Shown here piece after piece: positions 1 to 64,000 of a stretch of 64,000 nt of DNA. Source of the stretch: Gemmatimonadota bacterium. GTDB lineage: Bacteria; Gemmatimonadota; Gemmatimonadetes; Gemmatimonadales; GWC2-71-9. Under the pieces are notes generated by a model that ran no database searches, had not been told where the DNA came from, and was given only the letters and a program-made list of their open reading frames with translations. The stretch lies in NCBI GenBank assembly GCA_009692115.1, contig SHZU01000010.1, positions 1-64,000 of the forward strand. Direction: 5' to 3'. The stretch's first letter is position 1. Every line of letters starts with the position of its first letter. The position numbers and the translations under genes are program-made.

Positions 1-123
1 GCCGGCGTTGGTGAACAACAGGGTTGGATCATCGGCCGGAACCAGCGCCGACGAGGGGACTTCGCGATGCCCTTTGGCCGCGAAGTAGTCGAGAAAAAGT
101 CTCCGAATCGTGCGTGCGTGCAT
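1..123 (-). CDS. alaS: Alanyl-tRNA synthetase, N-terminal fragment (cut by window edge)
   Basis: Only the first 41 codons are inside the window; the gene continues beyond position 1. The enzyme charges tRNA-Ala with alanine in the cytoplasm. The N-terminus carries the class II AlaRS signature: a short helix ending [11 protein letters not shown], then [20 protein letters not shown], the conserved start of the catalytic core. The ATG at 123 gives the usual AlaRS N-terminus with no extra residues. It follows recX by about 50 bases in the classical recA-recX-alaS order, which supports the call. Very sure of the family; nothing can be said about the missing part. Confidence 0.95.
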
Positions 124-174
124 GAGGCGGAATATAGGGAGTGACCCCCGGATCCGTGAGGCGGGCGGCCCGCC

Positions 175-804
175 CTAGGCGACCGCCCGGATCAGCCGCA
201 CGACCTCGGATCCGGTATATCCGCGGCGGGCCAAGTAGGCCAGCAGCCGGCGCCGGACCGTAGCCGGTGGCAGCCCCTTGAGCTGCCCGGCGCGCCGGGC
301 AATCAGGCCCTCGATGGCCGCCTGGGCCACCTCCGGCGCGCTCAACCCTTCGAGCGCCGTTTCCACCAAATCCTTGGCGACCCCCATTTGCACCAGCTCC
401 CGCCGCAACCGGGCCGGGCCCCGCCCCCGCTCCGAACGCGAGCGGACGTAGAAAACGGCAAACGCCCGATCATCCAGATAGCCACCGGCTGCGGCCCGGT
501 CCAGCGCCAACTGGACCATGTCGGGCGGATGGCCCTTGAGCGCCAGCCGCCGCTCCAAGTCGCGGCGCGCAAGCGGTCGCCGGCCGAGCAGTCGAATCAC
601 CGTGCGGTACGCGGCCTCCTGGTCAATCGCCCGGCTCAGCCGACCCGCTTGGTCGGGGCCGATGACGACCCCGACCTCCAGCCCCTCCTGACGAATCGCG
701 TCCGCCGGCACGAGGAACACCGTTTTCCCACCGATGACGATGCGGACGGTTCCCTCGCGCCGGATGTCGGGCTCGATCGCCTCGATCGGCCTATTCGGCG
801 TCAC
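175..804 (-). CDS. recX: RecX, regulator of RecA
   Basis: A 209-residue protein whose C-terminal two thirds are the helical RecX repeat region, rich in Arg and Leu ([16 protein letters not shown], then [16 protein letters not shown]). RecX binds RecA filaments and limits their activity in recombination and the SOS response. The first 55 residues or so are an extra N-terminal part predicted as beta strands ([14 protein letters not shown]), as seen in some longer RecX proteins. Translation probably begins at the GTG at 804, 14 bases inside the end of recA, so the two genes are coupled. Its position directly after recA is the main support beyond the family motifs. Confidence 0.92.
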
Positions 805-1846
805 TCTCGTCCTCAGGGGGGCCGAGCCCCGGTTTCACCCCGAGCCATTCCTTGACCTTCTGCTCAACCTCGGCCAGCATGACCTGATTGTCCCGGATGA
901 ACAGCTTGGCGTTCTCCCGGCCTTGGCCGATCCGTTGCTCGCCGTAGGAGTACCAGGCGCCCGACTTCTGGATGATGTTGGCTTCCGAAGCCAGATCGAC
1001 CAACAGCCCGGTGTGGCTGATGCCTTCGTCGAACAGAATGTCGAACTCCGCCTGTTTGAATGGCGGCGCCACCTTGTTCTTGACCACTTTAACCCGGACC
1101 CGGTTGCCGATGATGTTCTCCCGTTCTTTGACCGGACCGACCCGCCGGATATCGAGCCGGAGCGAGGCGTAGAACTTGAGCGCTTTACCGCCGGTCGTGG
1201 TCTCCGGATTCCCGAACATCACCCCGATCTTTTCGCGGAGCTGATTGATGAACACAACCGACGCATTGGAGCGGTGAATCGCCCCGGCCAGCTTCCGAAG
1301 CGCCTGGCTCATCAGCCGCGCCTGCAAGCCCATGTGACTGTCGCCCATTTCGCCTTCGATTTCGGCCTTTGGCACCAGCGCCGCCACCGAGTCGATGATC
1401 ACCAAATCCACCGCGCCCGAGCGGACCAGGATCTCGACGATTTCGAGCCCCTGCTCCCCGGTATCGGGCTGCGACACCAGCAGGCTGTCCACATCCACGC
1501 CGAGCCGCCGGGCGTAGTCCACGTCCAAAGCATGCTCGGCGTCCACGTACGCCGCCGTTCCCCCGGTTTTCTGGACGTTGGCCGCCAAGTGGAGACACAA
1601 CGTCGTCTTGCCCGACGACTCCGGACCGTAGATCTCGGTAATCCGGCCCCGCGGGATTCCGCCGATCCCGACCGCGGCATCGAGGTTCACCGCCCCGGTC
1701 GAAATGGCCCCGATTCGCTCCTTGGGCGCATCGGTTCCCATCCGCATGATGGAACCCTTGCCGAGCTGTTTTTCGATCTGGGCAATGGCGAGGTTGAGGG
1801 CCTTCCGGCGGTCGGCGGTGTGCCGAGATTCTTCTACAGGTGGCAT
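791..1846 (-). CDS. recA: RecA recombinase
   Basis: RecA forms filaments on single-stranded DNA, drives strand exchange and triggers LexA self-cleavage. The start chosen is the ATG at 1846 (351 residues), because the family N-terminus follows at once ([18 protein letters not shown]) and an AAAAGGA-type ribosome site lies before it. A GTG 60 bases upstream would add an unrelated basic tail. Walker A GPESSGKT is at residues 74-81. The MAW signature and the L2 region with [13 protein letters not shown] are visible. The C-terminus is acidic (EDESDAE), as is normal. There is no intein. The gene overlaps recX by 14 bases. Confidence 0.98.
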
Positions 1847-1870
1847 TACGAGGGTTCCTTTTGGGCTTGA

Positions 1871-1884
1871 AGTACGCTTGTACC
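1871..1884. promoter_or_regulatory. LexA-like operator in front of recA
   Basis: AGTACGCTTGTACC is a near-perfect palindrome, GTAC-N4-GTAC, 25 bases upstream of the recA start. It fits the cyanobacterial-type LexA consensus RGTACNNNDGTWCB as I recall it. It does not fit the E. coli CTGT-N8-ACAG or the Bacillus GAAC-N4-GTTC type. Its place in the recA leader is the main reason to call it an SOS operator. No lexA gene is in this window to test the match. Confidence 0.5.
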
Positions 1885-1921
1885 AACGTGGCCGTTTTTG
1901 ATCCACAACATTACTTCAATG

Positions 1922-1950
1922 AATCTAGTGCCGAACATTATCCGAAGCAA
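1922..1950 (-). promoter_or_regulatory. Possible sigma-70 promoter for recA
   Basis: On the minus strand TTGCTT (1945-1950) and TAGATT (1922-1927) are separated by 17 bases. Transcription would start near 1915, so the LexA-like palindrome would fall in the early transcribed leader rather than over the -10 element. The match is moderate and rests on two hexamers only. Confidence 0.3.
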
Positions 1951-1963
1951 GGGGTACACTTTT

Positions 1964-2374
1964 TCACTTTCCCACACCCCTCCAGGCGTCTTCGATGTGG
2001 AGAACATGTGGAAAACCTCCCACCGGCCAGCTCACTTCCACCACATCAAACCGGTACGCATCGTTCGGCCGACCTCGCCGAGCGATCCAGATTCCGGCCA
2101 CCAAGCCCAGAACCTGGCGCTTCCGCCAGCCAATCGATTCGGCCCCGGTACCGAAGGCCACCCCCGAGCGCGCCTTCACCTCGACGAAGGCGACCAGAGC
2201 GCCCCGGCGGGCAATCAGGTCGAGGTCGTGGTGCCCGAACCGGAATCGGTGGGCTTCAATCCGCCAGCCGAGCGACTCGAGGTACTTGGCGGCGGCCAGT
2301 TCGCCGGCCAGGCCCCGCCGGTGACGAGGGTCGCGCCATTCGGCGGCGGGTCGGACCACGTTGGGCATCGGCAT
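1964..2374 (-). CDS. yraN: YraN family (UPF0102) nuclease-like protein
   Basis: A 136-residue protein with the YraN arrangement: GLAGELAAAKYLESLGW near the N-terminus, then the PD-(D/E)xK-like core HHDLDLIARRGALVAFVEVKAR, then RKRQVL. The family has a Holliday-junction-resolvase-like nuclease fold; its cellular role is poorly defined. Residues D, E and K of the core are all present, so the fold looks intact. Start is the ATG at 2374; a second ATG two codons later would serve equally well. It lies upstream of recA in the same direction but is separated by the recA regulatory region. Confidence 0.88.
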   Translation of the reverse strand: MPMPNVVRPAAEWRDPRHRRGLAGELAAAKYLESLGWRIEAHRFRFGHHDLDLIARRGALVAFVEVKARSGVAFGTGAESIGWRKRQVLGLVAGIWIARRGRPNDAYRFDVVEVSWPVGGFPHVLHIEDAWRGVGK

Positions 2375-2550
2375 GAGCCAACATAGGAACGGACCGCCGG
2401 ATCAAATAACCTTTCGAGCCCGGGCCAGGGCCTAATCAGCGCGATTTGGTTTCACGCTGACAATTGGTTCGGGGCGGCCAAGACGCCCGCCCCAGACTCC
2501 ACCTATGGTTCGCTCCAGTGGGTCCGACCCCTTCTTCCCGGAGCTTCTCG

Positions 2551-2786
2551 ATGGCGATTGCCCGCCTCTTCCTCCTGCTCGCCACGGCCCCACTGCAGGG
2601 GCAAGAACCAAAGCCGGCGGGCGGGTTGGATATGGGGGCCAGTTCCTGATCGTGATTCCGGAACTGGATCTGGTCGCGGTCGTCACGGCGGGCAACTACA
2701 ACCAATATCGGATCTGGCGGGCGTTCCGGGAGTTCGCAGTACGGGGGGTCCCTACCCGCAGTACTCGTCCAATTGATCGAAACTGA
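2551..2786 (+). pseudogene. Collapsed beta-lactamase-like (class C family) serine hydrolase remnant
   Basis: The plus strand keeps two ends of a secreted serine hydrolase. From the ATG at 2551, with GGAG eight bases upstream, the reading frame gives a signal peptide (MAIARLFLLLATAPLQGQ). About 25 codons on, the reading shifts frame, and the other frame gives GYGGQFLIVIPELDLVAVV then TAGNYNQYRIW. This is the C-terminal strand region of beta-lactamase/penicillin-binding-protein-like hydrolases. The whole central part with the SxxK and YxN motifs is missing, so this looks like a large internal deletion plus frameshift. The end runs 35 bases past the ftsK stop on the other strand. The rest of 2375-2751 holds a GC-rich hairpin (2471-2493) and no gene I can support. 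Confidence 0.65.
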
Positions 2787-5007
2787 TCAGCACTTCGCGC
2801 GGTTTGCTGCCATCCGGCGGCCCGAGAATGCCCGCCGCGTGCAGTTGGTCGATGACCCGGGCGGCCCGGCCGTACCCGATCCGGAGCTTCCGCTGCAACA
2901 GCGAGGTCGAGCCGCCTTGGTTCTGGAGGCAGGCCTCGGCCGCCTCCCGGAAGAGCTGGTCCCGGTCGGCGGTGGCGGCGCCCTCGGGGCCGCCGGCCTC
3001 ATCCGACTCCTGGGCTCGCATGAACTCGAGAATATCGGCTTCGTCCCGTTCCTTCTGCTCGGCCGCCCGGCGGGCTTCGCGCCGGACCCGGAACCACTCC
3101 ATCACGGCCTCGGTCTCTTCGGTGCCGATATAGGCGCCTTGAATCCGCATCGGCTCGCTCTTGCCCGGGGGCAGGAACAGCATGTCGCCATTGCCTAACA
3201 GCGCCTCGGCGCCGTTCTGATCGAGGATGGTCCGGCTATCGACCTTCGAGGCAACCCGGAACCCGATCCGGCTCGGAAAGTTCGCCTTGATGAGACCGGT
3301 CAGGACGTTCACCGACGGCCGCTGGGTGGCGAGAATCAGGTGAATCCCGATAGCCCGGGCTTTCTGGGCCAACATCGCGAGTGGGGTTTCGACCTCGGCC
3401 GCGACGGTCATCATCAAATCCGCCAACTCGTCGACGACGATGACGATGTACGGCAGGATCCCTTCGCCATAGATATCGGATGGCGGCAGGTCGGGCGCCG
3501 TCGTCTCCACTTGGTTGCTGATGTCCTTGAGCGTCGGCGTTGGCCGGAGCGGGTTCCGAAGGGACTTACCCTCCTCGAGCTTGCGGTTGAAGTCGGCGAT
3601 GTTCCTCGACCCGTTGGCGTGCAGCAGCTCGTACCGCCGGTTCATCTCGTAGACGGCCCACTTCAGGACCCGGGCGGCATCGTTGTTGTTGGTGACGACC
3701 TTGTGCCGGAGGTGGGGCAAATCATTGTACATCGAGAGCTCGACCATCTTCGGATCGACCATCAGGAAGCGGAGCTGCTTGGCGGTGTACCGATAGACGA
3801 GACAGCTGATGATGCTGTTGATCCCGACCGATTTGCCGGTGCCGGTGGCGCCGGCAATCAGGAGGTGGGGCATCTTCGCCAAATCGGCAATGACCGGTTT
3901 GCCCTCCAGGTCCCGGCCTAACACGACGGGCAGGATGGCCTTGGACCGATCCCACTCTTCGGCCTCGAGCATTTCACGGAGCGTAACCATCCGCGGCGAG
4001 GGATTCGGCACCTCGACCCCCACCGCACCTTTGCCGGGAATCGGCGCGACCCGGATGCTCGAGGCCCGCATCGTAATGGCCAAGTCATCGGCGAGCGCGA
4101 TGATCCGCCCCGCCTTGACGCCCGGCGCCGGCACCACTTCGAACTGGGTCACCACCGGCCCGCTGGTCCGCCCCGCGATGGTGCCGTCGACCTTGAAGGT
4201 GCGGAGCGTGTCCATCAACAGTTGGCCCAATTTGTCGAGGGCGGCGGCGTCGGCGGTCGTGTCCTGGGCCGGAGGAGACTGCAGCAACTCGACCGGTGGG
4301 AGTTCGTTCTCGTCACCGGTTGGCAGGACCGCGGCGACCGCGGCCTTGAGGGCTTTGGCCACCTTGGCCGCCGGCTTCTTCTTCTCCGGCTTGGGCTCCG
4401 GCTCGGGCGGGGCCTCGACCACTTGATCGTCGTCCACCAGCGGGGTCGGTACGGCCTTGGCCACTCGCTTCGCTTCCGCGGGGGCCTCGGCCGGCACCGG
4501 CACCACCCCGGGCCGGTCGGCCTTCTCGAGCCGCCGGAGCGGATGCCAGGCCAGCGTCAAGATCGTCAGGGCCGACCCCGACAGGAACGCCAACAACAGA
4601 CCCCCGGTCTTCCCGATCAGACCGGTCGCGCCGTAGGCCAACAAACCGGGCACGATTCCGGTGGCCCGGGCCGGCACGGTCCAGTCGAGCAGCGGCGGAT
4701 CGAAGGCGGCCGGCGCGGCGCCGGTCACCACCCCGATGGTGAACGGGACGATCAGCGCCAAGCCGCCGAGCAGGAGCGCGGTCCGTTTCATGTCAAGGCG
4801 GGGCAACCGGTCGAAGCCGGCCAGGGCCAGCGCCAACCCCAGCACCGGCAGGCCCACCGCCCCGGCGCCCAGCCCCTTCCAGAGCAGGCTGCCTAACGTC
4901 CGGCCCACCGCCCCGGTTGGAATCTCGGGCACCAGGCAGAGCCCGGCAAAGACGCCGAGCACCAGGGCCGACAGGGCGCCAAGCCGGCGGCGGTCGTCGG
5001 TCGTCAT
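2752..5007 (-). CDS. ftsK: FtsK/SpoIIIE DNA translocase
   Basis: FtsK pumps chromosome DNA through the closing septum. The start chosen is the ATG at 5007, in an ATGA overlap with comB (751 residues). Residues 1-155 hold about four membrane segments. They are followed by a Pro/Glu/Lys-rich linker (165-215, short by FtsK standards), the alpha/beta translocase domain with Walker A GATGTGKS (386-393) and Walker B IVIVVDELADL, and a C-terminal gamma winged helix (LLQRKLRIGYGRAARVIDQL) that reads polar sequences. All core motifs are present. It is the last gene of the aroQ-acc-comB operon. Confidence 0.96.
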   Translation of the reverse strand: MTTDDRRRLGALSALVLGVFAGLCLVPEIPTGAVGRTLGSLLWKGLGAGAVGLPVLGLALALAGFDRLPRLDMKRTALLLGGLALIVPFTIGVVTGAAPAAFDPPLLDWTVPARATGIVPGLLAYGATGLIGKTGGLLLAFLSGSALTILTLAWHPLRRLEKADRPGVVPVPAEAPAEAKRVAKAVPTPLVDDDQVVEAPPEPEPKPEKKKPAAKVAKALKAAVAAVLPTGDENELPPVELLQSPPAQDTTADAAALDKLGQLLMDTLRTFKVDGTIAGRTSGPVVTQFEVVPAPGVKAGRIIALADDLAITMRASSIRVAPIPGKGAVGVEVPNPSPRMVTLREMLEAEEWDRSKAILPVVLGRDLEGKPVIADLAKMPHLLIAGATGTGKSVGINSIISCLVYRYTAKQLRFLMVDPKMVELSMYNDLPHLRHKVVTNNNDAARVLKWAVYEMNRRYELLHANGSRNIADFNRKLEEGKSLRNPLRPTPTLKDISNQVETTAPDLPPSDIYGEGILPYIVIVVDELADLMMTVAAEVETPLAMLAQKARAIGIHLILATQRPSVNVLTGLIKANFPSRIGFRVASKVDSRTILDQNGAEALLGNGDMLFLPPGKSEPMRIQGAYIGTEETEAVMEWFRVRREARRAAEQKERDEADILEFMRAQESDEAGGPEGAATADRDQLFREAAEACLQNQGGSTSLLQRKLRIGYGRAARVIDQLHAAGILGPPDGSKPREVLISFDQLDEYCG

Positions 5008-5741
5008 CCGGGCATCCCCACCAACCGCCGGTCGTGAAACACCGGTAACACCGGATAGCGGTCCTGTTTGGCCGCCTCGCTCACGTCGTCCGACATCCCG
5101 ATGGCCTCGAGGCCCCGGCCCGCGGCCGAACCCACCAGCGGCAGATCCCAGCGGCGGCCGTACCGGCGTACCAAGTCGACCGCGGCCACCGCGGCATCGT
5201 TCAAGCCATCGAGCCGAGTCCGGCTGCCTAACGTCTCTATCACCAGCCGGCCGGCCGTGTAGGCGTCGTCGAGCCCGAACCGCCCGTCCCGCCCGGCACA
5301 CATGATCAAGAGGTCGAGGCCGTCGGCCAACAGCTGCCGGGCCCGGGCGCCCGCCACCGAGAGATTGACCGCCGAGACGACATACACATGGGCCGCACCC
5401 ACGGTCGCGAGGAGCGCCCCCGTGCCATTGGTGGTGGTCATCACCAAGGTTTTGCCCTTGACCCGCGACTCGGTCATTTCAAGGGGGCTGTTCCCGAGGC
5501 CGAAGCCGGGAACCGGTTTGCCATGCCGTTCGCCGGTCAGGACGACATCGTCCGATCCGAGCGTTTGGAGCAGCTTCATCGCCTCTTCGATCGAACCGAC
5601 CGGGATGATGCTCTTAGCGCCGTGCCAGAGCGCCGCGCTCATCGTGGTGGTGGCCCGGAGCACGTCGATCACGAATACCCCCCGGCCCGCGACCTCATCT
5701 TTCGCGAGGCTCGCAGGCGTGAAGGCGACATCGAGACTCAT
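5004..5741 (-). CDS. comB: ComB family 2-phosphosulfolactate phosphatase
   Basis: A 245-residue protein with the ComB signatures: [16 protein letters not shown] near the N-terminus, [18 protein letters not shown], and TTTNGTGAL. The characterised archaeal enzyme removes phosphate from 2-phosphosulfolactate in coenzyme M synthesis. Bacterial members are common but their substrate is often unknown, so the reaction here is inferred from family only. It overlaps accC upstream and ftsK downstream by 4 bases each (ATGA), so all three are translated as a chain. No other sulfolactate or coenzyme M gene is in the window. Confidence 0.85.
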
Positions 5742-7096
5742 GGTTCCGGACGAAGGAGCTGGTTTTCCCGCTCGAGGAAACGGGTGTCGATGGTGCCGGC
5801 CACGAAATCGGGATGCCGAATCACCCGGGCCAAGAACGGAATCGTGGTCGTGACCCCTTCGAGAATGAAGCTGTCGAGGGCTTGCCCCATCCGCCGGAGC
5901 GCCTCATGCCGGTCCCGGCCATGCACGATGACCTTGGCCAGCAAGGAGTCGTAGTGGGGCGGGACCCGGTACCCGGCGTAGACATGGGTGTCGACCCGGA
6001 CCCCAGGCCCGCCCGGAGGATGGTACGCGGTGATCAAACCCGGCGACGGCTGAAAGTTCCGATAGGGGTCCTCGGCGTTCACCCGGCATTCGATGGCATG
6101 ACCCCGGAGACAGTTGAAGTTGACCGGGAAGCTGAGCGGCTCGCCCGCCGCCACCCGGACTTGCTCCTTGACCAAGTCAAACCCGGTGACCATTTCAGTA
6201 ACCGGATGTTCGACTTGAATCCGGGTGTTCATTTCCATGAAGTAGAACGAGCCATCGGTATCGAGCAGAAACTCGATCGTCCCCGCGCCGACATAGCCGA
6301 TGGCCGCCGCCAACGACACCGCCGCGGACCCCATCTGATCCCGGAGTTCGGCCGTCAGGGCCGGGCTCGGGCTCTCTTCGATCAGTTTCTGGTGGCGCCG
6401 CTGCACCGAGCAGTCGCGCTCGCCCAAATGCATGACCCGTCCATGCTGGTCGCCGATGATCTGGATTTCGACGTGGCGGGGATGCTCGAGGTACTTCTCG
6501 ACATACACATCGCCGTTGCCGAAGGCGGACAGCGCTTCGTTCTGTGCCAGTCCGAACAACTGGCCGAACTGGTCGGCGTCATGGGCGATCCGCATGCCCT
6601 TCCCGCCCCCACCGGCCGTCGCCTTGATGATGACCGGGAACCCGATCTCCTGGGCCACCACCAGCGCCTCATCGACATCCGCCAGGATCCCCGCCGAGCC
6701 CGGCACCGTCGGCACCCCGGCCTCCTTGGCCAGTCGGCGGGCGGAGGCCTTGTCACCCATTTGCCGGATCTGATCGGGGGTCGGGCCGATGAAGGTGATG
6801 TTGGAGGCCCGGCAGATCTCGGCAAATTCGGCGTTTTCGGCCAAGAAACCGTAGCCCGGGTGAATGGCGTCGGCCCCGGTGATTTCGGCCGCCGCGATCA
6901 GCCGCGGGATATTGAGATAGGAACTCCGGCTCGGCGCCGGCCCGATGCAGACGTCGTCATCGGCAAACCGGACATGGAGCGACTCCCGGTCGGCCTCACT
7001 GTAGACGGCGACCGTGTGGACTCCGAGTTCCCGACAGGCGCGAATCACCCGAAGGGCGATCTCGCCGCGATTAGCGATCAGAACCTTATTAAACAT
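5738..7096 (-). CDS. accC: Biotin carboxylase subunit of acetyl-CoA carboxylase
   Basis: AccC uses ATP and bicarbonate to carboxylate the biotin on AccB, the first step of fatty acid synthesis. The ATG at 7096 gives 452 residues, the family length, and the standard start [20 protein letters not shown]. An ATP-grasp domain follows, with the glycine-rich loop [13 protein letters not shown] and metal/bicarbonate residues in [18 protein letters not shown]. An in-frame upstream ATG at 7144 would add 16 residues of no family character. About 90 bases separate it from the PilT-like gene. No Shine-Dalgarno sequence is evident. Confidence 0.97.
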
Positions 7097-7188
7097 GCCG
7101 GTCGTTGGAGGTAGTTCGACGCCGAAACACCCCGAGTCCGCCATCTGGCTGACCCGGGCTTCCCGGTTTCAACGTCGAAGAATGCCGA

Positions 7189-7524
7189 TCAGGTCAGCGA
7201 CACGTCTCTGGTCAAGTCCGACGGCGCCCAGTTGATCCCCGGAACATCGGCGAACGTCCGGTCCGAGGCCGCCGTCACCCCAGCGGCCCGCAAGGCGAAC
7301 TCGCTCGGGTTACTCGCGTAGAACAGGGCACCGTCATAACGGATGACGCCCCGCTTGTACCACTGCATCAAGGATTGGTCGAACGACAGCATCCCGTACC
7401 CGACCGAACCTTCGGAGATCAGGTCGGGAATGTTGAGCGATTTCTCCAGGCTCCGGACGCTCTCGGCCACCGCCGCCGAATTGATCAAGACCTCCGCCGC
7501 CCCACCGCCGACCGGCTCACCCAT
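7189..7524 (-). CDS. Orphan PilT/PilU C-terminal domain-like protein
   Basis: A 111-residue protein starting at the ATG at 7524, which shares ATGGGTGA with the accB stop, so it is probably coupled to accB. It matches the end of type IV pilus retraction ATPases: AAEVLINSAAVAESVRSLE, then IPDLISEGSVGYGMLSFDQSLM, then GALFYASNPSEFALR. The ATPase core (Walker A and B, Asp and His boxes) is absent, so it cannot be a working motor. About 30 C-terminal residues (TFADVPGINW) have no parallel I know. It could be a decayed pilT or a small regulator. The reading frame is intact and its operon position is clean. Confidence 0.6.
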   Translation of the reverse strand: MGEPVGGGAAEVLINSAAVAESVRSLEKSLNIPDLISEGSVGYGMLSFDQSLMQWYKRGVIRYDGALFYASNPSEFALRAAGVTAASDRTFADVPGINWAPSDLTRDVSLT

Positions 7525-8047
7525 TGGGATCCACCCGGTAAAGGACCTGGCCGAACTCAACCGGAGCCGAATCCTCCATGCACACCTCGCGAATGACTCC
7601 GCCGAACTCGGCCTCGATCTCGTTCATGATCTTCATCGCCTCGATGATGCACACCGTCCGCCCGGGCGAGACCCGGGCCCCGGCCTTGACGTACGGCTCG
7701 GACCCCGGCTCCGGGGATGCATAAAAGGTACCCACCATGGGCGACTTGATCTCTTTGAGCGTCGAGCGGACCGGCTCGGCCGGCGCCGGGGGCCCGGGGG
7801 GCGAGGCCGGGGCGGCTGGCATGGTATGCATCGGCATCATGGCCATCCCGGCCGGGGCCGAAAAGCCGTTGGAGGTCCGAGTCAGCACGACCCCGGTACC
7901 GAACCAGCCTTTCAGCTCGATCGAACCCACCTCGGGGGTTTCCCGGAGCAGGTCGACCAACCGCCGGACGTCCTTGATGTCGATCCCCTTGATCCCGGGG
8001 ACCTTCTCGAACACTGCAACGAGTGCCTTGATCTCTTCAGGATTCAT
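7517..8047 (-). CDS. accB: Biotin carboxyl carrier protein of acetyl-CoA carboxylase
   Basis: A 176-residue AccB. The N-terminal helical region (MNPEEIKALVAVFEKV) is followed by a flexible Pro/Ala/Met linker (about 64-95) and the biotinyl domain. The biotinylated lysine is K139 in EAMKIMNEI, and the thumb loop SPMVGTFYASPEPGSEPYV is present. It carries carboxybiotin between AccC and the carboxyltransferase in the cytoplasm. It lies between the M24 peptidase and the PilT-like gene, with accC next after that. The classical accB-accC pair is therefore interrupted by one small gene. Confidence 0.96.
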   Translation of the reverse strand: MNPEEIKALVAVFEKVPGIKGIDIKDVRRLVDLLRETPEVGSIELKGWFGTGVVLTRTSNGFSAPAGMAMMPMHTMPAAPASPPGPPAPAEPVRSTLKEIKSPMVGTFYASPEPGSEPYVKAGARVSPGRTVCIIEAMKIMNEIEAEFGGVIREVCMEDSAPVEFGQVLYRVDPNG

Positions 8048-8066
8048 CGGTTACCGACGGCGCATG

Positions 8067-9149
8067 TTAGGTCAGTTCCATTAAGTCGGTTTTGCCGTCG
8101 GACAGGCAGACGGCCTGGTGCTCGAGCAAAACCACGTCGTCCTCGATCCGGACGCCCCCCCAACCTTCAAAATAGACGCCTGGCTCGACTGTGACCACCG
8201 CCCCCACCGGCAAGCGGGCCTCGTTCGTCTGGGAAAGCCGCGGCGCTTCATGCACTTCGAGCCCCAATCCATGGCCCAGCGAGTGACCAAACGCCTCCCC
8301 CATCCCCGCCCGGGCAATCAGGTCACGAGCCAGGGAATCGGCCTCCCGCCCGGTTAACCCGGCCCTGAGGCCCTCCCGGGCCCGCATTTGGGCCTTCTGG
8401 ACGACCTCGTACACCAATCGCTGCCGTTCGTCGGCCCGGGCCCCGACCACGAACGTCCGGGTAATGTCGGAACAGTACCCGCCCACCTGGGCCCCGAAGT
8501 CCATCACCAGAAAGTCGCCCGACTGGATCGGCCGGGCGGTCGAACGGGCATGGGGCAGCGCACTCCGAGGGCCGGACGCCACAATCGACTGAAACGGGTG
8601 CCATTCGCTGCCGCGACGGCGAAGTTCCGCCTCCAGGTCGGAGGCGACCTCGAGTTCAGTGCGGCCCGCCCGGATCCCGGACTCGACCGCCGCCAGGGCC
8701 TCAGTCGCCAACCGGGCGGCCTCGCCGATCGCGGCAATTTCGGCTTCGTCCTTCGTGGCCCGAAGCTGCTCGACCACGTTACTCACTGGGACGAGTTCGA
8801 GGCCCGCCGGCTTCAGTTGATCCAGATCGGCCAGGGTAGTCCAGGCCCGGTCGATCCCCACCCGGGTAATCTGGTGGGCGGCCAGGGCCTGTCGGATCCC
8901 ATCCCACAAGCTGGATCGTTCGACCCGGAGGTCGACGCTCCGCCCGACTTCTGCCGGGGCTTGGGTCGCGTACCGAAAATCGGTCACCAACACCACCCGT
9001 GCTCCGGTCACCAGCATCTTGGCCGAGGTGCCGGAGAATCCCGTCAGATACCTAATGTTGGCAGACCCGGTCACGATCATCGCCTCGAGCCCGAGATCCG
9101 CCAGTCCCTTCCGGAGCGCCGCCTGCCGCCGTTCCGTGCCGCTAGCCAT
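8067..9149 (-). CDS. pepP: Xaa-Pro aminopeptidase-type M24 metallopeptidase
   Basis: A 360-residue two-domain protein. The N-terminal creatinase-like half (residues 1-130, with GSANIRYLTGFSGTSA) is followed by the M24 pita-bread domain. Metal ligands are visible as DFGAQVGGYCSDITRTF (two Asp), the His in FGHSLGHGLGLEVHE, the Glu in VTVEPGVYF and the Glu in GVRIEDDVVL. It should remove N-terminal residues before proline. It overlaps aroQ by 8 bases. The order aroQ-pepP-accB-accC is a known arrangement, where efp is often also found; efp is absent here. PepP and PepQ (prolidase) cannot be told apart firmly. Confidence 0.9.
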   Translation of the reverse strand: MASGTERRQAALRKGLADLGLEAMIVTGSANIRYLTGFSGTSAKMLVTGARVVLVTDFRYATQAPAEVGRSVDLRVERSSLWDGIRQALAAHQITRVGIDRAWTTLADLDQLKPAGLELVPVSNVVEQLRATKDEAEIAAIGEAARLATEALAAVESGIRAGRTELEVASDLEAELRRRGSEWHPFQSIVASGPRSALPHARSTARPIQSGDFLVMDFGAQVGGYCSDITRTFVVGARADERQRLVYEVVQKAQMRAREGLRAGLTGREADSLARDLIARAGMGEAFGHSLGHGLGLEVHEAPRLSQTNEARLPVGAVVTVEPGVYFEGWGGVRIEDDVVLLEHQAVCLSDGKTDLMELT

Positions 9150-9579
9150 CCGTCAGCCGGGCCGCCAGAGCCCGGAGGCCGAGCAAATAGCTCTGGGGCC
9201 CAAACCCGGCAATGACGCCGAGCGCCAAGTCGGCGACCAGCGAATGCCGCCGCACCTCATCCCGGGCAAACGGGTTCGAGAGATGCACTTCGACGAATGG
9301 GGTCCGGACCGCCAACAGCGCGTCCCGAATGGCCAGACTGGTGTGGGTGTAAGCCCCGGCATTCAAGATCAAGCCGTCGGCCCGGCCCGGCAGTGACTGG
9401 ATCTGATCGATCAGGGCACCCTCATGGTTGCTCTGCGACCATTCGATGGTCATTCCAAGGTGCGCCGCCTCAACCCGGACGAGCGACTCCACTTGGTCGA
9501 GGGTGGCCCGGCCATAGACCTCGGGCTCCCGGGCGCCCAACAGGTTCAGATTGGGTCCGTTGAGGACGGTGACCCGCAT
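9142..9579 (-). CDS. aroQ: 3-dehydroquinate dehydratase, type II
   Basis: AroQ converts 3-dehydroquinate to 3-dehydroshikimate in the shikimate pathway. The ATG at 9579 overlaps the stop of the TPR gene by one base (TAATG) and gives the typical start MRVTVLNGPNLNLLGAREP; 145 residues is the family length. The catalytic Tyr is in EPEVYG, the active-site loop NAGAYTHTSLAIRDAL is present, and the His is in VEVHLSN. An upstream start at 9603 would add eight residues without support. Confidence 0.96.
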   Translation of the reverse strand: MRVTVLNGPNLNLLGAREPEVYGRATLDQVESLVRVEAAHLGMTIEWSQSNHEGALIDQIQSLPGRADGLILNAGAYTHTSLAIRDALLAVRTPFVEVHLSNPFARDEVRRHSLVADLALGVIAGFGPQSYLLGLRALAARLTDG

Positions 9580-10772
9580 TACCGGCGGAGCCCTTTCAGC
9601 CAACCGGTGAAGCTCTCGAGGTCATCGCCCGCGCCCGGCTCTTCAGCGTAGAACTCATCGAAGCTGGGCCCGGCTTCGGCCGACACAGGCGCGCTTTGGG
9701 TCCGCCGGTCTTCGCCGAAGACCGCCCCGAGACTCAAGCCCGAAGGAAGCTTGGCCTCCGGCGGTCTCGGTCGGCTGGCCGACAGCAACTGCTCGAAGAA
9801 GGACCGCACCGAGGTTCCCCCGATCAGCACGGCGGCAAACCCGGGAAGCGACAACGCCCCCGCCGGCTTGAGCTCAGCTTCGAGCCGCTCGATCGCCAGC
9901 CGGATCCGCTGGTCATCGGAGCTTCGGCCGACCAGCTGGCTGTAGACCGCGAGGGCGAGTTCCCGGTGCCCCTGCCGGAGGAAAATCTCCGCCATGGTTT
10001 CGGTCACCACCAGGTCGGGCTCCGCTTCCACGCCCGTCACCGCGGCTTGATCGTCGGCATCAAGCGACTGGTCGACTCCAACGTCGGCTTCAGCCACGAC
10101 GGGGTCACCGACCTCAACCCGAAGTGACTCCGAGTCTCCCGCCTGCTGGTACTCGGTCGACGAGGCGGAAGAAAGCTCGATGGGGTCGTACCGCAGCACC
10201 TGGATCTGGTCTGAAGAATCGTCAACGATCTCGGCCCGGGGGAGGGTGTCGTCGCTTGCGGCGATCGGATCCCGGACCGCCTCAGCCACTTCGAGGAGCG
10301 GGCTTTCCACCTCCGGTTCAGCGACCGGTACCGGGGCCAGGTCGGCCGGCGGCGGGTTCGAGCCGGCCAGCGCCGACCGAACCCGGTCCCACTGCGAGCG
10401 GGCTTCCTCGTTGTTGCGATCGAAATCGAGCAACCGCTCCAACCGCCGCGCCGCGTCCGGGTAGCGCCCCGCCCGCTCGGCAATCTCCGCCAAGCCCTTC
10501 AGGGCAATTCCGTTTTCCGGATCGAGATCGAGGACCCGGCCATAGGAGGCATCCGCCGCGCCATCGGCCCCGGAATCGACCAGACAGCGACCGCGGACAA
10601 TATGGGCCGGCACGTAGTTGGGATGCTGGGCGAGACCGGCCGTGAGCAGTTCCAGGGCCTCCGGCACCATCCCATCCTTGCGGTATGCTTCGGCCAAGGG
10701 CGCGAAGGTCAGCCCGAGCCGGTTTTCCTGCCACCGGCGTTGGAGTTTCTCGATTTCGCGGGATGGCGCCAT
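9579..10772 (-). CDS. TPR-repeat protein of unknown function
   Basis: A 397-residue protein with no signal peptide. Residues 1-120 form about three tetratricopeptide repeats (FAPLAEAYRKDGMVPEALEL, YVPAHIVRGRCLVDSG, GIALKGLAEIAERAGRYPDA). A long acidic, low-complexity middle (about 125-235, rich in Glu, Asp, Val) follows, then another helical repeat near VTETMAEIFLRQGHRELAL, and a short C-terminal piece ending SFTGWLKGLRR. It is the first gene of the aroQ-acc operon and faces ppiD across a 168-base gap. I do not recognise a specific function; scaffold or assembly roles are typical of such proteins. Confidence 0.75.
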   Translation of the reverse strand: MAPSREIEKLQRRWQENRLGLTFAPLAEAYRKDGMVPEALELLTAGLAQHPNYVPAHIVRGRCLVDSGADGAADASYGRVLDLDPENGIALKGLAEIAERAGRYPDAARRLERLLDFDRNNEEARSQWDRVRSALAGSNPPPADLAPVPVAEPEVESPLLEVAEAVRDPIAASDDTLPRAEIVDDSSDQIQVLRYDPIELSSASSTEYQQAGDSESLRVEVGDPVVAEADVGVDQSLDADDQAAVTGVEAEPDLVVTETMAEIFLRQGHRELALAVYSQLVGRSSDDQRIRLAIERLEAELKPAGALSLPGFAAVLIGGTSVRSFFEQLLSASRPRPPEAKLPSGLSLGAVFGEDRRTQSAPVSAEAGPSFDEFYAEEPGAGDDLESFTGWLKGLRR

Positions 10773-10940
10773 AGGTTTTCGTGTCTTATGCGCTAAGTTG
10801 TTGCGGCATTTGAGGTAACATTAGTACTTCGGAACCGGACCTGTCAATCGGCAACCCAACCCGACCGCTTGAGCAACACCCCGACGCAGGTTACCTTTTC
10901 CGGTTTCCCAGCTGTGGTTTTTCTCGGAGCGTATCGCCCC

Positions 10941-12794
10941 ATGATGCAAGCATTTCGAAACGCAGCGAAGCCAGTCATCTTCGTGGTGACCATCTCGTTC
11001 TTTGCCTGGCTCGTGTTTGACCTGAGTGGGCTCGGCACCAGCACTGGGAGCATCTTTTCGTCCCAATCGGTCGGGAAAGTCAACGGCCGCTCGATCGATG
11101 TCCGGGCCTTTGACCAGCGGGTCCAGAACGTGATGTCCCAACAGCAACAGCAAGGGGCATCGCTCGGGCTCGACCAGATCCAGGAAATTCGCAATCAGGT
11201 CTGGGATGAATCAATCCGCGAGGTGCTGCTCCGGGCCGAATACGGGAAACGGGGCCTCTCGGTGTCGTCGGACGAAGTGGCGGACGCGATTCGGAACGTC
11301 CCGCTGCCGGACCTTCAACAGGTCCCAACCTTCCAAACCGACGGCCAGTTCGACATGGAGAAGTATCGGCGCTGGCTCGCGTCTGCGGAAGGCCAGCAGT
11401 ACGTCCCCGGCCTCGAAGCCCAATATCGCGACCAACTGCTCCAGGCTAAGCTGTTCCGTTCCGTGGTGTCGGACGTGTTCATCTCCGACGCCACGCTCTG
11501 GGAGCGCTACCGCGACGAGCGAGAGCAGGCCAAGGTCGGGATGGTCCGGATCGACCCGGCCACGACGGTCACCGATCAGAGCGCACCGGTCACGGCTCAG
11601 GAGGCCGAGGCCTACTATGGCCAGCACCGCGATGAATTCAAGCGCGAGAAGAGTGCCTTCCTGAGCTACTTGTACGTGCCGCGAACCACCGTGACCTCCG
11701 ACTCCGCGGCCGCCATGGCCCGGGCGGTGGCCGCTCGCGACGAAATCACGAAGGGCGCTCCGTTCGACGAGGTGGCCCGCCGTGAGTCATCCGACAGCCT
11801 GAGCGCCGCCAAAGGCGGCGACCTCGGTCAGTTGAAGCGTTCCGATCTCCCGGCGCCAGTGGCCACTGCCATGGCAAGCTTGCCGCTCAACACCGTGTCG
11901 GCCCCGGTTCTGAGCCAGTTCGGCTATCACCTCCTCAAGGTCGAGAGCCGCACCGGCGATTCAGTGCGGGCCCGCCACATCGTGATCCCCGTCGAGGTCA
12001 CCGGGGCACACCGCGACCAGCTTGACAAGATCGCGGATTCCCTCGAACTCCTCGCCGCCGAGAAACTCGACCCGTCGGCGATCGATACCACCGCGCGGGC
12101 CCTCGGCCTCACGGTCCGGCGAGTCGGTCCGGTCACCGAGGGATCCCGGGTCTTCGTACCCGAAGGTGGGCAGGTGCCGGATGCCGGGGTGTGGGCGTTC
12201 CAGGCCAAGCCGGGCGAGCACAGTCAGATCATCGAAGCGCCGAACGCGTTCTACGTCTTCCGGCTCGACAGCACCCAGAAGGCGGGGGTCCCCCCTCTCT
12301 CGGCCGTCAAAGCGGAGGTCGAGGCCAAGGTCCGATCCGGCAAGAAGACCGAGGAGGCCAAACGGATGGCCGGGAATCTGGCGAAGCAGGTCGCCGCTGG
12401 CACCGGCCTGGCCAACGCCGCCAGGGGGATGGGCTTCGAATACCGCGAAATAGGGCCCTTCGCGCGACTGACGTCACCCTTGGGAGCGCCGACCCTCATT
12501 GGGACGGCGTTCTCTTTGAAGCAGGGGGAGATCGGCGGACCGGTGACCCTCAATGCCAGGACCGGCGACGCGGGGGTCTACGTGTTTGAGGGTCTCGGGA
12601 TTACGGCGGCCGACTCGGCCGACTTCGTGAAGAACCTCCCGTCGATCCGCCAGCAGGCCCTGCAGTCAGCCAAGCGAAGCCGGGTTCAGGCGTATCTTGC
12701 CGCGCTTCGGGAGTCGGCGACGGTGGTCGACCGCCGGTCGGAGATCTACAAGACCGCGGCGCAAACCACCGCAGCCTTGCCGGCCTCGCGTTAG
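10941..12794 (+). CDS. ppiD: PpiD/SurA-like membrane-anchored peptidyl-prolyl isomerase
   Basis: The start chosen is the ATG-ATG pair at 10941, giving 617 residues and one N-terminal membrane anchor (about 10-28, VIFVVTISFFAWLVF). A SurA-N-like region follows (45-200). A parvulin domain lies at about 238-338, with GGDLGQL and FGYHLLKVES, and there is a second, weaker parvulin-like segment from VRARHIVIP to about 470. It should act in the periplasm as a folding helper for outer-membrane proteins, fitting its LptD, BamD and Tol neighbours. It is one of very few plus-strand genes, convergent with tatA. A strong bidirectional hairpin follows it. Confidence 0.88.
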   Translation: MMQAFRNAAKPVIFVVTISFFAWLVFDLSGLGTSTGSIFSSQSVGKVNGRSIDVRAFDQRVQNVMSQQQQQGASLGLDQIQEIRNQVWDESIREVLLRAEYGKRGLSVSSDEVADAIRNVPLPDLQQVPTFQTDGQFDMEKYRRWLASAEGQQYVPGLEAQYRDQLLQAKLFRSVVSDVFISDATLWERYRDEREQAKVGMVRIDPATTVTDQSAPVTAQEAEAYYGQHRDEFKREKSAFLSYLYVPRTTVTSDSAAAMARAVAARDEITKGAPFDEVARRESSDSLSAAKGGDLGQLKRSDLPAPVATAMASLPLNTVSAPVLSQFGYHLLKVESRTGDSVRARHIVIPVEVTGAHRDQLDKIADSLELLAAEKLDPSAIDTTARALGLTVRRVGPVTEGSRVFVPEGGQVPDAGVWAFQAKPGEHSQIIEAPNAFYVFRLDSTQKAGVPPLSAVKAEVEAKVRSGKKTEEAKRMAGNLAKQVAAGTGLANAARGMGFEYREIGPFARLTSPLGAPTLIGTAFSLKQGEIGGPVTLNARTGDAGVYVFEGLGITAADSADFVKNLPSIRQQALQSAKRSRVQAYLAALRESATVVDRRSEIYKTAAQTTAALPASR

Positions 12795-12822
12795 CGGGAC
12801 GGCCGGCTCGGTCCGAAACGCC

Positions 12823-12855
12823 AAACGGGGCGACCACTCAGTGGTCGCCCCGTTT
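12823..12855. terminator. Bidirectional terminator between ppiD and tatA
   Basis: A perfect 15-bp inverted repeat, AAACGGGGCGACCAC and its complement, has a 3-base loop (12838-12840). It ends in TTTT on the plus strand and is preceded by a run of A, so it also ends in T on the minus strand. It sits between two convergent genes and can stop both. Confidence 0.9.
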
Positions 12856-12883
12856 TCCGTTCGGTGCCGGCCCCGAATCTGAC

Positions 12884-13132
12884 TTACTGCGAGAGCCGCT
12901 TTGGTTCACTCGATGTCGGCGGTTGGGCGGGGGCATCGAGTTGGCGCGACGGGGCTGCCCGGTCATCGGTGCCGCTGGTGACGGCGTCCGACGTGTCGGA
13001 GAGACTCCGCTTGAACTCCCGAATTCCCTTGCCAAGCGACTGCCCGATTTCCGGGAGCCGTTTGGCGCCGAAGACCAACAAGGCAATCAGGCCGAGAACG
13101 AGGATTTCGGTAAAGCCGATATTCGAGAACAT
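12884..13132 (-). CDS. tatA: Sec-independent protein translocase TatA/E
   Basis: A small membrane protein (82 residues from the ATG at 13132, with GGAG upstream). The TatA pattern is clear: short periplasmic N-terminus MFSNIG, one membrane helix TEILVLGLIALLVFGAKRLPEIG with the FGxxRLPE hinge, then an amphipathic helix QSLGKGIREFKRSLSD and a polar tail. With TatC it forms the pore that exports folded proteins with twin-arginine signals. TatC lies about 2 kb upstream on the same strand. No TatB was seen, so this protein may serve both roles. Confidence 0.93.
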   Translation of the reverse strand: MFSNIGFTEILVLGLIALLVFGAKRLPEIGQSLGKGIREFKRSLSDTSDAVTSGTDDRAAPSRQLDAPAQPPTSSEPKRLSQ

Positions 13133-13145
13133 GGGGAGACTCCTG

Positions 13146-13418
13146 CTAGAAAAGCGACCGGGCAACCAAGTAGGCTATCAGCACACCAAGCACACTAAGC
13201 AGCGATACCTCAACCCCGACAGGGCCGAGAGTGAAGTCTAGCACGAGGAGCTTCATGGTGACAGGTCCGAACTCACCCCGGGCGGCTGTGGTAAAGAACG
13301 CCCGGGCCGGACTTTCCGGTAGAATCCGGCTCAGGAATGCCTGGAGGAAACCGCCTAACAGAAAGCCAGTCACCAAGATGGCGACGTAGTAGCGGGGCCG
13401 ACGGGGTCCGGATGTCAT
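13146..13418 (-). CDS. DUF4321 small membrane protein
   Basis: A 90-residue protein with two membrane segments: YYVAILVTGFLLGGFLQAFL near the N-terminus and VSLLSVLGVLIAYLVA at the C-terminus. Between them lies GPVTMKLLVLDFTLGPVGVEV. This is the DUF4321 pattern (GxLLGGFLG, FTLG, NLLSVLG), a family of unknown function. It sits between the prenyl synthase fusion (3-base gap) and tatA (13-base gap) on the same strand, so it is probably co-transcribed with them. Confidence 0.75.
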   Translation of the reverse strand: MTSGPRRPRYYVAILVTGFLLGGFLQAFLSRILPESPARAFFTTAARGEFGPVTMKLLVLDFTLGPVGVEVSLLSVLGVLIAYLVARSLF

Positions 13419-13421
13419 GGC

Positions 13422-15182
13422 CTAATTTCGGCGTTCCATGACGAACGTCACGGCGGCTCGAAGGAGCTCGCGATCGGGGCCCGGCGCCAGCCATTCCAGT
13501 TCCCGGGCCGCCTCATCCGCCAGGCGCTGGGCCCGGCCCCGGGCATACTCGAGTCCGCCGGCGGTCCGAACGTGCTCCACCACCCCCGCCACTTGTTCGG
13601 CAGTGGGATCCGGAGCGGCCATGAGGGCGTTGACATCGCTCCGTTGCGGACCGGTCAGCCTGGGCAACGCGTGAATCAGCGGCAAGGTCACCTTGTGCTC
13701 CCTGAGATCGTGGCCAGTGGGCTTTCCGGTCACCGTTTCGACTTCGGTAAAGTCAAGCAGGTCATCGACGATCTGAAAGGCCATCCCGAGCGCATTTCCG
13801 AACCTGGCCATGGCCGCGCGCACCTCTTGAGACGCCCGAAGGGCGCCGCACTCGCACGCCCCCGAGAGGAGGGAGGCCGTTTTAGCCCGAATCAGGAGAT
13901 CGTAGCTCTCTTCGCTGAAGGTCAGCGGGTCGTGGGCCAGCAGCTGCCGCATCTCCCCGATGGTCATCTCGTTGGTGACCCGGCCGAGCACTTCGAGCGG
14001 TTTGAGGTCGGCGAGGTTGACCAACTCGATCACGGCCCGCGAATAGAGATAATCGCCCATGATCACCGACACCTGGTGACTGAAGAGCGCGTTGATCGTC
14101 GGCATCCCGCGGCGGAGGACGGAGTGATCGACGGAGTCGTCGTGCACCAAGGTGGCGAGGTGAATCAGCTCGACAACGGCGGCCAACCGGACCACCCGGT
14201 CATCGAGCGAGCCGGTGGCCCGATTGACGAGGAACAGCAGGGTCGGGCGGAGCATCTTGCCCTGCATCCGCAGGAGATGCGAATTGACGTCCCCAATCAG
14301 CGCAAAGTCGGCCTCGATCGCCCGGCCGATCTGGGTCCGGACCCCCTCGAGATTGTCGTGCAGGTCGGCCTGCAGATCGGCGAGCGACACCACGGTCGCG
14401 CTCGAGGTCACGGAGCCCCCGTTCAGGAGTTCCAGGCCATCGACCGGCCCGGTCGGCTCTGCGGGCCGATCGTAGCTCGCCCCAAGATCGAGAAAGACCA
14501 GTCCGTCGCCACCGGCCCCCGGCCGATACGGCGACGGCAGGCTGGCACCCGGATTGGCCGCCGAGCCGTTGGCGTCGGACTCGAGCGTCTCGGTCCGCTC
14601 CCGGCTGGCCTGGGACCCGGCGGCGCTGCCCCGCGACTCGAGCTCCACGGCTAGGCGTTCAAACTGCTCCCCGGCCTCTTCGTTCCGGGACGCCGCGCGG
14701 AGCAGCTCCACCAACATCGGACCGATATCAGGATTCCCGACGAACTGCTCGGCAAACGAATTGACCGCCTTCAGGGCCTCCTCGCGGTGGTGAAGCGCAT
14801 CCATCCGCTCGAGGTACTCCACCAGATTGCGCTTGGCGTCGCTGACAAAATTCTTCCGGGCATTGAGCTGGGCGAGGCGGAGGTAGGTGCTGGTCCGGCC
14901 GGGGTCCGCTCGGAGGATCTTACTGCACAGCGCAATCGCGTTGTTGAAAAACCCCTGCTCGGTGTAGAGATCGGAGGCCTGCTCGTAGGCGCGGATCGCG
15001 GCGCCGGAGTCGCCACCGCGCATTTCGAGATCGCCAATCCGGTTGTACGGCGACGGGTCGGGCACCCCTTCGCCCGACTCTTCGAACTCCCGGAGCGCTT
15101 TCTTGTACACGTCAATGGCAGGACGCCACTGGCCGCTTTGCTCGTACTTGCGCGCTGACTCTTTGAGCTTGTCGAGGTTCAT
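13422..15182 (-). CDS. TPR domain fused to polyprenyl diphosphate synthase
   Basis: A 586-residue protein starting at the ATG at 15182 (MNLDKLKESARKYEQSGQWR). Residues 1-180 are tetratricopeptide-like helical repeats. Residues 185-260 are a low-complexity linker. Residues 265-585 are a complete trans-isoprenyl diphosphate synthase: GKMLRP (substrate site), first Asp-rich motif DDSVD (348-352), LRRGMPT, and second Asp-rich motif DDLLD followed by GKPTGHDLREHKVTLPL. The first motif has the short DDxxD spacing of long-chain, octaprenyl-type enzymes. It should make the quinone side chain or a related C30-C50 polyprenyl chain. The fused TPR part is unusual for this enzyme. No frameshift or stop separates the halves. 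Confidence 0.88.
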   Translation of the reverse strand: MNLDKLKESARKYEQSGQWRPAIDVYKKALREFEESGEGVPDPSPYNRIGDLEMRGGDSGAAIRAYEQASDLYTEQGFFNNAIALCSKILRADPGRTSTYLRLAQLNARKNFVSDAKRNLVEYLERMDALHHREEALKAVNSFAEQFVGNPDIGPMLVELLRAASRNEEAGEQFERLAVELESRGSAAGSQASRERTETLESDANGSAANPGASLPSPYRPGAGGDGLVFLDLGASYDRPAEPTGPVDGLELLNGGSVTSSATVVSLADLQADLHDNLEGVRTQIGRAIEADFALIGDVNSHLLRMQGKMLRPTLLFLVNRATGSLDDRVVRLAAVVELIHLATLVHDDSVDHSVLRRGMPTINALFSHQVSVIMGDYLYSRAVIELVNLADLKPLEVLGRVTNEMTIGEMRQLLAHDPLTFSEESYDLLIRAKTASLLSGACECGALRASQEVRAAMARFGNALGMAFQIVDDLLDFTEVETVTGKPTGHDLREHKVTLPLIHALPRLTGPQRSDVNALMAAPDPTAEQVAGVVEHVRTAGGLEYARGRAQRLADEAARELEWLAPGPDRELLRAAVTFVMERRN

Positions 15183-15357
15183 CCGACTCGCGAGTAAAGG
15201 GGGCCGAGTGGCACGAATCGCACTAGGCGCGTCAACATCTTGTAGCGACGTAAGATAGGCCCGCTGGAACGGGCCAGGCAAGCCGGGTCATGGGGGCCGC
15301 CGCCCGGTCGGGACGGCCTGCAGGGTCCGGGCCAGCGGCTCCCCGGGCCGATCGGAC

Positions 15358-18300
15358 CTACCGCCGGTCGGATTGGATGGTGTTTTGGCGGTAATCGAAC
15401 TTGATGTCCGGCAAATCGATCAGGGTCACCAGGAACGAGAACTGGAAGTTGCCATTCGGGCTTCGGAGGAATGAAAAGGTCGCTCGCCAGTCGTGGAGGT
15501 CGCGGGTCAGATTGAGTTGTTGAGACTCAAATTTCTTTTTGGTCACGTCATACTGGGTGTTCCAGCTGACCTGCCAGAACTGGGTCGGGGCAAAGCTGGT
15601 ATTGAGCGAGAGGTTGCTTCGGTTCGGGGCCCGGAGGGCGGCCGTCTGGGCTACGGGCCGGTTCCGGGCGATGGTCAAATTCACATTGGCGTTGAAGCCG
15701 CGCTGGCCCCGGGTGTAGGTCTGGTTGGAGGTGAAGCCGGTGCCCCGCCGGAGGTCGTCGACCCCGCCAAACGGAGACTGGCCCGGCAGGTTTGGGGCCC
15801 GGGCCGGCTGGGCCGTTTCCTTGGTCGCCGGTTCCGTGGTCAGGCCGAGCAATCGTCCGATCGACTTGAAGGTGCCGTCGGTCAGCGAAAAACTCGCCGT
15901 CACCCCGGACAGGAACGGGTTGAATCGGGCGGTGTCGCTGTCGAACTGGCCGATGAAGAGGTCGTGGGAAAGCGACAGGTTGAGCCCGGGCACCAGATCG
16001 CTGAGGAGACTGTTGGTCAGTGAGCCGCTGCCCCAGCCGGTCCGGCCGGGCTGTTTGGCCTTTTCGAAGTCATAGGACATTCCGCTGGTGCTGATGCTCA
16101 GGATCCGAATCTTCTTGACCGCGGCATCGGTCGTGTCACCGGCCGGGCGCTTGGACTTGCCCTCGAAATTCTGACTCAGGGTCAGGTTGAGATTCTGGCT
16201 CGGAATGCTCTCCAACACCAGCGGCTGGCCGACCGGGGTGATCGCCCGGGCAAACTCGAGCGGAACCGCGGCGGCCGGGCTATACGAGTAATTGAGCGAC
16301 GGCTGAATGGTATGGCGAATCTTGGCGAGGGGGCCGATCCCGGGAAAGAACCCGTAGAACGTGGGCGACACCGACACCCCGAACTGCAGCCGCTTGCCTT
16401 GCCGGACGAACTGTCCGTCGGTCCGTTCGTTTCGAACGGCAAAGGGCCCCGACGTAATGTTGGTGATGCCCACGTTCGGCGTGACCTTCCACGAGGTCCG
16501 GAACACGATCGGCAAGTTGATCCCGGTTTGCCAGTCGAATTCACTGCCGAATCCCCCACCCCGGACCCGCCGGACCGTGATCGAGTCGGTGGGATCAGGG
16601 GTGTCGTCGTTCGGCAGTTTGACGACCTCTTCCCGAAGGCCGGCGGAGTCGGCATCAATCAAGCTCACCGCGTTCTGCCATTGGAATCCGCCGATTCGAA
16701 GCGGCGTGTTCATAGTAAAACGGCTGACCCGACTCCCGCCCGTCACCTTGAGCGTGTCGACCTGGCCGCCGATACCCCGGGGCACCAGCACCGACGGCAG
16801 CGGCTGCCGGAACCTCACGTCGCGATTGAAATTGAGGTCCGGCGACCAGGTGACGTTGGTCCCAAAATCAAGCGGCTTGGGCGACACGGAGAGCGACGGC
16901 TCGGTCCGCGAACCGCTGCCGTCGGTCACGTTCTGGCTCCGGGTCCAACCAACCGCGACGTTGCCCCACTTGAACTGACGGTTCAAATTGGAGGAGCTTC
17001 GAATCTGCTGGGTGGTGAGGCGCGGGTCGATCGAGTTCCGGCGAATGATCGACGAATTGGTCGAGTAATCGAGGCTGACGTTCAGTTTGGTGGTGATGTT
17101 GAACGACTGACTGTGGTTCCAGACGATCCGGGTATTGGAGTTCCCCGACCCCGACCCGATTTCACTGCTCTTCGAAAAGCTGACGGCCCCCCGCGCAAAC
17201 TTGTCGATCCACCGGTACTGCCCCTCGAACCCCAACTCGATATACCGGTTCGAAAACCAATCGAACCGGCCGAGCAGATCGACATAGTCGTTGGGAGCCC
17301 AATAGTACCCGATGTTCCGGACGGTTCGATTGTAGGCGCGGCTCGGCCGGACGATGTCGTTAAAGCCAAATTCGGGGATCAAGATCCCCGAACGCCGACC
17401 CCGCTTGGTATCCTGAAAGAGAAACGGAATCCAGGCGATCGGGACATCCCGGATGTACAGAACCGCGGGCCGGGCCACCATGACCGACCCGTTGACCCAC
17501 TTGAGCTCTTTGGCCGCAAAGTGGTAGTGCGAATCCGGCAAGTCACAACTGGTGATCTCCTGGGCCCGGGCGTAGATCCGGCTGGTGGACGAATCCATCG
17601 CGATATTGCCGCTGATGATCCAGTTGGCTCCCTGCTGCGGAAAGGTCGTCCGGCCATCCTGAACCAGCCCCCGCTCCGCACAGGTGTTGAACTGGACCTG
17701 ACGGCCGACCACCACGGTACCCTCCTGAAACAGGTGGGGCTCCCCCTCCGCGTCGAACCGGCAATCGCCCGCCCGATAGTCGATGTGGCGAGCTTCGAGC
17801 GTGGATCCCGCCCGCTCGGTCATGGCATTGCCGTCCAGTTTCACGACCCGGTCTATAGTTTGAACCCGGGCCGTATCCGACCGGTATCGGGTCACATCAT
17901 ACCCCTCGAGTTCGAGCAGATCATCGACAATCGAGTCCGGGGCGGCGAAGCTCAGCTTCGGGGCGGTGGGAATGCCGAGGCGGCGGGCGCTCGCGGTATC
18001 AAGCGGGGTTGGTGTCCGAGTGCCGGTGTCGGCCGGATTCTGGCGGGGACTCTGCTGGGCCACCGGTCGGGGCGGCGGGATCGGGCGCTGGGCGTCGAGC
18101 CGGGTTGGAAACCCAAACGCCACCAGCGCCATCAACGCGGCGGCGGCCGCCCGGATCCGCCGTCGGTGGACGATCCACGCCCCCGCAAACCCAACCTCGT
18201 ACAGGATCAACAACGGAATCGACATCATCATCATCGAGAAGATGTCGGTACCTGGCGAGAGAATCGCTCCGCCCGCAAAAGCCAGGACCGCGGCAAACCG

Positions 18301-18885
18301 GCGGAACCGGTGCAGCATGGCCGGGGTCACGACCCCGAGAACCGCCAGCATGATGATGACCAGCGGCAGTTCGGCCGAAATCCCCATGGCCAGCACCACC
18401 TGAAGCACGAATGAAAAATACTCGCGATAGGTGATGAGCATATCGAACGTGCCGGGCTGGAACCCGAGCAGGACGCGAAGGGCCTCGGGTACGATGAAGA
18501 TGAAGCTCAGCACCGCACCGCTGACGAACAAAAGGAACCCGGCGAAGAGCGCGGGGACGATCGCCCGCTTTTCCCGGTCGTAGAGCGCCGGGGCCAAGAA
18601 CGCCCAGAGCTGCCAGATGAGGACCGGCGACGCCAACACCAGCCCCACGATGAGCCCGAGCTGCAACACGATCATGAACGGCTCGGTCGGGCTATGAATG
18701 ACGAGATGCCGGCCCTCGAGCAGCGGCGTGATCGGGGCTTGCAGGATGTCGACGAGGCGGAACTGGCTGACAATCCAGATCCCGGCCCCGACCGCCGCCG
18801 CCAGGGCAATCACGGCCTTGACGAGTCGACTTCGAAGTTCCTCGAGGTGGTCGAGGAACGGCATTTCACCGCTGGACCGAGCCAT
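15358..18885 (-). CDS. TatC-LptD fusion: Tat translocase subunit joined to LPS-assembly outer-membrane protein
   Basis: One uninterrupted frame of 1175 residues. Residues 1-242 are a full TatC: MPFLDHLEELRSRL, six membrane helices, the conserved SPTEPF loop, and FVSGAVLSFIFIVPEAL. The chain then runs through HRRRIR and a hydrophobic stretch (about 246-260) ending TRLDAQ, which reads as a signal peptide with a signal peptidase I site (after about residue 265). From about 345 it is LptD-like: an OstA region (VVKLDGNAMTERAGS), then a long beta-barrel part rich in Tyr, Trp and Asn with a C-terminal strand region. TatC ends in the cytoplasm, so the inner signal would send the LptD part out. An ATG at 18132 inside the joint could also start LptD alone. 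It follows cpoB by 13 bases. Confidence 0.85.
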   Translation of the reverse strand: MARSSGEMPFLDHLEELRSRLVKAVIALAAAVGAGIWIVSQFRLVDILQAPITPLLEGRHLVIHSPTEPFMIVLQLGLIVGLVLASPVLIWQLWAFLAPALYDREKRAIVPALFAGFLLFVSGAVLSFIFIVPEALRVLLGFQPGTFDMLITYREYFSFVLQVVLAMGISAELPLVIIMLAVLGVVTPAMLHRFRRFAAVLAFAGGAILSPGTDIFSMMMMSIPLLILYEVGFAGAWIVHRRRIRAAAAALMALVAFGFPTRLDAQRPIPPPRPVAQQSPRQNPADTGTRTPTPLDTASARRLGIPTAPKLSFAAPDSIVDDLLELEGYDVTRYRSDTARVQTIDRVVKLDGNAMTERAGSTLEARHIDYRAGDCRFDAEGEPHLFQEGTVVVGRQVQFNTCAERGLVQDGRTTFPQQGANWIISGNIAMDSSTSRIYARAQEITSCDLPDSHYHFAAKELKWVNGSVMVARPAVLYIRDVPIAWIPFLFQDTKRGRRSGILIPEFGFNDIVRPSRAYNRTVRNIGYYWAPNDYVDLLGRFDWFSNRYIELGFEGQYRWIDKFARGAVSFSKSSEIGSGSGNSNTRIVWNHSQSFNITTKLNVSLDYSTNSSIIRRNSIDPRLTTQQIRSSSNLNRQFKWGNVAVGWTRSQNVTDGSGSRTEPSLSVSPKPLDFGTNVTWSPDLNFNRDVRFRQPLPSVLVPRGIGGQVDTLKVTGGSRVSRFTMNTPLRIGGFQWQNAVSLIDADSAGLREEVVKLPNDDTPDPTDSITVRRVRGGGFGSEFDWQTGINLPIVFRTSWKVTPNVGITNITSGPFAVRNERTDGQFVRQGKRLQFGVSVSPTFYGFFPGIGPLAKIRHTIQPSLNYSYSPAAAVPLEFARAITPVGQPLVLESIPSQNLNLTLSQNFEGKSKRPAGDTTDAAVKKIRILSISTSGMSYDFEKAKQPGRTGWGSGSLTNSLLSDLVPGLNLSLSHDLFIGQFDSDTARFNPFLSGVTASFSLTDGTFKSIGRLLGLTTEPATKETAQPARAPNLPGQSPFGGVDDLRRGTGFTSNQTYTRGQRGFNANVNLTIARNRPVAQTAALRAPNRSNLSLNTSFAPTQFWQVSWNTQYDVTKKKFESQQLNLTRDLHDWRATFSFLRSPNGNFQFSFLVTLIDLPDIKFDYRQNTIQSDRR

Positions 18886-18898
18886 CACCCACTCAACC

Positions 18899-19684
18899 TT
18901 AAGGTTTCAGCGCCTCGAGCCGGGTCTTAGCCAAGTCGGCATCTTCGGACCTCGGATACTCGGCGACCACCCGCTGGTAGGCGGCCCGGGCTCGGACCGG
19001 ATATTTGAGGCTCTGTTCGTACAGGCGGCCGACCTTGTACAGCGCGGCCGGCGCCCGAGCCGACTGCGGGTACTTCGCGGTCACCTCGGTAAACCGGGCA
19101 ATCGCGGTATCTGGCGAGGCGGTCTCGAACGTTTCGGCCACGAAATAGAGCGCGTCAACGGCGTTGGGATGCGTGGGATACTGCTGGAGGAAATCGAGAA
19201 ACGCCCGCCGAGCCGTTGCGACGCTTCCGCGCCGGTATTGCTGGAGAGCCGCGTTATACATCTGCTCGGCCGACGCCGCCGGGACCGTCCCCGGACCGCG
19301 GACCGCGGTGTCCGGCACGGCTGGCGCGACCGGCGTGCCAATCTGGGCCTCGGCTCGAGCATCGAGTTGGCCCCGGAGCTGGCTCAGGTTGCGCTGACTT
19401 TGACCAACCACCTCTTGCACCGCCAACAACTGCCTCATCATGTCGGTGACGTCGTTGGTGGTCTTCGCGTCCATGACCCGGAGCGCCTGGCGGGTCGCCG
19501 TCAATGAGTCGATGACCTGCTGCTGGAGCCGGATGAGCCGGGCCAATTCGGCGGCCCGGACGGATTCGTGACGGGCCGTTTCGGCCCGCAGCACCATGAC
19601 CTGGGTCTCGACCCGGCGGACATTCCCTTTCGTCGCGCAGCCAGCCAGCGACGCCAGGGACGCCGCCAAGACCCACCGGCGCAT
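18899..19684 (-). CDS. cpoB: CpoB/YbgF, Tol-Pal coordinator of septal peptidoglycan synthesis
   Basis: A 261-residue lipoprotein: signal peptide with lipobox LAGC (Cys16), a coiled-coil N-terminal region (about 25-110, heptads such as RAAELARLIRLQQQVIDSL), a linker, then three TPR-like repeats (AEQMYNAALQQYRRGSVATA, AVDALYFVAETFE, APAALYKVGRLYE). This is the YbgF/CpoB architecture. Start is the ATG at 19684 overlapping the pal stop (TGATG); a GTG one codon earlier is the alternative. It lies at the end of the Tol-Pal genes as expected. The E. coli protein is soluble, while this one appears lipid-anchored. Confidence 0.88.
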   Translation of the reverse strand: MRRWVLAASLASLAGCATKGNVRRVETQVMVLRAETARHESVRAAELARLIRLQQQVIDSLTATRQALRVMDAKTTNDVTDMMRQLLAVQEVVGQSQRNLSQLRGQLDARAEAQIGTPVAPAVPDTAVRGPGTVPAASAEQMYNAALQQYRRGSVATARRAFLDFLQQYPTHPNAVDALYFVAETFETASPDTAIARFTEVTAKYPQSARAPAALYKVGRLYEQSLKYPVRARAAYQRVVAEYPRSEDADLAKTRLEALKP

Positions 19685-20244
19685 CACCGCGGTCTCACCA
19701 AACGGCCGGCCCCGGCCACGAACTCAAACTCATCCCGACGGTTCTTAGCCCAGGCAGCTTCACTCGACGCTGGGTCGGTCGGCCGTTCCTCGCCGAACGA
19801 CAGCGTCTCGATCCGGTTGCCGTCGATCCCCTTGGCCTCGAGATACCGCTTGGCGCTGGTGGCCCGCCGATTCCCCAGGACCAGGTTGTACTCATCGGAA
19901 CCGCGCTCATCGCCGTGTCCCGAGATCTTGATCCGAAGAGCCGGATTGGCCAGCATGATGGCCGCTTTGAGATCGAGCACCGGCTGCCCGTCCGCCCGAA
20001 TCGCGTCCTGGTCCAGGTCGAAGTAAATCGATTCCTGCATCGCCCGGGTCAGGTCGGCGGTGATCGCCGCCGCATCTGCGGACCCGGGATTGGTCGGAGT
20101 GGTTGCCCCACCGCTGGTACCGCCCGGTGTTCCGGTCCCCGGGGTGGTCGTCGTTCCGCCGGTCGGGGTCGGCACGGCTTCCGGTTGCTTCTTGCCGCAG
20201 GCCGACAACATCGCGAGTACAAGGATCATGGATCGAATACGCAT
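19684..20244 (-). CDS. pal: Peptidoglycan-associated lipoprotein Pal
   Basis: A 186-residue lipoprotein starting at the ATG at 20244, with AGGGAGA upstream. The lipobox is LSAC (Cys16). A Thr/Gly/Pro-rich linker (25-60) leads to an OmpA-like domain: IYFDLDQDAIR, then LRIKISGHGDERGSDEYNL, then RRATSAKRYLEAKGID. The Asp and Arg of the peptidoglycan-binding pocket (GHGDERGSDEYN) are present. It anchors the outer membrane to the wall and works with TolB, which is encoded 43 bases upstream. Confidence 0.95.
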   Translation of the reverse strand: MRIRSMILVLAMLSACGKKQPEAVPTPTGGTTTTPGTGTPGGTSGGATTPTNPGSADAAAITADLTRAMQESIYFDLDQDAIRADGQPVLDLKAAIMLANPALRIKISGHGDERGSDEYNLVLGNRRATSAKRYLEAKGIDGNRIETLSFGEERPTDPASSEAAWAKNRRDEFEFVAGAGRLVRPR

Positions 20245-20287
20245 GCGGTGGTTCTCCCTTTGAGGGGAAGTCGTTTCAGGCCTTGCT

Positions 20288-21583
20288 TCAGCGGCCGCGA
20301 CCGATGGGCCGTGACCACGACGGTAATCGAGCGGAACCGGGTGTCGCGAGTTGCCGGACCCGGCCGGTTTCCAAATCCAGCACATGGAGCTGCCCGCGAC
20401 CGGTCCGGTTCGACACGAACACCACGTGACGGCCATCGGGCGCGAAGCTCGGATCCTCATTCCGCCCCGACGAGGTCCTCGCTTTGAGCTGTCGAGCCGA
20501 GACGTCGAAGGTGACGATCTGCGGACTGCCCCCCGACTCGCGGTGAAACACGATCATGGTGCCGTCGGGCGCCCAATCGGGGGCGAACGAACTCCCCGAC
20601 GCCCCATAATCGAACGGAATCATCAACTCCTGATCCGTCCCGTCGGCCGCCATGGCATAGATCTGCGGCGACCCGGCGCGGTTGCTGACATACGCGATCC
20701 GCCGACCGTCGGGAGAATAGGCAGGCGAGAGGTTTTCTGCAAACCGCCCCGCGGTCAATCGCTCGACGCAACAGAGGTCGGCGACATTGACCGCATGGAG
20801 GTTGGCCGCTTGCTCCGTCAGCCGCGAAAACACCAGCTTCCGTCCGTCGGGCGAGAAGGAGGGGGTGATGTTCTGGCCGACGTTGGTCGTCGGCACCACC
20901 TGCCGGGTGCCCGTGGCCACCGACTGGACGATGATGGCCCCGGCCCCTTCCCCGCCAAGCTGCATGTAGGCGAACCGGCTCCCGTCCGGGGACCACACCG
21001 GCGAAATCGCCAGCAGGTTGGCCGGGCTCATCGGCACCACACCATGACCGTCGGAATCGACCCGGTAGATCCGCTTGTCGCCGTTGTTGAGGAAGAGCAT
21101 TCGAGTGGCCGCTACCCCGGGCTTCCCGGTCACCCACCGAACGATCTCGTCGGACACCCGGTGAACCGCCATCCGGGCCTCACCCTGGCCTGACGGATCG
21201 AGCGGCACGGCCATCTCCTGCCGAACGAACTCCGCGGCCAGGTCATGGAGACGGACCGCCACGGTGCCGTTGACGCTCACGATCTCGACCGCATAGCTCG
21301 CCCGGAGGGTCCGATAGAGCGGATAGTTAATCGGCGCCCCGGTCGCCGGACCGACCGGCCCGCCGGTGGCGGGGAGCGCGATGACTTCAAATCGGTCGCT
21401 GAAATCGAGGTCCCGAGCCACAATGCCACGAATCGAGTCGAGCGCGACGACCGTCGGCATCACGACCAGCCCGGGCCGAACCCCCGGATCGTACACACCC
21501 TGAACCCGAACCGTGTCCTGGGCCGTCGCCGACCTCACCGTCAAAGTTCCGACCAAGAGAATAGCTGCGCGCCAACGCCTCAT
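20288..21583 (-). CDS. tolB: TolB, periplasmic beta-propeller of the Tol-Pal system
   Basis: A 431-residue exported protein. The ATG at 21583 overlaps the upstream TonB/TolA-like gene (ATGA) and opens a signal peptide MRRWRAAILLVGTLTVRSATAQ. The N-terminal TolB domain runs to about 165. The rest is a six-bladed propeller seen as repeats of the form xxSPDGxxxxF/Y (PVWSPDGSRFAY, PSFSPDGRKLVF, PAYSPDGRRIAY, PDWAPDGTMIVF, PSFAPDGRHVVF). It binds Pal and links it to the inner-membrane TolQRA motor. Gene order supports the role. Confidence 0.94.
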   Translation of the reverse strand: MRRWRAAILLVGTLTVRSATAQDTVRVQGVYDPGVRPGLVVMPTVVALDSIRGIVARDLDFSDRFEVIALPATGGPVGPATGAPINYPLYRTLRASYAVEIVSVNGTVAVRLHDLAAEFVRQEMAVPLDPSGQGEARMAVHRVSDEIVRWVTGKPGVAATRMLFLNNGDKRIYRVDSDGHGVVPMSPANLLAISPVWSPDGSRFAYMQLGGEGAGAIIVQSVATGTRQVVPTTNVGQNITPSFSPDGRKLVFSRLTEQAANLHAVNVADLCCVERLTAGRFAENLSPAYSPDGRRIAYVSNRAGSPQIYAMAADGTDQELMIPFDYGASGSSFAPDWAPDGTMIVFHRESGGSPQIVTFDVSARQLKARTSSGRNEDPSFAPDGRHVVFVSNRTGRGQLHVLDLETGRVRQLATPGSARLPSWSRPIGRGR

Positions 21584-22272
21584 GGCCGATTCCTCGGTCG
21601 GAAGAGAAACGCCACCTGCAGGATGTCCGCCGGCCAGACCTTCGGCAACGGACCAAAGGCAAGATCCTCGGACGCCTTCTCGATGGCACCCTGCGCTTCG
21701 AGATCGAAGGAATAGCTGCGCGACGTCCGAAGCACTCTGATACCTCGCACCGAACCGTCCCGCATGATGGTAAAGGTCACTTCTGCCTCTAGCGCGCTCG
21801 AACCGACCGGCCTGGCCCACCGCCGCAAGATCTCATTAGTCAGGTTCCGAAGGTAGGTCGGATCCGGAAACTGCCGCCCATCAGTGACCCGGACGTCCGC
21901 TACGTCGGTTCCGGCTCCCGGCGTTTCGCCGGGGGCCAGCGGAGTCGAGGTTTTGGGAGGTGGCGCCGGCCCAGTCTTGGGATCCACCTTGGTCGGCGGT
22001 TTGGCCTTCACCGGTACCGGCTTCGCGGCCGGTTTTGGTTTCGGCGCGACTTTCGGGGGGGCCGGTGGGGGGGCCGGGACCGGCGCCGCCGCCACGGTCG
22101 CGGCCCGTGGGGCCGCCACCAACTCGACGTTATAAACGATCGGCTGGACCCGGGTGGCCCCGCGCGATGCCGCCAGCACAGCCAGCACCAGAGCGCCATG
22201 CACCAGGAGGGTCCCGGTGGCTCCGGCCACCACCCCCTGACGCGGCATCGTCGGCACCGACCGGAGTCTCAT
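21580..22272 (-). CDS. tolA: TonB/TolA-like energy transducer
   Basis: A 230-residue protein starting at the ATG at 22272 (ATGA overlap with the ExbD-type gene). One N-terminal membrane helix (about 14-36, VAGATGTLLVHGALVLAVLA) is followed by a Pro/Ala/Lys-rich stretch (about 55-115, PKPKPAAKPVPVKAKPP) that can span the periplasm. The globular C-terminal TonB-type domain follows (LEAEVTFTIMRDGSVRGI). By position between tolR and tolB it takes the TolA place, but the C-terminal domain looks like TonB. The role is therefore inferred from context. Confidence 0.8.
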   Translation of the reverse strand: MRLRSVPTMPRQGVVAGATGTLLVHGALVLAVLAASRGATRVQPIVYNVELVAAPRAATVAAAPVPAPPPAPPKVAPKPKPAAKPVPVKAKPPTKVDPKTGPAPPPKTSTPLAPGETPGAGTDVADVRVTDGRQFPDPTYLRNLTNEILRRWARPVGSSALEAEVTFTIMRDGSVRGIRVLRTSRSYSFDLEAQGAIEKASEDLAFGPLPKVWPADILQVAFLFRPRNRP

Positions 22273-22706
22273 CGCGAGACGTCTTCCTCTTCGGTGACCA
22301 GCCCCGCCGAGGTGATCCCCGCCTCGTGCAGCGCCGCGATGACCCGGACCACGTTCCCGTACGGCGTGGCCCGGTCGCCCCGGACATACACGCTCGAGGC
22401 CCGGCGCTGATCCATGAGCCGGCGAACCGTGGCGCGGAGCTCCGCCTGGGTAACCGGAATGTCGTCGACGAAGATTTTCCCCCGCCGATCGACGCTGACC
22501 ACGATGCCGTCCTTGGACGCCAGGGGCGTGGCCTTGGCCTGGGGCAGCTCGACATCGATGCCCCCCTGCATGATCGGGGCGGTGATCATGAAGATGATCA
22601 AGAGGACCAACGCCACATCCACCAGCGGGGTAATGTTGACATCGGCGTTGACCGCCGGCGACCGCCGCCGGCCGATGCCAGCGCCCCCGACGCCTCCGCC
22701 CGCCAT
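22269..22706 (-). CDS. tolR: TolR/ExbD-type proton-channel subunit
   Basis: A 145-residue protein in TAATG overlap with the ExbB-type gene; an ATG at 22715 would add three residues. After a short basic N-terminus come NADVNITPLVDVALVLLIIFM, with the essential membrane Asp in PLVDVALVL, and then a small periplasmic domain (IVVSVDRRGKIFVDD). With TolQ it turns proton flow into motion of the TolA-type protein. The family is clear; TolR rather than ExbD is chosen because tolB and pal follow. Confidence 0.9.
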   Translation of the reverse strand: MAGGGVGGAGIGRRRSPAVNADVNITPLVDVALVLLIIFMITAPIMQGGIDVELPQAKATPLASKDGIVVSVDRRGKIFVDDIPVTQAELRATVRRLMDQRRASSVYVRGDRATPYGNVVRVIAALHEAGITSAGLVTEEEDVSR

Positions 22707-23422
22707 TAGAGCCACCCCTCCTTCGCCATCCAGCCCACCAGGCCGTTGGCGAACCCCTCGAGTTCGCCCTCAAGGACCGCCGTCTGGGAGGCGAAGTAGT
22801 TGTACGCCACCAGCGCCGGAATTGCCGCCGCAATGCCGGCCACCGTCGTGATCAACGCCTCAGCGATGCCGGGGGCCACCGCCGCAATGTTGCCGGCGCC
22901 TTTCTGCCCCATGCCCAAGAAGGCGTCCATGACGCCGAGGACCGTCCCCAGGAGGCCCAACAGAGGGCTCACGCTGCCGACCGTGGCAAGCGACGGAATC
23001 AACTTGGCCGCCGCGTCCCGTTCGGCGCCGACTTCTTTGCCCAGGACCATCTTCAGGGCCTCAAGCTGGGTTACGGTCAGACTGACCCGTTCGACCGACC
23101 CGTCTTTGAAGACTCCCGGGGCCAGGTCGCTGTAGAAGCTCATGGCTTCCCGGAACACCCGCCCGATCGGTGACGGCGGCAGCTTGAGCACCACCCGGTG
23201 CGCATCCTGAAGCCGCGGAGCGCCTTCCAAAGCCCGGAGTAGACGGGTGTTTTGGGATCTGATCTTTCGAAGTTGCCATGCCTTGACGCCGATGACGAAC
23301 CATGAGACGAGCGAGAAGAGCGCCGTCACCGCGAGCACGACGATCGTCGCTGGAGTCGCAAGCTCGAGGAGCTGCCAGATCGAGGTTGGGATCAGGGTCG
23401 ACGCCTGGAGGGCCAAGATCAT
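22706..23422 (-). CDS. tolQ: TolQ/ExbB-type proton-channel subunit
   Basis: A 238-residue membrane protein starting at the ATG at 23422 with GGAGT upstream. Three membrane segments are visible: one near the N-terminus (TIVVLAVTALFSLVSWFVIG) and two in the conserved C-terminal part (SLATVGSVSPLLGLLGTVLG and AEALITTVAGIAAAIPALV), with the family motif GLLGTVLGVMDAF. It is the first gene of the tolQ-tolR-tolA-tolB-pal-cpoB block. No ybgC thioesterase precedes it, unlike in E. coli. Confidence 0.92.
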   Translation of the reverse strand: MILALQASTLIPTSIWQLLELATPATIVVLAVTALFSLVSWFVIGVKAWQLRKIRSQNTRLLRALEGAPRLQDAHRVVLKLPPSPIGRVFREAMSFYSDLAPGVFKDGSVERVSLTVTQLEALKMVLGKEVGAERDAAAKLIPSLATVGSVSPLLGLLGTVLGVMDAFLGMGQKGAGNIAAVAPGIAEALITTVAGIAAAIPALVAYNYFASQTAVLEGELEGFANGLVGWMAKEGWL

Positions 23423-23510
23423 CCATACTCCTTCATGGGGTGAAAACGGTGCCATCGGCCGGGAGACGCCCGAACGACCGCTTTCGTGACAACCATGAAG
23501 ATAAAACGAC

Positions 23511-23534
23511 GCGGGGCCGTTGGAACGGCCCCGC
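23511..23534 (-). terminator. Terminator after the LysM gene
   Basis: A perfect 11-bp inverted repeat GCGGGGCCGTT/AACGGCCCCGC has a two-base centre. On the minus strand it is followed by GTCGTTTTATC, a short U-rich tail. It lies between the LysM gene and tolQ, so it should separate the ssb-side operon from Tol-Pal. Confidence 0.7.
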
Positions 23535-23570
23535 GGCTACTGAAATACCCGGTGTCAGGCTACCCCAGGA

Positions 23571-24779
23571 TCAGGAGGGCAGCTTGGCGACCAGTTTGAT
23601 CCGGGTTCCCGGGGGGATGTCGGGTGAGATCACGTTCAGGATCTTGACCGTGGCGCTCCGGTCCCGGACGTGGACCACCTGGAGCACGGCCATCAGCTCG
23701 TCGACGGTATCGGAGGCCCCGACCCGCGGCCGGACATCTCGCCGAACCTCGAACATATCACCCCGAGCGACGCCATCGCGCTTGCCCTTGTCGATGAACA
23801 GGAACCCCTGAGGATGCTTGAGCTCGCGGGCCTCCCGCTCAGCGAGGATCGCACCGGCCAAGCCGTTCTGGACGGGCTGAGCCCGGGTCGAACCCCCTTC
23901 GGAGAACGTCTCCGCGGGGATCGTCAGTTGCCCGTTCCAGATCGGACCATAGACGGAGACGACCGACGCGACCGCCTGCTTGCCCGTCGTTTCGGTAACC
24001 CGGACCATGCCGGTGGGAACGACAATGTCACCGAATCCGGCCGGACCCTCGTTGGTTTGAACGATGAGCAGCATATCACCGACCTGATACTGCGCCCCCT
24101 CGGGCGGCATGATCGCCACCTGAGTGTAGAGAGTAGCCGTGGCCCGCTCGCTCAGGTTCCGAATCTGCGGCGGCGTCACCGTACCGAGCAGGCGACCGAA
24201 CGACAGCGCCTCCCCCTCGGTCAAGTAGCCGGCCGAGAAGAACTCACCCTTGCGAAGCGGCTGATAGGGCTGCTCCCGGTAGGTCCGAAGGGCCGAGCGG
24301 GCATCGAGTCCCCGGCGCTTGGCAAAGAGGGAATCGGGCCGAGGCTCCTGCGCTTCCGGCTCAGGCTCCACCACAACCGGCGGACGCTCGGGCTGCGGCG
24401 TCGGCAGGGTCATTTCGGGCGGCTCACTGACCACCGGCTTCGGCGGAACGGTGGCCGGGGCCGTCGGCTCCGGCTTCGGGGCCGCTTCAGCCGGAGCCTC
24501 CGCCACCGCGTCCGATGCCCCGGTCCGGAGCACTTGCCCCGGAACGATGTGCTTCGGATCGGTGATCCGATCGGCATTGAGTTGATAGATCTGGTTCCAG
24601 AGGGATTGATCCCCCAGGAATCGCCTGGCGATCGAGACCAGCGTATCGCCCGGCTTGACGGTGTAGGTCGCGGGTTTCGCTACCAGCTGGGCTACAGCCG
24701 CCGATAACGGACCGGCGGCCGCGCCCAACAAGACCATTGCCAGCGAAACATTAGAACGGAAGATCGTCGTCCTCGGCAT
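23571..24779 (-). CDS. Secreted LysM-domain protein
   Basis: A 402-residue exported protein. The ATG at 24779 lies 29 bases inside ssb and opens a signal peptide (n-region MPRTTIFRSN, h-region LAMVLLGAAAGPLSAAVA). One LysM domain (about 36-85: YTVKPGDTLVSIARRFLGD) binds peptidoglycan. A Pro/Glu-rich linker (95-155) follows. The C-terminal 240 residues contain beta-rich segments (YQVGDMLLIVQTNEGPAG, GFLFIDKGKRDGVARGDMFEV). That part has no function I recognise, though it resembles surface-protein turns. A later ATG at 24737 would avoid the overlap but shortens the signal peptide. Confidence 0.8.
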   Translation of the reverse strand: MPRTTIFRSNVSLAMVLLGAAAGPLSAAVAQLVAKPATYTVKPGDTLVSIARRFLGDQSLWNQIYQLNADRITDPKHIVPGQVLRTGASDAVAEAPAEAAPKPEPTAPATVPPKPVVSEPPEMTLPTPQPERPPVVVEPEPEAQEPRPDSLFAKRRGLDARSALRTYREQPYQPLRKGEFFSAGYLTEGEALSFGRLLGTVTPPQIRNLSERATATLYTQVAIMPPEGAQYQVGDMLLIVQTNEGPAGFGDIVVPTGMVRVTETTGKQAVASVVSVYGPIWNGQLTIPAETFSEGGSTRAQPVQNGLAGAILAEREARELKHPQGFLFIDKGKRDGVARGDMFEVRRDVRPRVGASDTVDELMAVLQVVHVRDRSATVKILNVISPDIPPGTRIKLVAKLPS

Positions 24780-25227
24780 CAAGAGCCTCCGGAAAATCGT
24801 CGAAGGATTCCGATTTCTGCGGCGCCGATGCGGCCGCAGCACTCGCCTTCGAAGGCGCGAAGGACTCACCCTCGGCACCGCCGCGTCCGGACAACATGAT
24901 CAGCTCTCGGGCTTGGATCTCGGTGGTGTACCGAGTTTGCCCCTCGCGATCCTGCCAGTTCCGGTACTCGATGGCGCCTTCGATGTAGACCTTGTCGCCC
25001 TTCTTACAATAGCGTTCAGCAATGTCAGCAAGATTTGAGCCCTTGTTGTTCCAGAGCACAACCCTATGCCACTCCGTCTTTTCCTGCTTCTCCCCGCTCT
25101 GGTTCTTCCACTGGCGTCCGGTTGCAACCGAGAGGGTGGCCACCCGGCCCCCATTCGTCGTACTGCGCACCTCGGGATCGGCGCCGAGGTTGCCAATCAA
25201 GGTCACTTTGTTCAGACTGCGGCTCAT
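24751..25227 (-). CDS. ssb: Single-stranded DNA-binding protein
   Basis: A 158-residue SSB. The start at the ATG at 25227, with GGAGA upstream, gives the standard MSRSLNKVTLIGNLGADPEVR. The OB fold follows (RVATLSVATGRQWKN, EWHRVVLWN, DKVYIEGAIEYR), then a Ser/Ala-rich linker and the acidic tip DAEDDDLPF, which recruits repair and replication proteins. Its last 29 bases overlap the LysM gene. The 97 bases upstream hold no gene and probably a promoter I could not fix. Confidence 0.96.
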   Translation of the reverse strand: MSRSLNKVTLIGNLGADPEVRSTTNGGRVATLSVATGRQWKNQSGEKQEKTEWHRVVLWNNKGSNLADIAERYCKKGDKVYIEGAIEYRNWQDREGQTRYTTEIQARELIMLSGRGGAEGESFAPSKASAAAASAPQKSESFDDFPEALDAEDDDLPF

Positions 25228-25324
25228 AGAACTCTCCTCAGGTTCGGGTCGGTGTCGATCGGTAACGCCGCCCAAGATAATGGGGCCGTAACCCCTTCAA
25301 ATAACCATAGTTAAGATGTTTGTA

Positions 25325-25795
25325 TCATTTAACCGCAGAACGGAGATCCGATCGCATGATGACGGCGTTTTCTCGGGGCTTCCGATAGTAATCGGTCCGG
25401 AAGCCGACCGCCCGGAAACCCCGCCCTTCGTACAGAAACCGGGCGGATGTATTGGACTCCCGAACCTCGAGGAATACCTCGACGGCTCCGCCGGCGATCA
25501 CCGCGGCCACCACCGAGTCGAGCAACCGCCGACCAACCCCCTGCCGCCGATACAAGGGTAGCACCGCGATGTTCAGAATCTCGGCCTCCCCCGCGATCAC
25601 CCGTGCAAAGGCGTATCCTGCAAGGCGCATTTCCAGGCCACCTGCCAACGCCACCCGGGCCGCTACCGCCTCATTTTCGAACAGTTCCGCGATCCCAGCC
25701 GCGCTCCACGGATCACCGAAGCAGAGTCGCTCCGCCTCGGCGATCCCGGCCGCGTCAGCGAGGGTCGCCGGTCGAGTCAGCCAGAGCCCGGCCAT
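25325..25795 (-). CDS. rimI: RimI-type ribosomal protein N-acetyltransferase
   Basis: A 156-residue GNAT acetyltransferase starting at the ATG at 25795, which lies 41 bases inside tsaB. Visible family features are FGDPWSAAGIAELFENE, the acetyl-CoA loop YRRQGVGRRLLDSVV (RxxGxG), and LEVRESNTSARFLYEGRGF ending in TDYYRKPRENAVIM. It acetylates an N-terminal alanine, classically of ribosomal protein S18. The order tsaE-tsaB-rimI is common; tsaD, often next, is not here. Confidence 0.92.
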   Translation of the reverse strand: MAGLWLTRPATLADAAGIAEAERLCFGDPWSAAGIAELFENEAVAARVALAGGLEMRLAGYAFARVIAGEAEILNIAVLPLYRRQGVGRRLLDSVVAAVIAGGAVEVFLEVRESNTSARFLYEGRGFRAVGFRTDYYRKPRENAVIMRSDLRSAVK

Positions 25796-26474
25796 GGACC
25801 TTCTCCCATCGAGCCTGCGCTTCGGCCGGCCGCCCATAATCCGGTTCCCAGCCCGGGAGATCGGCCACCACCCTGGCGCCGCCCGGACGACCCACCAGGC
25901 CTAACAAGGCCCCGGCCGTGGGAAATCCTTCCGGCGGACCAATCAGACGGCTCCGCACGGCCCAGTCAAAGCCGACCCCCTGTCCCACCAGAAAGTCGCT
26001 CACAACCACGTCGGGCACCAGGTCGGCCCCGAGTGGCTGGCCGCCGGCTAGCACCGCCGGCCCAAGCAGGGTCTGGATTGGGCCCCCCCGGTGACTCATC
26101 CGATAGACCGCCGCGTAGGACTCACCCCGGAGCGCCGAGCCAAGGCCAACGACCACCCCGGCCCCGTCGGCGACGACCGCGCGGACTAACAGCGTGGAGG
26201 CCGCCCAGACCCTGACATCCCGGCCTCGGCACACGCCCTTGACCCAGGCCGCCCCGACCCGAAGCCCCGTGAAACTACCCGGCCCGTCACTCACGGCAAT
26301 GTCGGTGAGTTGTCCGATGCGGACGCCGAGGTCGGCCAGAACCTCGGTGACCAGCGGCACCAGCAGCGCAGCGTGGCGTCGGGCTCCAACCGCCACCCGC
26401 TCGACCACCCGGTCACCGGCCGTTCCCGCCACCGACAGGCGATCGGTACTGGTATCAACGGCCAGAGCAATCAC
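25755..26474 (-). CDS. tsaB: TsaB, tRNA threonylcarbamoyladenosine subunit
   Basis: A 239-residue protein starting at a GTG at 26474, in GTGA overlap with tsaE. The N-terminus IALAVDTSTDRLSVA and the motif DGPGSFTGLRVGAAWVKG are the ASKHA-fold TsaB signature. It acts with TsaD and TsaE in forming t6A at position 37 of ANN-decoding tRNAs. Much of the upstream open frame (to 26654) lies inside tsaE and was excluded. Confidence 0.94.
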   Translation of the reverse strand: MIALAVDTSTDRLSVAGTAGDRVVERVAVGARRHAALLVPLVTEVLADLGVRIGQLTDIAVSDGPGSFTGLRVGAAWVKGVCRGRDVRVWAASTLLVRAVVADGAGVVVGLGSALRGESYAAVYRMSHRGGPIQTLLGPAVLAGGQPLGADLVPDVVVSDFLVGQGVGFDWAVRSRLIGPPEGFPTAGALLGLVGRPGGARVVADLPGWEPDYGRPAEAQARWEKVHGRALADSTGDPR

Positions 26475-26878
26475 CGGACGACCTCGAACCAGCGACGATC
26501 GGGCTCGGTGGCGTGGCCCAGCCGGACCCGCCAGGTCGGCGGCGCGGCCCAGGCGCCGGCCCGGTCGGGCCACTCGACGAGCAACACGTCGCCGCTGGTG
26601 AGGCCCTCCCAGTCGAGATCGCGCGCTTCGTCCGGTTGTCGCAGCCGGTAACAATCGACGTGCACGACCGGACCGCGGCGCCCGGCATAGCGGTGCACGA
26701 GGGCATAGGTTGGACTGGTGGCGCCGCCGGCGACCCCGAGGGCCTCGGCGATGGCTTTCACCAGAGTCGTCTTCCCCGCCCCAAGGTCGCCTTCCAACCA
26801 GACCACCGCGCCCGGCTCGAGTTGGCCGGCCAGGGCGCGGCCTTTGGCCATGAGCTCGGTCTCCGACACCAATTCCAC
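26471..26878 (-). CDS. tsaE: TsaE, ATPase of t6A tRNA modification
   Basis: A 135-residue P-loop protein. Walker A GDLGAGKTTLVKAIAEAL, the TsaE motif TSPTYALVHRY and the acidic VHVDCYRL and LLVEWPDRAGAW are all present. The start is placed at the GTG at 26878, one base after the uvrB stop (TAACGTG), so it is coupled to uvrB. The alternative ATG at GELM is 9 codons later. It drives the TsaB-TsaD cycle by ATP hydrolysis. Confidence 0.93.
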   Translation of the reverse strand: MELVSETELMAKGRALAGQLEPGAVVWLEGDLGAGKTTLVKAIAEALGVAGGATSPTYALVHRYAGRRGPVVHVDCYRLRQPDEARDLDWEGLTSGDVLLVEWPDRAGAWAAPPTWRVRLGHATEPDRRWFEVVR

Positions 26879-26879
26879 G

Positions 26880-28943
26880 TTAGGCTCTCGCTCGTCGCGA
26901 GGACCGGGATCGGGCCGGCGCCCCGGGCGAGGGACGGGCCACGTTGCCGGCCTGGACGGCGCGCAGGTCGTTGAGCTGGTCCCGAAGCATCGCGGCCAGT
27001 TCGAACTCGAGGTTGGCCGCCGCTTGGCGCATCTGCCGCTCCAAAGCCTGGATTGCGGTGGCGCGGGCCGCCGGATCGTGGAGATCGACCGTGGCGCCTT
27101 CCCTCTTCTTGACCGGCCGGTCGCGGTCCGTTCGCGCATCGGCGACGTGGGTCGACAGCTTGACCTCCGCCATCGACTTGATGATGGAGCGAGGAGTAAT
27201 CCCGTGCTCGGCATTGTATTCGAGCTGACGCTTTCGGCGCCGGTCCATCTCGTCGAGGGCGCGCTGCATCGATCCGGTCATCCGGTCGGCGTAGAAAATG
27301 CCGAGCCCGCTGAGGTTCCGGGCCGCCCGCCCCACCGTCTGGATCAACGACCGGTCACTCCGGAGAAACCCTTCGTGGTCCGCATCGAGGATCGCGACGA
27401 GCGACACCTCGGGAAGGTCGAGTCCCTCCCGAAGCAAGTTGATCCCCACGAGCACATCGAAGTCGCCAAGGCGCAAACCCCGGAGAATCTCGATCCGCTC
27501 GATGGTATCGATATCGGAGTGGAGGTAGCGAACCCGGACTCCAACCTGCTGAAGGTAATCCGTCAGGTCCTCCGACATTCGCTTGGTCAACGTCGTGACG
27601 AGCACCCGCTCGCTCACCTTGACCCGCTTGCGGATTTCCTCGAGCAGATCGTCCACCTGCCCCTTCACCGGGCGGACTTCCACCAGCGGGTCGACCAGAT
27701 ACGTCGGGCGGATGATCTGCTCGACCACATGCCCGGCCGAGATCCCGAGTTCGAAGTCGCCCGGGGTGGCGGACACCATGATCAGTTGCGGGACCAGGGA
27801 CTGGAACTCTTCAAACGTCTGGGGCCGGTTGTCGAGGGCACTCGGCAGCCGAAACCCGTATTCGACGAGGGTCTTCTTACGGGCTTGGTCGCCATTGAAC
27901 ATGCCCCCGATCTGGGGGATGGTGGCATGAGACTCATCGACGACGACCAAGTAGTCGGCCGGGAAATAGTCGAGCAGGCACGCCGGCCGCTCGCCGGGAC
28001 GCCGGTCGCTCAGCGGCCGGGAGTAGTTCTCGATGCCAGGACAGGTGCCGATCTCGAGAAACATGTCGATGTCGAAGTTGGTTCTCGACTCGAGCCGCTG
28101 GGCCTCCAAGAGCTTGCCGGCAGCCCGAAACTCCGCCAGCCGCTCGGCCAACTCGGCCCGGATCAGCTTGACCGCCCGTTCGACATTCGGCCGTTCCGTG
28201 ACATACTGGGTGGCCGGCCAAATCGCGCTGGTCTCGAGTTGGGCGATCGTCCGCCCGGTGAGCGGATCGATCTTGGAAATCCGCTCGATGGTGTCGCCCC
28301 ACAACTCGACCCGGACCGCTTGCTCATCGTACGCCGGGTAGATCTCGACCGTGTCGCCACGGACCCGAAAGGTGCCCGGCTCGAACGACACGTCGTTCCG
28401 ATGGTACTGGATGGCGACCAAGTCGGCCAGGATCCCGTCGCGCCCTTTTTCCTCGCCCTGCTTCAGGGTCAGCATCATCCGCCGGTAGGTTGCCGGATCG
28501 CCGAGGCCATAAATGGCGCTGACCGTGGCGACGATGACGACATCGTCCCGCTCCATCAAACTCGAGGTGGCCCGAAGCCGGAGCGACTCGATGTCTTCAT
28601 TGATCGAGGCGTCCTTTTCGATGTACATGTCGGTGGAGGGGACATACGCCTCGGGCTGATAGTAGTCGTAGTAGGAGACGAAATACTCGACGGCGTTGTT
28701 CGGCATGAACTGCTTGAGCTCGCCGTAGAGTTGGGCGGCCAGGGTCTTGTTATGCGACAACACCAATGTCGGTTTGCCGTAATTGGCCAGCACGTGGGCG
28801 AGGGTCATCGTCTTGCCCGACCCGGTAACGCCGAGCAGGGTTTGATATTTTTGACCGGCCATCAGGCCGGCGGTCAGGGCCGCGATGGCTTGCGGCTGAT
28901 CGCCGGCCGGGGCAAACGGCGCTTGGACTTCGAAACGAGGCAT
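26880..28943 (-). CDS. uvrB: UvrB, excinuclease ABC subunit B
   Basis: A 687-residue UvrB. It starts [20 protein letters not shown]; Walker A is [16 protein letters not shown]. The beta-hairpin with [15 protein letters not shown], helicase motif [13 protein letters not shown], and QTVGRAARN near the end are clear. A C-terminal UVR helix pair that binds UvrC is seen at [19 protein letters not shown]. UvrB verifies DNA damage and loads UvrC. No Shine-Dalgarno sequence is visible on its strand; a strong one lies on the opposite strand by chance. Confidence 0.97.
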
Positions 28944-28995
28944 AAGGAGGGAAAGCTATGTCGGTATTTCTTCGGGGTCTAGTCCCCCAGACAAC

Positions 28996-29403
28996 TCACT
29001 CCTTCCAGGTGAGCACGGCATCCCACTGGGCCTCGGAGAAAGGCATCACCGAGAGGCGGGGCAGCCGCACCAGGTCGGCGCCGGCGAATTGGTCGGAGGC
29101 CTTGATCTCCCCGAGCGAGACGGGCCGCGCGACCCGCCGGACTGGCACGAGGTCAATGACCACCAGCTTGGGATCGGCCTGTTGAGGGTCGGGGTACGCG
29201 GCCCGGGTGACTCGGGCGATGCCGACGATGCGTTTCTGATCGCCGGTGTGGTAGACGAAGCACTCGTCGCCGACGGCCATCGTTCGGAGATGTTTGAGCG
29301 CGACTGGGTTGGCGACGCCGTCCCAGACGCCCTTGCGGTCGCGCTCGAGATCGTCATAGGCGTAGGTGGACGGTTCGGTCTTCAGTAACCAGCGATTGGC
29401 CAC
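28996..29403 (-). CDS. EVE domain protein
   Basis: A 135-residue single EVE domain, a PUA-like fold that in known members binds modified bases. The pattern WLLKTEPSTYAYDDLERD, GVWDGVANPVALKHLRTM, and DECFVYHTGDQKRIVGIARV is typical of the TYR/THYN1-like group. The start is the GTG at 29403, with GGAGAG upstream, since the family begins a few residues before WLLK. It sits between rel and uvrB on the same strand with short gaps, so it is co-transcribed with stress and repair genes. Its ligand here is unknown. Confidence 0.9.
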   Translation of the reverse strand: MANRWLLKTEPSTYAYDDLERDRKGVWDGVANPVALKHLRTMAVGDECFVYHTGDQKRIVGIARVTRAAYPDPQQADPKLVVIDLVPVRRVARPVSLGEIKASDQFAGADLVRLPRLSVMPFSEAQWDAVLTWKE

Positions 29404-29423
29404 GGGGAACTCTCCGGAGAATG

Positions 29424-31586
29424 TCAGCCTGCTTGGATTTCGCGCCGATCAACCGAGACGACGCCTTTGATCCGGCGTACGGCTTTGAGCACCTTGGCCA
29501 GATGGGTCAGATTATCGACCTCGACGAAGATGGTTCCGAACGCCGAACCGTCTTTGGTATGGAGGTCGGCGCGCCGAATGTTGGTGCCGGTTTGGCTGAC
29601 CGCTTGGAGGATATCGGCGTAGAGACCTCGACGGTCATCCGCGTTCCAGAGTAACCGCACGGCAAACGACTCGCCGGCCTGCTCCTGCCAATCGATCTCG
29701 ACCCGGCGATCGCCTTCCTGAAGGGTGAGCAGGTTGGGACAATCGGCCCGGTGAATCGAGATACCCCGCCCCTGGGTCACGTACCCGACCACGGTGTCGC
29801 CGGGTACCGGCTGGCAGCATTGGGCGTACCGGACCAGCAGGCCGTCGACGCCCTGGATCTTGATGCCCCTCCCAAGCCGGATCCGGTTGAGCATCCGGCC
29901 GAACACGGTTGGCTTCGGTTCCCGGAGGTCTTCGTCGGTGAGGTCCGGGTAGAGGGCCTTCATCAGCTGGCCAATGGCGAGGTCACCTCGTCCGATCGAC
30001 ACTTCGAGGGCCCGGCCCTCGGTCAACCCGAGCGCTTTGGCTGCCCGGTCCAGTGCGGCGGCGGCTGGGGGGTCGAGTCGGCGGCGCTTGACCTCCCGGG
30101 CCAGAATATCGCGGCCCAAGCCGATGCTGACGGTCTCTTCCTCGTGGCGGACCCACTGCTTGATGCGCTGCCGAGCCCGGCCGGTCCGGACATGGTTGAG
30201 CCAGTCCCGGCTGGGCTTGGCCGTCGGCGAGGTGAGAATTTCCACGGTGTCGCCGTTTTTGATCTCGCGGTGCAACGGGGCGATCCGGCCGTTGATCTTG
30301 GCGCCCTGGCATCGGAGCCCGACCTCGGTGTGCACGAAGAACGCGAAATCGATCGCGGTGGCGCCCTTCGGCAGCTGTTTGACGTCGCCCTGGGGCGTAA
30401 ACACGAAGATCTCGTCCTGGTACAAATCGAGTTTGAGAAACTCGAGGAACTCTTCCTGGCTATGGGTGTCCTGCTGCAGCTCGAGCAATTCGCGGAACCA
30501 CTCGAAGTGCTGGTCGAACTCGTCGCGTTCGGTCCGATCGGACTTGTAGAGCCAGTGAGCCGCGATCCCGAACTCCGCAGTCCGATGCATGTCCGGGGTT
30601 CGGATTTGGACTTCGTAGAGTTGACTGCCCGGCCCGAAGATCGTGGTGTGGAGCGACTGGTACCCGTTGGACTTGGGACTCGCGATGTAGTCCTTGATCC
30701 GGTCCTGGACCGGGGTCCAGCTGTGGTGCAAAATGCCGAGGACGTGATAACACGACGGCACATCCGCGACGACGATCCGGAGCGCCATCATGTCGTAGAC
30801 CTGATCGAACGGGAGGGCCCGTTTCCGCATCTTCTGGTAAATCGACCAGAGATGCTTGGGCCGCCCGGTCACCTCGGCGTGCGCGATCCCGGCCTTGGCG
30901 AGTTCGCTTTCGAGGGGCCGCCGGAGCGCTTCGATCATCTCCTCGCGCTCAGCCCGCTTTGAGGCCACTTGGCGCGCGAGCCCGCTGTACTCTTCCGGCT
31001 CGAGAAACTTGAAGGACAGGTCCTCGAGTTCGGCCTTGACCTTGGCCATGCCGAATCGGTGGGCCAGCGGCGCGTAGATCTCGCCGGTTTCGGTGGCGAT
31101 CCGCGCCTGGCGTTCAGGTGACAGATGCTCCAGCGTCCGCATGTTATGGAGCCGGTCGGCCAGTTTGATGATGATGACGCGGGCGTCCTTGGCGATCGAC
31201 AGCAGCAGCTTCCGGTAATTCTCGACCTGTTCCTCCGCCCGGCTCCGGAACGTCAGGTGCGAAATCTTGGTCAGGCCGTCGACCAGTTCGGCAACCTCCG
31301 GTCCAAATTCCGCGGCGATATCCTCGACGCCAAGTTCGGAGTCTTCAACGACATCGTGGAGCAGCGCCGCCGCGATCGACGTCGAATCCAGGAACTGGTC
31401 GACGAGAATGGTGGCCACCGCGATGCTGTGCGAGACGAAGTCCTCGCCCGACATCCGCTTCTGACCCCGGTGGGCCGACGCGCTGAACGCGAGCGCCCGG
31501 TCGATCAGTGAAAGATCGAGCCGTTCGGCGTGCTTGGCGAGCAGGCCGCGGAATTCCGGAACCGGGTCGAGCGCGGTACCTGTCAC
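29424..31586 (-). CDS. relA/spoT: Bifunctional (p)ppGpp synthetase/hydrolase, Rel/SpoT
   Basis: A 720-residue protein if it starts at the GTG at 31586 (GTGA overlap with radC); an ATG at 31616 is an alternative. Domains in order are: an HD hydrolase (ALLHDVVEDSELGVEDIA, active-looking HDxxED), a synthetase region (YDMMALRIVV, KSNGYQSLHTTIFGPG), a TGS domain (DEIFVFTPQGDVKQLPKGAT), a helical region, and a C-terminal ACT domain (LRGLYADILQAVSQTGTNIRRADLHTKDG). The enzyme makes and breaks the stringent-response alarmone. Intact catalytic motifs in both halves suggest both activities. Confidence 0.95.
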   Translation of the reverse strand: MTGTALDPVPEFRGLLAKHAERLDLSLIDRALAFSASAHRGQKRMSGEDFVSHSIAVATILVDQFLDSTSIAAALLHDVVEDSELGVEDIAAEFGPEVAELVDGLTKISHLTFRSRAEEQVENYRKLLLSIAKDARVIIIKLADRLHNMRTLEHLSPERQARIATETGEIYAPLAHRFGMAKVKAELEDLSFKFLEPEEYSGLARQVASKRAEREEMIEALRRPLESELAKAGIAHAEVTGRPKHLWSIYQKMRKRALPFDQVYDMMALRIVVADVPSCYHVLGILHHSWTPVQDRIKDYIASPKSNGYQSLHTTIFGPGSQLYEVQIRTPDMHRTAEFGIAAHWLYKSDRTERDEFDQHFEWFRELLELQQDTHSQEEFLEFLKLDLYQDEIFVFTPQGDVKQLPKGATAIDFAFFVHTEVGLRCQGAKINGRIAPLHREIKNGDTVEILTSPTAKPSRDWLNHVRTGRARQRIKQWVRHEEETVSIGLGRDILAREVKRRRLDPPAAAALDRAAKALGLTEGRALEVSIGRGDLAIGQLMKALYPDLTDEDLREPKPTVFGRMLNRIRLGRGIKIQGVDGLLVRYAQCCQPVPGDTVVGYVTQGRGISIHRADCPNLLTLQEGDRRVEIDWQEQAGESFAVRLLWNADDRRGLYADILQAVSQTGTNIRRADLHTKDGSAFGTIFVEVDNLTHLAKVLKAVRRIKGVVSVDRREIQAG

Positions 31587-32266
31587 AGCAATCCTTGGGT
31601 CGCGAAACTGATCCACCGGTCGCCGGCCACGATCACGTGATCGAGCACCGGAATCCCTAACACCGAACCGGCCGCCACCAGCTGCCCGGTGACCACCCGG
31701 TCTTCCGGGGACGGCGTCGGGTCGCCGCTCGGATGATTGTGCACCACGATGATACCGGCCGCGGCCTCCACAATGGCCGGCCGAAACACCTCCCGGGGGT
31801 GCACCATGGAACCGGTCAAGACCCCTCGGGAAATCAGGACGGACCGGACCACCTCCCGCTGAACCGACATCACCAGCACGTGAAACTCTTCGACCTCGAG
31901 ATCCCGGATCCGGTCGCCGATGATCCGGACCACGTCCTCCGGGGTCCGGATCCGGGCCCGGGGCGGCCGCTCTTCCCGAGCCAACCTCCGGCCCAGTTCG
32001 AGCGCCGCCACCAGGCGCCCGGCCTTGGCGCCTCCGACCCCGCCCACCCCCCGCAGCTGCCCGAGGGGAAGCCCCGCCAGCCGGCGGAGCGACCCCCCCG
32101 CCGAGCGATACACCGCCTGGGCCACCTCAACCGCCGGATGACCCGGCCGACCGGTTGCTAACAGAATGGCGAGCAACTCCACTGTCGTCAATGCGCCCGG
32201 ACCGTGCCGAGCCAATCGCTCTCGAGGCTGGTCATCGGCCGGGGCAAATCCTGGATGAGTGGTCAT
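31583..32266 (-). CDS. radC: RadC/YicR family JAB-domain protein
   Basis: A 227-residue protein. The N-terminal half (RERLARHGPGALTTVELLAILLATG) is a helix-hairpin-helix-like region. The C-terminal half is a JAMM/JAB1 metalloprotein domain with HNHPSGDPTPSPED and a following D residue. The name RadC is historical; a repair role is not established. It overlaps rel by 4 bases and begins 120 bases after secA ends, downstream of a terminator. Confidence 0.92.
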   Translation of the reverse strand: MTTHPGFAPADDQPRERLARHGPGALTTVELLAILLATGRPGHPAVEVAQAVYRSAGGSLRRLAGLPLGQLRGVGGVGGAKAGRLVAALELGRRLAREERPPRARIRTPEDVVRIIGDRIRDLEVEEFHVLVMSVQREVVRSVLISRGVLTGSMVHPREVFRPAIVEAAAGIIVVHNHPSGDPTPSPEDRVVTGQLVAAGSVLGIPVLDHVIVAGDRWISFATQGLL

Positions 32267-32322
32267 CCACCTACAGTAGACTCACCCCACCCGGGACCGC
32301 TCATCAATAAACCGGAAACCGG

Positions 32323-32357
32323 CGCAAAACAAACGGGAGGCGCCTTCACGCCTCCCG
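32323..32357 (-). terminator. Intrinsic terminator after secA
   Basis: A perfect 9-bp stem, CGGGAGGCG (32334-32342) and its complement (32349-32357), has a six-base loop. On the minus strand it is followed by TTTGTTTTGC. It should end the TPR-bamD-nadD-secA transcript just before radC. Confidence 0.8.
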
Positions 32358-32359
32358 CC

Positions 32360-32380
32360 GAGTGCCAAGTGCCGAGTGCC
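32360..32380. repeat. Three tandem 7-base units between secA and its terminator
   Basis: GAGTGCC, AAGTGCC and GAGTGCC lie end to end, followed by GAG. The array is very short and may be slippage noise; no function is implied. Confidence 0.5.
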
Positions 32381-32386
32381 GAGCCC

Positions 32387-35300
32387 CTATCCATTCACCC
32401 CGTGGCACTTCTTGTACTTCTTGCCCGAACCGCAGGGGCACGGGTCGTTCCGGCCCACGACCGGGACGTTGCCCGTCGGCCCGCCAACCCGGCCCACGCT
32501 ACTCTGCACCACCGGAGCGGGGGCCGGACTGTTGCGGGCCGGCTCGACAAAGAGGTCGTCGGTCGAGGCCGCCGTCGGGATGGCTGGAGTCAGCCAGGGC
32601 AGTGGTTCCGGGGCACGCGGCGGACCCTCGGCGCTGACCTGAACCTTGAGGTAGCGATCGGCGAACGTGGCCCTGAGATCCCGGATCAGGTCTACGAACA
32701 TCTCGAAGGCCTCTTTCTTGTACTCCACCAGCGGATCTTTTTGCCCGTAAGCCCGGTACTGGATCGCGTTCCGGAGCTGATCGAGATCGTAAAGGTGGTC
32801 CTTCCACTTCTCGTCGATTACGCCAAGGGTGACCTGGGCCAGGACCTGTTGGTCGACACCGGGCACCCCGATCGCCACGCCAAACTCGCGGAGGTACTCC
32901 ACCTTCCGGTGGAACGCCGCTTCGCCCTCGGCGAGCGCGGCCGCTCGAATGCTGTCGATCGTCGGGGTGGCTTTCGGATCCGCGATGGCCTCGGGCACCA
33001 CGAGGAACTGCATCGTCAGGGCTCCGACGAGCCCGTCCCGATCCCAGGTCGAGGGATCGCCGGCGTCCTCGAGGAACTTCCCGACCAGATGCCCGATTGC
33101 CGAGGCAATCATCCGCCGGGCCTCAGCCTTGAGTTCTTCGCCCTTGTCGATCGCAAACAGCCGAAGGGAGTAGATCACTTCGCGCTGCTGGTTCATGACG
33201 TCGTCGTATTCCAGGAGCCGCTTCCGTTGCTGGAAATTCTGGAGCTCGACTCGTTTCTGGGCCGACTCGATCGCGGCGGTCACCAGCTTCCCGGTGATGA
33301 CCTCGCCCTCCTCCGCACCCGCCCGATCCATATAGCGGGCAATCCGGTCGGAGCCGAACAACCGCATCAGATCATCTTCGAGCGAGAGAAAGAAGAGCGA
33401 CGCCCCCGGATCTCCTTGGCGCCCGGCCCGGCCCCGAAGCTGCCGATCGATCCGGCGCGACTCGTGGCGCTCCGTCCCGATGATCTGGAGGCCCGCTTCG
33501 GTGGTATTGAGATCGAGACCCTTCCCCAGTTTGATGTCGGTGCCACGACCAGCCATGTTGGTGGCGATCGTGATCGACCCCGGTTGTCCGGCTCCCGCCA
33601 CGATCTCGGCTTCGCGCTGGTGATACTTGGCGTTGAGGACCTCGTGCTTGAGCCCCCGGCGCTTCAGCATCTTGCTGAGGGTTTCGGACACCTCGACGGA
33701 CGTCGTGCCGATGAGCATCGGCAGTCCGAGCTGATGCAGCCGATCAACTTCGTCGAGGACGGCGTTGTACTTCTCGCGACGGGTCTTGTAGATCCGGTCC
33801 GTCTGGTCGTTCCGGCAAATCGGCCGGTTGGTGGGCACCACCAGGACCTCGAGGCCGTAGATCGAGTAGAACTCCGACTCTTCCGTCTCCGCCGTGCCGG
33901 TCATCCCGGCCAATTTGTCGAACATCCGGAAGTAGTTTTGGATCGTGATCGTGGCGAGGGTCTGGGTCTCGCCCTTGATCTGGACCCCTTCCTTCGCTTC
34001 GACCGCCTGATGGAGCCCGTCGGACCACCGCCGCCCGGCGAGGACGCGGCCGGTGTATTCATCGACGATAAGGACTTGGCTGTCCTGTACGATGTACTCA
34101 ATATCTTTCTCGTACAGGGCATGGGCCTGCAGCAGCTTGTGGATGATATGGAGTTTCTCGCTCTTGGCGGCATACTCCATTTCAACCCGTTGCCGTTCAT
34201 TGCGCTTCTCGGCCACTGACAAGTCGGGGTCCTTCTCGATTCGGTGCACCGCCTCGGAGATATCCGGAACCAGGAAGAGCCCCGGATCATCCGGAGAAAG
34301 CGCCGCGCTCCCCCGGTCCGTCAGGTGAACGGAGTGCCCCTTTTCGTCGAGAACGAAGTAGAGGACCTCGTCGATGCCCCGCATTTCCTGCTGCTTCGTG
34401 GGCAGCTTTCGATCGGCCACATGTTTGAGTTCGGCTTGCTGGACCAGTTGTTTGACGCCCGTTTCGTTGAAGAACTTGAGCAGTTTCTTGTTCTTCGGCA
34501 TCCCGAGCTGGGCCTGGTAGAGCTTGGCCGCACCCTCTGCTTTGGTCTTGTCGCCCGCCAGGAGCGGCTCGGCTTCCGCAATCAATTGGTTGACGACGGC
34601 GGTCTGACGCCTGGCCAATTCGGCCACCCGGCCGTTGTATTCCGAGTATTTCCCATCACCGTCGTTGCCGACCGGCCCGGAAATAATCAGTGGCGTCCGG
34701 GCTTCGTCGATCAGGATGGAATCGACCTCGTCGACGATGGCGTAGGCGTGGTCTCGTTGCACCCGGTGTTCGATCGCGAACACCATGTTGTCTCGGAGGT
34801 AGTCAAACCCGAACTCGTTGTTGGTCCCGTAGGTAATGTCGCAGAGGTAGGCCGCCCGCCGTGCCGGGGTCTGAGGCTCGGTGTCGTCGATGCACCCCAC
34901 GGTCAGACCCAAATACGTAAACAGGTACCCCATCCACTGCGAGTCGCGGCGAGCCAGATAATTATTGACGGTAACCAGGTGGGCACCCCGGCCCGCCAAG
35001 GCATTGAGATAGAGGGGCAAGGTGGCGACCAATGTCTTGCCCTCGCCCGTGCTCATTTCGGCGATCTTGCCCCGGTGGAGGGCGATCCCGCCCATCAGCT
35101 GGACGTCGTACGGCACCATGTCCCAAGGCAGGTCGTGCCCAGTGACCACGACCGTCGAGCCGAGCAGTCGGCGACACGCCTCCCGGACGGTCGCAAAGGC
35201 CTCCGGGAGCAACTCGTCGAGCACATCGGCAACGGCCTGCTTGTAGGCCTGCTCCAACTGGTGAAACTCGCCCTCCAGCCGCTCGCGCTCGACTGGATCG

Positions 35301-35530
35301 GCGCACTCATGCTTCTTGGTCCGAACGTCGTCGAGCGTGGCTTTGGCCCCGCCGGTCCGCTCCGCCAGCTGGGCTCGGAACCGGGCGGTCTGGGCTCGGA
35401 TGTCTTCATCCGAGAGCGGGGCAAGCCGGGCTTCATGCCGGTGCACGTCGGCCAGCAGCGGAGTGAGTTTCTTTGCGTCCCGTTGGTGGCGGGTTCCGAA
35501 GATCTTGGAGATCAGGGTATTCACAAACAT
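32387..35530 (-). CDS. secA: SecA preprotein translocase ATPase
   Basis: A 1047-residue SecA, somewhat longer than the E. coli protein. The start at the ATG at 35530 overlaps the nadD stop (TGATG) and gives [21 protein letters not shown]. Walker A is [19 protein letters not shown]; the DEAD box is [15 protein letters not shown]. An extra stretch after [20 protein letters not shown] lengthens the preprotein cross-linking region. The C-terminal zinc motif [19 protein letters not shown] is intact. It pushes unfolded preproteins through SecYEG, including the outer-membrane proteins handled by BamD encoded upstream. Confidence 0.97.
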
Positions 35531-36099
35531 CAGGCGTCCCGATACAGACCATGGGTTTCGATGTATCGGGCCACCCGATCGGGCACCCAATAGCGAATCG
35601 ATTGGCCGGATCGAACCCGGCTCCGCACAATCGTGGATGAAATCTCGATCCGCGGCACCAAAACGACCCGGTCCGCGACACCATCAGGGACGGACTCTCC
35701 GCCCCGGGCGAACACTACCACTTCAGCCTGAGCCCGGATCTGGTCCGGGTCCCGCCAGGTCGCGAACAGCGCGGCGGCATCGCTGCCCAATACCAGACAC
35801 AGCGCGGCCTCGGGAAATCGGCGCCGAATGTCCCTGATGGTATCGACCGTGTAGGATGGTCCGCGGCGGTCAACCTCGAGCCGATCGGCCACCAACCCCG
35901 GATCGCCCTCGACGGCCAGCTCGACCATCGCAGCCCGATGGTCGGCACTCGCGGCGTGCTGCCCGACTTTGAACGGCTGCTCGCCGGCCGGAATCAGCCG
36001 AACCTGAGCGGCTCCGAGCGCTTCCCGGGCGATCCCGGCCACCACCAGGTGCCCATGGTGGATCGGATCGAACGAGCCCCCTAACACCGCAATCCTCAT
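35530..36099 (-). CDS. nadD: Nicotinate-nucleotide adenylyltransferase
   Basis: A 189-residue NadD, which makes deamido-NAD from nicotinate mononucleotide and ATP. The start at the ATG at 36099 gives [21 protein letters not shown] with the HxGH nucleotidyltransferase motif; the C-terminal [10 protein letters not shown] (SxTxxR) is present. It starts one base after the bamD stop and overlaps secA, so it is embedded in a secretion/outer-membrane operon. Confidence 0.95.
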
Positions 36100-36100
36100 C

Positions 36101-36898
36101 CTACTTGGAAACCGCCGAATCGCCGGCCGCCACGGGCTGCTCCGGGCAGAGACGCCGGGGCCCCTGCCCAACCGAAAAACTCTGGGCGATGTAGCCGCAG
36201 GTTTCTTTAATGTCCTCTTGGTAGCCGAGGGCGATGTACGACTGGACCAATTTTTCCAGTGCCTCCGGCACGACGGTGGCCCGAGGGTACTGCAGCACTA
36301 GGGATCGAAGAATGAGGATGGCCGACTCGTAGGCTTTGAATTTATAGTAAAACAAGGCGCTGGAGAATTCTTTCCGCGCGAACTGGTCGTTGAGTTCTCT
36401 GACTTTGGCGTCGGCCCGTTTGGCTGCCGCGGTGGTTGGATACCGGCTTTGGACCTCTTGGTAGACGCCGAGGGCCGTTTGTCCGTAGGTCGGATCGAGC
36501 TCGGGCCGTTTCCAGAGGGCGGCGTACGCATCGGCGGCCCGAAGAAGCGCATCGGGCGCCATGGAATCGTCGGGCGCTTCGTCGGACAGACGGCGGAACT
36601 GACGAACCGCGTCGAGTTCATTCCCCAACGCCATTTCGATCTCGCCCTTGTAGAAGTTCAGGCGAGCAATCCGCGGGTCGGCCACCGGCATAGCAGTGCC
36701 CAGGCGGGCAAAGACCTGGTTGGCCTGATTCCATTGCCCGGCATTAAACGCCCGTTGCCCCACTTGCCACAGGGAGTCGATCGTCCTCGGCGAATTAGAT
36801 ACCACCGCGGAGGGCGCGGCCTTCGGCTTGCCCTTGAACGGCCAACACCCGGTCAGGGCCACGACGGCTCCGACCGCGACTAACGTCCTGGATCTCAT
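36101..36898 (-). CDS. bamD: BamD, outer-membrane assembly lipoprotein
   Basis: A 265-residue lipoprotein with lipobox LTGC (Cys18) and about five TPR repeats (IDSLWQVGQRAFNAGQWNQ, ARLNFYKGEIEMALGN, SMAPDALLRAADAY, FSSALFYYKFKAYESAIL, VPEALEKLVQSYIALGYQE). This is the BamD pattern, a subunit that helps BamA insert beta barrels. The C-terminal tail after about 240 is specific to this organism. It shares ATGA with the lipoprotein gene upstream. Confidence 0.88.
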   Translation of the reverse strand: MRSRTLVAVGAVVALTGCWPFKGKPKAAPSAVVSNSPRTIDSLWQVGQRAFNAGQWNQANQVFARLGTAMPVADPRIARLNFYKGEIEMALGNELDAVRQFRRLSDEAPDDSMAPDALLRAADAYAALWKRPELDPTYGQTALGVYQEVQSRYPTTAAAKRADAKVRELNDQFARKEFSSALFYYKFKAYESAILILRSLVLQYPRATVVPEALEKLVQSYIALGYQEDIKETCGYIAQSFSVGQGPRRLCPEQPVAAGDSAVSK

Positions 36899-37806
36899 TC
36901 GCCACCATCAGCCGGCGGTTCCGTCGAGACGGCCCCCAGCCCGTTGAGCTTCGTCACGGCAACCTCGCGGAGACTGTCCGACACCCCGCCGGCCGCCAAC
37001 ACCGCCTGATACGCCACCGCCGCCCCGAGCGCGTCGCCCATGAGAATGCGGGCATCACCCAGCCCAATCTGGGCCCGAATGCCGCGAAGCGTTGCCGCTT
37101 CGAAGCCCAGAACCAGATCAAACCACCGTTCAGCTACCCGCCCGTTCTGGACCGAGAGGGCGTCGTGCCCCAGCAACAAGGCGCATTCCGCCAACCCCGA
37201 CCGAGCCCCGCCTTTGAGACGCCCATCGGTCGTTCGACGGAGCAAGGTGCGATAGCTTCCCGCGGCATCCTCGCACGCCACCGTGGCCCGTTGGGCGTCC
37301 GCGAGCCTCAAGAGCAAGGAGTCAATTCCCCGAACGGTTCCGGTCGCGGCGAGCGCCGCCGGAATCAGGCCGAGCGCATCGGACAACTCCATGTCGTCCG
37401 CCAACGAAGCCCGGGCCAACCGGCCCAGCGGTCGGCCGGGTGCCAGAGAACGAATCGCCAGGACCGCCTTGGTCACGGCGGCCTGTCCGCTGATGCCGGC
37501 CCGATCGGCCGCCCGGGCGACCCGATCCAGCCCGACCACCGCTTCCATCAACCGGGTGGGATCCTCGCGAGCGAGTTCGGAGTAGGCCGTGGCGGCCGCC
37601 CCAAAATCTTCAGCCTTGACCGCCGCCGCTCCGGCTTTGGCCCAAACCCGGCTCCGAGCCCCGCTTCGTTGAGCCGCCTGGTACTCACTCAGCGCCTTGG
37701 GAAACCGCCCCGACCGATACGCCTCGTCGCCCAGCCGCTCGTGATCCGCAGCCGGTGCCGAGCAGGCGACCCCCAGCCCCGCCACCAGGACGAACCAGCG
37801 GGTCAT
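36895..37806 (-). CDS. TPR-like lipoprotein of unknown function
   Basis: A 303-residue protein from the ATG at 37806. The signal peptide ends in lipobox GVAC (Cys15). The mature part is helical repeats (HERLGDEAYRSGRFPKALSEY, WAKAGAAAVKAEDFGAAATAY, and more). It overlaps both neighbours by ATGA, forming TPR-TPR-bamD. I do not recognise a defined family. Position suggests a partner of the Bam machinery or another envelope scaffold; this is inference. Confidence 0.7.
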   Translation of the reverse strand: MTRWFVLVAGLGVACSAPAADHERLGDEAYRSGRFPKALSEYQAAQRSGARSRVWAKAGAAAVKAEDFGAAATAYSELAREDPTRLMEAVVGLDRVARAADRAGISGQAAVTKAVLAIRSLAPGRPLGRLARASLADDMELSDALGLIPAALAATGTVRGIDSLLLRLADAQRATVACEDAAGSYRTLLRRTTDGRLKGGARSGLAECALLLGHDALSVQNGRVAERWFDLVLGFEAATLRGIRAQIGLGDARILMGDALGAAVAYQAVLAAGGVSDSLREVAVTKLNGLGAVSTEPPADGGE

Positions 37807-38510
37807 GAACCGAGCCGCTTTGCCATCGCGAGGTAGGCCCCGACCCGCGCATTGCCCGGCCGCTGGCGAAGGCAATCGGCCCAGATCTCCTGAGCGCCGG
37901 TAGCGTCCCCCGACAGATAGTGCGCCAAACCAAGGGTCGCGGCCGCGTCGCCGAACATCGGCTGAGCCGCGACGATTCGTTCCAGTTCCTCTCGGGCTTC
38001 GAGCGGCCGGCCCGCCTCGAGAAGCAACCAAGCCAATCGGTATCGCAGGTCGTGAAAATCAGGGCCGAGGCCGACGGCTCGCTGATATTCGTGGATCGAT
38101 TCCGCGGCCGCCCCAATTTCGGCGTAGGCATCGCCCAGTTCGGCGTGGAGGTTTGCCAATCGCGACGCCACCGGCCGCGAAAACCCGCCGGGCCCCGTCT
38201 GCCCGAGAGCGGCCGCCTGCTGAAATGAAGCGTCAGCCTCGGCCGAGCGACCCAACTCGGCCAGAATGACCCCGCGGTGGATCTGAGCGTCGATGTACCG
38301 CGCATTCACCACCAGACTGCGGTCGAACTCTTCCGACGCTTTTTCAGGCTGACCCAGCAACGACAGGCACAACCCCCGCGGATGGTAGACATCGGCAAAC
38401 CGCCGTCCCGACTCGAGAATCTCATCGAGGAGGTGGACGGCCCCGTAGTGGTCCTGAACGGCGAACCGTTCATGGGCCTGCTGGAGAAAATGCTCGGTGC
38501 TGACTCGCAT
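37803..38510 (-). CDS. TPR-repeat protein of unknown function
   Basis: A 235-residue protein made almost wholly of tetratricopeptide repeats (for example YIDAQIHRGVILAELGRSAEA, SRLANLHAELGDAYAEIGAA, HDLRYRLAWLLLEAGRPLEA, AATLGLAHYLSGDATGA). No signal peptide or membrane segment is seen, so it is probably cytoplasmic. It is the first gene of the bamD-nadD-secA operon and is coupled (ATGA) to the lipoprotein after it. The 165 bases upstream of it hold no gene I can support. Confidence 0.72.
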   Translation of the reverse strand: MRVSTEHFLQQAHERFAVQDHYGAVHLLDEILESGRRFADVYHPRGLCLSLLGQPEKASEEFDRSLVVNARYIDAQIHRGVILAELGRSAEADASFQQAAALGQTGPGGFSRPVASRLANLHAELGDAYAEIGAAAESIHEYQRAVGLGPDFHDLRYRLAWLLLEAGRPLEAREELERIVAAQPMFGDAAATLGLAHYLSGDATGAQEIWADCLRQRPGNARVGAYLAMAKRLGS

Positions 38511-38675
38511 GGCCGATTGGTTGCCGATCCCGAACGTTCACTGACGCAATGCGACACCCCCGTCGATGAACCACCCGACGCGAGGGTCGCAACCAGGTCC
38601 CGGGGTGGGTTGAAAAGCTCCCTCCGGGAAACGGGTAAGATAGCGTGGTCGGCGGATTTGCGCGGCCCGAATGGA

Positions 38676-39608
38676 CTATCGGATGGCCCTTTGGAAGTAC
38701 GGGATCGTGCGCTCAAGTCCGGTCCGAAGATCAACCGAAGCCGACCAGCCCAAGACCTCCTTGGCAATGCGGATATCCGGTTGCCGGGCCTTAGGATCGT
38801 CCACCGGAAGGGGCTCCCGTTGGATGTTCACCGCGGTGCCCACCATCTCCCGGACCAGTTCGGCCAACTGGGCAACCGTGAATTCGACGGGATTCCCGAT
38901 GTTGGTCGGGTCGACCAGGCCGGAGTGAAAGAGCCGGTAAATCCCATCGACCAGATCGGAGACGTAGCAGAACGACCGAGACTGGCTGCCGTCGCCATAG
39001 ATCGTCAGTGGCTGGCCACGGAGGGCCTGGACAATGAAATTCGACACCACCCGGCCGTCGGCCGGCCGCATTCTCGGGCCGTAGGTATTGAAGATCCGGA
39101 CGATGCGGGTTTCGAGGCCATGATAGCGGTGGTAGGCCATGGTCATAGCCTCCGCAAACCGCTTGGCCTCGTCGTACACCCCGCGGGGTCCGACCGGGTT
39201 CACGTGCCCCCAGTAGCTCTCGGGCTGAGGATGAACCTGGGGATCGCCGTACACCTCGGAGGTCGAGGCCAGGAGGAACCGGGCGCCCTTGGCCTTGGCG
39301 AGGCCGAGCGCGTTGTGGGTGCCGATGGACCCGACCTTGAGCGTCTGAATTGGGTAGCGGAGGTAGTCGATCGGGCTAGCGGGCGAGGCGAAATGGAGCA
39401 CTCCATCGAGGGGCCCGTCAATGGCAACGAATTTCGAAACATCGTGTTCGACGAACTCGAAATTGGGGTTCCCCTCCAGGTGCGAGAGGTTGGAACCGCT
39501 TCCGGTAATGAAGTTGTCGATCCCGATGACCTGGTGTCCCTCAGCGAGAAACCGGTCGGTGAGATGCGAGCCCAGGAACCCGGCGGCACCAGTGATCACC
39601 AGTCTCAT
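38676..39608 (-). CDS. uxs: UDP-glucuronate decarboxylase (UDP-xylose synthase)
   Basis: A 310-residue short-chain dehydrogenase-like enzyme. The start at the ATG at 39608 overlaps ugd (ATGA). The Rossmann motif GAAGFLGSH, catalytic STSEVYGDP and YDEAKRFAE (YxxxK), plus the UXS-type [16 protein letters not shown] and [12 protein letters not shown], are present. It should turn UDP-glucuronate, made by the adjacent Ugd, into UDP-xylose. A dTDP-glucose dehydratase is the main alternative but fits the sequence and context less well. Confidence 0.9.
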
Positions 39609-40909
39609 AGTGACACCCTCCCGATGCTTAAGTAACGGAATCCGGCGCGCCGCATCCGGGCGGGATCGAACAGATTCCGGCCGTCGATCACGATCGGAGC
39701 CCGGAGCCCCGCCTTCACCCGCTCGAGGTCCGGATTCCGATAGACCAACCATTCCGTGACGATCACCAAGGCGTCAGCGCCCTCGATCGCCTCGTACGGG
39801 TCGGCCGCGTACCGGATCCGATCACCGAAGACGGCCCGGGCCGAGTCAGTGGCCTTGGGATCGTGGGCCACGACCTTCCCGCCGGCGGCCAACACGCCCT
39901 CCACCAGCGGAATCGACGGGCTTTCCCGCATGTCGTCGGTCTCAGGCTTGAAGGCCAGGCCCCAGACCGCGATCTGGCGACCCCGAAGATCTCCAAGGGC
40001 GTGGGTCAGTTTTGCGAGCAGAACCAACTTCTGGCGCTCGTTAACCGCGTCGACCGACTCCCAGAGGTCCGAGGGGATGGCCAGTCCCTTGGCGGTGCGG
40101 ATCAGCGCCTTCACATCCTTCGGGAAGCAGGAGCCGCCGTATCCCGGACCTGGGAACAGGAACGCCTGACCGATTCTCCGGTCGGTTCCAATACCCTTCC
40201 GGACCGCTCCCACATCGGCGCCAACCTGTTCGCAGAGCTGGGCGATTTGGTTCATGAACGAGATCCGGGTGGCCAACATCGCGTTGGCCGTGTACTTCGT
40301 CACTTCCGCCGAGGGAATATCCATGAACAACACCGGATTTCCGGTGCGAAGAAACGGCGCGTACAGCTGTTCGAGGGTCTCTTCTGCCTCAGGGGAGTCA
40401 ACCCCAACCACCACCCGGTCCGGCTTCATGAAGTCATCGATCGCGGCCCCTTCCTTGAGGAACTCAGGATTGGAGGCCATGAAAAAGGGGCCGACGGCCT
40501 CCTCCCGCACGGCAGCCCGAACGGCCTCAGCCGTCCCAACCGGCACGGTCGACTTGGTGACGATCACTTTCGGCTCGTTGAGGTTCCGCCCGATGGTCTT
40601 GGCCACCGCCAGTACGTGGCGGAGGTCAGCCGACCCATCCTCATCGGCCGACGTTCCGACCGCGATGAACACAACCTTCCCGTGCCGAACCGCCGCCCCG
40701 ATGTCGGTCGTGAATGCCAGCCGACCCTCGGCTTGGTTCCGGACCACCATCGACTCGAGCCCCGGCTCATAGATCGGAATCTCGTTGCGTTTGAGCCGCT
40801 CGATCTTGGTGGCGTCCACGTCGGCGCAGACCACCTCATTGCCGGTCTCGGCCAAGCAGGCACCGGCCACGAGCCCGACATAGCCCGACCCGATAATCGT
40901 GACTCGCAT
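39605..40909 (-). CDS. ugd: UDP-glucose 6-dehydrogenase
   Basis: A 434-residue dehydrogenase that oxidises UDP-glucose to UDP-glucuronate using NAD. The N-terminal NAD motif is [21 protein letters not shown]. The catalytic Cys lies in [17 protein letters not shown], and the C-terminal UDP-binding part has [11 protein letters not shown]. It is followed by uxs (ATGA) and preceded, one base away, by the WbpA-like gene. The two dehydrogenases use different sugars: this one is of the glucose class. Confidence 0.94.
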
Positions 40910-40910
40910 C

Positions 40911-42203
40911 TTAGGTGGTCCAGGTTCGCTTGAGGGCGTTCCGGGTATCGACGACCAGCTTGGCGTGGGTGCGGACCATTTCGTAGTCGGTGGCCGAGTG
41001 ATCGGTCACAATCACCACCAAATCGGCCGCGGCCAACGTCTGCGGCGTCAGGGGTACCGAGGCCGCCTTATGGCCGTTCTCCTCGAACGTGGGCACAAAG
41101 GGATCATGATAGGTAACCTTCGCGCCGCGGCTCTCCAGCAACCGCATGATATCGAGCGCGGGACTCTCCCGCATATCCTCGATATCGCGCTTGTAGGCGA
41201 TGCCCAGGATCAGCACCGAGGCCCCTTTGACGGATTTCCCGGAGTCGTTCAGTGCCTCGCCGGCCTTCCCGACCCAGAACACCGGCATCTCGGTATTGAG
41301 CTCGCCGGCCAGATCGATGAACCGGGTCTTGTAGTTCAAGCCCCGCATCTTCCACGCGAGATAGTGGGGATCGATCGGAATGCAGTGCCCGCCCAGCCCG
41401 GGGCCCGGCAGGAATTTCATATAGCCGAACGGCTTCGTCGCCGCGGCCTCGATCACTTCCCAAACATCGACGCCCAGTTTGTCGCAGACGATCGCCATCT
41501 CGTTCGCCAACCCAATATTCACGCTCCGAAACGTGTTCTCGAGCAACTTCACCAACTCGGCGGCCTCCGTGGTCGTGACCGGCACCAAGGTGTCGATGGC
41601 CGGCTGATAGAGCGCCATCACCACCCGTCGGCAGTCATCGGTGATCCCGCCCACCACCTTGGGCGTGTTCTTGGTTTGGTAGACCGGATTGCCCGGATCG
41701 ACCCGTTCCGGGCTAAAGGCCAGAAAGAAGTCCTTGCCGACCTTGAGCCCTGTGCTCTCGAGTGCGGGAAGCATGATCTCCCGCGTGGTGCCCGGGTAGG
41801 TCGTACTCTCGAGGATGATGGCTTGGCCGGGACGGAGAACCTTCTTGATCGTCTCGGTGGCCGCGACGATGTAACTGACGTCGGGGTCTTTGAACTTCGA
41901 CAACGGCGTCGGGACGCAAATGGAGATCGCGTCGCACGCGGCCAGTGCGGATCCGTCGGTGGTTGCCGAGAACAGTCCCTTATCGACGACCGACTTGAGC
42001 TGGGCGTCCGAAATGTCTTTGACGTGGGAGGTCCGGGCATTCAATCCATCGACGACCCGTTGGCTGACATCAAAGCCCAAGACTTTGAACCCGGCGTTCC
42101 CGAGCTCCACCGCGAGCGGCAGCCCGACATAGCCGAGCCCGATGACGCCGAACAGCGCCTCGCGCCGCTCGGCCTTCTGAATCAGTTCTTTCGCCCAAGG
42201 CAT
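40911..42203 (-). CDS. wbpA: UDP-N-acetylglucosamine 6-dehydrogenase, WbpA-like
   Basis: A 430-residue UDP-sugar dehydrogenase. The N-terminus FGVIGLGYVGLPLAVELGNAGF and the Cys motif LPGPGLGGHCIPIDPHYLAWK mark the HexNAc-specific branch (GGHCIPxDP) rather than the glucose branch (GGSCFPKD). It should oxidise UDP-GlcNAc to UDP-GlcNAcA, the first step of the UDP-diacetamido-uronate pathway. wbpB, wbpE and wbpD homologues follow upstream on the same strand, which supports this substrate. The ManNAc-specific WecC is the alternative. Confidence 0.88.
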   Translation of the reverse strand: MPWAKELIQKAERREALFGVIGLGYVGLPLAVELGNAGFKVLGFDVSQRVVDGLNARTSHVKDISDAQLKSVVDKGLFSATTDGSALAACDAISICVPTPLSKFKDPDVSYIVAATETIKKVLRPGQAIILESTTYPGTTREIMLPALESTGLKVGKDFFLAFSPERVDPGNPVYQTKNTPKVVGGITDDCRRVVMALYQPAIDTLVPVTTTEAAELVKLLENTFRSVNIGLANEMAIVCDKLGVDVWEVIEAAATKPFGYMKFLPGPGLGGHCIPIDPHYLAWKMRGLNYKTRFIDLAGELNTEMPVFWVGKAGEALNDSGKSVKGASVLILGIAYKRDIEDMRESPALDIMRLLESRGAKVTYHDPFVPTFEENGHKAASVPLTPQTLAAADLVVIVTDHSATDYEMVRTHAKLVVDTRNALKRTWTT

Positions 42204-42206
42204 TGG

Positions 42207-43217
42207 TTACCCCTCCACAAGGACCGGCCGGCCGCCGTCCTGCAATGATCTGGTGGCGGCCTCCAGCACTTGGACGACCCTGAGGCCGTCCGTTGCTCCG
42301 GCCCGAGTGGCCCCCCCCCCTCGGGCCACGTTGACGAAATGCGCCAGCTCGAGCCCCAGGGGCTCAGCGTTCGGCACCTTCGGAATCAGAATGTCTCCCT
42401 CTCGCACGGCCAAACTCTCGCCATACGAGCCATACTCCGGTGGCCGATCGACTCCCTTGTCGTAGAGCCGAAGCTTTTCGCGCGGGGCCATATCGTCGAA
42501 CACCGCCATTTGCTTCGACCCGACGACCGTGAGCTTCCGTTCCTTGTGGGGATCGAGCCACGACATATGGGCGTGGGCCACGACTCCCGACTTGAACCGC
42601 ATCACGAGGAAAACAACGTCTTCGATGCCCCGCTGCAAATACGAATGGCCCTGCGCCGACACCGACTCGGGCGCCTCGCCGAGCAGGTAGAGCGCCACCG
42701 AGATGTCGTGCGGCCCAAAACTCCAGAGCGCGTTCTCATCAGGCCGAACCTGACCGAGGTTCAGTCGCTGGGAATACAGGTAGTAGACATCCCCGAGAGC
42801 ACCGTCTCGAATCATGGAGCGAAGCCGGTCGATGACCGGGTGGAACTCCAGCAAGTGCCCCACCAACGCCGGCACCTTGCGACGCTCGCTCTCCTCGACA
42901 AGCGCCACGGCATCGGCCACGGTCAGCGCGAACGGTTTCTCGATCAAGACCGGCTTCCCTGCCTGGAGAGCCCGAAGCCCCAAGGCGGCATGGGTTCGCG
43001 CCGTCGTGGCCACGACCACCGCGTCAACCCGCTCCAACAGCGCGTCGACCGAATCGGTGACGAACACCCCGGGGAAGCCCTTGGCGATCCGATCCCGGGT
43101 CGCTGCCGACAGATCGCACACCGCAGTCAGATCGACGGCCGGCATGGCAGCCAGCGTCCGGACATGATTCCGGCCCCACGCCCCAGCGCCGATGACGCCG
43201 ACTCGAAGCGCGGTCAC
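42207..43217 (-). CDS. wbpB: Gfo/Idh/MocA oxidoreductase, WbpB-like
   Basis: A 336-residue NAD-dependent oxidoreductase. The start is the GTG at 43217 (GTGA overlap with the aminotransferase): VGVIGAGAWGRNHVRTLAAM with GxGxxG. EKPFALTVADA is the family catalytic EKP. In the Pseudomonas O5 pathway WbpB oxidises C3 of UDP-GlcNAcA, coupled to WbpE transamination. This order supports that role. The substrate is not provable from sequence alone. Confidence 0.86.
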   Translation of the reverse strand: MTALRVGVIGAGAWGRNHVRTLAAMPAVDLTAVCDLSAATRDRIAKGFPGVFVTDSVDALLERVDAVVVATTARTHAALGLRALQAGKPVLIEKPFALTVADAVALVEESERRKVPALVGHLLEFHPVIDRLRSMIRDGALGDVYYLYSQRLNLGQVRPDENALWSFGPHDISVALYLLGEAPESVSAQGHSYLQRGIEDVVFLVMRFKSGVVAHAHMSWLDPHKERKLTVVGSKQMAVFDDMAPREKLRLYDKGVDRPPEYGSYGESLAVREGDILIPKVPNAEPLGLELAHFVNVARGGGATRAGATDGLRVVQVLEAATRSLQDGGRPVLVEG

Positions 43218-44338
43218 TTGAAAAAGCCCGTCACGGCCGCTGCCACCCGGTCGACCTGGCCATCGGTCAATTCCGGGTACACCGGCAGCGAAAGTACCTC
43301 TTGCATCGCCCGCTCGGTCTCGGGCAATGAGCCAGCCCGGTATCCGAGCGCCGAAAAACAGGGTTGGAGGTGAAGTCCCACCGGGTAGTAGACTGCACAA
43401 CCGATGCCGTTGGCCTTCAAATGGGCCAGGAGAAGATCCCGTCGGGGTACCCGGATGGTGTATTGGTGAAAAATGTGTTCGTTCCCCGCGTCGACGGCCG
43501 GCGGCACGATCTCGGAATGCCCGGCGAATGCCTCGGAATATCGGGCAGCCCGGCCCCGGCGGCCCTCGCTCCAGCCCGCCAAATGAGGCAGCTTGGCCAA
43601 CAGCACCGCCGCCTGGAGCGTGTCGAGGCGGCTGTTCGTTCCCACTTCTTCATGGTGATACTGTTTGGCACCGCCGTGGAGGCGGAGCTTTCGGAGCCGG
43701 GCCGCCAGGTCATCCTGTTGGGTCACCATCATCCCGCCGTCCCCGAACCCGCCCAAATTCTTGCTGGGGAAGAACGACAGCGTGCCGCACCAGCCGAGTT
43801 CGCAGGCCATCCTCCAGGTGCCGTCAATCAGCCGGCGGGCCCCAATGGCTTGGGCCGCGTCCTCGATGACCGGGAGCCCATGCCGGCAGGCGATGTCGAG
43901 GATCGTGTCCATGGCGGCCATCTGGCCGAAGAGATGGACCACGATAATCGCCCGAGTACGCGGAGTGATTGCGGCCTCGATCGCAGCGGACGAGGCGCAG
44001 AACGTCTTGGGGTCGATGTCGACGAATACCGGGGTACCCCCGGCGTTGTGAATCGTGCCGGCCGTGGCGAAGAAGGTGAAGCTTGGGGCAATGACTTCGT
44101 CTCCCGGCACCAGATCGAGGGCCTTGAGCGGCAGCAGGATCGCATCGGTGCCGCTGGCGCAACCGATGCCGTGCTTGGCATGGCTCAACCCGGCCACCGC
44201 CGTTTCGAGCTCTCCGACCTCGCGACCCATGATGAACTCTTGACGCTCGACCACCGAGTTGATCGCTCGGGTCACGTCGGTCTTGATCGAGTCGTACTGG
44301 GCCTTGAGGTCAAGCAGGGGAACCGTCACGTCAGCCAT
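43214..44338 (-). CDS. wbpE: PLP-dependent sugar aminotransferase, WbpE-like
   Basis: A 374-residue DegT/DnrJ/EryC1 aminotransferase. PLP residues are visible: CASGTDAILLPL, ADxxQ-like VIEDAAQAIGAR, and the Schiff-base Lys in SFFPSKNLGGFGDGG. NSRLDTLQAAVLLAKL is typical. It should move an amino group from glutamate to C3 of the keto sugar made by WbpB. An ATG at 44347 (three residues longer) is an equal alternative. A likely promoter lies about 125 bases upstream. Confidence 0.9.
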   Translation of the reverse strand: MADVTVPLLDLKAQYDSIKTDVTRAINSVVERQEFIMGREVGELETAVAGLSHAKHGIGCASGTDAILLPLKALDLVPGDEVIAPSFTFFATAGTIHNAGGTPVFVDIDPKTFCASSAAIEAAITPRTRAIIVVHLFGQMAAMDTILDIACRHGLPVIEDAAQAIGARRLIDGTWRMACELGWCGTLSFFPSKNLGGFGDGGMMVTQQDDLAARLRKLRLHGGAKQYHHEEVGTNSRLDTLQAAVLLAKLPHLAGWSEGRRGRAARYSEAFAGHSEIVPPAVDAGNEHIFHQYTIRVPRRDLLLAHLKANGIGCAVYYPVGLHLQPCFSALGYRAGSLPETERAMQEVLSLPVYPELTDGQVDRVAAAVTGFFK

Positions 44339-44463
44339 CCTCGCCATTGAAATCCGAGCTGCCACCAGAGCAAGAACCAGGCGCTCCAACCGCCCCGCGG
44401 CCGGGGCGTAATTCATCTGCCGTTCCAGTCCGGGTCCAGCGCCGCAAGTCTTGTGTTGGCAGC

Positions 44464-44493
44464 AACTTAGACAGATCTACCCCGGCGAGTCAA
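44464..44493 (-). promoter_or_regulatory. Probable promoter for wbpE-wbpB-wbpA-ugd-uxs
   Basis: On the minus strand TTGACT (44488-44493) and TAAGTT (44464-44469) are 18 bases apart. The -35 element overlaps the wbpD stop codon. The leader to wbpE would be about 120 bases. The match is good for the -35 hexamer but the spacing is one base long. Confidence 0.45.
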
Positions 44494-45059
44494 CCCGGGC
44501 GGAGTACCCCGTGTTCCTCCTGGTACGAAGCCCCGCAACCGCGACATTGCGCCATTCCGTCCCGGACCGTCAGGCGAACGCCACACTGGCACATCCAACC
44601 GATCCGACGGGCCGGAACCCCCACCATGAGCCCGTAGGCCGGCACGTCGCCCCGGACCACGCTCCCGGCCCCGATGAAGGCATACTCTCCGATGACTCCG
44701 CCGCAGACGACCGTGGCGTTCGCCCCGATGGTTGCCCCCCGCTTGACCAGGGTCCGCTGGTACTCCGTCTTCCGGGAAACGTGGCTTCGCGGATTGAGCA
44801 CGTTCGTGAAGACACAGCTCGGACCGCAGAACACATCGTCCTCGAGCTCCACACCTTCGTAGATCGACACGTTGTTCTGAATCTTCACATTGTCGCCGAT
44901 CTTGGTACCGGGCATCACGACGACGTTCTGCCCCAAGTTGCATCGTTCGCCGATCACCGCACCGGGCATCACGTGACTGAAGTGCCACACCTTGGATCCC
45001 GTGCCAACCACGGCGCCGTCGTCGACGTAACTCGACTTGTGCACGAAATAGTCAGACAT
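44490..45059 (-). CDS. wbpD: Sugar N-acetyltransferase, WbpD-like (hexapeptide repeat)
   Basis: A 189-residue left-handed beta-helix acetyltransferase. Repeats such as [39 protein letters not shown] and [20 protein letters not shown] are clear. [20 protein letters not shown] is typical of WbpD. The C-terminus ends in a small Cys-rich ribbon (CQCGVRL then CRGCG). It should acetylate the C3 amine of UDP-GlcNAc(3NH2)A, finishing UDP-diacetamido-glucuronate. Its start overlaps murB by 8 bases. Confidence 0.88.
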
Positions 45060-46011
45060 TATTCCCCGCTCCCGTGAGATATTCACCCCGCGATCCGATC
45101 ATCTTGACCTCCGGCTCCAGCGTCACCCCAAACTGCTCCAGCACCCGAGTCCTGGCCATCGCGATCAACCGGCACACATCGGCGGCGGTCGCGGCCCCGG
45201 TATTCACGAAGTAGTTGGCGTGCATCGGCGAGACCTCGGCGCCACCGACCCTGGTGCCCTTGAGCCCGGCCGCCTCAATCAATTGGCCCGCCGTTCGGGC
45301 CCCACCAACGTCCGGTTCCGGATTCTTGAACACGCTGCCGCAACATGGCGAGTTGAACGGGGTGCCCTGCTGTCGCCACGCGAACAGTCTCGCGACCTCA
45401 CCGGCCAGGACCGACGGATCGCCGGCCTCGAGCCGCACGGTGGCCTCGAGCACCACCCAGCCATCGAGACCACTCCAACGATATCGGAATGGGATGTCCG
45501 AGCGGGAGAAGACCCGGGACTCGCCGCGGGGGTTCACCGCGACGACCGACTCAACCCGATCCGACCACTGCCCCCCGTGACAGCCGGCATTCATATAGAC
45601 GCCGCCGCCCACCGTGCCCGGTACGCCGACCATCATGTGGACCCCGGCCCATCCGGCCTGAGCCGTCTTCCGAGCGGCAATCGGCGCGGGAAGGCCCGCC
45701 CCAAACCGCCATCGATCGCCGGTCTGATCGATCCGGTCCACACCTTTGCCGAGCCGGAGCACCAAGGCATCCATGCCGTCGTCGGGGAGCAACACGTTGG
45801 AGCCGAACCCTAACGCAAACACCGGGACGCCCGCCTTGGCCGCGAACCGAATCGCGGCGGCGGCATCCTCCGGATCGGCGGGCAGGACAACCGTGGCGGG
45901 CCCGCCAATCCGGTAGGTAGAGTAGCGAGCCAAGCTGTCCTGCTCCCGAACCTCGCCCCGGATCGCCGCTCGTGCGGCGACGACGAGTTCGGGATCCCGG
46001 GCCGACGTCAC
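45052..46011 (-). CDS. murB: UDP-N-acetylenolpyruvoylglucosamine reductase
   Basis: A 319-residue FAD enzyme that makes UDP-MurNAc for peptidoglycan. Seen are [58 protein letters not shown], and the catalytic [20 protein letters not shown]. It shares ATGA with carB and overlaps wbpD by 8 bases. An essential wall enzyme is thus coupled to a sugar-modification gene. Usually murB lies in the division cluster; here it does not. Confidence 0.95.
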
Positions 46012-49000
46012 GCCCCCTGCTCCGCCGCGAAATTCCTGGCCATCTCATGCCATTCCTGGAGCGAGCGCACCTCGCCGGTGCGGCTCCGCATCGCGATCAC
46101 CGCGTCACAGGCGGCGGCCGCCGCCGTCATTGTCGTCGTATAGGGCACCTTCTCCTGCAGCGCCGTCCGTCGAAGGAGGTAATCGTCACGCTGGGTCAGC
46201 TTGCCAAACGGCGTGTTGATCAGCAACTGGACCTGCCCCGACACCATCAGGTCGACCGCATTCGGACGGCCTTCGTGGACCTTGAGCACCCGTTCGGCCG
46301 GAATCCCGCGCGACCGGAGGTGTTTGGCCGTTCCCTCGGTCGCCAGCACCCGAAACCCCAACTCATGGAACCGGCGCGCAATCGGGATCACGGTCGCCTT
46401 GTCGGCGTCGTTGACCGTCACGAAGATCGTCCCGCCCAGCGGCAGGCTCCCGTCCACGCTGATCTGGGCCTTCGCAAAGGCCATTCCGAACGAATCCGCA
46501 ATGCCCATGACCTCGCCGGTGGAACGCATTTCCGGACCAAGAACGAGGTCGACACCCTGGAATTTCCCAAAGGGGAACACCGCTTCTTTGACCGCGACGT
46601 AGGGGTGGAGGCCGTCGCCGATGCCAAGCTCGGACAGCCTCCGACCCGCCATGACCTGGGCCGCCAAACTCGCCAACTGAATACCGGTCGTCTTGGACAC
46701 AAATGGAATGGTCCGAGATGCCCTCGGATTGACCTCCAGGACGAAGACCCGTCCATCCTTGATGGCGTACTGGACGTTCATGAGTCCAACCACGCCGAGT
46801 TTGAGTCCAAACCGCTTGGTGTGCTCCCGCATTTCAGCGACTTGGTGCTCGGTAATCAAGTAGGGCGGCATCACGCACGCCGAATCGCCCGAGTGAATCC
46901 CGGCATCTTCGATGTGCTGCATCACGCCGCCGATGATACAGTCAGTTCCATCGCAGAGCGCGTCGACATCCACTTCGAATGCATCCTCGAGGAACTTGTC
47001 GATCAACACGGGGTGTCCCGGGGCCACGCGTTCCGCGGCCCCGAAGAAACTCTCGAGCGACTCAGCATCGTAGACGATCTGCATGGCCCGGCCGCCCAGG
47101 ACGTAGGATGGCCGAAGCAAAACCGGGTACCCCACGGCCTCGGCCTCCCGGAGCGCGTCGGCAAGGGTCAGGGCGGTGCCGTTTTTCGGCTGCTCGATGC
47201 CAAGCTCCCGAGCCAACGCCTCGAACCGGCCCCGGTCTTCGGCGGCGTCGATCGCATCGGGTGAGGTGCCGAGGATCGGAACCCCCTCGGCCTCGAGCCC
47301 CCGCGCCAAGCGGAGCGGCGTCTGGCCGCCACACTGGACCACCACCCCGAGCGGCTTCTCAAGATGCACGATCTCCAGCACGTTCTCGAGCGTCAGCGGC
47401 TCGAAATACAACGCATCCGACATGTCGAAATCGGTTGAGACCGTCTCAGGATTCGAATTTACCATCACCGTGCGATAGCCCATCTCCCGAAACGCCATGA
47501 CCGCCCGAACGCAGCAGTAGTCGAACTCAACCCCTTGACCGATCCGGTTCGGGCCCGAGCCGAGAATGATGACGGTCTTGTCGCCCACCGCGCCGGCCTC
47601 GTTCTCGTCGTCGTACGACGAATAGAGATACGGGGTCTTGGAAGGAAACTCCCCGGCGCAGGTGTCCACGATCTTGAAGGCGGGTCGGACGCCTAACGCC
47701 TGGCGGCGGTGCCGCATGGCCGTTTCAGTGGTGGCAACCAAGTCGGCCAACTGCCGATCCGAAAAGCCCATCCGTTTCATCCGGCGAATCATCGCCCGTT
47801 CAGCCGCGTCGCCGGCCGCTCCGGCAGGCCGGACATTCCACTCCGCCACGAAGGCCCGCTCGGCCTCGATCAACGCCTGCCACTGGCCGATGAACCATGG
47901 ATCGATCATCGAGCGCTCCGCGATCGTTTCCGCCGGGACATCGCGCAACAGGGCTCGCTTGATTTGGAAGAAACGTTCCGGGGTCGGCTTCCGGAGCGCG
48001 CCCAGAATGGCCTCGATCGAACTGTCTTCCAGGCGGTCATCGCCGATGGCGTCGCCAACGACCCAGCCGGAGCGACCGGCCTCCAGCGACCGGAATCCCT
48101 TTTGGAACGCCTCTTTGAAGGTTCGACCGATCGCCATGACCTCGCCAACCGACTTCATCTGCGTGGTCAACCCGGGGTCGGCCGCGGGGAATTTTTCAAA
48201 CGCGAACCGGGGAATCTTGACGACGACGTAGTCGAGCACCGGTTCGAAACTCGCCGGAGTCGTCTTGGTGATGTCGTTGGGCAACTCGTCGAGCCGGTAC
48301 CCCACCGCGAGTTTTGCGCCGATCCTGGCGATGGGAAAGCCCGTGGCCTTTGAGGCCAGCGCCGAGCTCCTCGACACCCGGGGATTCATTTCGATGACCA
48401 ACTGCTCGCCGGTTTTCGGGCTCACGGCGAACTGGACGTTACACCCCCCGGCTTCGACCCCGATTTCGCGGATGATCTTGCAGGCGGCGTCGCGCATCCG
48501 CTGATACTCCCGGTCCGACAGCGTCATGGCAGGCGCCACCGTGACCGAATCACCGGTGTGAACCCCCATCGGGTCGATGTTCTCGATCGAGCAAACGATG
48601 ACCACGTTGTCGGCCCCATCACGCATCAACTCGAGCTCGAATTCCTTCCACCCGATGATGCTTTGCTCTACCAGCACCGAACCGACCGGCGAGGCCTCGA
48701 GTCCGCGCCGGAGCATGGTCTCGAATTCATGGCGATTGTAAGCAATCCCTCCGCCGGTACCCCCGAGCGTGAATGACGGCCTGAGGATGGCCGGGTAGCC
48801 GGTTTGCTCGACCGCGGCATTTCCTTCCTCCACCGACCGAACCGTGGTCCCCTCCGGTGTGGCCAGGCCAATTCGGCGCATCGCTTTGGCGAATTCGTCG
48901 CGGTCTTCGGCGATCCGAATGGCCCGTTCGTTGGCGCCGATCAACTCGACGCCGTATTTCTCGAGCACGCCCGACCGGTAGAGGTCCATCGCCACATTGA

Positions 49001-49269
49001 GGCCGGTTTGCCCACCCATGGTCGGGAGCAGCGCATCGGGGCGTTCCCGGGCGATGATCTTCTCGACCCATTCGGCGTTGACCGGTTCGATGTAGGTCCG
49101 ATCCGCAACCTCGGGGTCGGTCATGATGGTGGCGGGGTTCGAGTTGACCAGAATGACCCGATACCCCTCCTCCCGGAGTGCCCGCGCCGCTTGAGTGCCG
49201 GAATAGTCGAACTCCGCGCCTTGGCCAATGACGATCGGACCGGAGCCAATGAGGAGGATTGAACGAAGG

Positions 49270-49286
<17 letters not shown>
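46008..49286 (-). CDS. carB: Carbamoyl-phosphate synthase large subunit
   Basis: A 1092-residue CarB. The N-terminal ATP-grasp half starts [21 protein letters not shown]. The second half repeats it at [23 protein letters not shown]-terminal MGS-like regulatory domain follows ([20 protein letters not shown]). It makes carbamoyl phosphate for pyrimidine and arginine synthesis. The small subunit CarA is not in this window. It overlaps murB (ATGA) and the Rmd gene (17 bases). pyrD and pyrF are 7-10 kb away. Confidence 0.96.
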
Positions 49287-51219
<1,933 letters not shown>

Positions 51220-51224
51220 TAGCG

Positions 51225-51242
51225 GCTAGGTCAACACCTAGC
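51225..51242 (+). promoter_or_regulatory. Leader hairpin at the 5' end of the rpmB transcript
   Basis: GCTAGGT and ACCTAGC pair perfectly around a CAAC loop. The predicted transcript start falls on its first bases, and the ribosome site (GGAGAGG) follows 8 bases later. It could stabilise the mRNA or bind a regulator; no family is recognised. Confidence 0.4.
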
Positions 51243-51265
51243 ACCACGAGTGGAGAGGTATAGCT

Positions 51266-51457
51266 ATGGCACGTGTCTGCGCCGTCTGCGCCAAAGGCCC
51301 AACGACCGGCAACCATGTCAGCCACGCCAACAACCGGCGGAAGCGGCGCTGGATGCCCAATCTTCAGACCGTTCGCGTGCTGGTTGACGGCGCTCCGAAG
51401 CGGATTCGGGTCTGCACCCGCTGTATTCGCAGCGAAAAGGTCGTCAAGGCGGCCTAG
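51266..51457 (+). CDS. rpmB: 50S ribosomal protein L28
   Basis: A 63-residue L28 that binds 23S rRNA. The zinc-type pattern is present: CAVC (Cys5, Cys8) and CTRC (Cys50, Cys53). [20 protein letters not shown] is typical. GGAGAGG lies 9 bases upstream of the ATG. It stands alone on the plus strand with its own promoter and terminator. rpmG, a frequent neighbour, is absent. Confidence 0.96.
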
Positions 51458-51486
51458 ATTCTTCCGGTAGCCGAGGCGGGACCGAA

Positions 51487-51512
51487 AAAAGGGGACCCGA
51501 GGGTCCCCTTTT
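51487..51512. terminator. Bidirectional terminator between rpmB and rplQ
   Basis: GGGGACC and GGTCCCC pair around CGAG. A run of A precedes the stem and TTTT follows it, so it can stop rpmB on the plus strand and rplQ on the minus strand. Confidence 0.88.
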
Positions 51513-51533
51513 CCATTGCCGGTACCGCCTCGA

Positions 51534-51890
51534 TCATTCGGCGACGAGCTCGATACGAGCGGTGTCAGCCCCGTCGCCAACCCGGTGCCCCATCTTAAGA
51601 ATCCGGGTGTAACCACCGGGCCGGGCCGCAAACCGGGGGCCGATTTCGGCGAAGAGCCGCTTCAGGACGTCGCGGTCCTGGATCTTCCGCTCCGCGAGCC
51701 GCCGGGCGTGGAGGTCGCCCCGGCGCGCCAAGGTGATCAACCGCTCGGCAAAGGGCCGAAGCTCCTTGGCCTTGGCGATGGTCGTGACAATTTTCTCATG
51801 GAGAAACAGGCTCATGGCCATGTTCCGGAGCATGGCTTTCTTATGCGCCGACGTGCGGGAGAGCTGCCGTCCCTTCGAACCGTGGCGCAT
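51534..51890 (-). CDS. rplQ: 50S ribosomal protein L17
   Basis: A 118-residue L17. MRHGSKGRQLSRTSAHKKAM is the family start, and TTIAKAKELRPFAERLI and GYTRILKMGHRVGDGA complete the pattern. It shares one base with the rpoA stop (TAATG). It is the last gene of the alpha operon, ended by the hairpin at 51487-51512. Confidence 0.97.
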   Translation of the reverse strand: MRHGSKGRQLSRTSAHKKAMLRNMAMSLFLHEKIVTTIAKAKELRPFAERLITLARRGDLHARRLAERKIQDRDVLKRLFAEIGPRFAARPGGYTRILKMGHRVGDGADTARIELVAE

Positions 51891-52936
51891 TACGCATTCC
51901 CTTCGGCGGCGCCCATCGTCGGGGCCGCACCGCTCTTCACGATTCGGAAGTCCCCATCGGCTTCCTCAAAACCCATCCCGAAGCGCAGTCCCTCGCGCTG
52001 AAGCAGGTCGCCGATTTCGGCCACAGCCTTCTCGCCAACATTCTTGACATCGAGCAACTCCTTTTCGGAGTACTCGACGAGGTCCTTCAGGGTCCGAATG
52101 TTCGAGTTCTTGAGCGAGTTCAAGGTCCGGACCGTGAGGCCGAGATCGTCGATGAGCCGCGAGAGCTTGGACCGGAGCCCGCCGGCGACCGCGACGTGAT
52201 CGTGGCTGATGGCCCGAGCGGTCGGCACCCGGCCGAACTCGACGAAGTAGCGGAAGTGCTCCTGGGCCAGGGCAGCGGCGTAGGCAATGGCATCTTCCGG
52301 CGAAATGGTGCCGTTGGTCTCGATCATGACCGCCAGGCGGTCGTAGTCGGTGCGTTGACCGACCCGGGTCTCGCTGACCGTGAAGTTGGCCCGACGGACC
52401 GGATTGTAGATCGCATCGATCCGAACCAGGTCCACCGGCAACGACCGGTCGGCCGGGTGCATTTCGGATTCGACGTAGCCCCGCCCCTTGTTGACATAGA
52501 GGTCGCAGCTGATCTCCCGATCGTCCTGAACCGTAAAGAGCAAGTGATCCGGATTGACGACCCGGACATTGTTGCTGCCCTGGATGTCCCGGGCGTAGAC
52601 GGCGCCCTTGCCCTCCCGGCGAATCCGGAGGATGGTCTCGTCGGTGGCCTCGTCGAGCACGAGCGTCAGGGCCTTGAACCGCTGGATGATCTGATGGACG
52701 TCTTCCAGGACCCCTTGGACCGTCTGGTGCTCGTGGACCACGCCGTCCATCCGGAAGCCCCACACTGCCGAGCCCCGTAACGAGGACAGCAACATCCGCC
52801 GGAGGACATTCCCGAGGGTGTGACCGAAGCCCCGCTCCAGCGGCTGAAGCCGAAACTCTGCAATGTTAGGGTTGTCATCACGCTTGGTCATTTCGACCAA
52901 ATGCGGATGGACCAAACCGATCAGATCAATCGACAT
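51890..52936 (-). CDS. rpoA: RNA polymerase alpha subunit
   Basis: A 348-residue alpha subunit. The N-terminal assembly domain (FRLQPLERGFGHTLGNVLRR, VRGVLEDVHQII-like GVLEDVHQIIQRFK) is followed by a linker and a C-terminal DNA-binding domain (SLKNSNIRTLKDLVEYSEKE, VGEKAVAEIGDLLQREGL). A short acidic C-terminal tail follows. It lies between rpsD and rplQ in the standard order. Confidence 0.98.
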   Translation of the reverse strand: MSIDLIGLVHPHLVEMTKRDDNPNIAEFRLQPLERGFGHTLGNVLRRMLLSSLRGSAVWGFRMDGVVHEHQTVQGVLEDVHQIIQRFKALTLVLDEATDETILRIRREGKGAVYARDIQGSNNVRVVNPDHLLFTVQDDREISCDLYVNKGRGYVESEMHPADRSLPVDLVRIDAIYNPVRRANFTVSETRVGQRTDYDRLAVMIETNGTISPEDAIAYAAALAQEHFRYFVEFGRVPTARAISHDHVAVAGGLRSKLSRLIDDLGLTVRTLNSLKNSNIRTLKDLVEYSEKELLDVKNVGEKAVAEIGDLLQREGLRFGMGFEEADGDFRIVKSGAAPTMGAAEGNA

Positions 52937-52949
52937 AATGTCCTACCCC

Positions 52950-53594
52950 TTACTTCGAGTAGAGCTCGACGATGAGCTGTTCGTTAGCGTTCGTCGGGAT
53001 CGCATCCCGGGTCGGAACCATCGTCATCCGACCGGTGAACTTCTGGTGATCGACCGCCAACCAGGTCGGCGAGACACCGCGGGCCGCCATTTCCTGGGCA
53101 ACCTTGACCGGCACGATCTCGTGAGACCCGACGGCAATCCGGACTTCCTGACCCGGCTTGACGCGGAAGGACGGAATATCCACGCGATGGCCGTCGACTT
53201 CGACGTGGCCATGGCAGACCAACTGACGCGCCCCGCGACGGCTGGTGGCAAAGCCCATCCGGTAGGCGACGTTGTCAAGGCGCGACTCGAGGGCCACCAG
53301 CAGATTGGTACCCTTGACGCCGGGCTCGTGCGACGCCCGCTCGAAGGTGTTACGGAATTGACGCTCGGTCAGGCCGTAGGTCCGCTTGACCTTCTGCTTC
53401 TCCCGGAGCTGCTTGGCGTACTCGGACATCTTCCGGCCGCCGCCTTTGCCCGCTTGCGCCTGGCCATGCTGACCCGGAGCGTAGGAGCGCCGATCGACGG
53501 CGCACTTCTCGGTGAAACAGCGGGTGCCCTTCAGGAACAGCTTGGTCCCCTCGCGGCGACACAGTCGACAGGCCGGCCCAGCGTATCGTGACAT
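52950..53594 (-). CDS. rpsD: 30S ribosomal protein S4
   Basis: A 214-residue S4. The zinc-type Cys set is visible (C9, C12, C26, C31). The S4 RNA-binding domain is at RLDNVAYRMGFATSRRGARQ and HGHVEVDGHRVDIPS. In known bacteria S4 represses its own alpha operon. A hairpin before rpmJ could serve that role here (inference). Confidence 0.97.
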   Translation of the reverse strand: MSRYAGPACRLCRREGTKLFLKGTRCFTEKCAVDRRSYAPGQHGQAQAGKGGGRKMSEYAKQLREKQKVKRTYGLTERQFRNTFERASHEPGVKGTNLLVALESRLDNVAYRMGFATSRRGARQLVCHGHVEVDGHRVDIPSFRVKPGQEVRIAVGSHEIVPVKVAQEMAARGVSPTWLAVDHQKFTGRMTMVPTRDAIPTNANEQLIVELYSK

Positions 53595-53597
53595 GGA

Positions 53598-54035
53598 TCA
53601 GACCCTGCGCTTCTTCGGAGGACGGCAACCATTGTGCGGGATCGGCGTGACGTCTTTGATCGAGGCGACCCGGAGACCCGCTGACGCGAGCGCCTGGATG
53701 GCCGACTCGCGCCCGCTGCCGGGGCCCTGCACCAGCACATGGACTCGGCGAACGCCAAGATTCATGGCCTCACGGCCCACGGCCTCAGCGGCCACCGTGG
53801 CCGCGTACGGCGTGGACTTCTTCGACCCCTTGAAGCCCGCCTTGCCGCAGGTACCCCAAGCGACGGCATTGCCACGGGTGTCGGTGATGGTAATCAGCGT
53901 GTTGTTGAACGTCGCAGCGATGTGGGCGATCCCTTCGGATTCGACCAGCTTCTTGCCCCGCTTGGCGGCTTTCGGAGCCGCGACCTTCGCGTCGACCGCC
54001 GGCTGAACCGGCGAGGGAGTTTCGGGTGCAGTCAT
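53598..54035 (-). CDS. rpsK: 30S ribosomal protein S11
   Basis: A 145-residue S11. The core [20 protein letters not shown] and [17 protein letters not shown], ending [19 protein letters not shown], is complete. An extra N-terminal tail of about 30 residues rich in Pro, Ala and Lys is typical of some phyla. It lies 3 bases from both neighbours. Confidence 0.97.
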
Positions 54036-54038
54036 ATC

Positions 54039-54419
54039 TTACTTCTTCGTCGCCTTCTTCTTGCCAGCGATGGCCCGACGCGGACCCTTCTTGGTCCGAG
54101 CGTTGGTGTGAGTCCGCTGCCCCCGAACCGGGAGCCCCTTCCGGTGGCGCGACCCACGATAGGAACCGATGTCCATCAACCGTTTGATGTTCATCGCAAT
54201 TTCAGTCCGAAGGGCACCCTCGACCCGGATGCTTCGCTCGATCATCTGACGAAGCCGAGCGACGTCGGCGTCGGTCAGATCGCGAACGCGGATATCCGGA
54301 TTGACGCCGGTGCCGCCCAGGAGCTTTTGGCTGGTGGACAGACCGATGCCGTAGATGTACGTGAGGGCGATTTCAACCCGCTTGTCGCGCGGAAGATCGA
54401 CGCCGGAAATACGTGCCAT
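54039..54419 (-). CDS. rpsM: 30S ribosomal protein S13
   Basis: A 126-residue S13. [20 protein letters not shown] and [14 protein letters not shown], then [20 protein letters not shown], complete the family. The C-terminal tail is Lys-rich ([11 protein letters not shown]). It starts 3 bases after the end of rpmJ. Confidence 0.98.
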
Positions 54420-54422
54420 GGG

Positions 54423-54539
54423 TTATCCCTGCCGCTGCTTGTGCTTGGGGTTCCGCTTGCAAGTGATCCGGACCACACCTCGGCGGCGAACCACCTTGCA
54501 GTGCTCACAGATTGGCTTGACGCTCGAACGTACCTTCAT
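54423..54539 (-). CDS. rpmJ: 50S ribosomal protein L36
   Basis: A 38-residue L36, [17 protein letters not shown] followed by [15 protein letters not shown]. The zinc ligands are Cys11, Cys14, Cys27 and His33. A GAGAG site is about 7 bases upstream of the ATG. infA, map and secY, usually before it, are absent here, so the alpha operon starts at rpmJ. Confidence 0.95.
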
Positions 54540-54565
54540 TGAGTTTCTCTCAAACGCCAGGTTTC

Positions 54566-54590
54566 AGGGTAGCTTGCAAAGCTATCCCTG
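54566..54590 (-). promoter_or_regulatory. Leader hairpin upstream of rpmJ (alpha operon)
   Basis: CAGGGTAGCTT and AAGCTATCCCTG pair with one bulged base around GCA, 27-51 bases before the rpmJ start. It lies in the expected mRNA leader of an operon that S4 controls in other bacteria. No protein-binding motif can be proved. The rest of 54540-54725 holds no gene I can support. Confidence 0.4.
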
Positions 54591-54725
54591 GATTGGGGTT
54601 AATGCAAGGGACTTGGATTCCGAGGGCGGGGCCAACCGGTGAACACCGAGCCACAGCCCGAAAATCCATGTGGCGCAAGCGCTTGCCCAGGCCAAGATAA
54701 TCGGTGGTTGCCGGTTCGGAACCGG

Positions 54726-55142
54726 CTACTGGCTCGAGGACGTGATCCAGACTTCCGTGACCCGCCAGCGCCCCTCGTCGAACCGGGCGCTGATCAGGAT
54801 CTTCTGGCCTTGATCCTCCTGATTTCCGAGGACCCGAAACCGACGGCAAAGCTCGACGTAGCCGTGGCCCGGCGCGACCACCGCGGCGCCCACGGTGACG
54901 ATCCGGAGGTCGGCCGTTCAGCGGACCATCGAGGCCAGGGCCGCTGCGGCAATCTCCCCCCGCACCGACACTGCTGCCGGCTGACTGGGTAATTCGAGCC
55001 GGACCGGCTGCCGGTCGTCGAAAAGCCGGGTAAAATCCCGGGCCTCGAACACCGAGCGGGCGGTCACGGCCAGTTGCCCGAGATCCCGATCCTGAAACGG
55101 GCCGGTGAGGAGGGCCAAGGCGGCGAGTCGGAGCCAGTTCAT
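54726..55142 (-). pseudogene. Small secreted protein gene interrupted by an in-frame TGA
   Basis: One frame of 138 codons from the ATG at 55142 (ATGA overlap with pyrF) is broken by TGA at 54918-54920, codon 75. The first part begins MNWLRLAALALLTGPF (signal peptide) and ends ASMVR. After the stop the same frame continues TADLRIVTVGAAVVAPGHGY, then VELCRRFRVLGN, then QKILISARFDEGRWRVTEVW, to a TAG at 54726. The second half has good codon character and resembles the end of small DUF4783-like secreted proteins. A single CGA-to-TGA change would explain it. The frame after the stop is too well kept to be chance. Confidence 0.7.
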
Positions 55143-55819
55143 CCGACTTGCCCAAGCAGATCGGCCCAGACCGCGGCCGGGTCATCGGCCTGCAGCACGG
55201 GCCGGCCCACGACCAGGTGGGTCGCCCCAGCCTCGGTGGCGGCTTGGGCGGTGGCGGTCCGGACCTGGTCACCGGCGGGGTCGGTCGCTCCGCGGATCCC
55301 CGGGGTCACCAACAGGGCGGTTGGGCCGAGGCTGGCCCGAAGCCGGGCCGCCTCCAGAGGCGACGACACGACGCCGTCGGCGCCCGCCCCGACCGCCATG
55401 CCGGCCAGCCGCACGACCTCGGCCCCGATGTCGGCCGGACCCTGACCGTAGATGGCCCGGAGGTCGTCCGGGCCATGGGACGTCAGCAGCGTCACGGCGA
55501 TCACCGCCACCCGCCCTCCGCCGGCGACCTTGGCCGCTTCAATCATCCTCGGACCACCGAGCGCGTGAATAGTGACCATATCGACCCCGAGATCACGGGC
55601 TTGGCGAACGGCGCCCTCGACGGTGTTCGGGATGTCATGCCATTTGAGATCCAGAAATACCCGATGGCCCCGAGCTTTCAACCCGGCGATGAAATCGGAA
55701 CCGGTCCGGGTGAACAGCACCGACCCGAGCTTGACCCATCGAACGTTAGGCACCCGGTCCAGCAAACCAAGGGCGGTGCGGGCATCGGGAAGGTCAAGGG
55801 CCAAGACGAGTTCAGCCAC
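55139..55819 (-). CDS. pyrF: Orotidine 5'-phosphate decarboxylase
   Basis: A 226-residue enzyme that makes UMP. It starts at the GTG at 55819, 8 bases inside pyrD. LVLALDLPDARTALGLLD starts the barrel; the catalytic DLKWHDIPNTV (DxKxxDI) and TPGIRGATDPAGDQVRTAT are clear. It is coupled to pyrD before it and to the broken gene after it. Confidence 0.95.
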   Translation of the reverse strand: MAELVLALDLPDARTALGLLDRVPNVRWVKLGSVLFTRTGSDFIAGLKARGHRVFLDLKWHDIPNTVEGAVRQARDLGVDMVTIHALGGPRMIEAAKVAGGGRVAVIAVTLLTSHGPDDLRAIYGQGPADIGAEVVRLAGMAVGAGADGVVSSPLEAARLRASLGPTALLVTPGIRGATDPAGDQVRTATAQAATEAGATHLVVGRPVLQADDPAAVWADLLGQVG

Positions 55820-56687
55820 CGGCCAACCATTGCCGCGCCAGGCGCTCGGGGAGACGGGGATCGGCCAACCCGGCGGTCCCGATGGCCACCAGCGACGCCC
55901 CCGCCAAGAGGTATTGGTGGACATGTTCGAGGGTCCGAATTCCCCCAACCCCGATGATCGGGATGTCGGGCAGCCGCCGACGAACCCTGGTGGTCGCCAG
56001 CAGTCCGACCGGCAGGAGGGCCGGACCACTGACGCCGCCGTTGCCGTTGCCCAGTCGAGGGCCCGGCCCTTCGTAGACCAACCCCGGCATCGTGTTGACG
56101 ACGGTGATCCCGTCGGCACCCGCATCGACCGCGGCGGCCGCGAGCCCCGGGATGTCAGGCAGCGCCGGTGAAAGTTTGGCGATCAAAGGCCGGCGGGTCA
56201 CGGCCCGGCAGAGGCCAACGATCCGGGCCACCGCAGCCGGATCGGCACCGAATTCGATGCCACCTGCTGAGGTATTCGGGCAGGACAAATTGAGTTCATA
56301 GCCGACCATGCCGCCAACCGGATCGAGGCCCTCGATCACGCGGCCGTATTCGCCTTCAGTGAAGCCGACCACATTGACGAAGACTCGGGCGTGGGCAAGG
56401 TTGGCTCGAAGCCACGGCAGTTCCGTCGAGGCAACCTCGGCCAAACCGGGGTTGGCCAGCCCGATCGAGTTGAGCATGCCGCCGTCGAACTCAGCGACCC
56501 GGGGCGGGAGGTTGCCATGCCGAGGCTCGAGCGAGACGGCCTTGGTGACCAATCCGCCCAACATGTCGAGGTCGACGACCCCGGCGAGTTCCCGCCCGAA
56601 CCCGGCGGTACCGGCGGCGAGCAGGACAGGATTGGAAAAGGTGGTGCCGAACAAGACCAGGGGGGCCGGGGGTGCGGCGGTCGTCAC
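55812..56687 (-). CDS. pyrD: Dihydroorotate dehydrogenase (class 1)
   Basis: A 291-residue flavoenzyme. The start is the GTG at 56687, in GTGA overlap with the amidase gene. Seen are NPVLLAAGTAGFGRELA, MLNSIGLANPG, ELNLSCPNT with the catalytic Cys, VNTMPGLVYEG and IGVGGIRTLEHVHQYLLAGA. The length and Cys suit class 1B, which needs a PyrK partner; pyrK is not in the window. Confidence 0.94.
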   Translation of the reverse strand: MTTAAPPAPLVLFGTTFSNPVLLAAGTAGFGRELAGVVDLDMLGGLVTKAVSLEPRHGNLPPRVAEFDGGMLNSIGLANPGLAEVASTELPWLRANLAHARVFVNVVGFTEGEYGRVIEGLDPVGGMVGYELNLSCPNTSAGGIEFGADPAAVARIVGLCRAVTRRPLIAKLSPALPDIPGLAAAAVDAGADGITVVNTMPGLVYEGPGPRLGNGNGGVSGPALLPVGLLATTRVRRRLPDIPIIGVGGIRTLEHVHQYLLAGASLVAIGTAGLADPRLPERLARQWLAGG

Positions 56688-57922
56688 GCCTGGCCGGCTC
56701 CGGTTTGGGTCACCGAGCGGTTGGAACCGACCCGTTGCTGGTATTCGATCAGGTAGCTGACGATGGCGTCGGCGACGGAGGCCGCGAGGTTCCGCTGCGA
56801 CCGAGCCTCGGTCATCAGGCGGGCGTCCTCCGGATTGGTACTAAAACCCATCTCGAACAAAACCGCCGGCCGCCGCGCCGTCGTGAGTACCGCAAGCCCC
56901 GCTTGCTTGACACCGCGGTTGGTCCCCGCATGGACCTCCGCCGCGTGAGACTGCATCAACTCAGCCAGCCGGGCCGACTCGCGGTGGTACTCATTGAGCT
57001 GGAGATCTTTGAGGATGAAGTCGAGCCCGCTCGGCTGCTCGCCCTTCGGCTCCTCGAACCGAATCGCCTCGTTTTCCATCTTGGCGACCCGAGCGGCATC
57101 TTCCGTCTTCGCGTCAGCGAGGAAGAAGGTCTCGAAGCCGCGGGCCTTCGTATACCCCGCCCGCTTGGGCAACGCATTGACATGCAGACTCACGAACAGT
57201 CCGCACCGTTCGGTACAAAAGGCAGCCCGCTGGTGGAGATCGATCAAGGTGTCGGTCGTCCGGGTCATGATCACACCGACGCCCCGGCGAAGCAGTTCCT
57301 GGCGCACCAAGAGCCCAACCTGAAGCGCCACGTCCTTCTCCTTGATTCCTCGCGGGAAGAACACGCCGGGGTTTCCGGGATCGACGCCCCCGTGACCAGG
57401 ATCGATCGTGACGACGTGCCCCCGGTTCAGCCCATTCGGCAGGGTCGTCCGGACCGCGTCGGCAGCCCGGGGCGGCTTGGGCTCACTCGAGGCGATGGCG
57501 GGCCCGGGGCGGCGCGAACGAGCCTCATCGAGCCGACCGGACCAAGGGTCGTAGCGGAACCGTTCGGTGAGCTCCGCCGGAAGGACTTGGGTGACGAAGT
57601 CGAGCGGCAGGAACAGACTGTCGCGCCGGACCACCGCCACGCCGACCAACGGTTTGAGGACGCCGCCGGCGGTGTAGTACGGCGCACCAAGCAGGAGCCG
57701 AAACGGCTGACTCGCAATCTCGACATGGGCCCAGGCCCCCACGACGGACGCGAGCCCGCCTAACGCCGGCACCAAGGCCGTCGCGGAGACCAGGGGGCCC
57801 GACACGTCGGGCCGAATCGCGATCCGGACATCGCCCTTGGGCGTCGCCACGACGAGAGTCGCCGGCAACGCCGGCGAAGCACCGGGCACTGCCGCGACGG
57901 CCAACAGCAGGGCCGCGATCAT
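56684..57922 (-). CDS. N-acetylmuramoyl-L-alanine amidase (Amidase_3)
   Basis: A 412-residue exported wall hydrolase. The signal peptide MIAALLLAVAAVPGASPA is followed by an N-terminal AMIN/copper-amine-oxidase-like region (to about 145). The catalytic domain has zinc residues in TIDPGHGGVDPG (His), KEKDVALQVG (Glu), LFVSLHVNAL (His) and the catalytic Glu in LFEMGFSTN. It cleaves the bond between muramic acid and the peptide. It overlaps both neighbours by 4 bases (smpB, pyrD). Confidence 0.92.
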   Translation of the reverse strand: MIAALLLAVAAVPGASPALPATLVVATPKGDVRIAIRPDVSGPLVSATALVPALGGLASVVGAWAHVEIASQPFRLLLGAPYYTAGGVLKPLVGVAVVRRDSLFLPLDFVTQVLPAELTERFRYDPWSGRLDEARSRRPGPAIASSEPKPPRAADAVRTTLPNGLNRGHVVTIDPGHGGVDPGNPGVFFPRGIKEKDVALQVGLLVRQELLRRGVGVIMTRTTDTLIDLHQRAAFCTERCGLFVSLHVNALPKRAGYTKARGFETFFLADAKTEDAARVAKMENEAIRFEEPKGEQPSGLDFILKDLQLNEYHRESARLAELMQSHAAEVHAGTNRGVKQAGLAVLTTARRPAVLFEMGFSTNPEDARLMTEARSQRNLAASVADAIVSYLIEYQQRVGSNRSVTQTGAGQA

Positions 57923-58404
57923 GCCCGCACCTTCAGTGCCCGCGCCAATTCACGGTCAGCCATCCGGCGTTTGATATCCTCCCGGCGGTCATGGACCTTC
58001 TTTCCCTTCCCGAGCGCCAGGGCCACTTTGGCCCGACCGCCCCGGAAATACAGTTCCAGCGGCACCAAGGTGCAGCCCTTCTGCTCGGTAGCGCCGATCA
58101 ACCGCTCGATCTCCCGGCGGTGCAGGAGCAGCTTGCGCGAACGAAGGGGCGCGTGGTTGTACCGGTTCCCCTGTTCGTAGGGAGTGATGTGCATGCCTTC
58201 CAGCCAGACCTCGCCGTTACGGACCAACCCGAACGCCTCCTTGATCGAGGCCTTCCCGACCCGGAGACTCTTGACCTCGGTTCCGGTCAGGATCAGCCCG
58301 GCCTCGTGGGTTTCGAGAATATGATAATCGTACGTAGCCCGCGGATTCCGTGCCACCGAAATCCGGACCTCGTCATCTTTGGGTGCCTTCGGGCTTTGAC
58401 TCAT
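57919..58404 (-). CDS. smpB: SsrA-binding protein SmpB
   Basis: A 161-residue SmpB from the ATG at 58404. NPRATYDYHILETHEAGLIL, TGTEVKSLRVGKASIKEAF, TPYEQGNRYNHAP and the C-terminal KVHDRREDIKRRMADREL are diagnostic. It carries tmRNA to stalled ribosomes. tmRNA itself (ssrA) was not found here. It overlaps the amidase (ATGA). Confidence 0.96.
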   Translation of the reverse strand: MSQSPKAPKDDEVRISVARNPRATYDYHILETHEAGLILTGTEVKSLRVGKASIKEAFGLVRNGEVWLEGMHITPYEQGNRYNHAPLRSRKLLLHRREIERLIGATEQKGCTLVPLELYFRGGRAKVALALGKGKKVHDRREDIKRRMADRELARALKVRA

Positions 58405-58409
58405 AAGTC

Positions 58410-58434
58410 TCACTCTCACATAAAGATAGAGTGA
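58410..58434. promoter_or_regulatory. Inverted repeat between smpB and tRNA-Leu
   Basis: TCACTCT and AGAGTGA form a 7-bp inverted repeat with 11 bases between, 6 bases upstream of smpB. It could be an operator or a leader hairpin; no binding protein can be named. Confidence 0.3.
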
Positions 58435-58458
58435 CTGTGGCGGGCTCGCAACGAGCGC

Positions 58459-58487
58459 TTGCCTTAACCGATTGGCTCCTCTAGGTT
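58459..58487 (+). promoter_or_regulatory. Probable promoter for tRNA-Leu
   Basis: TTGCCT (58459-58464) and TAGGTT (58482-58487) are 17 bases apart. Transcription would start near 58494, about 4 bases before the mature tRNA. Confidence 0.55.
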
Positions 58488-58497
58488 TGCGCTTCGC

Positions 58498-58581
58498 GCC
58501 GGAGTGGTGGAACTGGTAGACGCGCTGCGTTCAGGGCGCAGTGGGCGCAAGCCCGTGGGGGTTCGAGTCCCCCCTTCGGCA
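58498..58581 (+). tRNA. tRNA-Leu (anticodon CAG)
   Basis: The acceptor arms GCCGGAG and CTTCGGC pair with one G-U. The anticodon stem CTGCG/CGCAG holds loop TTCAGGG, so the anticodon is CAG (58532-58534), reading CUG. A long variable arm (GTGGGCGCAAGCCCGT) marks a class II leucine tRNA, and the T arm has GTTCGAGTC. The CCA end is not encoded (ACTC follows). Confidence 0.95.
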
Positions 58582-58591
58582 CTCGCAAGAA

Positions 58592-58621
58592 ACGGACGGC
58601 CCAGAGGCCGTCCGTTTTTTT
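58592..58621 (+). terminator. Intrinsic terminator after tRNA-Leu
   Basis: A perfect 10-bp stem, ACGGACGGCC and GGCCGTCCGT, surrounds a CAGA loop and is followed by six more T. Confidence 0.92.
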
Positions 58622-58654
58622 CGGCGGATCCCGAGTCTCTGAGCGGGTCCGAAC

Positions 58655-59125
58655 TTATGCCAGGCTGGGTGAGGAAGTCAGGGTGACGAATTCCGGGGCG
58701 GTGGCGCGCTCATCCTTGAGCAAGTCCGCGAGGGTGACGCTGCCCAGAAAATCGTCGATCCGGCGTTGCAAGGCCTGCCACACCGGACGGATTGCGCAGG
58801 CACTGCCCGGAGCGCACCGCTCGGCGTCCACCGGATGGCTCTCGCAGTTCATTTCGAAGGTCTGATGCTCCGAGGCCGCCATGATCTGGCCAACCGTGAT
58901 GGCGGCCGGGTCGGCGGCCAGGAAGTACCCACCCTTGGCCCCTCGAACGCTCTCGACGATCCCGGCCCGGCGAAGCCGGAGCAGGATCTGCTCGACATAG
59001 TCCGCTGGGAGGCGTTCGACCTCGGCAAGCTCGCGGGCTGCCACCGGGGCCACCCCGCCCCGGCCCCGTTTGGCCAAATGGATCGAGATGATGAGGCTGT
59101 ATTCGGTCCAAGTCGTAATCCGCAT
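58655..59125 (-). CDS. Rrf2 family iron-sulfur regulator
   Basis: A 156-residue Rrf2 protein: MRITTWTEYSLIISIHLA, then a winged helix (LPADYVEQILLRLRRAGIVES, RGAKGGYFLA). Three Cys (94, 104, 110) could bind an Fe-S cluster; the first gap is larger than in IscR (92, 98, 104). It may sense iron-sulfur or redox state. No isc or suf gene is adjacent, so its targets are unknown. It runs against tRNA-Leu with a terminator between. Confidence 0.88.
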   Translation of the reverse strand: MRITTWTEYSLIISIHLAKRGRGGVAPVAARELAEVERLPADYVEQILLRLRRAGIVESVRGAKGGYFLAADPAAITVGQIMAASEHQTFEMNCESHPVDAERCAPGSACAIRPVWQALQRRIDDFLGSVTLADLLKDERATAPEFVTLTSSPSLA

Positions 59126-59162
59126 GCCGAGAATGTAGTGCGTCCGGAGAATTCCGACCAGC

Positions 59163-60824
59163 CTACTCGGGGTGACGGATGATCAGCTCGCGAATCGCGA
59201 CCGTATCGGCCCCCATCCGCCGTTGGATCGGGCCCCGACCCGGCACCTTCGTATGGACGTCGAGCGGGCGACCCCGGGGTACCCCGCAGACCTGGAACGC
59301 CCCGTTGGAGCCCGGCGTGATCTCCCATTGGGTTCCCTTACTGCCGATGGATACTACCCGGCCCGTCCGGGCGACGGTTTTGATGTCAGAGCTGACCGTG
59401 ATCATGGCGTCGGCCAAAGCCTGACCGGTTAGGCTGTCCGTAATAATTCCGACGAGGAGGGCCCGACTAGAATCGAGTTGATCCAGGCGACAGAGCCGCC
59501 GGAGCGTGGCCACGAGGCCCGGCGTCGCGACGTCGGTCGTGTCGGTTTGGCCCCGACGAAGCTGGGCCGAAGCCCGGAGGGGGGCGAGTCCGACCAAGGG
59601 GAACCCGGGGTGCTCGACCGTAAGGAGGTAGTCCCCCGTCCCCGGGGAGACGATTCGATATCGCCCGGCCTGGTCGGTGGTATCCGCAAAGGCCCCCTGC
59701 TGGAGGCTCACCACGGCGCCGGCCAGCGGACGCGCTCGGAGCGAGTCGAACACGGTACCCACCACGGCGGTCGCCCCCGCGACCGGAGGGAGATCGGCCA
59801 CGGCCCGAGCCGAACCGCCGGCTTCCCGGTAGCCGGCCACGCTATCGCGCTGCCCGACTCGAACCAGGCGGCGGCGGGTAACCGGCATCCGAATCGACCA
59901 AGCCCCGACGATCCAGCCCCCGCTCGCCAGGCGGACGAACTCGATGCGGCCTCCGATTGCCAGGGTGCCCTGAGGCCATTCGACCCCGGTATAGGTGTAC
60001 TGGAGGTCGCGAAGCTCGAGGGTCTTGGCGTCCAACCACAGCACGCCGGAAATATCAGGCACCGATCGCGACGAGCTCGGTTGAAACTCGAGCCCGACTC
60101 GGAGGCTCGAATCGGGACCCGGATTGGCCGGGCGGAAGCAGTGGTCGTCCAGGAATTGCTCTGAGAGGAGGAGGTCCGCATCGGGACCGTGGAACCAGAG
60201 CCCGTCGGCACGCTCCTGGACGTAGCCGAAACGACTCAAGCTGTCGGGATCGATGCTGGCGAAAGGCCGGGCCGTGGTAGCCCGGCGGGCATCACTCGTC
60301 TCGCTAACAATCCGGCTGCGGGTATCGAGGCGGCGCTCGAAGGTCTTGACCTCGAGCTCCATCGGCCGGGCGCTGGTTATCTGCGTGCCCGTGAGGGCCT
60401 TATGGGCTTCGTCCCAGAGGCGAGCCGCCGCCGTTCCGCGCGCCTCTCCGAGCTCACACTGGGCCGGCCGAGTGCTGGCCACTACCAACTCGTTCAAGTT
60501 GAGGGGCGCCGCCTCCAGCGTCACCACGCGTTCGGGGGCCAGACCGGCTTGCAGATCAATCGGATTGCTGACGGTCCCCTGGTATCCGATGGCGTCAACC
60601 CGGAGGCGGTACCGGCCGGGCCGGGGTGCCGTCAAAGTGGCCCGGCCCCGTTCGTCGGTCAGGGTCTGGACCACCCGGGTGCCACCGAGGTCCTGCAGGG
60701 ACGCGAGCGCACCCACGAGTGCCCCTCCAGCCGGCTGACCGCTGACCCGAACCGCGACAGATTGGCCGACCGCCAGGCCGGGGGCAAGGCCGAGTGACAG
60801 AAGGACCTGGAACCGGAAGCGCAT
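59163..60824 (-). CDS. Secreted carboxypeptidase-regulatory-like protein
   Basis: A 553-residue exported protein. The signal peptide MRFRFQVLLSLGLAPGLAVG leads to a CarboxypepD_reg-like beta domain (about 22-105, TLTDERGRATLTAPRPGRYRL). A unique middle region (105-350) has beta strands with many Trp and Tyr. A second such domain is at about 355-430 (AGAVVSLQQGAFADTTDQAG) and a third near 470-540. Such folds often precede TonB-dependent receptors, but no barrel follows here. Function is unknown. Confidence 0.75.
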   Translation of the reverse strand: MRFRFQVLLSLGLAPGLAVGQSVAVRVSGQPAGGALVGALASLQDLGGTRVVQTLTDERGRATLTAPRPGRYRLRVDAIGYQGTVSNPIDLQAGLAPERVVTLEAAPLNLNELVVASTRPAQCELGEARGTAAARLWDEAHKALTGTQITSARPMELEVKTFERRLDTRSRIVSETSDARRATTARPFASIDPDSLSRFGYVQERADGLWFHGPDADLLLSEQFLDDHCFRPANPGPDSSLRVGLEFQPSSSRSVPDISGVLWLDAKTLELRDLQYTYTGVEWPQGTLAIGGRIEFVRLASGGWIVGAWSIRMPVTRRRLVRVGQRDSVAGYREAGGSARAVADLPPVAGATAVVGTVFDSLRARPLAGAVVSLQQGAFADTTDQAGRYRIVSPGTGDYLLTVEHPGFPLVGLAPLRASAQLRRGQTDTTDVATPGLVATLRRLCRLDQLDSSRALLVGIITDSLTGQALADAMITVSSDIKTVARTGRVVSIGSKGTQWEITPGSNGAFQVCGVPRGRPLDVHTKVPGRGPIQRRMGADTVAIRELIIRHPE

Positions 60825-60834
60825 CGGGTGAAAC

Positions 60835-62034
60835 CTAGGCGCTCAACCCGGCCGGGCCTACCCGCCGCTTGGCTGCCATCCGAATGGCCACGAAGCCGAG
60901 GGCGGGGCCGACGGCCAGCAGTGGAAATGCCCAGGGCGTTGCCGGCCCACCGAGGCCGGCGACCATTTGAATGGCCGCCATGGTGAGCAAGAAACCGATC
61001 GAGGTCTGGAGAGTCAGGGCCGTCCCGACGGCGTGCGGCGGGGCCAGTTCCGTGACCAGCGCGCTATACTGGGCCGAGTCGGCGATGATGGCAACGCCCC
61101 AGACCAAGATTACGACGAGACGGAGCCACCCGGGACCGTGGAACACCAGCGCCGAGGCCACTGCGGCTGAGCCGCTGACGGCCAACGACCAGAGCACGAC
61201 CCGCTCGCGGCCAACCCGGTCGGCGGCCAACCCGCCCGCGATGCAGCCGACGGCGCCCACGGCGATGCTCAAACCGGCCAGCGTGGCGACGGCCCGGGGC
61301 CCGGCGCCGGGGAGCGAGGCCGCCCAATACACGGCGACGAAACTCCAGAACGCATAGAGTTCCCACATGTGCCCGAGGTACCCCGCGGTCACCAGCCGAA
61401 GATCAGCGATCCGAAAGATCTGGCCGACCAGCCGCCAAGAGAATGGCCGGGGCGGAAACGCGAACGGACCGTCGCGATACCCGACCGAGACCACGAGTCC
61501 GGCCAGCGCAGCCGCAGCGGCCGTTGAGCCAATCACCGCGTCGAGACTCAGGCCGCCTAACGCTTCGACCCAATACGGAGAGGCCTTCCCGATGGTCAGG
61601 GCCGCGACGACCGTCCCGATGGCGAGGCCGCGCCGGTCCTTGAACCAGGTCGCCGCCATTTTCATCGCCGGCGGATAGACCCCGGCGAGGCAAAACCCCA
61701 GCAGGAAACGAGTCAGCAGGGCCGCCCCGTAGCCTCCCGCCCATAGCAGCGACACATTGGCGAGCGCGGCACCGATGGCGGCCCCCGCGACGTACCAGCG
61801 AGCCGGGATCACATCGGCCAGATTGAGTAGCGCCGCCGTTAACGTCCCAGCCACGAATCCAAGTTGCACCGTCGACGTGAGCCAAGCCACCTCGGAGCTG
61901 GTGAGGCTCCACGCGGAAGCCAATTGGTGAGCCGCCACCCCTCCGGCAAACCAGCCCGCCATGCCGAGGAGTTCGACGGCGGCGATCAGCCCCAGCATCA
62001 CCCAGGGGCGGGTTCCCCCGCCCGGCGCGGTCAC
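60835..62034 (-). CDS. MFS transporter
   Basis: A 399-residue protein with about 12 membrane helices, starting at the GTG at 62034 (GTGA with the hydrolase gene). The cytoplasmic loop between helices 2 and 3 is not a classic GxxxDRxGRR, but the loop KDRRGLAIGTVVAALTIGK and a later DRVGRERVVLWS show the family pattern. The substrate is unknown. It is coupled to a secreted hydrolase, so it may import the product of that enzyme (inference). Confidence 0.85.
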   Translation of the reverse strand: MTAPGGGTRPWVMLGLIAAVELLGMAGWFAGGVAAHQLASAWSLTSSEVAWLTSTVQLGFVAGTLTAALLNLADVIPARWYVAGAAIGAALANVSLLWAGGYGAALLTRFLLGFCLAGVYPPAMKMAATWFKDRRGLAIGTVVAALTIGKASPYWVEALGGLSLDAVIGSTAAAAALAGLVVSVGYRDGPFAFPPRPFSWRLVGQIFRIADLRLVTAGYLGHMWELYAFWSFVAVYWAASLPGAGPRAVATLAGLSIAVGAVGCIAGGLAADRVGRERVVLWSLAVSGSAAVASALVFHGPGWLRLVVILVWGVAIIADSAQYSALVTELAPPHAVGTALTLQTSIGFLLTMAAIQMVAGLGGPATPWAFPLLAVGPALGFVAIRMAAKRRVGPAGLSA

Positions 62035-63689
62035 CGGCCTTCGACCGACGCCCGCTTCGCCACATGACGCGCCATCTGGCGCACCATCTCGGCGTTGGTG
62101 ACCGGCTGCCACCCGTGCGGTTTCATCGGGCGGCCGTATTGGAAGGTGGCCTGCCCTTTCAGCGCCTTGAACGTCTCTTCCATCTTGTACACGCCAAGAT
62201 TGAGGAAGTAATTATCCATGTCGCCAACCCAGACGGTGATTTTGCCGTTCAGGTCCTTCCCGATCCTCGACCAATTCTGCTTGAGGTAGTGGTTGAGATC
62301 GTAGCCATTGTCCCGCCAATATGCGGCGACCGATTTGTCGATCGTTCCGGTGACCCGATCGAACAGGGGCTTCGGATATCCGTCATCTCCGACGGGTCCA
62401 TAGGTCGCATCATAGGCCTCCAGCTGCTGCCCGCCCCGGACCCGGCTCCCGAGGACCCGCTCGAGCTGGGCCATTTGCCGGACCGTGGTTTGCGGCTGGC
62501 CGTCCTCGGCCCGGCTCAAGAACCGGTCGTGCATCAACCATTGGTTGGGACCGGCATTGGGCATGAAGGCATTGGTGTCGGCATAGTTGTCAATCATCTG
62601 GTTCCGAGAGAAATCGACCCCATCCGGATAGAGCGACCAGGTGCCGCCGAAAAACTTCGGTTGCTGAATTTGGAGGGCAAGCGCTTCCCAGCCTCCGGTT
62701 GACCCCCCGGTGAGCAGCCTGGCGTACGACTTCGGAATCAGCCGGAACTTCTCCTCGAGATACGGAATCAGTTCCTGAATCAAGGCATCCTGATAGGGGC
62801 CGGTATTGGCCGAGTTCACCGCGTACGAGTCATCGTAGTACGGGGTGGGGTGCTGGAAGGTGATGGCCACCATCTTCGGGAACGCCGGGCTGCTCCACGA
62901 TTGAGCGAACTCGTACCCCGGCTCGCGGGCCGAGCGGACGGTGCGGGCCGAGCGCGCCTCGGCTGTTTCGGGTTTGCCATCCGGATTGAAGCCGAAGGGG
63001 GCGCCCTCCCCGAAGTGGCCCTGGATGTAGATCGCTGGATAACGGGTGGTCGGGTTGTCCTCCCACCCCTTCGGAAGCAGGACCGTGGCGCCGAGGTACA
63101 CCGGTTTGCCCCACCAGGCCGACAGGAGCGGGCTCTGGATCTTGATGCGCTTGACCCAGCGGGTGTCGGCCAGGGTTTCGACCGGCGGCAGCACTTTGGT
63201 GAGCGTCATGGTGAGATGGGATCCATTCGGATCCCAGGTCACAGACTGGACGTCGCTCACCAAATTGCCCGGGGTCCGGTTCCATTGGCGGCCCTCCCAT
63301 TGGTCCCACGGCACCCAAATCGTCTTCCCGTGCTTGGGCGTGACCTTGGTATAGACGACCATCAGGCCCTGGACGAAGTAGCTGCCGGCCGGGATGTCGC
63401 GGAGGCTTTTGGTCGGAAAGCCTAACGTGGCCGCGTCGATGACCGCGGGCTGGCCGGCCTCGAGCTCACTCACGTCGACGCCAAAGAATGGGACCCCGCC
63501 GGCGTACGAGCCCGCCTGGAGCCGCGGCTCTCGCGAGTTGTCGCGAGTGAAGATGACGAACGCCCGTCCAGTGATGGGCGTGCTGCCGACGCCCCGGCCG
63601 ACCACGACGTCGACCCGCTGCGCGGCGAGCGAAGTCCCCGCGCCGACGAGCAGCGCGATCGCCGCCCCGCATCCTCTCACGGTCCGCAT
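62031..63689 (-). CDS. Secreted alpha/beta-hydrolase, esterase-like
   Basis: A 552-residue exported protein: signal peptide to about 22 (LLVGAGTSLAAQ), then an N-terminal beta-rich domain (25-205), then a hydrolase of the enterochelin-esterase-like type. The nucleophile motif is LLTGGSTGGWEALALQIQ. A catalytic Asp/His near the C-terminus is likely (DMDNYFLNLGV; RPMKPHGWQPV), but the exact residues are not proven. Substrate unknown. It is coupled to the gene upstream (TGATG) and to the MFS transporter. Confidence 0.78.
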   Translation of the reverse strand: MRTVRGCGAAIALLVGAGTSLAAQRVDVVVGRGVGSTPITGRAFVIFTRDNSREPRLQAGSYAGGVPFFGVDVSELEAGQPAVIDAATLGFPTKSLRDIPAGSYFVQGLMVVYTKVTPKHGKTIWVPWDQWEGRQWNRTPGNLVSDVQSVTWDPNGSHLTMTLTKVLPPVETLADTRWVKRIKIQSPLLSAWWGKPVYLGATVLLPKGWEDNPTTRYPAIYIQGHFGEGAPFGFNPDGKPETAEARSARTVRSAREPGYEFAQSWSSPAFPKMVAITFQHPTPYYDDSYAVNSANTGPYQDALIQELIPYLEEKFRLIPKSYARLLTGGSTGGWEALALQIQQPKFFGGTWSLYPDGVDFSRNQMIDNYADTNAFMPNAGPNQWLMHDRFLSRAEDGQPQTTVRQMAQLERVLGSRVRGGQQLEAYDATYGPVGDDGYPKPLFDRVTGTIDKSVAAYWRDNGYDLNHYLKQNWSRIGKDLNGKITVWVGDMDNYFLNLGVYKMEETFKALKGQATFQYGRPMKPHGWQPVTNAEMVRQMARHVAKRASVEGR

Positions 63690-64000
63690 CAGCCACCTCC
63701 AGGCAAAGGTTTTCCACCCGGGACGCCAAGTTCGGTCATCGCCCGGAGGTCGAGGGTGTCCTCGAGTTCGGTTCCGGTCAGGATCCCCTTCTTGGCAACC
63801 AGGTCCCTGACCGTCAAGCCCGCCGCGATCGCCTCCTTGGCGAGCTTGGCGGACTCAGTGTAGCCGATTCTCGGGGCCAGCGCCGTCACCAGCGCCGGGC
63901 TTCGTTCCAGCCAATACGCGCACTGGCGCTCGTCCGCCTCGGTGCCCCGGATGCAGGCCACGTCGAACTGACGGGACGCGTTCGCCAGGATGATCATGGC
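63689..64000 (-). CDS. Aspartate ammonia-lyase/fumarase family, C-terminal fragment (cut by window edge)
   Basis: Only the last 103 residues are inside the window. VTALAPRIGYTESAKLAKEA and VRDLVAKKGILTGTELEDTL are typical of the C-terminal domain of class II fumarase/aspartase enzymes, and the details (AKEAIAAGLTVRDLV) favour aspartate ammonia-lyase. The 5' part lies beyond 64000. A TGATG overlap couples it to the hydrolase. Confidence 0.82.
   Translation of the reverse strand, partial: AMIILANASRQFDVACIRGTEADERQCAYWLERSPALVTALAPRIGYTESAKLAKEAIAAGLTVRDLVAKKGILTGTELEDTLDLRAMTELGVPGGKPLPGGG

Follow-up and report, generated by a model that had tools for sequence, protein, structure and literature searches.

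Can TatC, a subunit of the Tat translocase, and LptD, which together with LptE inserts LPS in the outer membrane, be made from a single reading frame, and if so, how would each of them reach its place? This question is raised by a locus on the minus strand of a 64,000-nucleotide stretch of Gemmatimonadota DNA (the whole stretch that was analysed, hereafter the window), in which the sequence-only reading had seen a TatC, an LptD-type protein and a joint resembling a signal peptide between them.

Domain content and surroundings of the tatC-lptD frame

The minus strand (18888..15358) holds an open frame of 1176 codons, which begins with a GTG at 18888 and runs without interruption to the stop at 15360-15358; the alternative start, an ATG at 18885, gives a protein of 1175 residues. 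No stop or frameshift lies between the two halves, as had been claimed, and the same holds in relatives. The gene is present in a single copy in the genome.

The TatC domain covers residues 1-239 (18169..18885) and has six helices. PF00902 (TatC) matched residues 12-224 above its cut-off with 198.5 bits and over its full model (1-208 of 208), and TIGR00945 (tatC) scored 186.1 against a cut-off of 132.7. For structural comparison, 60 fused relatives served to build an AlphaFold model of the whole protein, with a mean pLDDT of 79, and a Foldseek search with this model recovered the solved TatC structures 4b4a and 4hts with TMt of 0.80-0.81, E. coli TatBC being matched as well. The profile matches and the 4b4a fold match bear out the earlier description of a complete six-helix TatC at the N-terminus. 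In an alignment of 60 fused proteins, E15, E16, P51, E105 and D214 were each conserved in 90% or more, and we take them to be the counterparts of functional residues of E. coli TatC, among which are the N-terminal Glu motif, a loop Glu and a late Asp; from what is known of the family, the topology of this half is presumably N-in/C-in.

The LptD part extends to residue 1175 (15361..17892) and consists of an N-terminal beta-jellyroll and an outer-membrane beta-barrel, as judged from PF19838, the strands of the model and Foldseek. PF19838 (LptD_2) scored above its cut-off, the best stretch being residues 470-669 with 131.8 bits. The best 15 Foldseek matches were all LptD (8h1s, 4q35 and others, E about 2e-25 to 1e-18), with TMt of just 0.43-0.55 and an identity of 11-14%. 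The identity of the C-terminal part as LptD was therefore upheld by PF19838 and Foldseek, but not its start at about residue 345, the fold beginning at about 332. Between the two domains lies a linker rich in Pro, Ser and Thr (residues 267-331, 17893..18087), which is partly disordered. In the model, the chain was all-helical to residue 257, disordered from 257 to 293 (pLDDT below 50), and formed the jellyroll from about residue 332 and then the barrel. Residues 215-257 were drawn as one helix of falling confidence, with no separate seventh helix.

The gene lies in an envelope gene block on one strand (12884-23455, minus strand), in which TolQ-, TolR-, TonB/TolA-, TolB-, Pal- and YbgF/CpoB-like genes are followed by TatC-LptD, a polyprenyl synthetase, a DUF4321 gene and TatA. 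The last is a TatA/B-family gene (12884..13165, minus strand; PF02416, 65.8 bits). The polyprenyl synthetase frame (13422-15281, minus strand) carries PF00348 at residues 330-568 after a weak TPR-repeat region, which falls within about 300 residues, and is a possible second fusion in the same block. The genome also encodes one Peptidase_S26 match, LptF/LptG-type matches and LpxC; together with TatA and the single TatC-LptD copy, these count in favour of the precursor reading given below.

Anatomy of the joint

The joint (18168-18088, minus strand) reads HRRRIR, AAAAALMALVAFGF and PTRLDA followed by Q. The basic tail of TatC, HRRRIR (residues 240-245, 18151..18168), is the putative n-region, AAAAALMALVAFGF (residues 246-259, 18109..18150) is the hydrophobic h-region on the Kyte-Doolittle scale, and PTRLDA (residues 260-265, 18091..18108) is the c-region, with a signal peptidase I cut predicted after Ala265. 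Gln266 (18088..18090), at +1, would then be the new N-terminus of LptD.

We compared these features across 80 fused joints. The best 12-residue window of the h-region had a mean Kyte-Doolittle value of 2.43 here and of 1.9-3.1 across the set, and in 79 of the 80 the 20-residue stretch preceding the core contained at least three Lys or Arg. Position -1 was Ala, Gly or Ser in 78/80, position -3 was mostly Leu, Ala or Val (often Leu rather than Ala), and +1 was Gln in all 80, a count that is partly given by construction because our script chose as the site the first small residue followed by Gln, or the first Gln, after the core. As an independent check, a MAFFT alignment was used, in which Q266 was invariant (60/60) and was the sole invariant column between E230 and D317. 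The fused joints fell into 12 length classes, every one of them in frame, and in ten independent, non-overlapping close pairs the substitutions at the joint were distributed over codon positions 1, 2 and 3 as 29, 16 and 87. Both observations fit a constrained segment that is translated in this frame.

A Gln at +1 was also frequent in the ordinary signal peptides of this genome. With a heuristic detection in the window and the loci L210-L229 (464 kb), we observed it in 11 of 22 signal-peptide-like frames, compared to 2.4 expected, and with another filter in 13 of 31; in a second genome (G206, loci L230-L249), the same heuristic gave 4 of 8, with 0.8 expected. Many of the frames lacking this Gln resemble membrane or cytoplasmic proteins. 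A comparison with other phyla was left out of account because its loci had been chosen around LptD and were thereby biased, and so was an E. coli control of too small a size. The residue thus appears enriched in the genome's own signal peptides, which we count in favour of a cut at Q266. In Bacteroidetes, signal peptidase I exposes Gln at +1 under the so-called Q-rule (PMC5837995, PMC10653852), described as exclusive to that phylum (PMC10653852). The likeness lies in the Gln at +1; the differences are that our organisms are Gemmatimonadota and that the pattern is known here from sequence alone. A glutaminyl cyclase of the PF05096 type was not found in the genome.

Fused and separate forms among relatives

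A search for the joint in related genomes, which the sequence-only reading had proposed, recovered the same in-frame joint in two families. The frame read through in 79 of the 86 genomes of the same GTDB family with a readable joint, in 32 genera; these fused relatives are about 40-75% identical, and 12 of them run off their contig inside LptD, the joint itself being complete. Overall, the in-frame joint of the window was also present in 79 other aligned assemblies of the two families, plus two more. In the second family of the order, the fusion was found only in one sub-clade of three genomes (G054, G238 and G407), while the sister genomes G331 and G299 carry two separate genes. The fused sub-clade is nested within that family and therefore most simply represents a separate gain. 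The survey of TatC frames in the class covered 144 of 149 sampled genomes, and among these no TatC frame longer than about 450 residues was found outside the known fused families.

Seven genomes of the same family are split (G003, G007, G025, G101, G089, G009 and G087), with tatC and lptD of G009 on different contigs, and other families also hold separate tatC and lptD genes. In the split relatives, tatC and lptD usually share 4 nt at the stop of the one and the start of the other (ATGA or GTGA; 22 of the examined loci), and the LptD so encoded has its own start and then a signal peptide whose cleavage site is similar. The separate genes of other Gemmatimonadota thus share with the fusion the gene order, the products and an LptD signal peptide that is similar and likewise has Gln at +1, and differ from it in their own stop, their own start and, usually, the 4-nt overlap.

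Separate genes in relatives had been named beforehand as a possible objection to the fusion. Such genomes do exist, but in most of them the lptD start overlaps the tatC stop and the fused genomes have no such start; therefore, we read the fused and split forms as alternative states and not as evidence against the fusion, which has replaced the coupled start/stop overlap by read-through. Two split loci were peculiar. In the window's own genus, otherwise fused, G003 (locus L004) is split with an ATGA overlap, which may reflect either recent switching or a draft error. In G087 (locus L163), LptD lacks a good start and its frame is shifted against that of TatC at a G-rich repeat of the GGGGGC type; this may be a frameshift, due to a sequencing error or to a slippage site, rather than a true split. 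The split forms in G003 and G007 indicate that the fusion is not indispensable. On a tree of 116 rows, the fused/split label needed at least seven changes, six of them forced by well-supported branches; this was a quick LG+G4 tree, on which gains are not separable from losses. Such repeated switching is easiest to understand if both forms yield identical mature products.

Proposed processing of the precursor, rival readings and precedents

Taking these results together, we consider it probable that one TatC-LptD precursor is made and cut. The TatC part would be inserted first as a normal six-helix protein with a cytoplasmic C-terminus, and its basic tail HRRRIR would then supply the n-region for the internal signal peptide of LptD. 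The core (residues 246-259) would re-engage Sec and cross the membrane N-in/C-out, and signal peptidase I would cut after Ala265, between LDA and Q. A short seventh helix would remain on TatC, and LptD would be released into the periplasm with Gln266 at its N-terminus, for delivery to the outer membrane. The sequences themselves show the single frame and its conservation, the conserved signal-peptide anatomy, selection on this frame at the joint, the lack of a conserved internal start and the recurrent changes between fused and split forms; full-length translation, topology, cleavage and the fate of both products are what we infer. The comparative evidence supports the earlier interpretation, in which the joint is an internal signal peptide that ends in a site for signal peptidase: the tripartite anatomy recurs with the Gln in all 80 joints, a conserved internal start is lacking and the second fused clade is alike. 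Against the precursor, we note that AlphaFold draws no seventh helix, that Leu is frequent at -3 and that split forms occur in G003 and G007.

Two proteins could also arise from one frame if LptD were made mainly from a weak internal start, the open frame being incidental. Overlapping starts are in use among the split relatives, and the core in the window holds TTG, ATG and GTG codons, among them the in-frame ATG at which an internal start had been suspected (Met252, 18130..18132, minus strand). This ATG was rejected as the start of LptD: it sits inside the hydrophobic core, has no SD-like match upstream and is not conserved, and a signal peptide starting there, or at any other start within the core, would be without a basic n-region. 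Other internal starts in the joint were rejected as well, for want of an SD-like match, of conservation and of enrichment. In 59 of the 80 fused genomes there is no ATG, GTG or TTG between helix 6 and the core; start-like codons ahead of the core numbered 22, compared to 19.3 expected from the amino acids and the codon usage; an SD-like match (4 nt or longer) accompanied a start-like codon in 5 of the 80 joints only; and the congener G002 has no start-like codon in the joint. Moreover, TatC would still be left without its own stop. Leaky internal starts may occur in single fused genomes with GTG, TTG or ATG in the joint, but as the main source of LptD we regard internal initiation as improbable. 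An assembly or sequencing artefact that deleted a stop codon is hardly conceivable. Most of the genomes compared are drafts, and G087 has offset frames and no good LptD start; however, the in-frame joint occurs in 82 assemblies, with differing sequences and lengths and with the codon-position bias. Because the same joint recurs in other assemblies of two families, the comparative set rules out chance or assembly error for the family as a whole.

The protein might instead stay whole, with the 65-residue linker physically tying the Tat translocase of the inner membrane to the LPS translocon. The conserved frame would suit such a tether, and the extended linker together with the jellyroll could span the periplasm. 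Against this stand the conserved small residue and Gln at the joint, the repeated switching to separate genes and the linker itself, which is not special to the fusion because similar linkers are present in the split forms. We therefore rate tethering as very improbable. The best support from sequence for cutting over tethering comes from the conservation of the site and from the repeated switches between the fused gene and separate ones. Between the two lies slow or partial cleavage, in which a pool of whole TatC-LptD would tie Tat export or abundance to the assembly of the LPS translocon, in a regulatory or spatial manner. To this we likewise give a very low probability, and for the suggested functional link between Tat and LPS assembly we found no support beyond coupled synthesis.

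For the favoured reading, a precursor cut at the joint, there is a bacterial precedent. FbcH of Bradyrhizobium japonicum, which Thony-Meyer et al. are said to have described in 1989, is reportedly a precursor of cytochrome b and cytochrome c1 cut by signal peptidase. In both cases a polytopic protein of the inner membrane shares one frame with an exported one, an internal signal sequence lying between them, and TatC-LptD displays two features of this type: one frame without a separate second start, and a conserved n-region, h-region and motif for the predicted cleavage. In contrast, both products of FbcH belong to one inner-membrane complex, whereas TatC and LptD belong to unrelated machines of different membranes, and the joining of TatC to LptD occurs in two separate families. 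A more distant likeness is offered by the core-E1 junction of hepatitis C virus, where an internal signal peptide is cut by the host signal peptidase and, being cut at its end, stays on the upstream product (PMC5402940); the proteins are unrelated and the enzyme is the eukaryotic signal peptidase complex. Our literature search for a TatC-LptD fusion returned no relevant paper, in line with the sequence-only reading, which knew of no described TatC-LptD polyprotein. The pairing, its breadth and its recurrence thus appear undescribed, the principle of cutting being already known from FbcH.

If true, this would be a bacterial polyprotein uniting a subunit of the inner-membrane protein translocase with the outer-membrane LPS translocon, in a fusion that is conserved over 32 genera or more and recurs in another, separate clade. 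We would have here an example of gene neighbours with a 4-nt overlap turning into a gene for a fused precursor, with the reverse step probable too, as well as of the recruitment of the basic tail of an upstream membrane protein as the n-region of a downstream signal. It is also a caution for annotation pipelines, in which all 1175 residues may receive the name of one half only.
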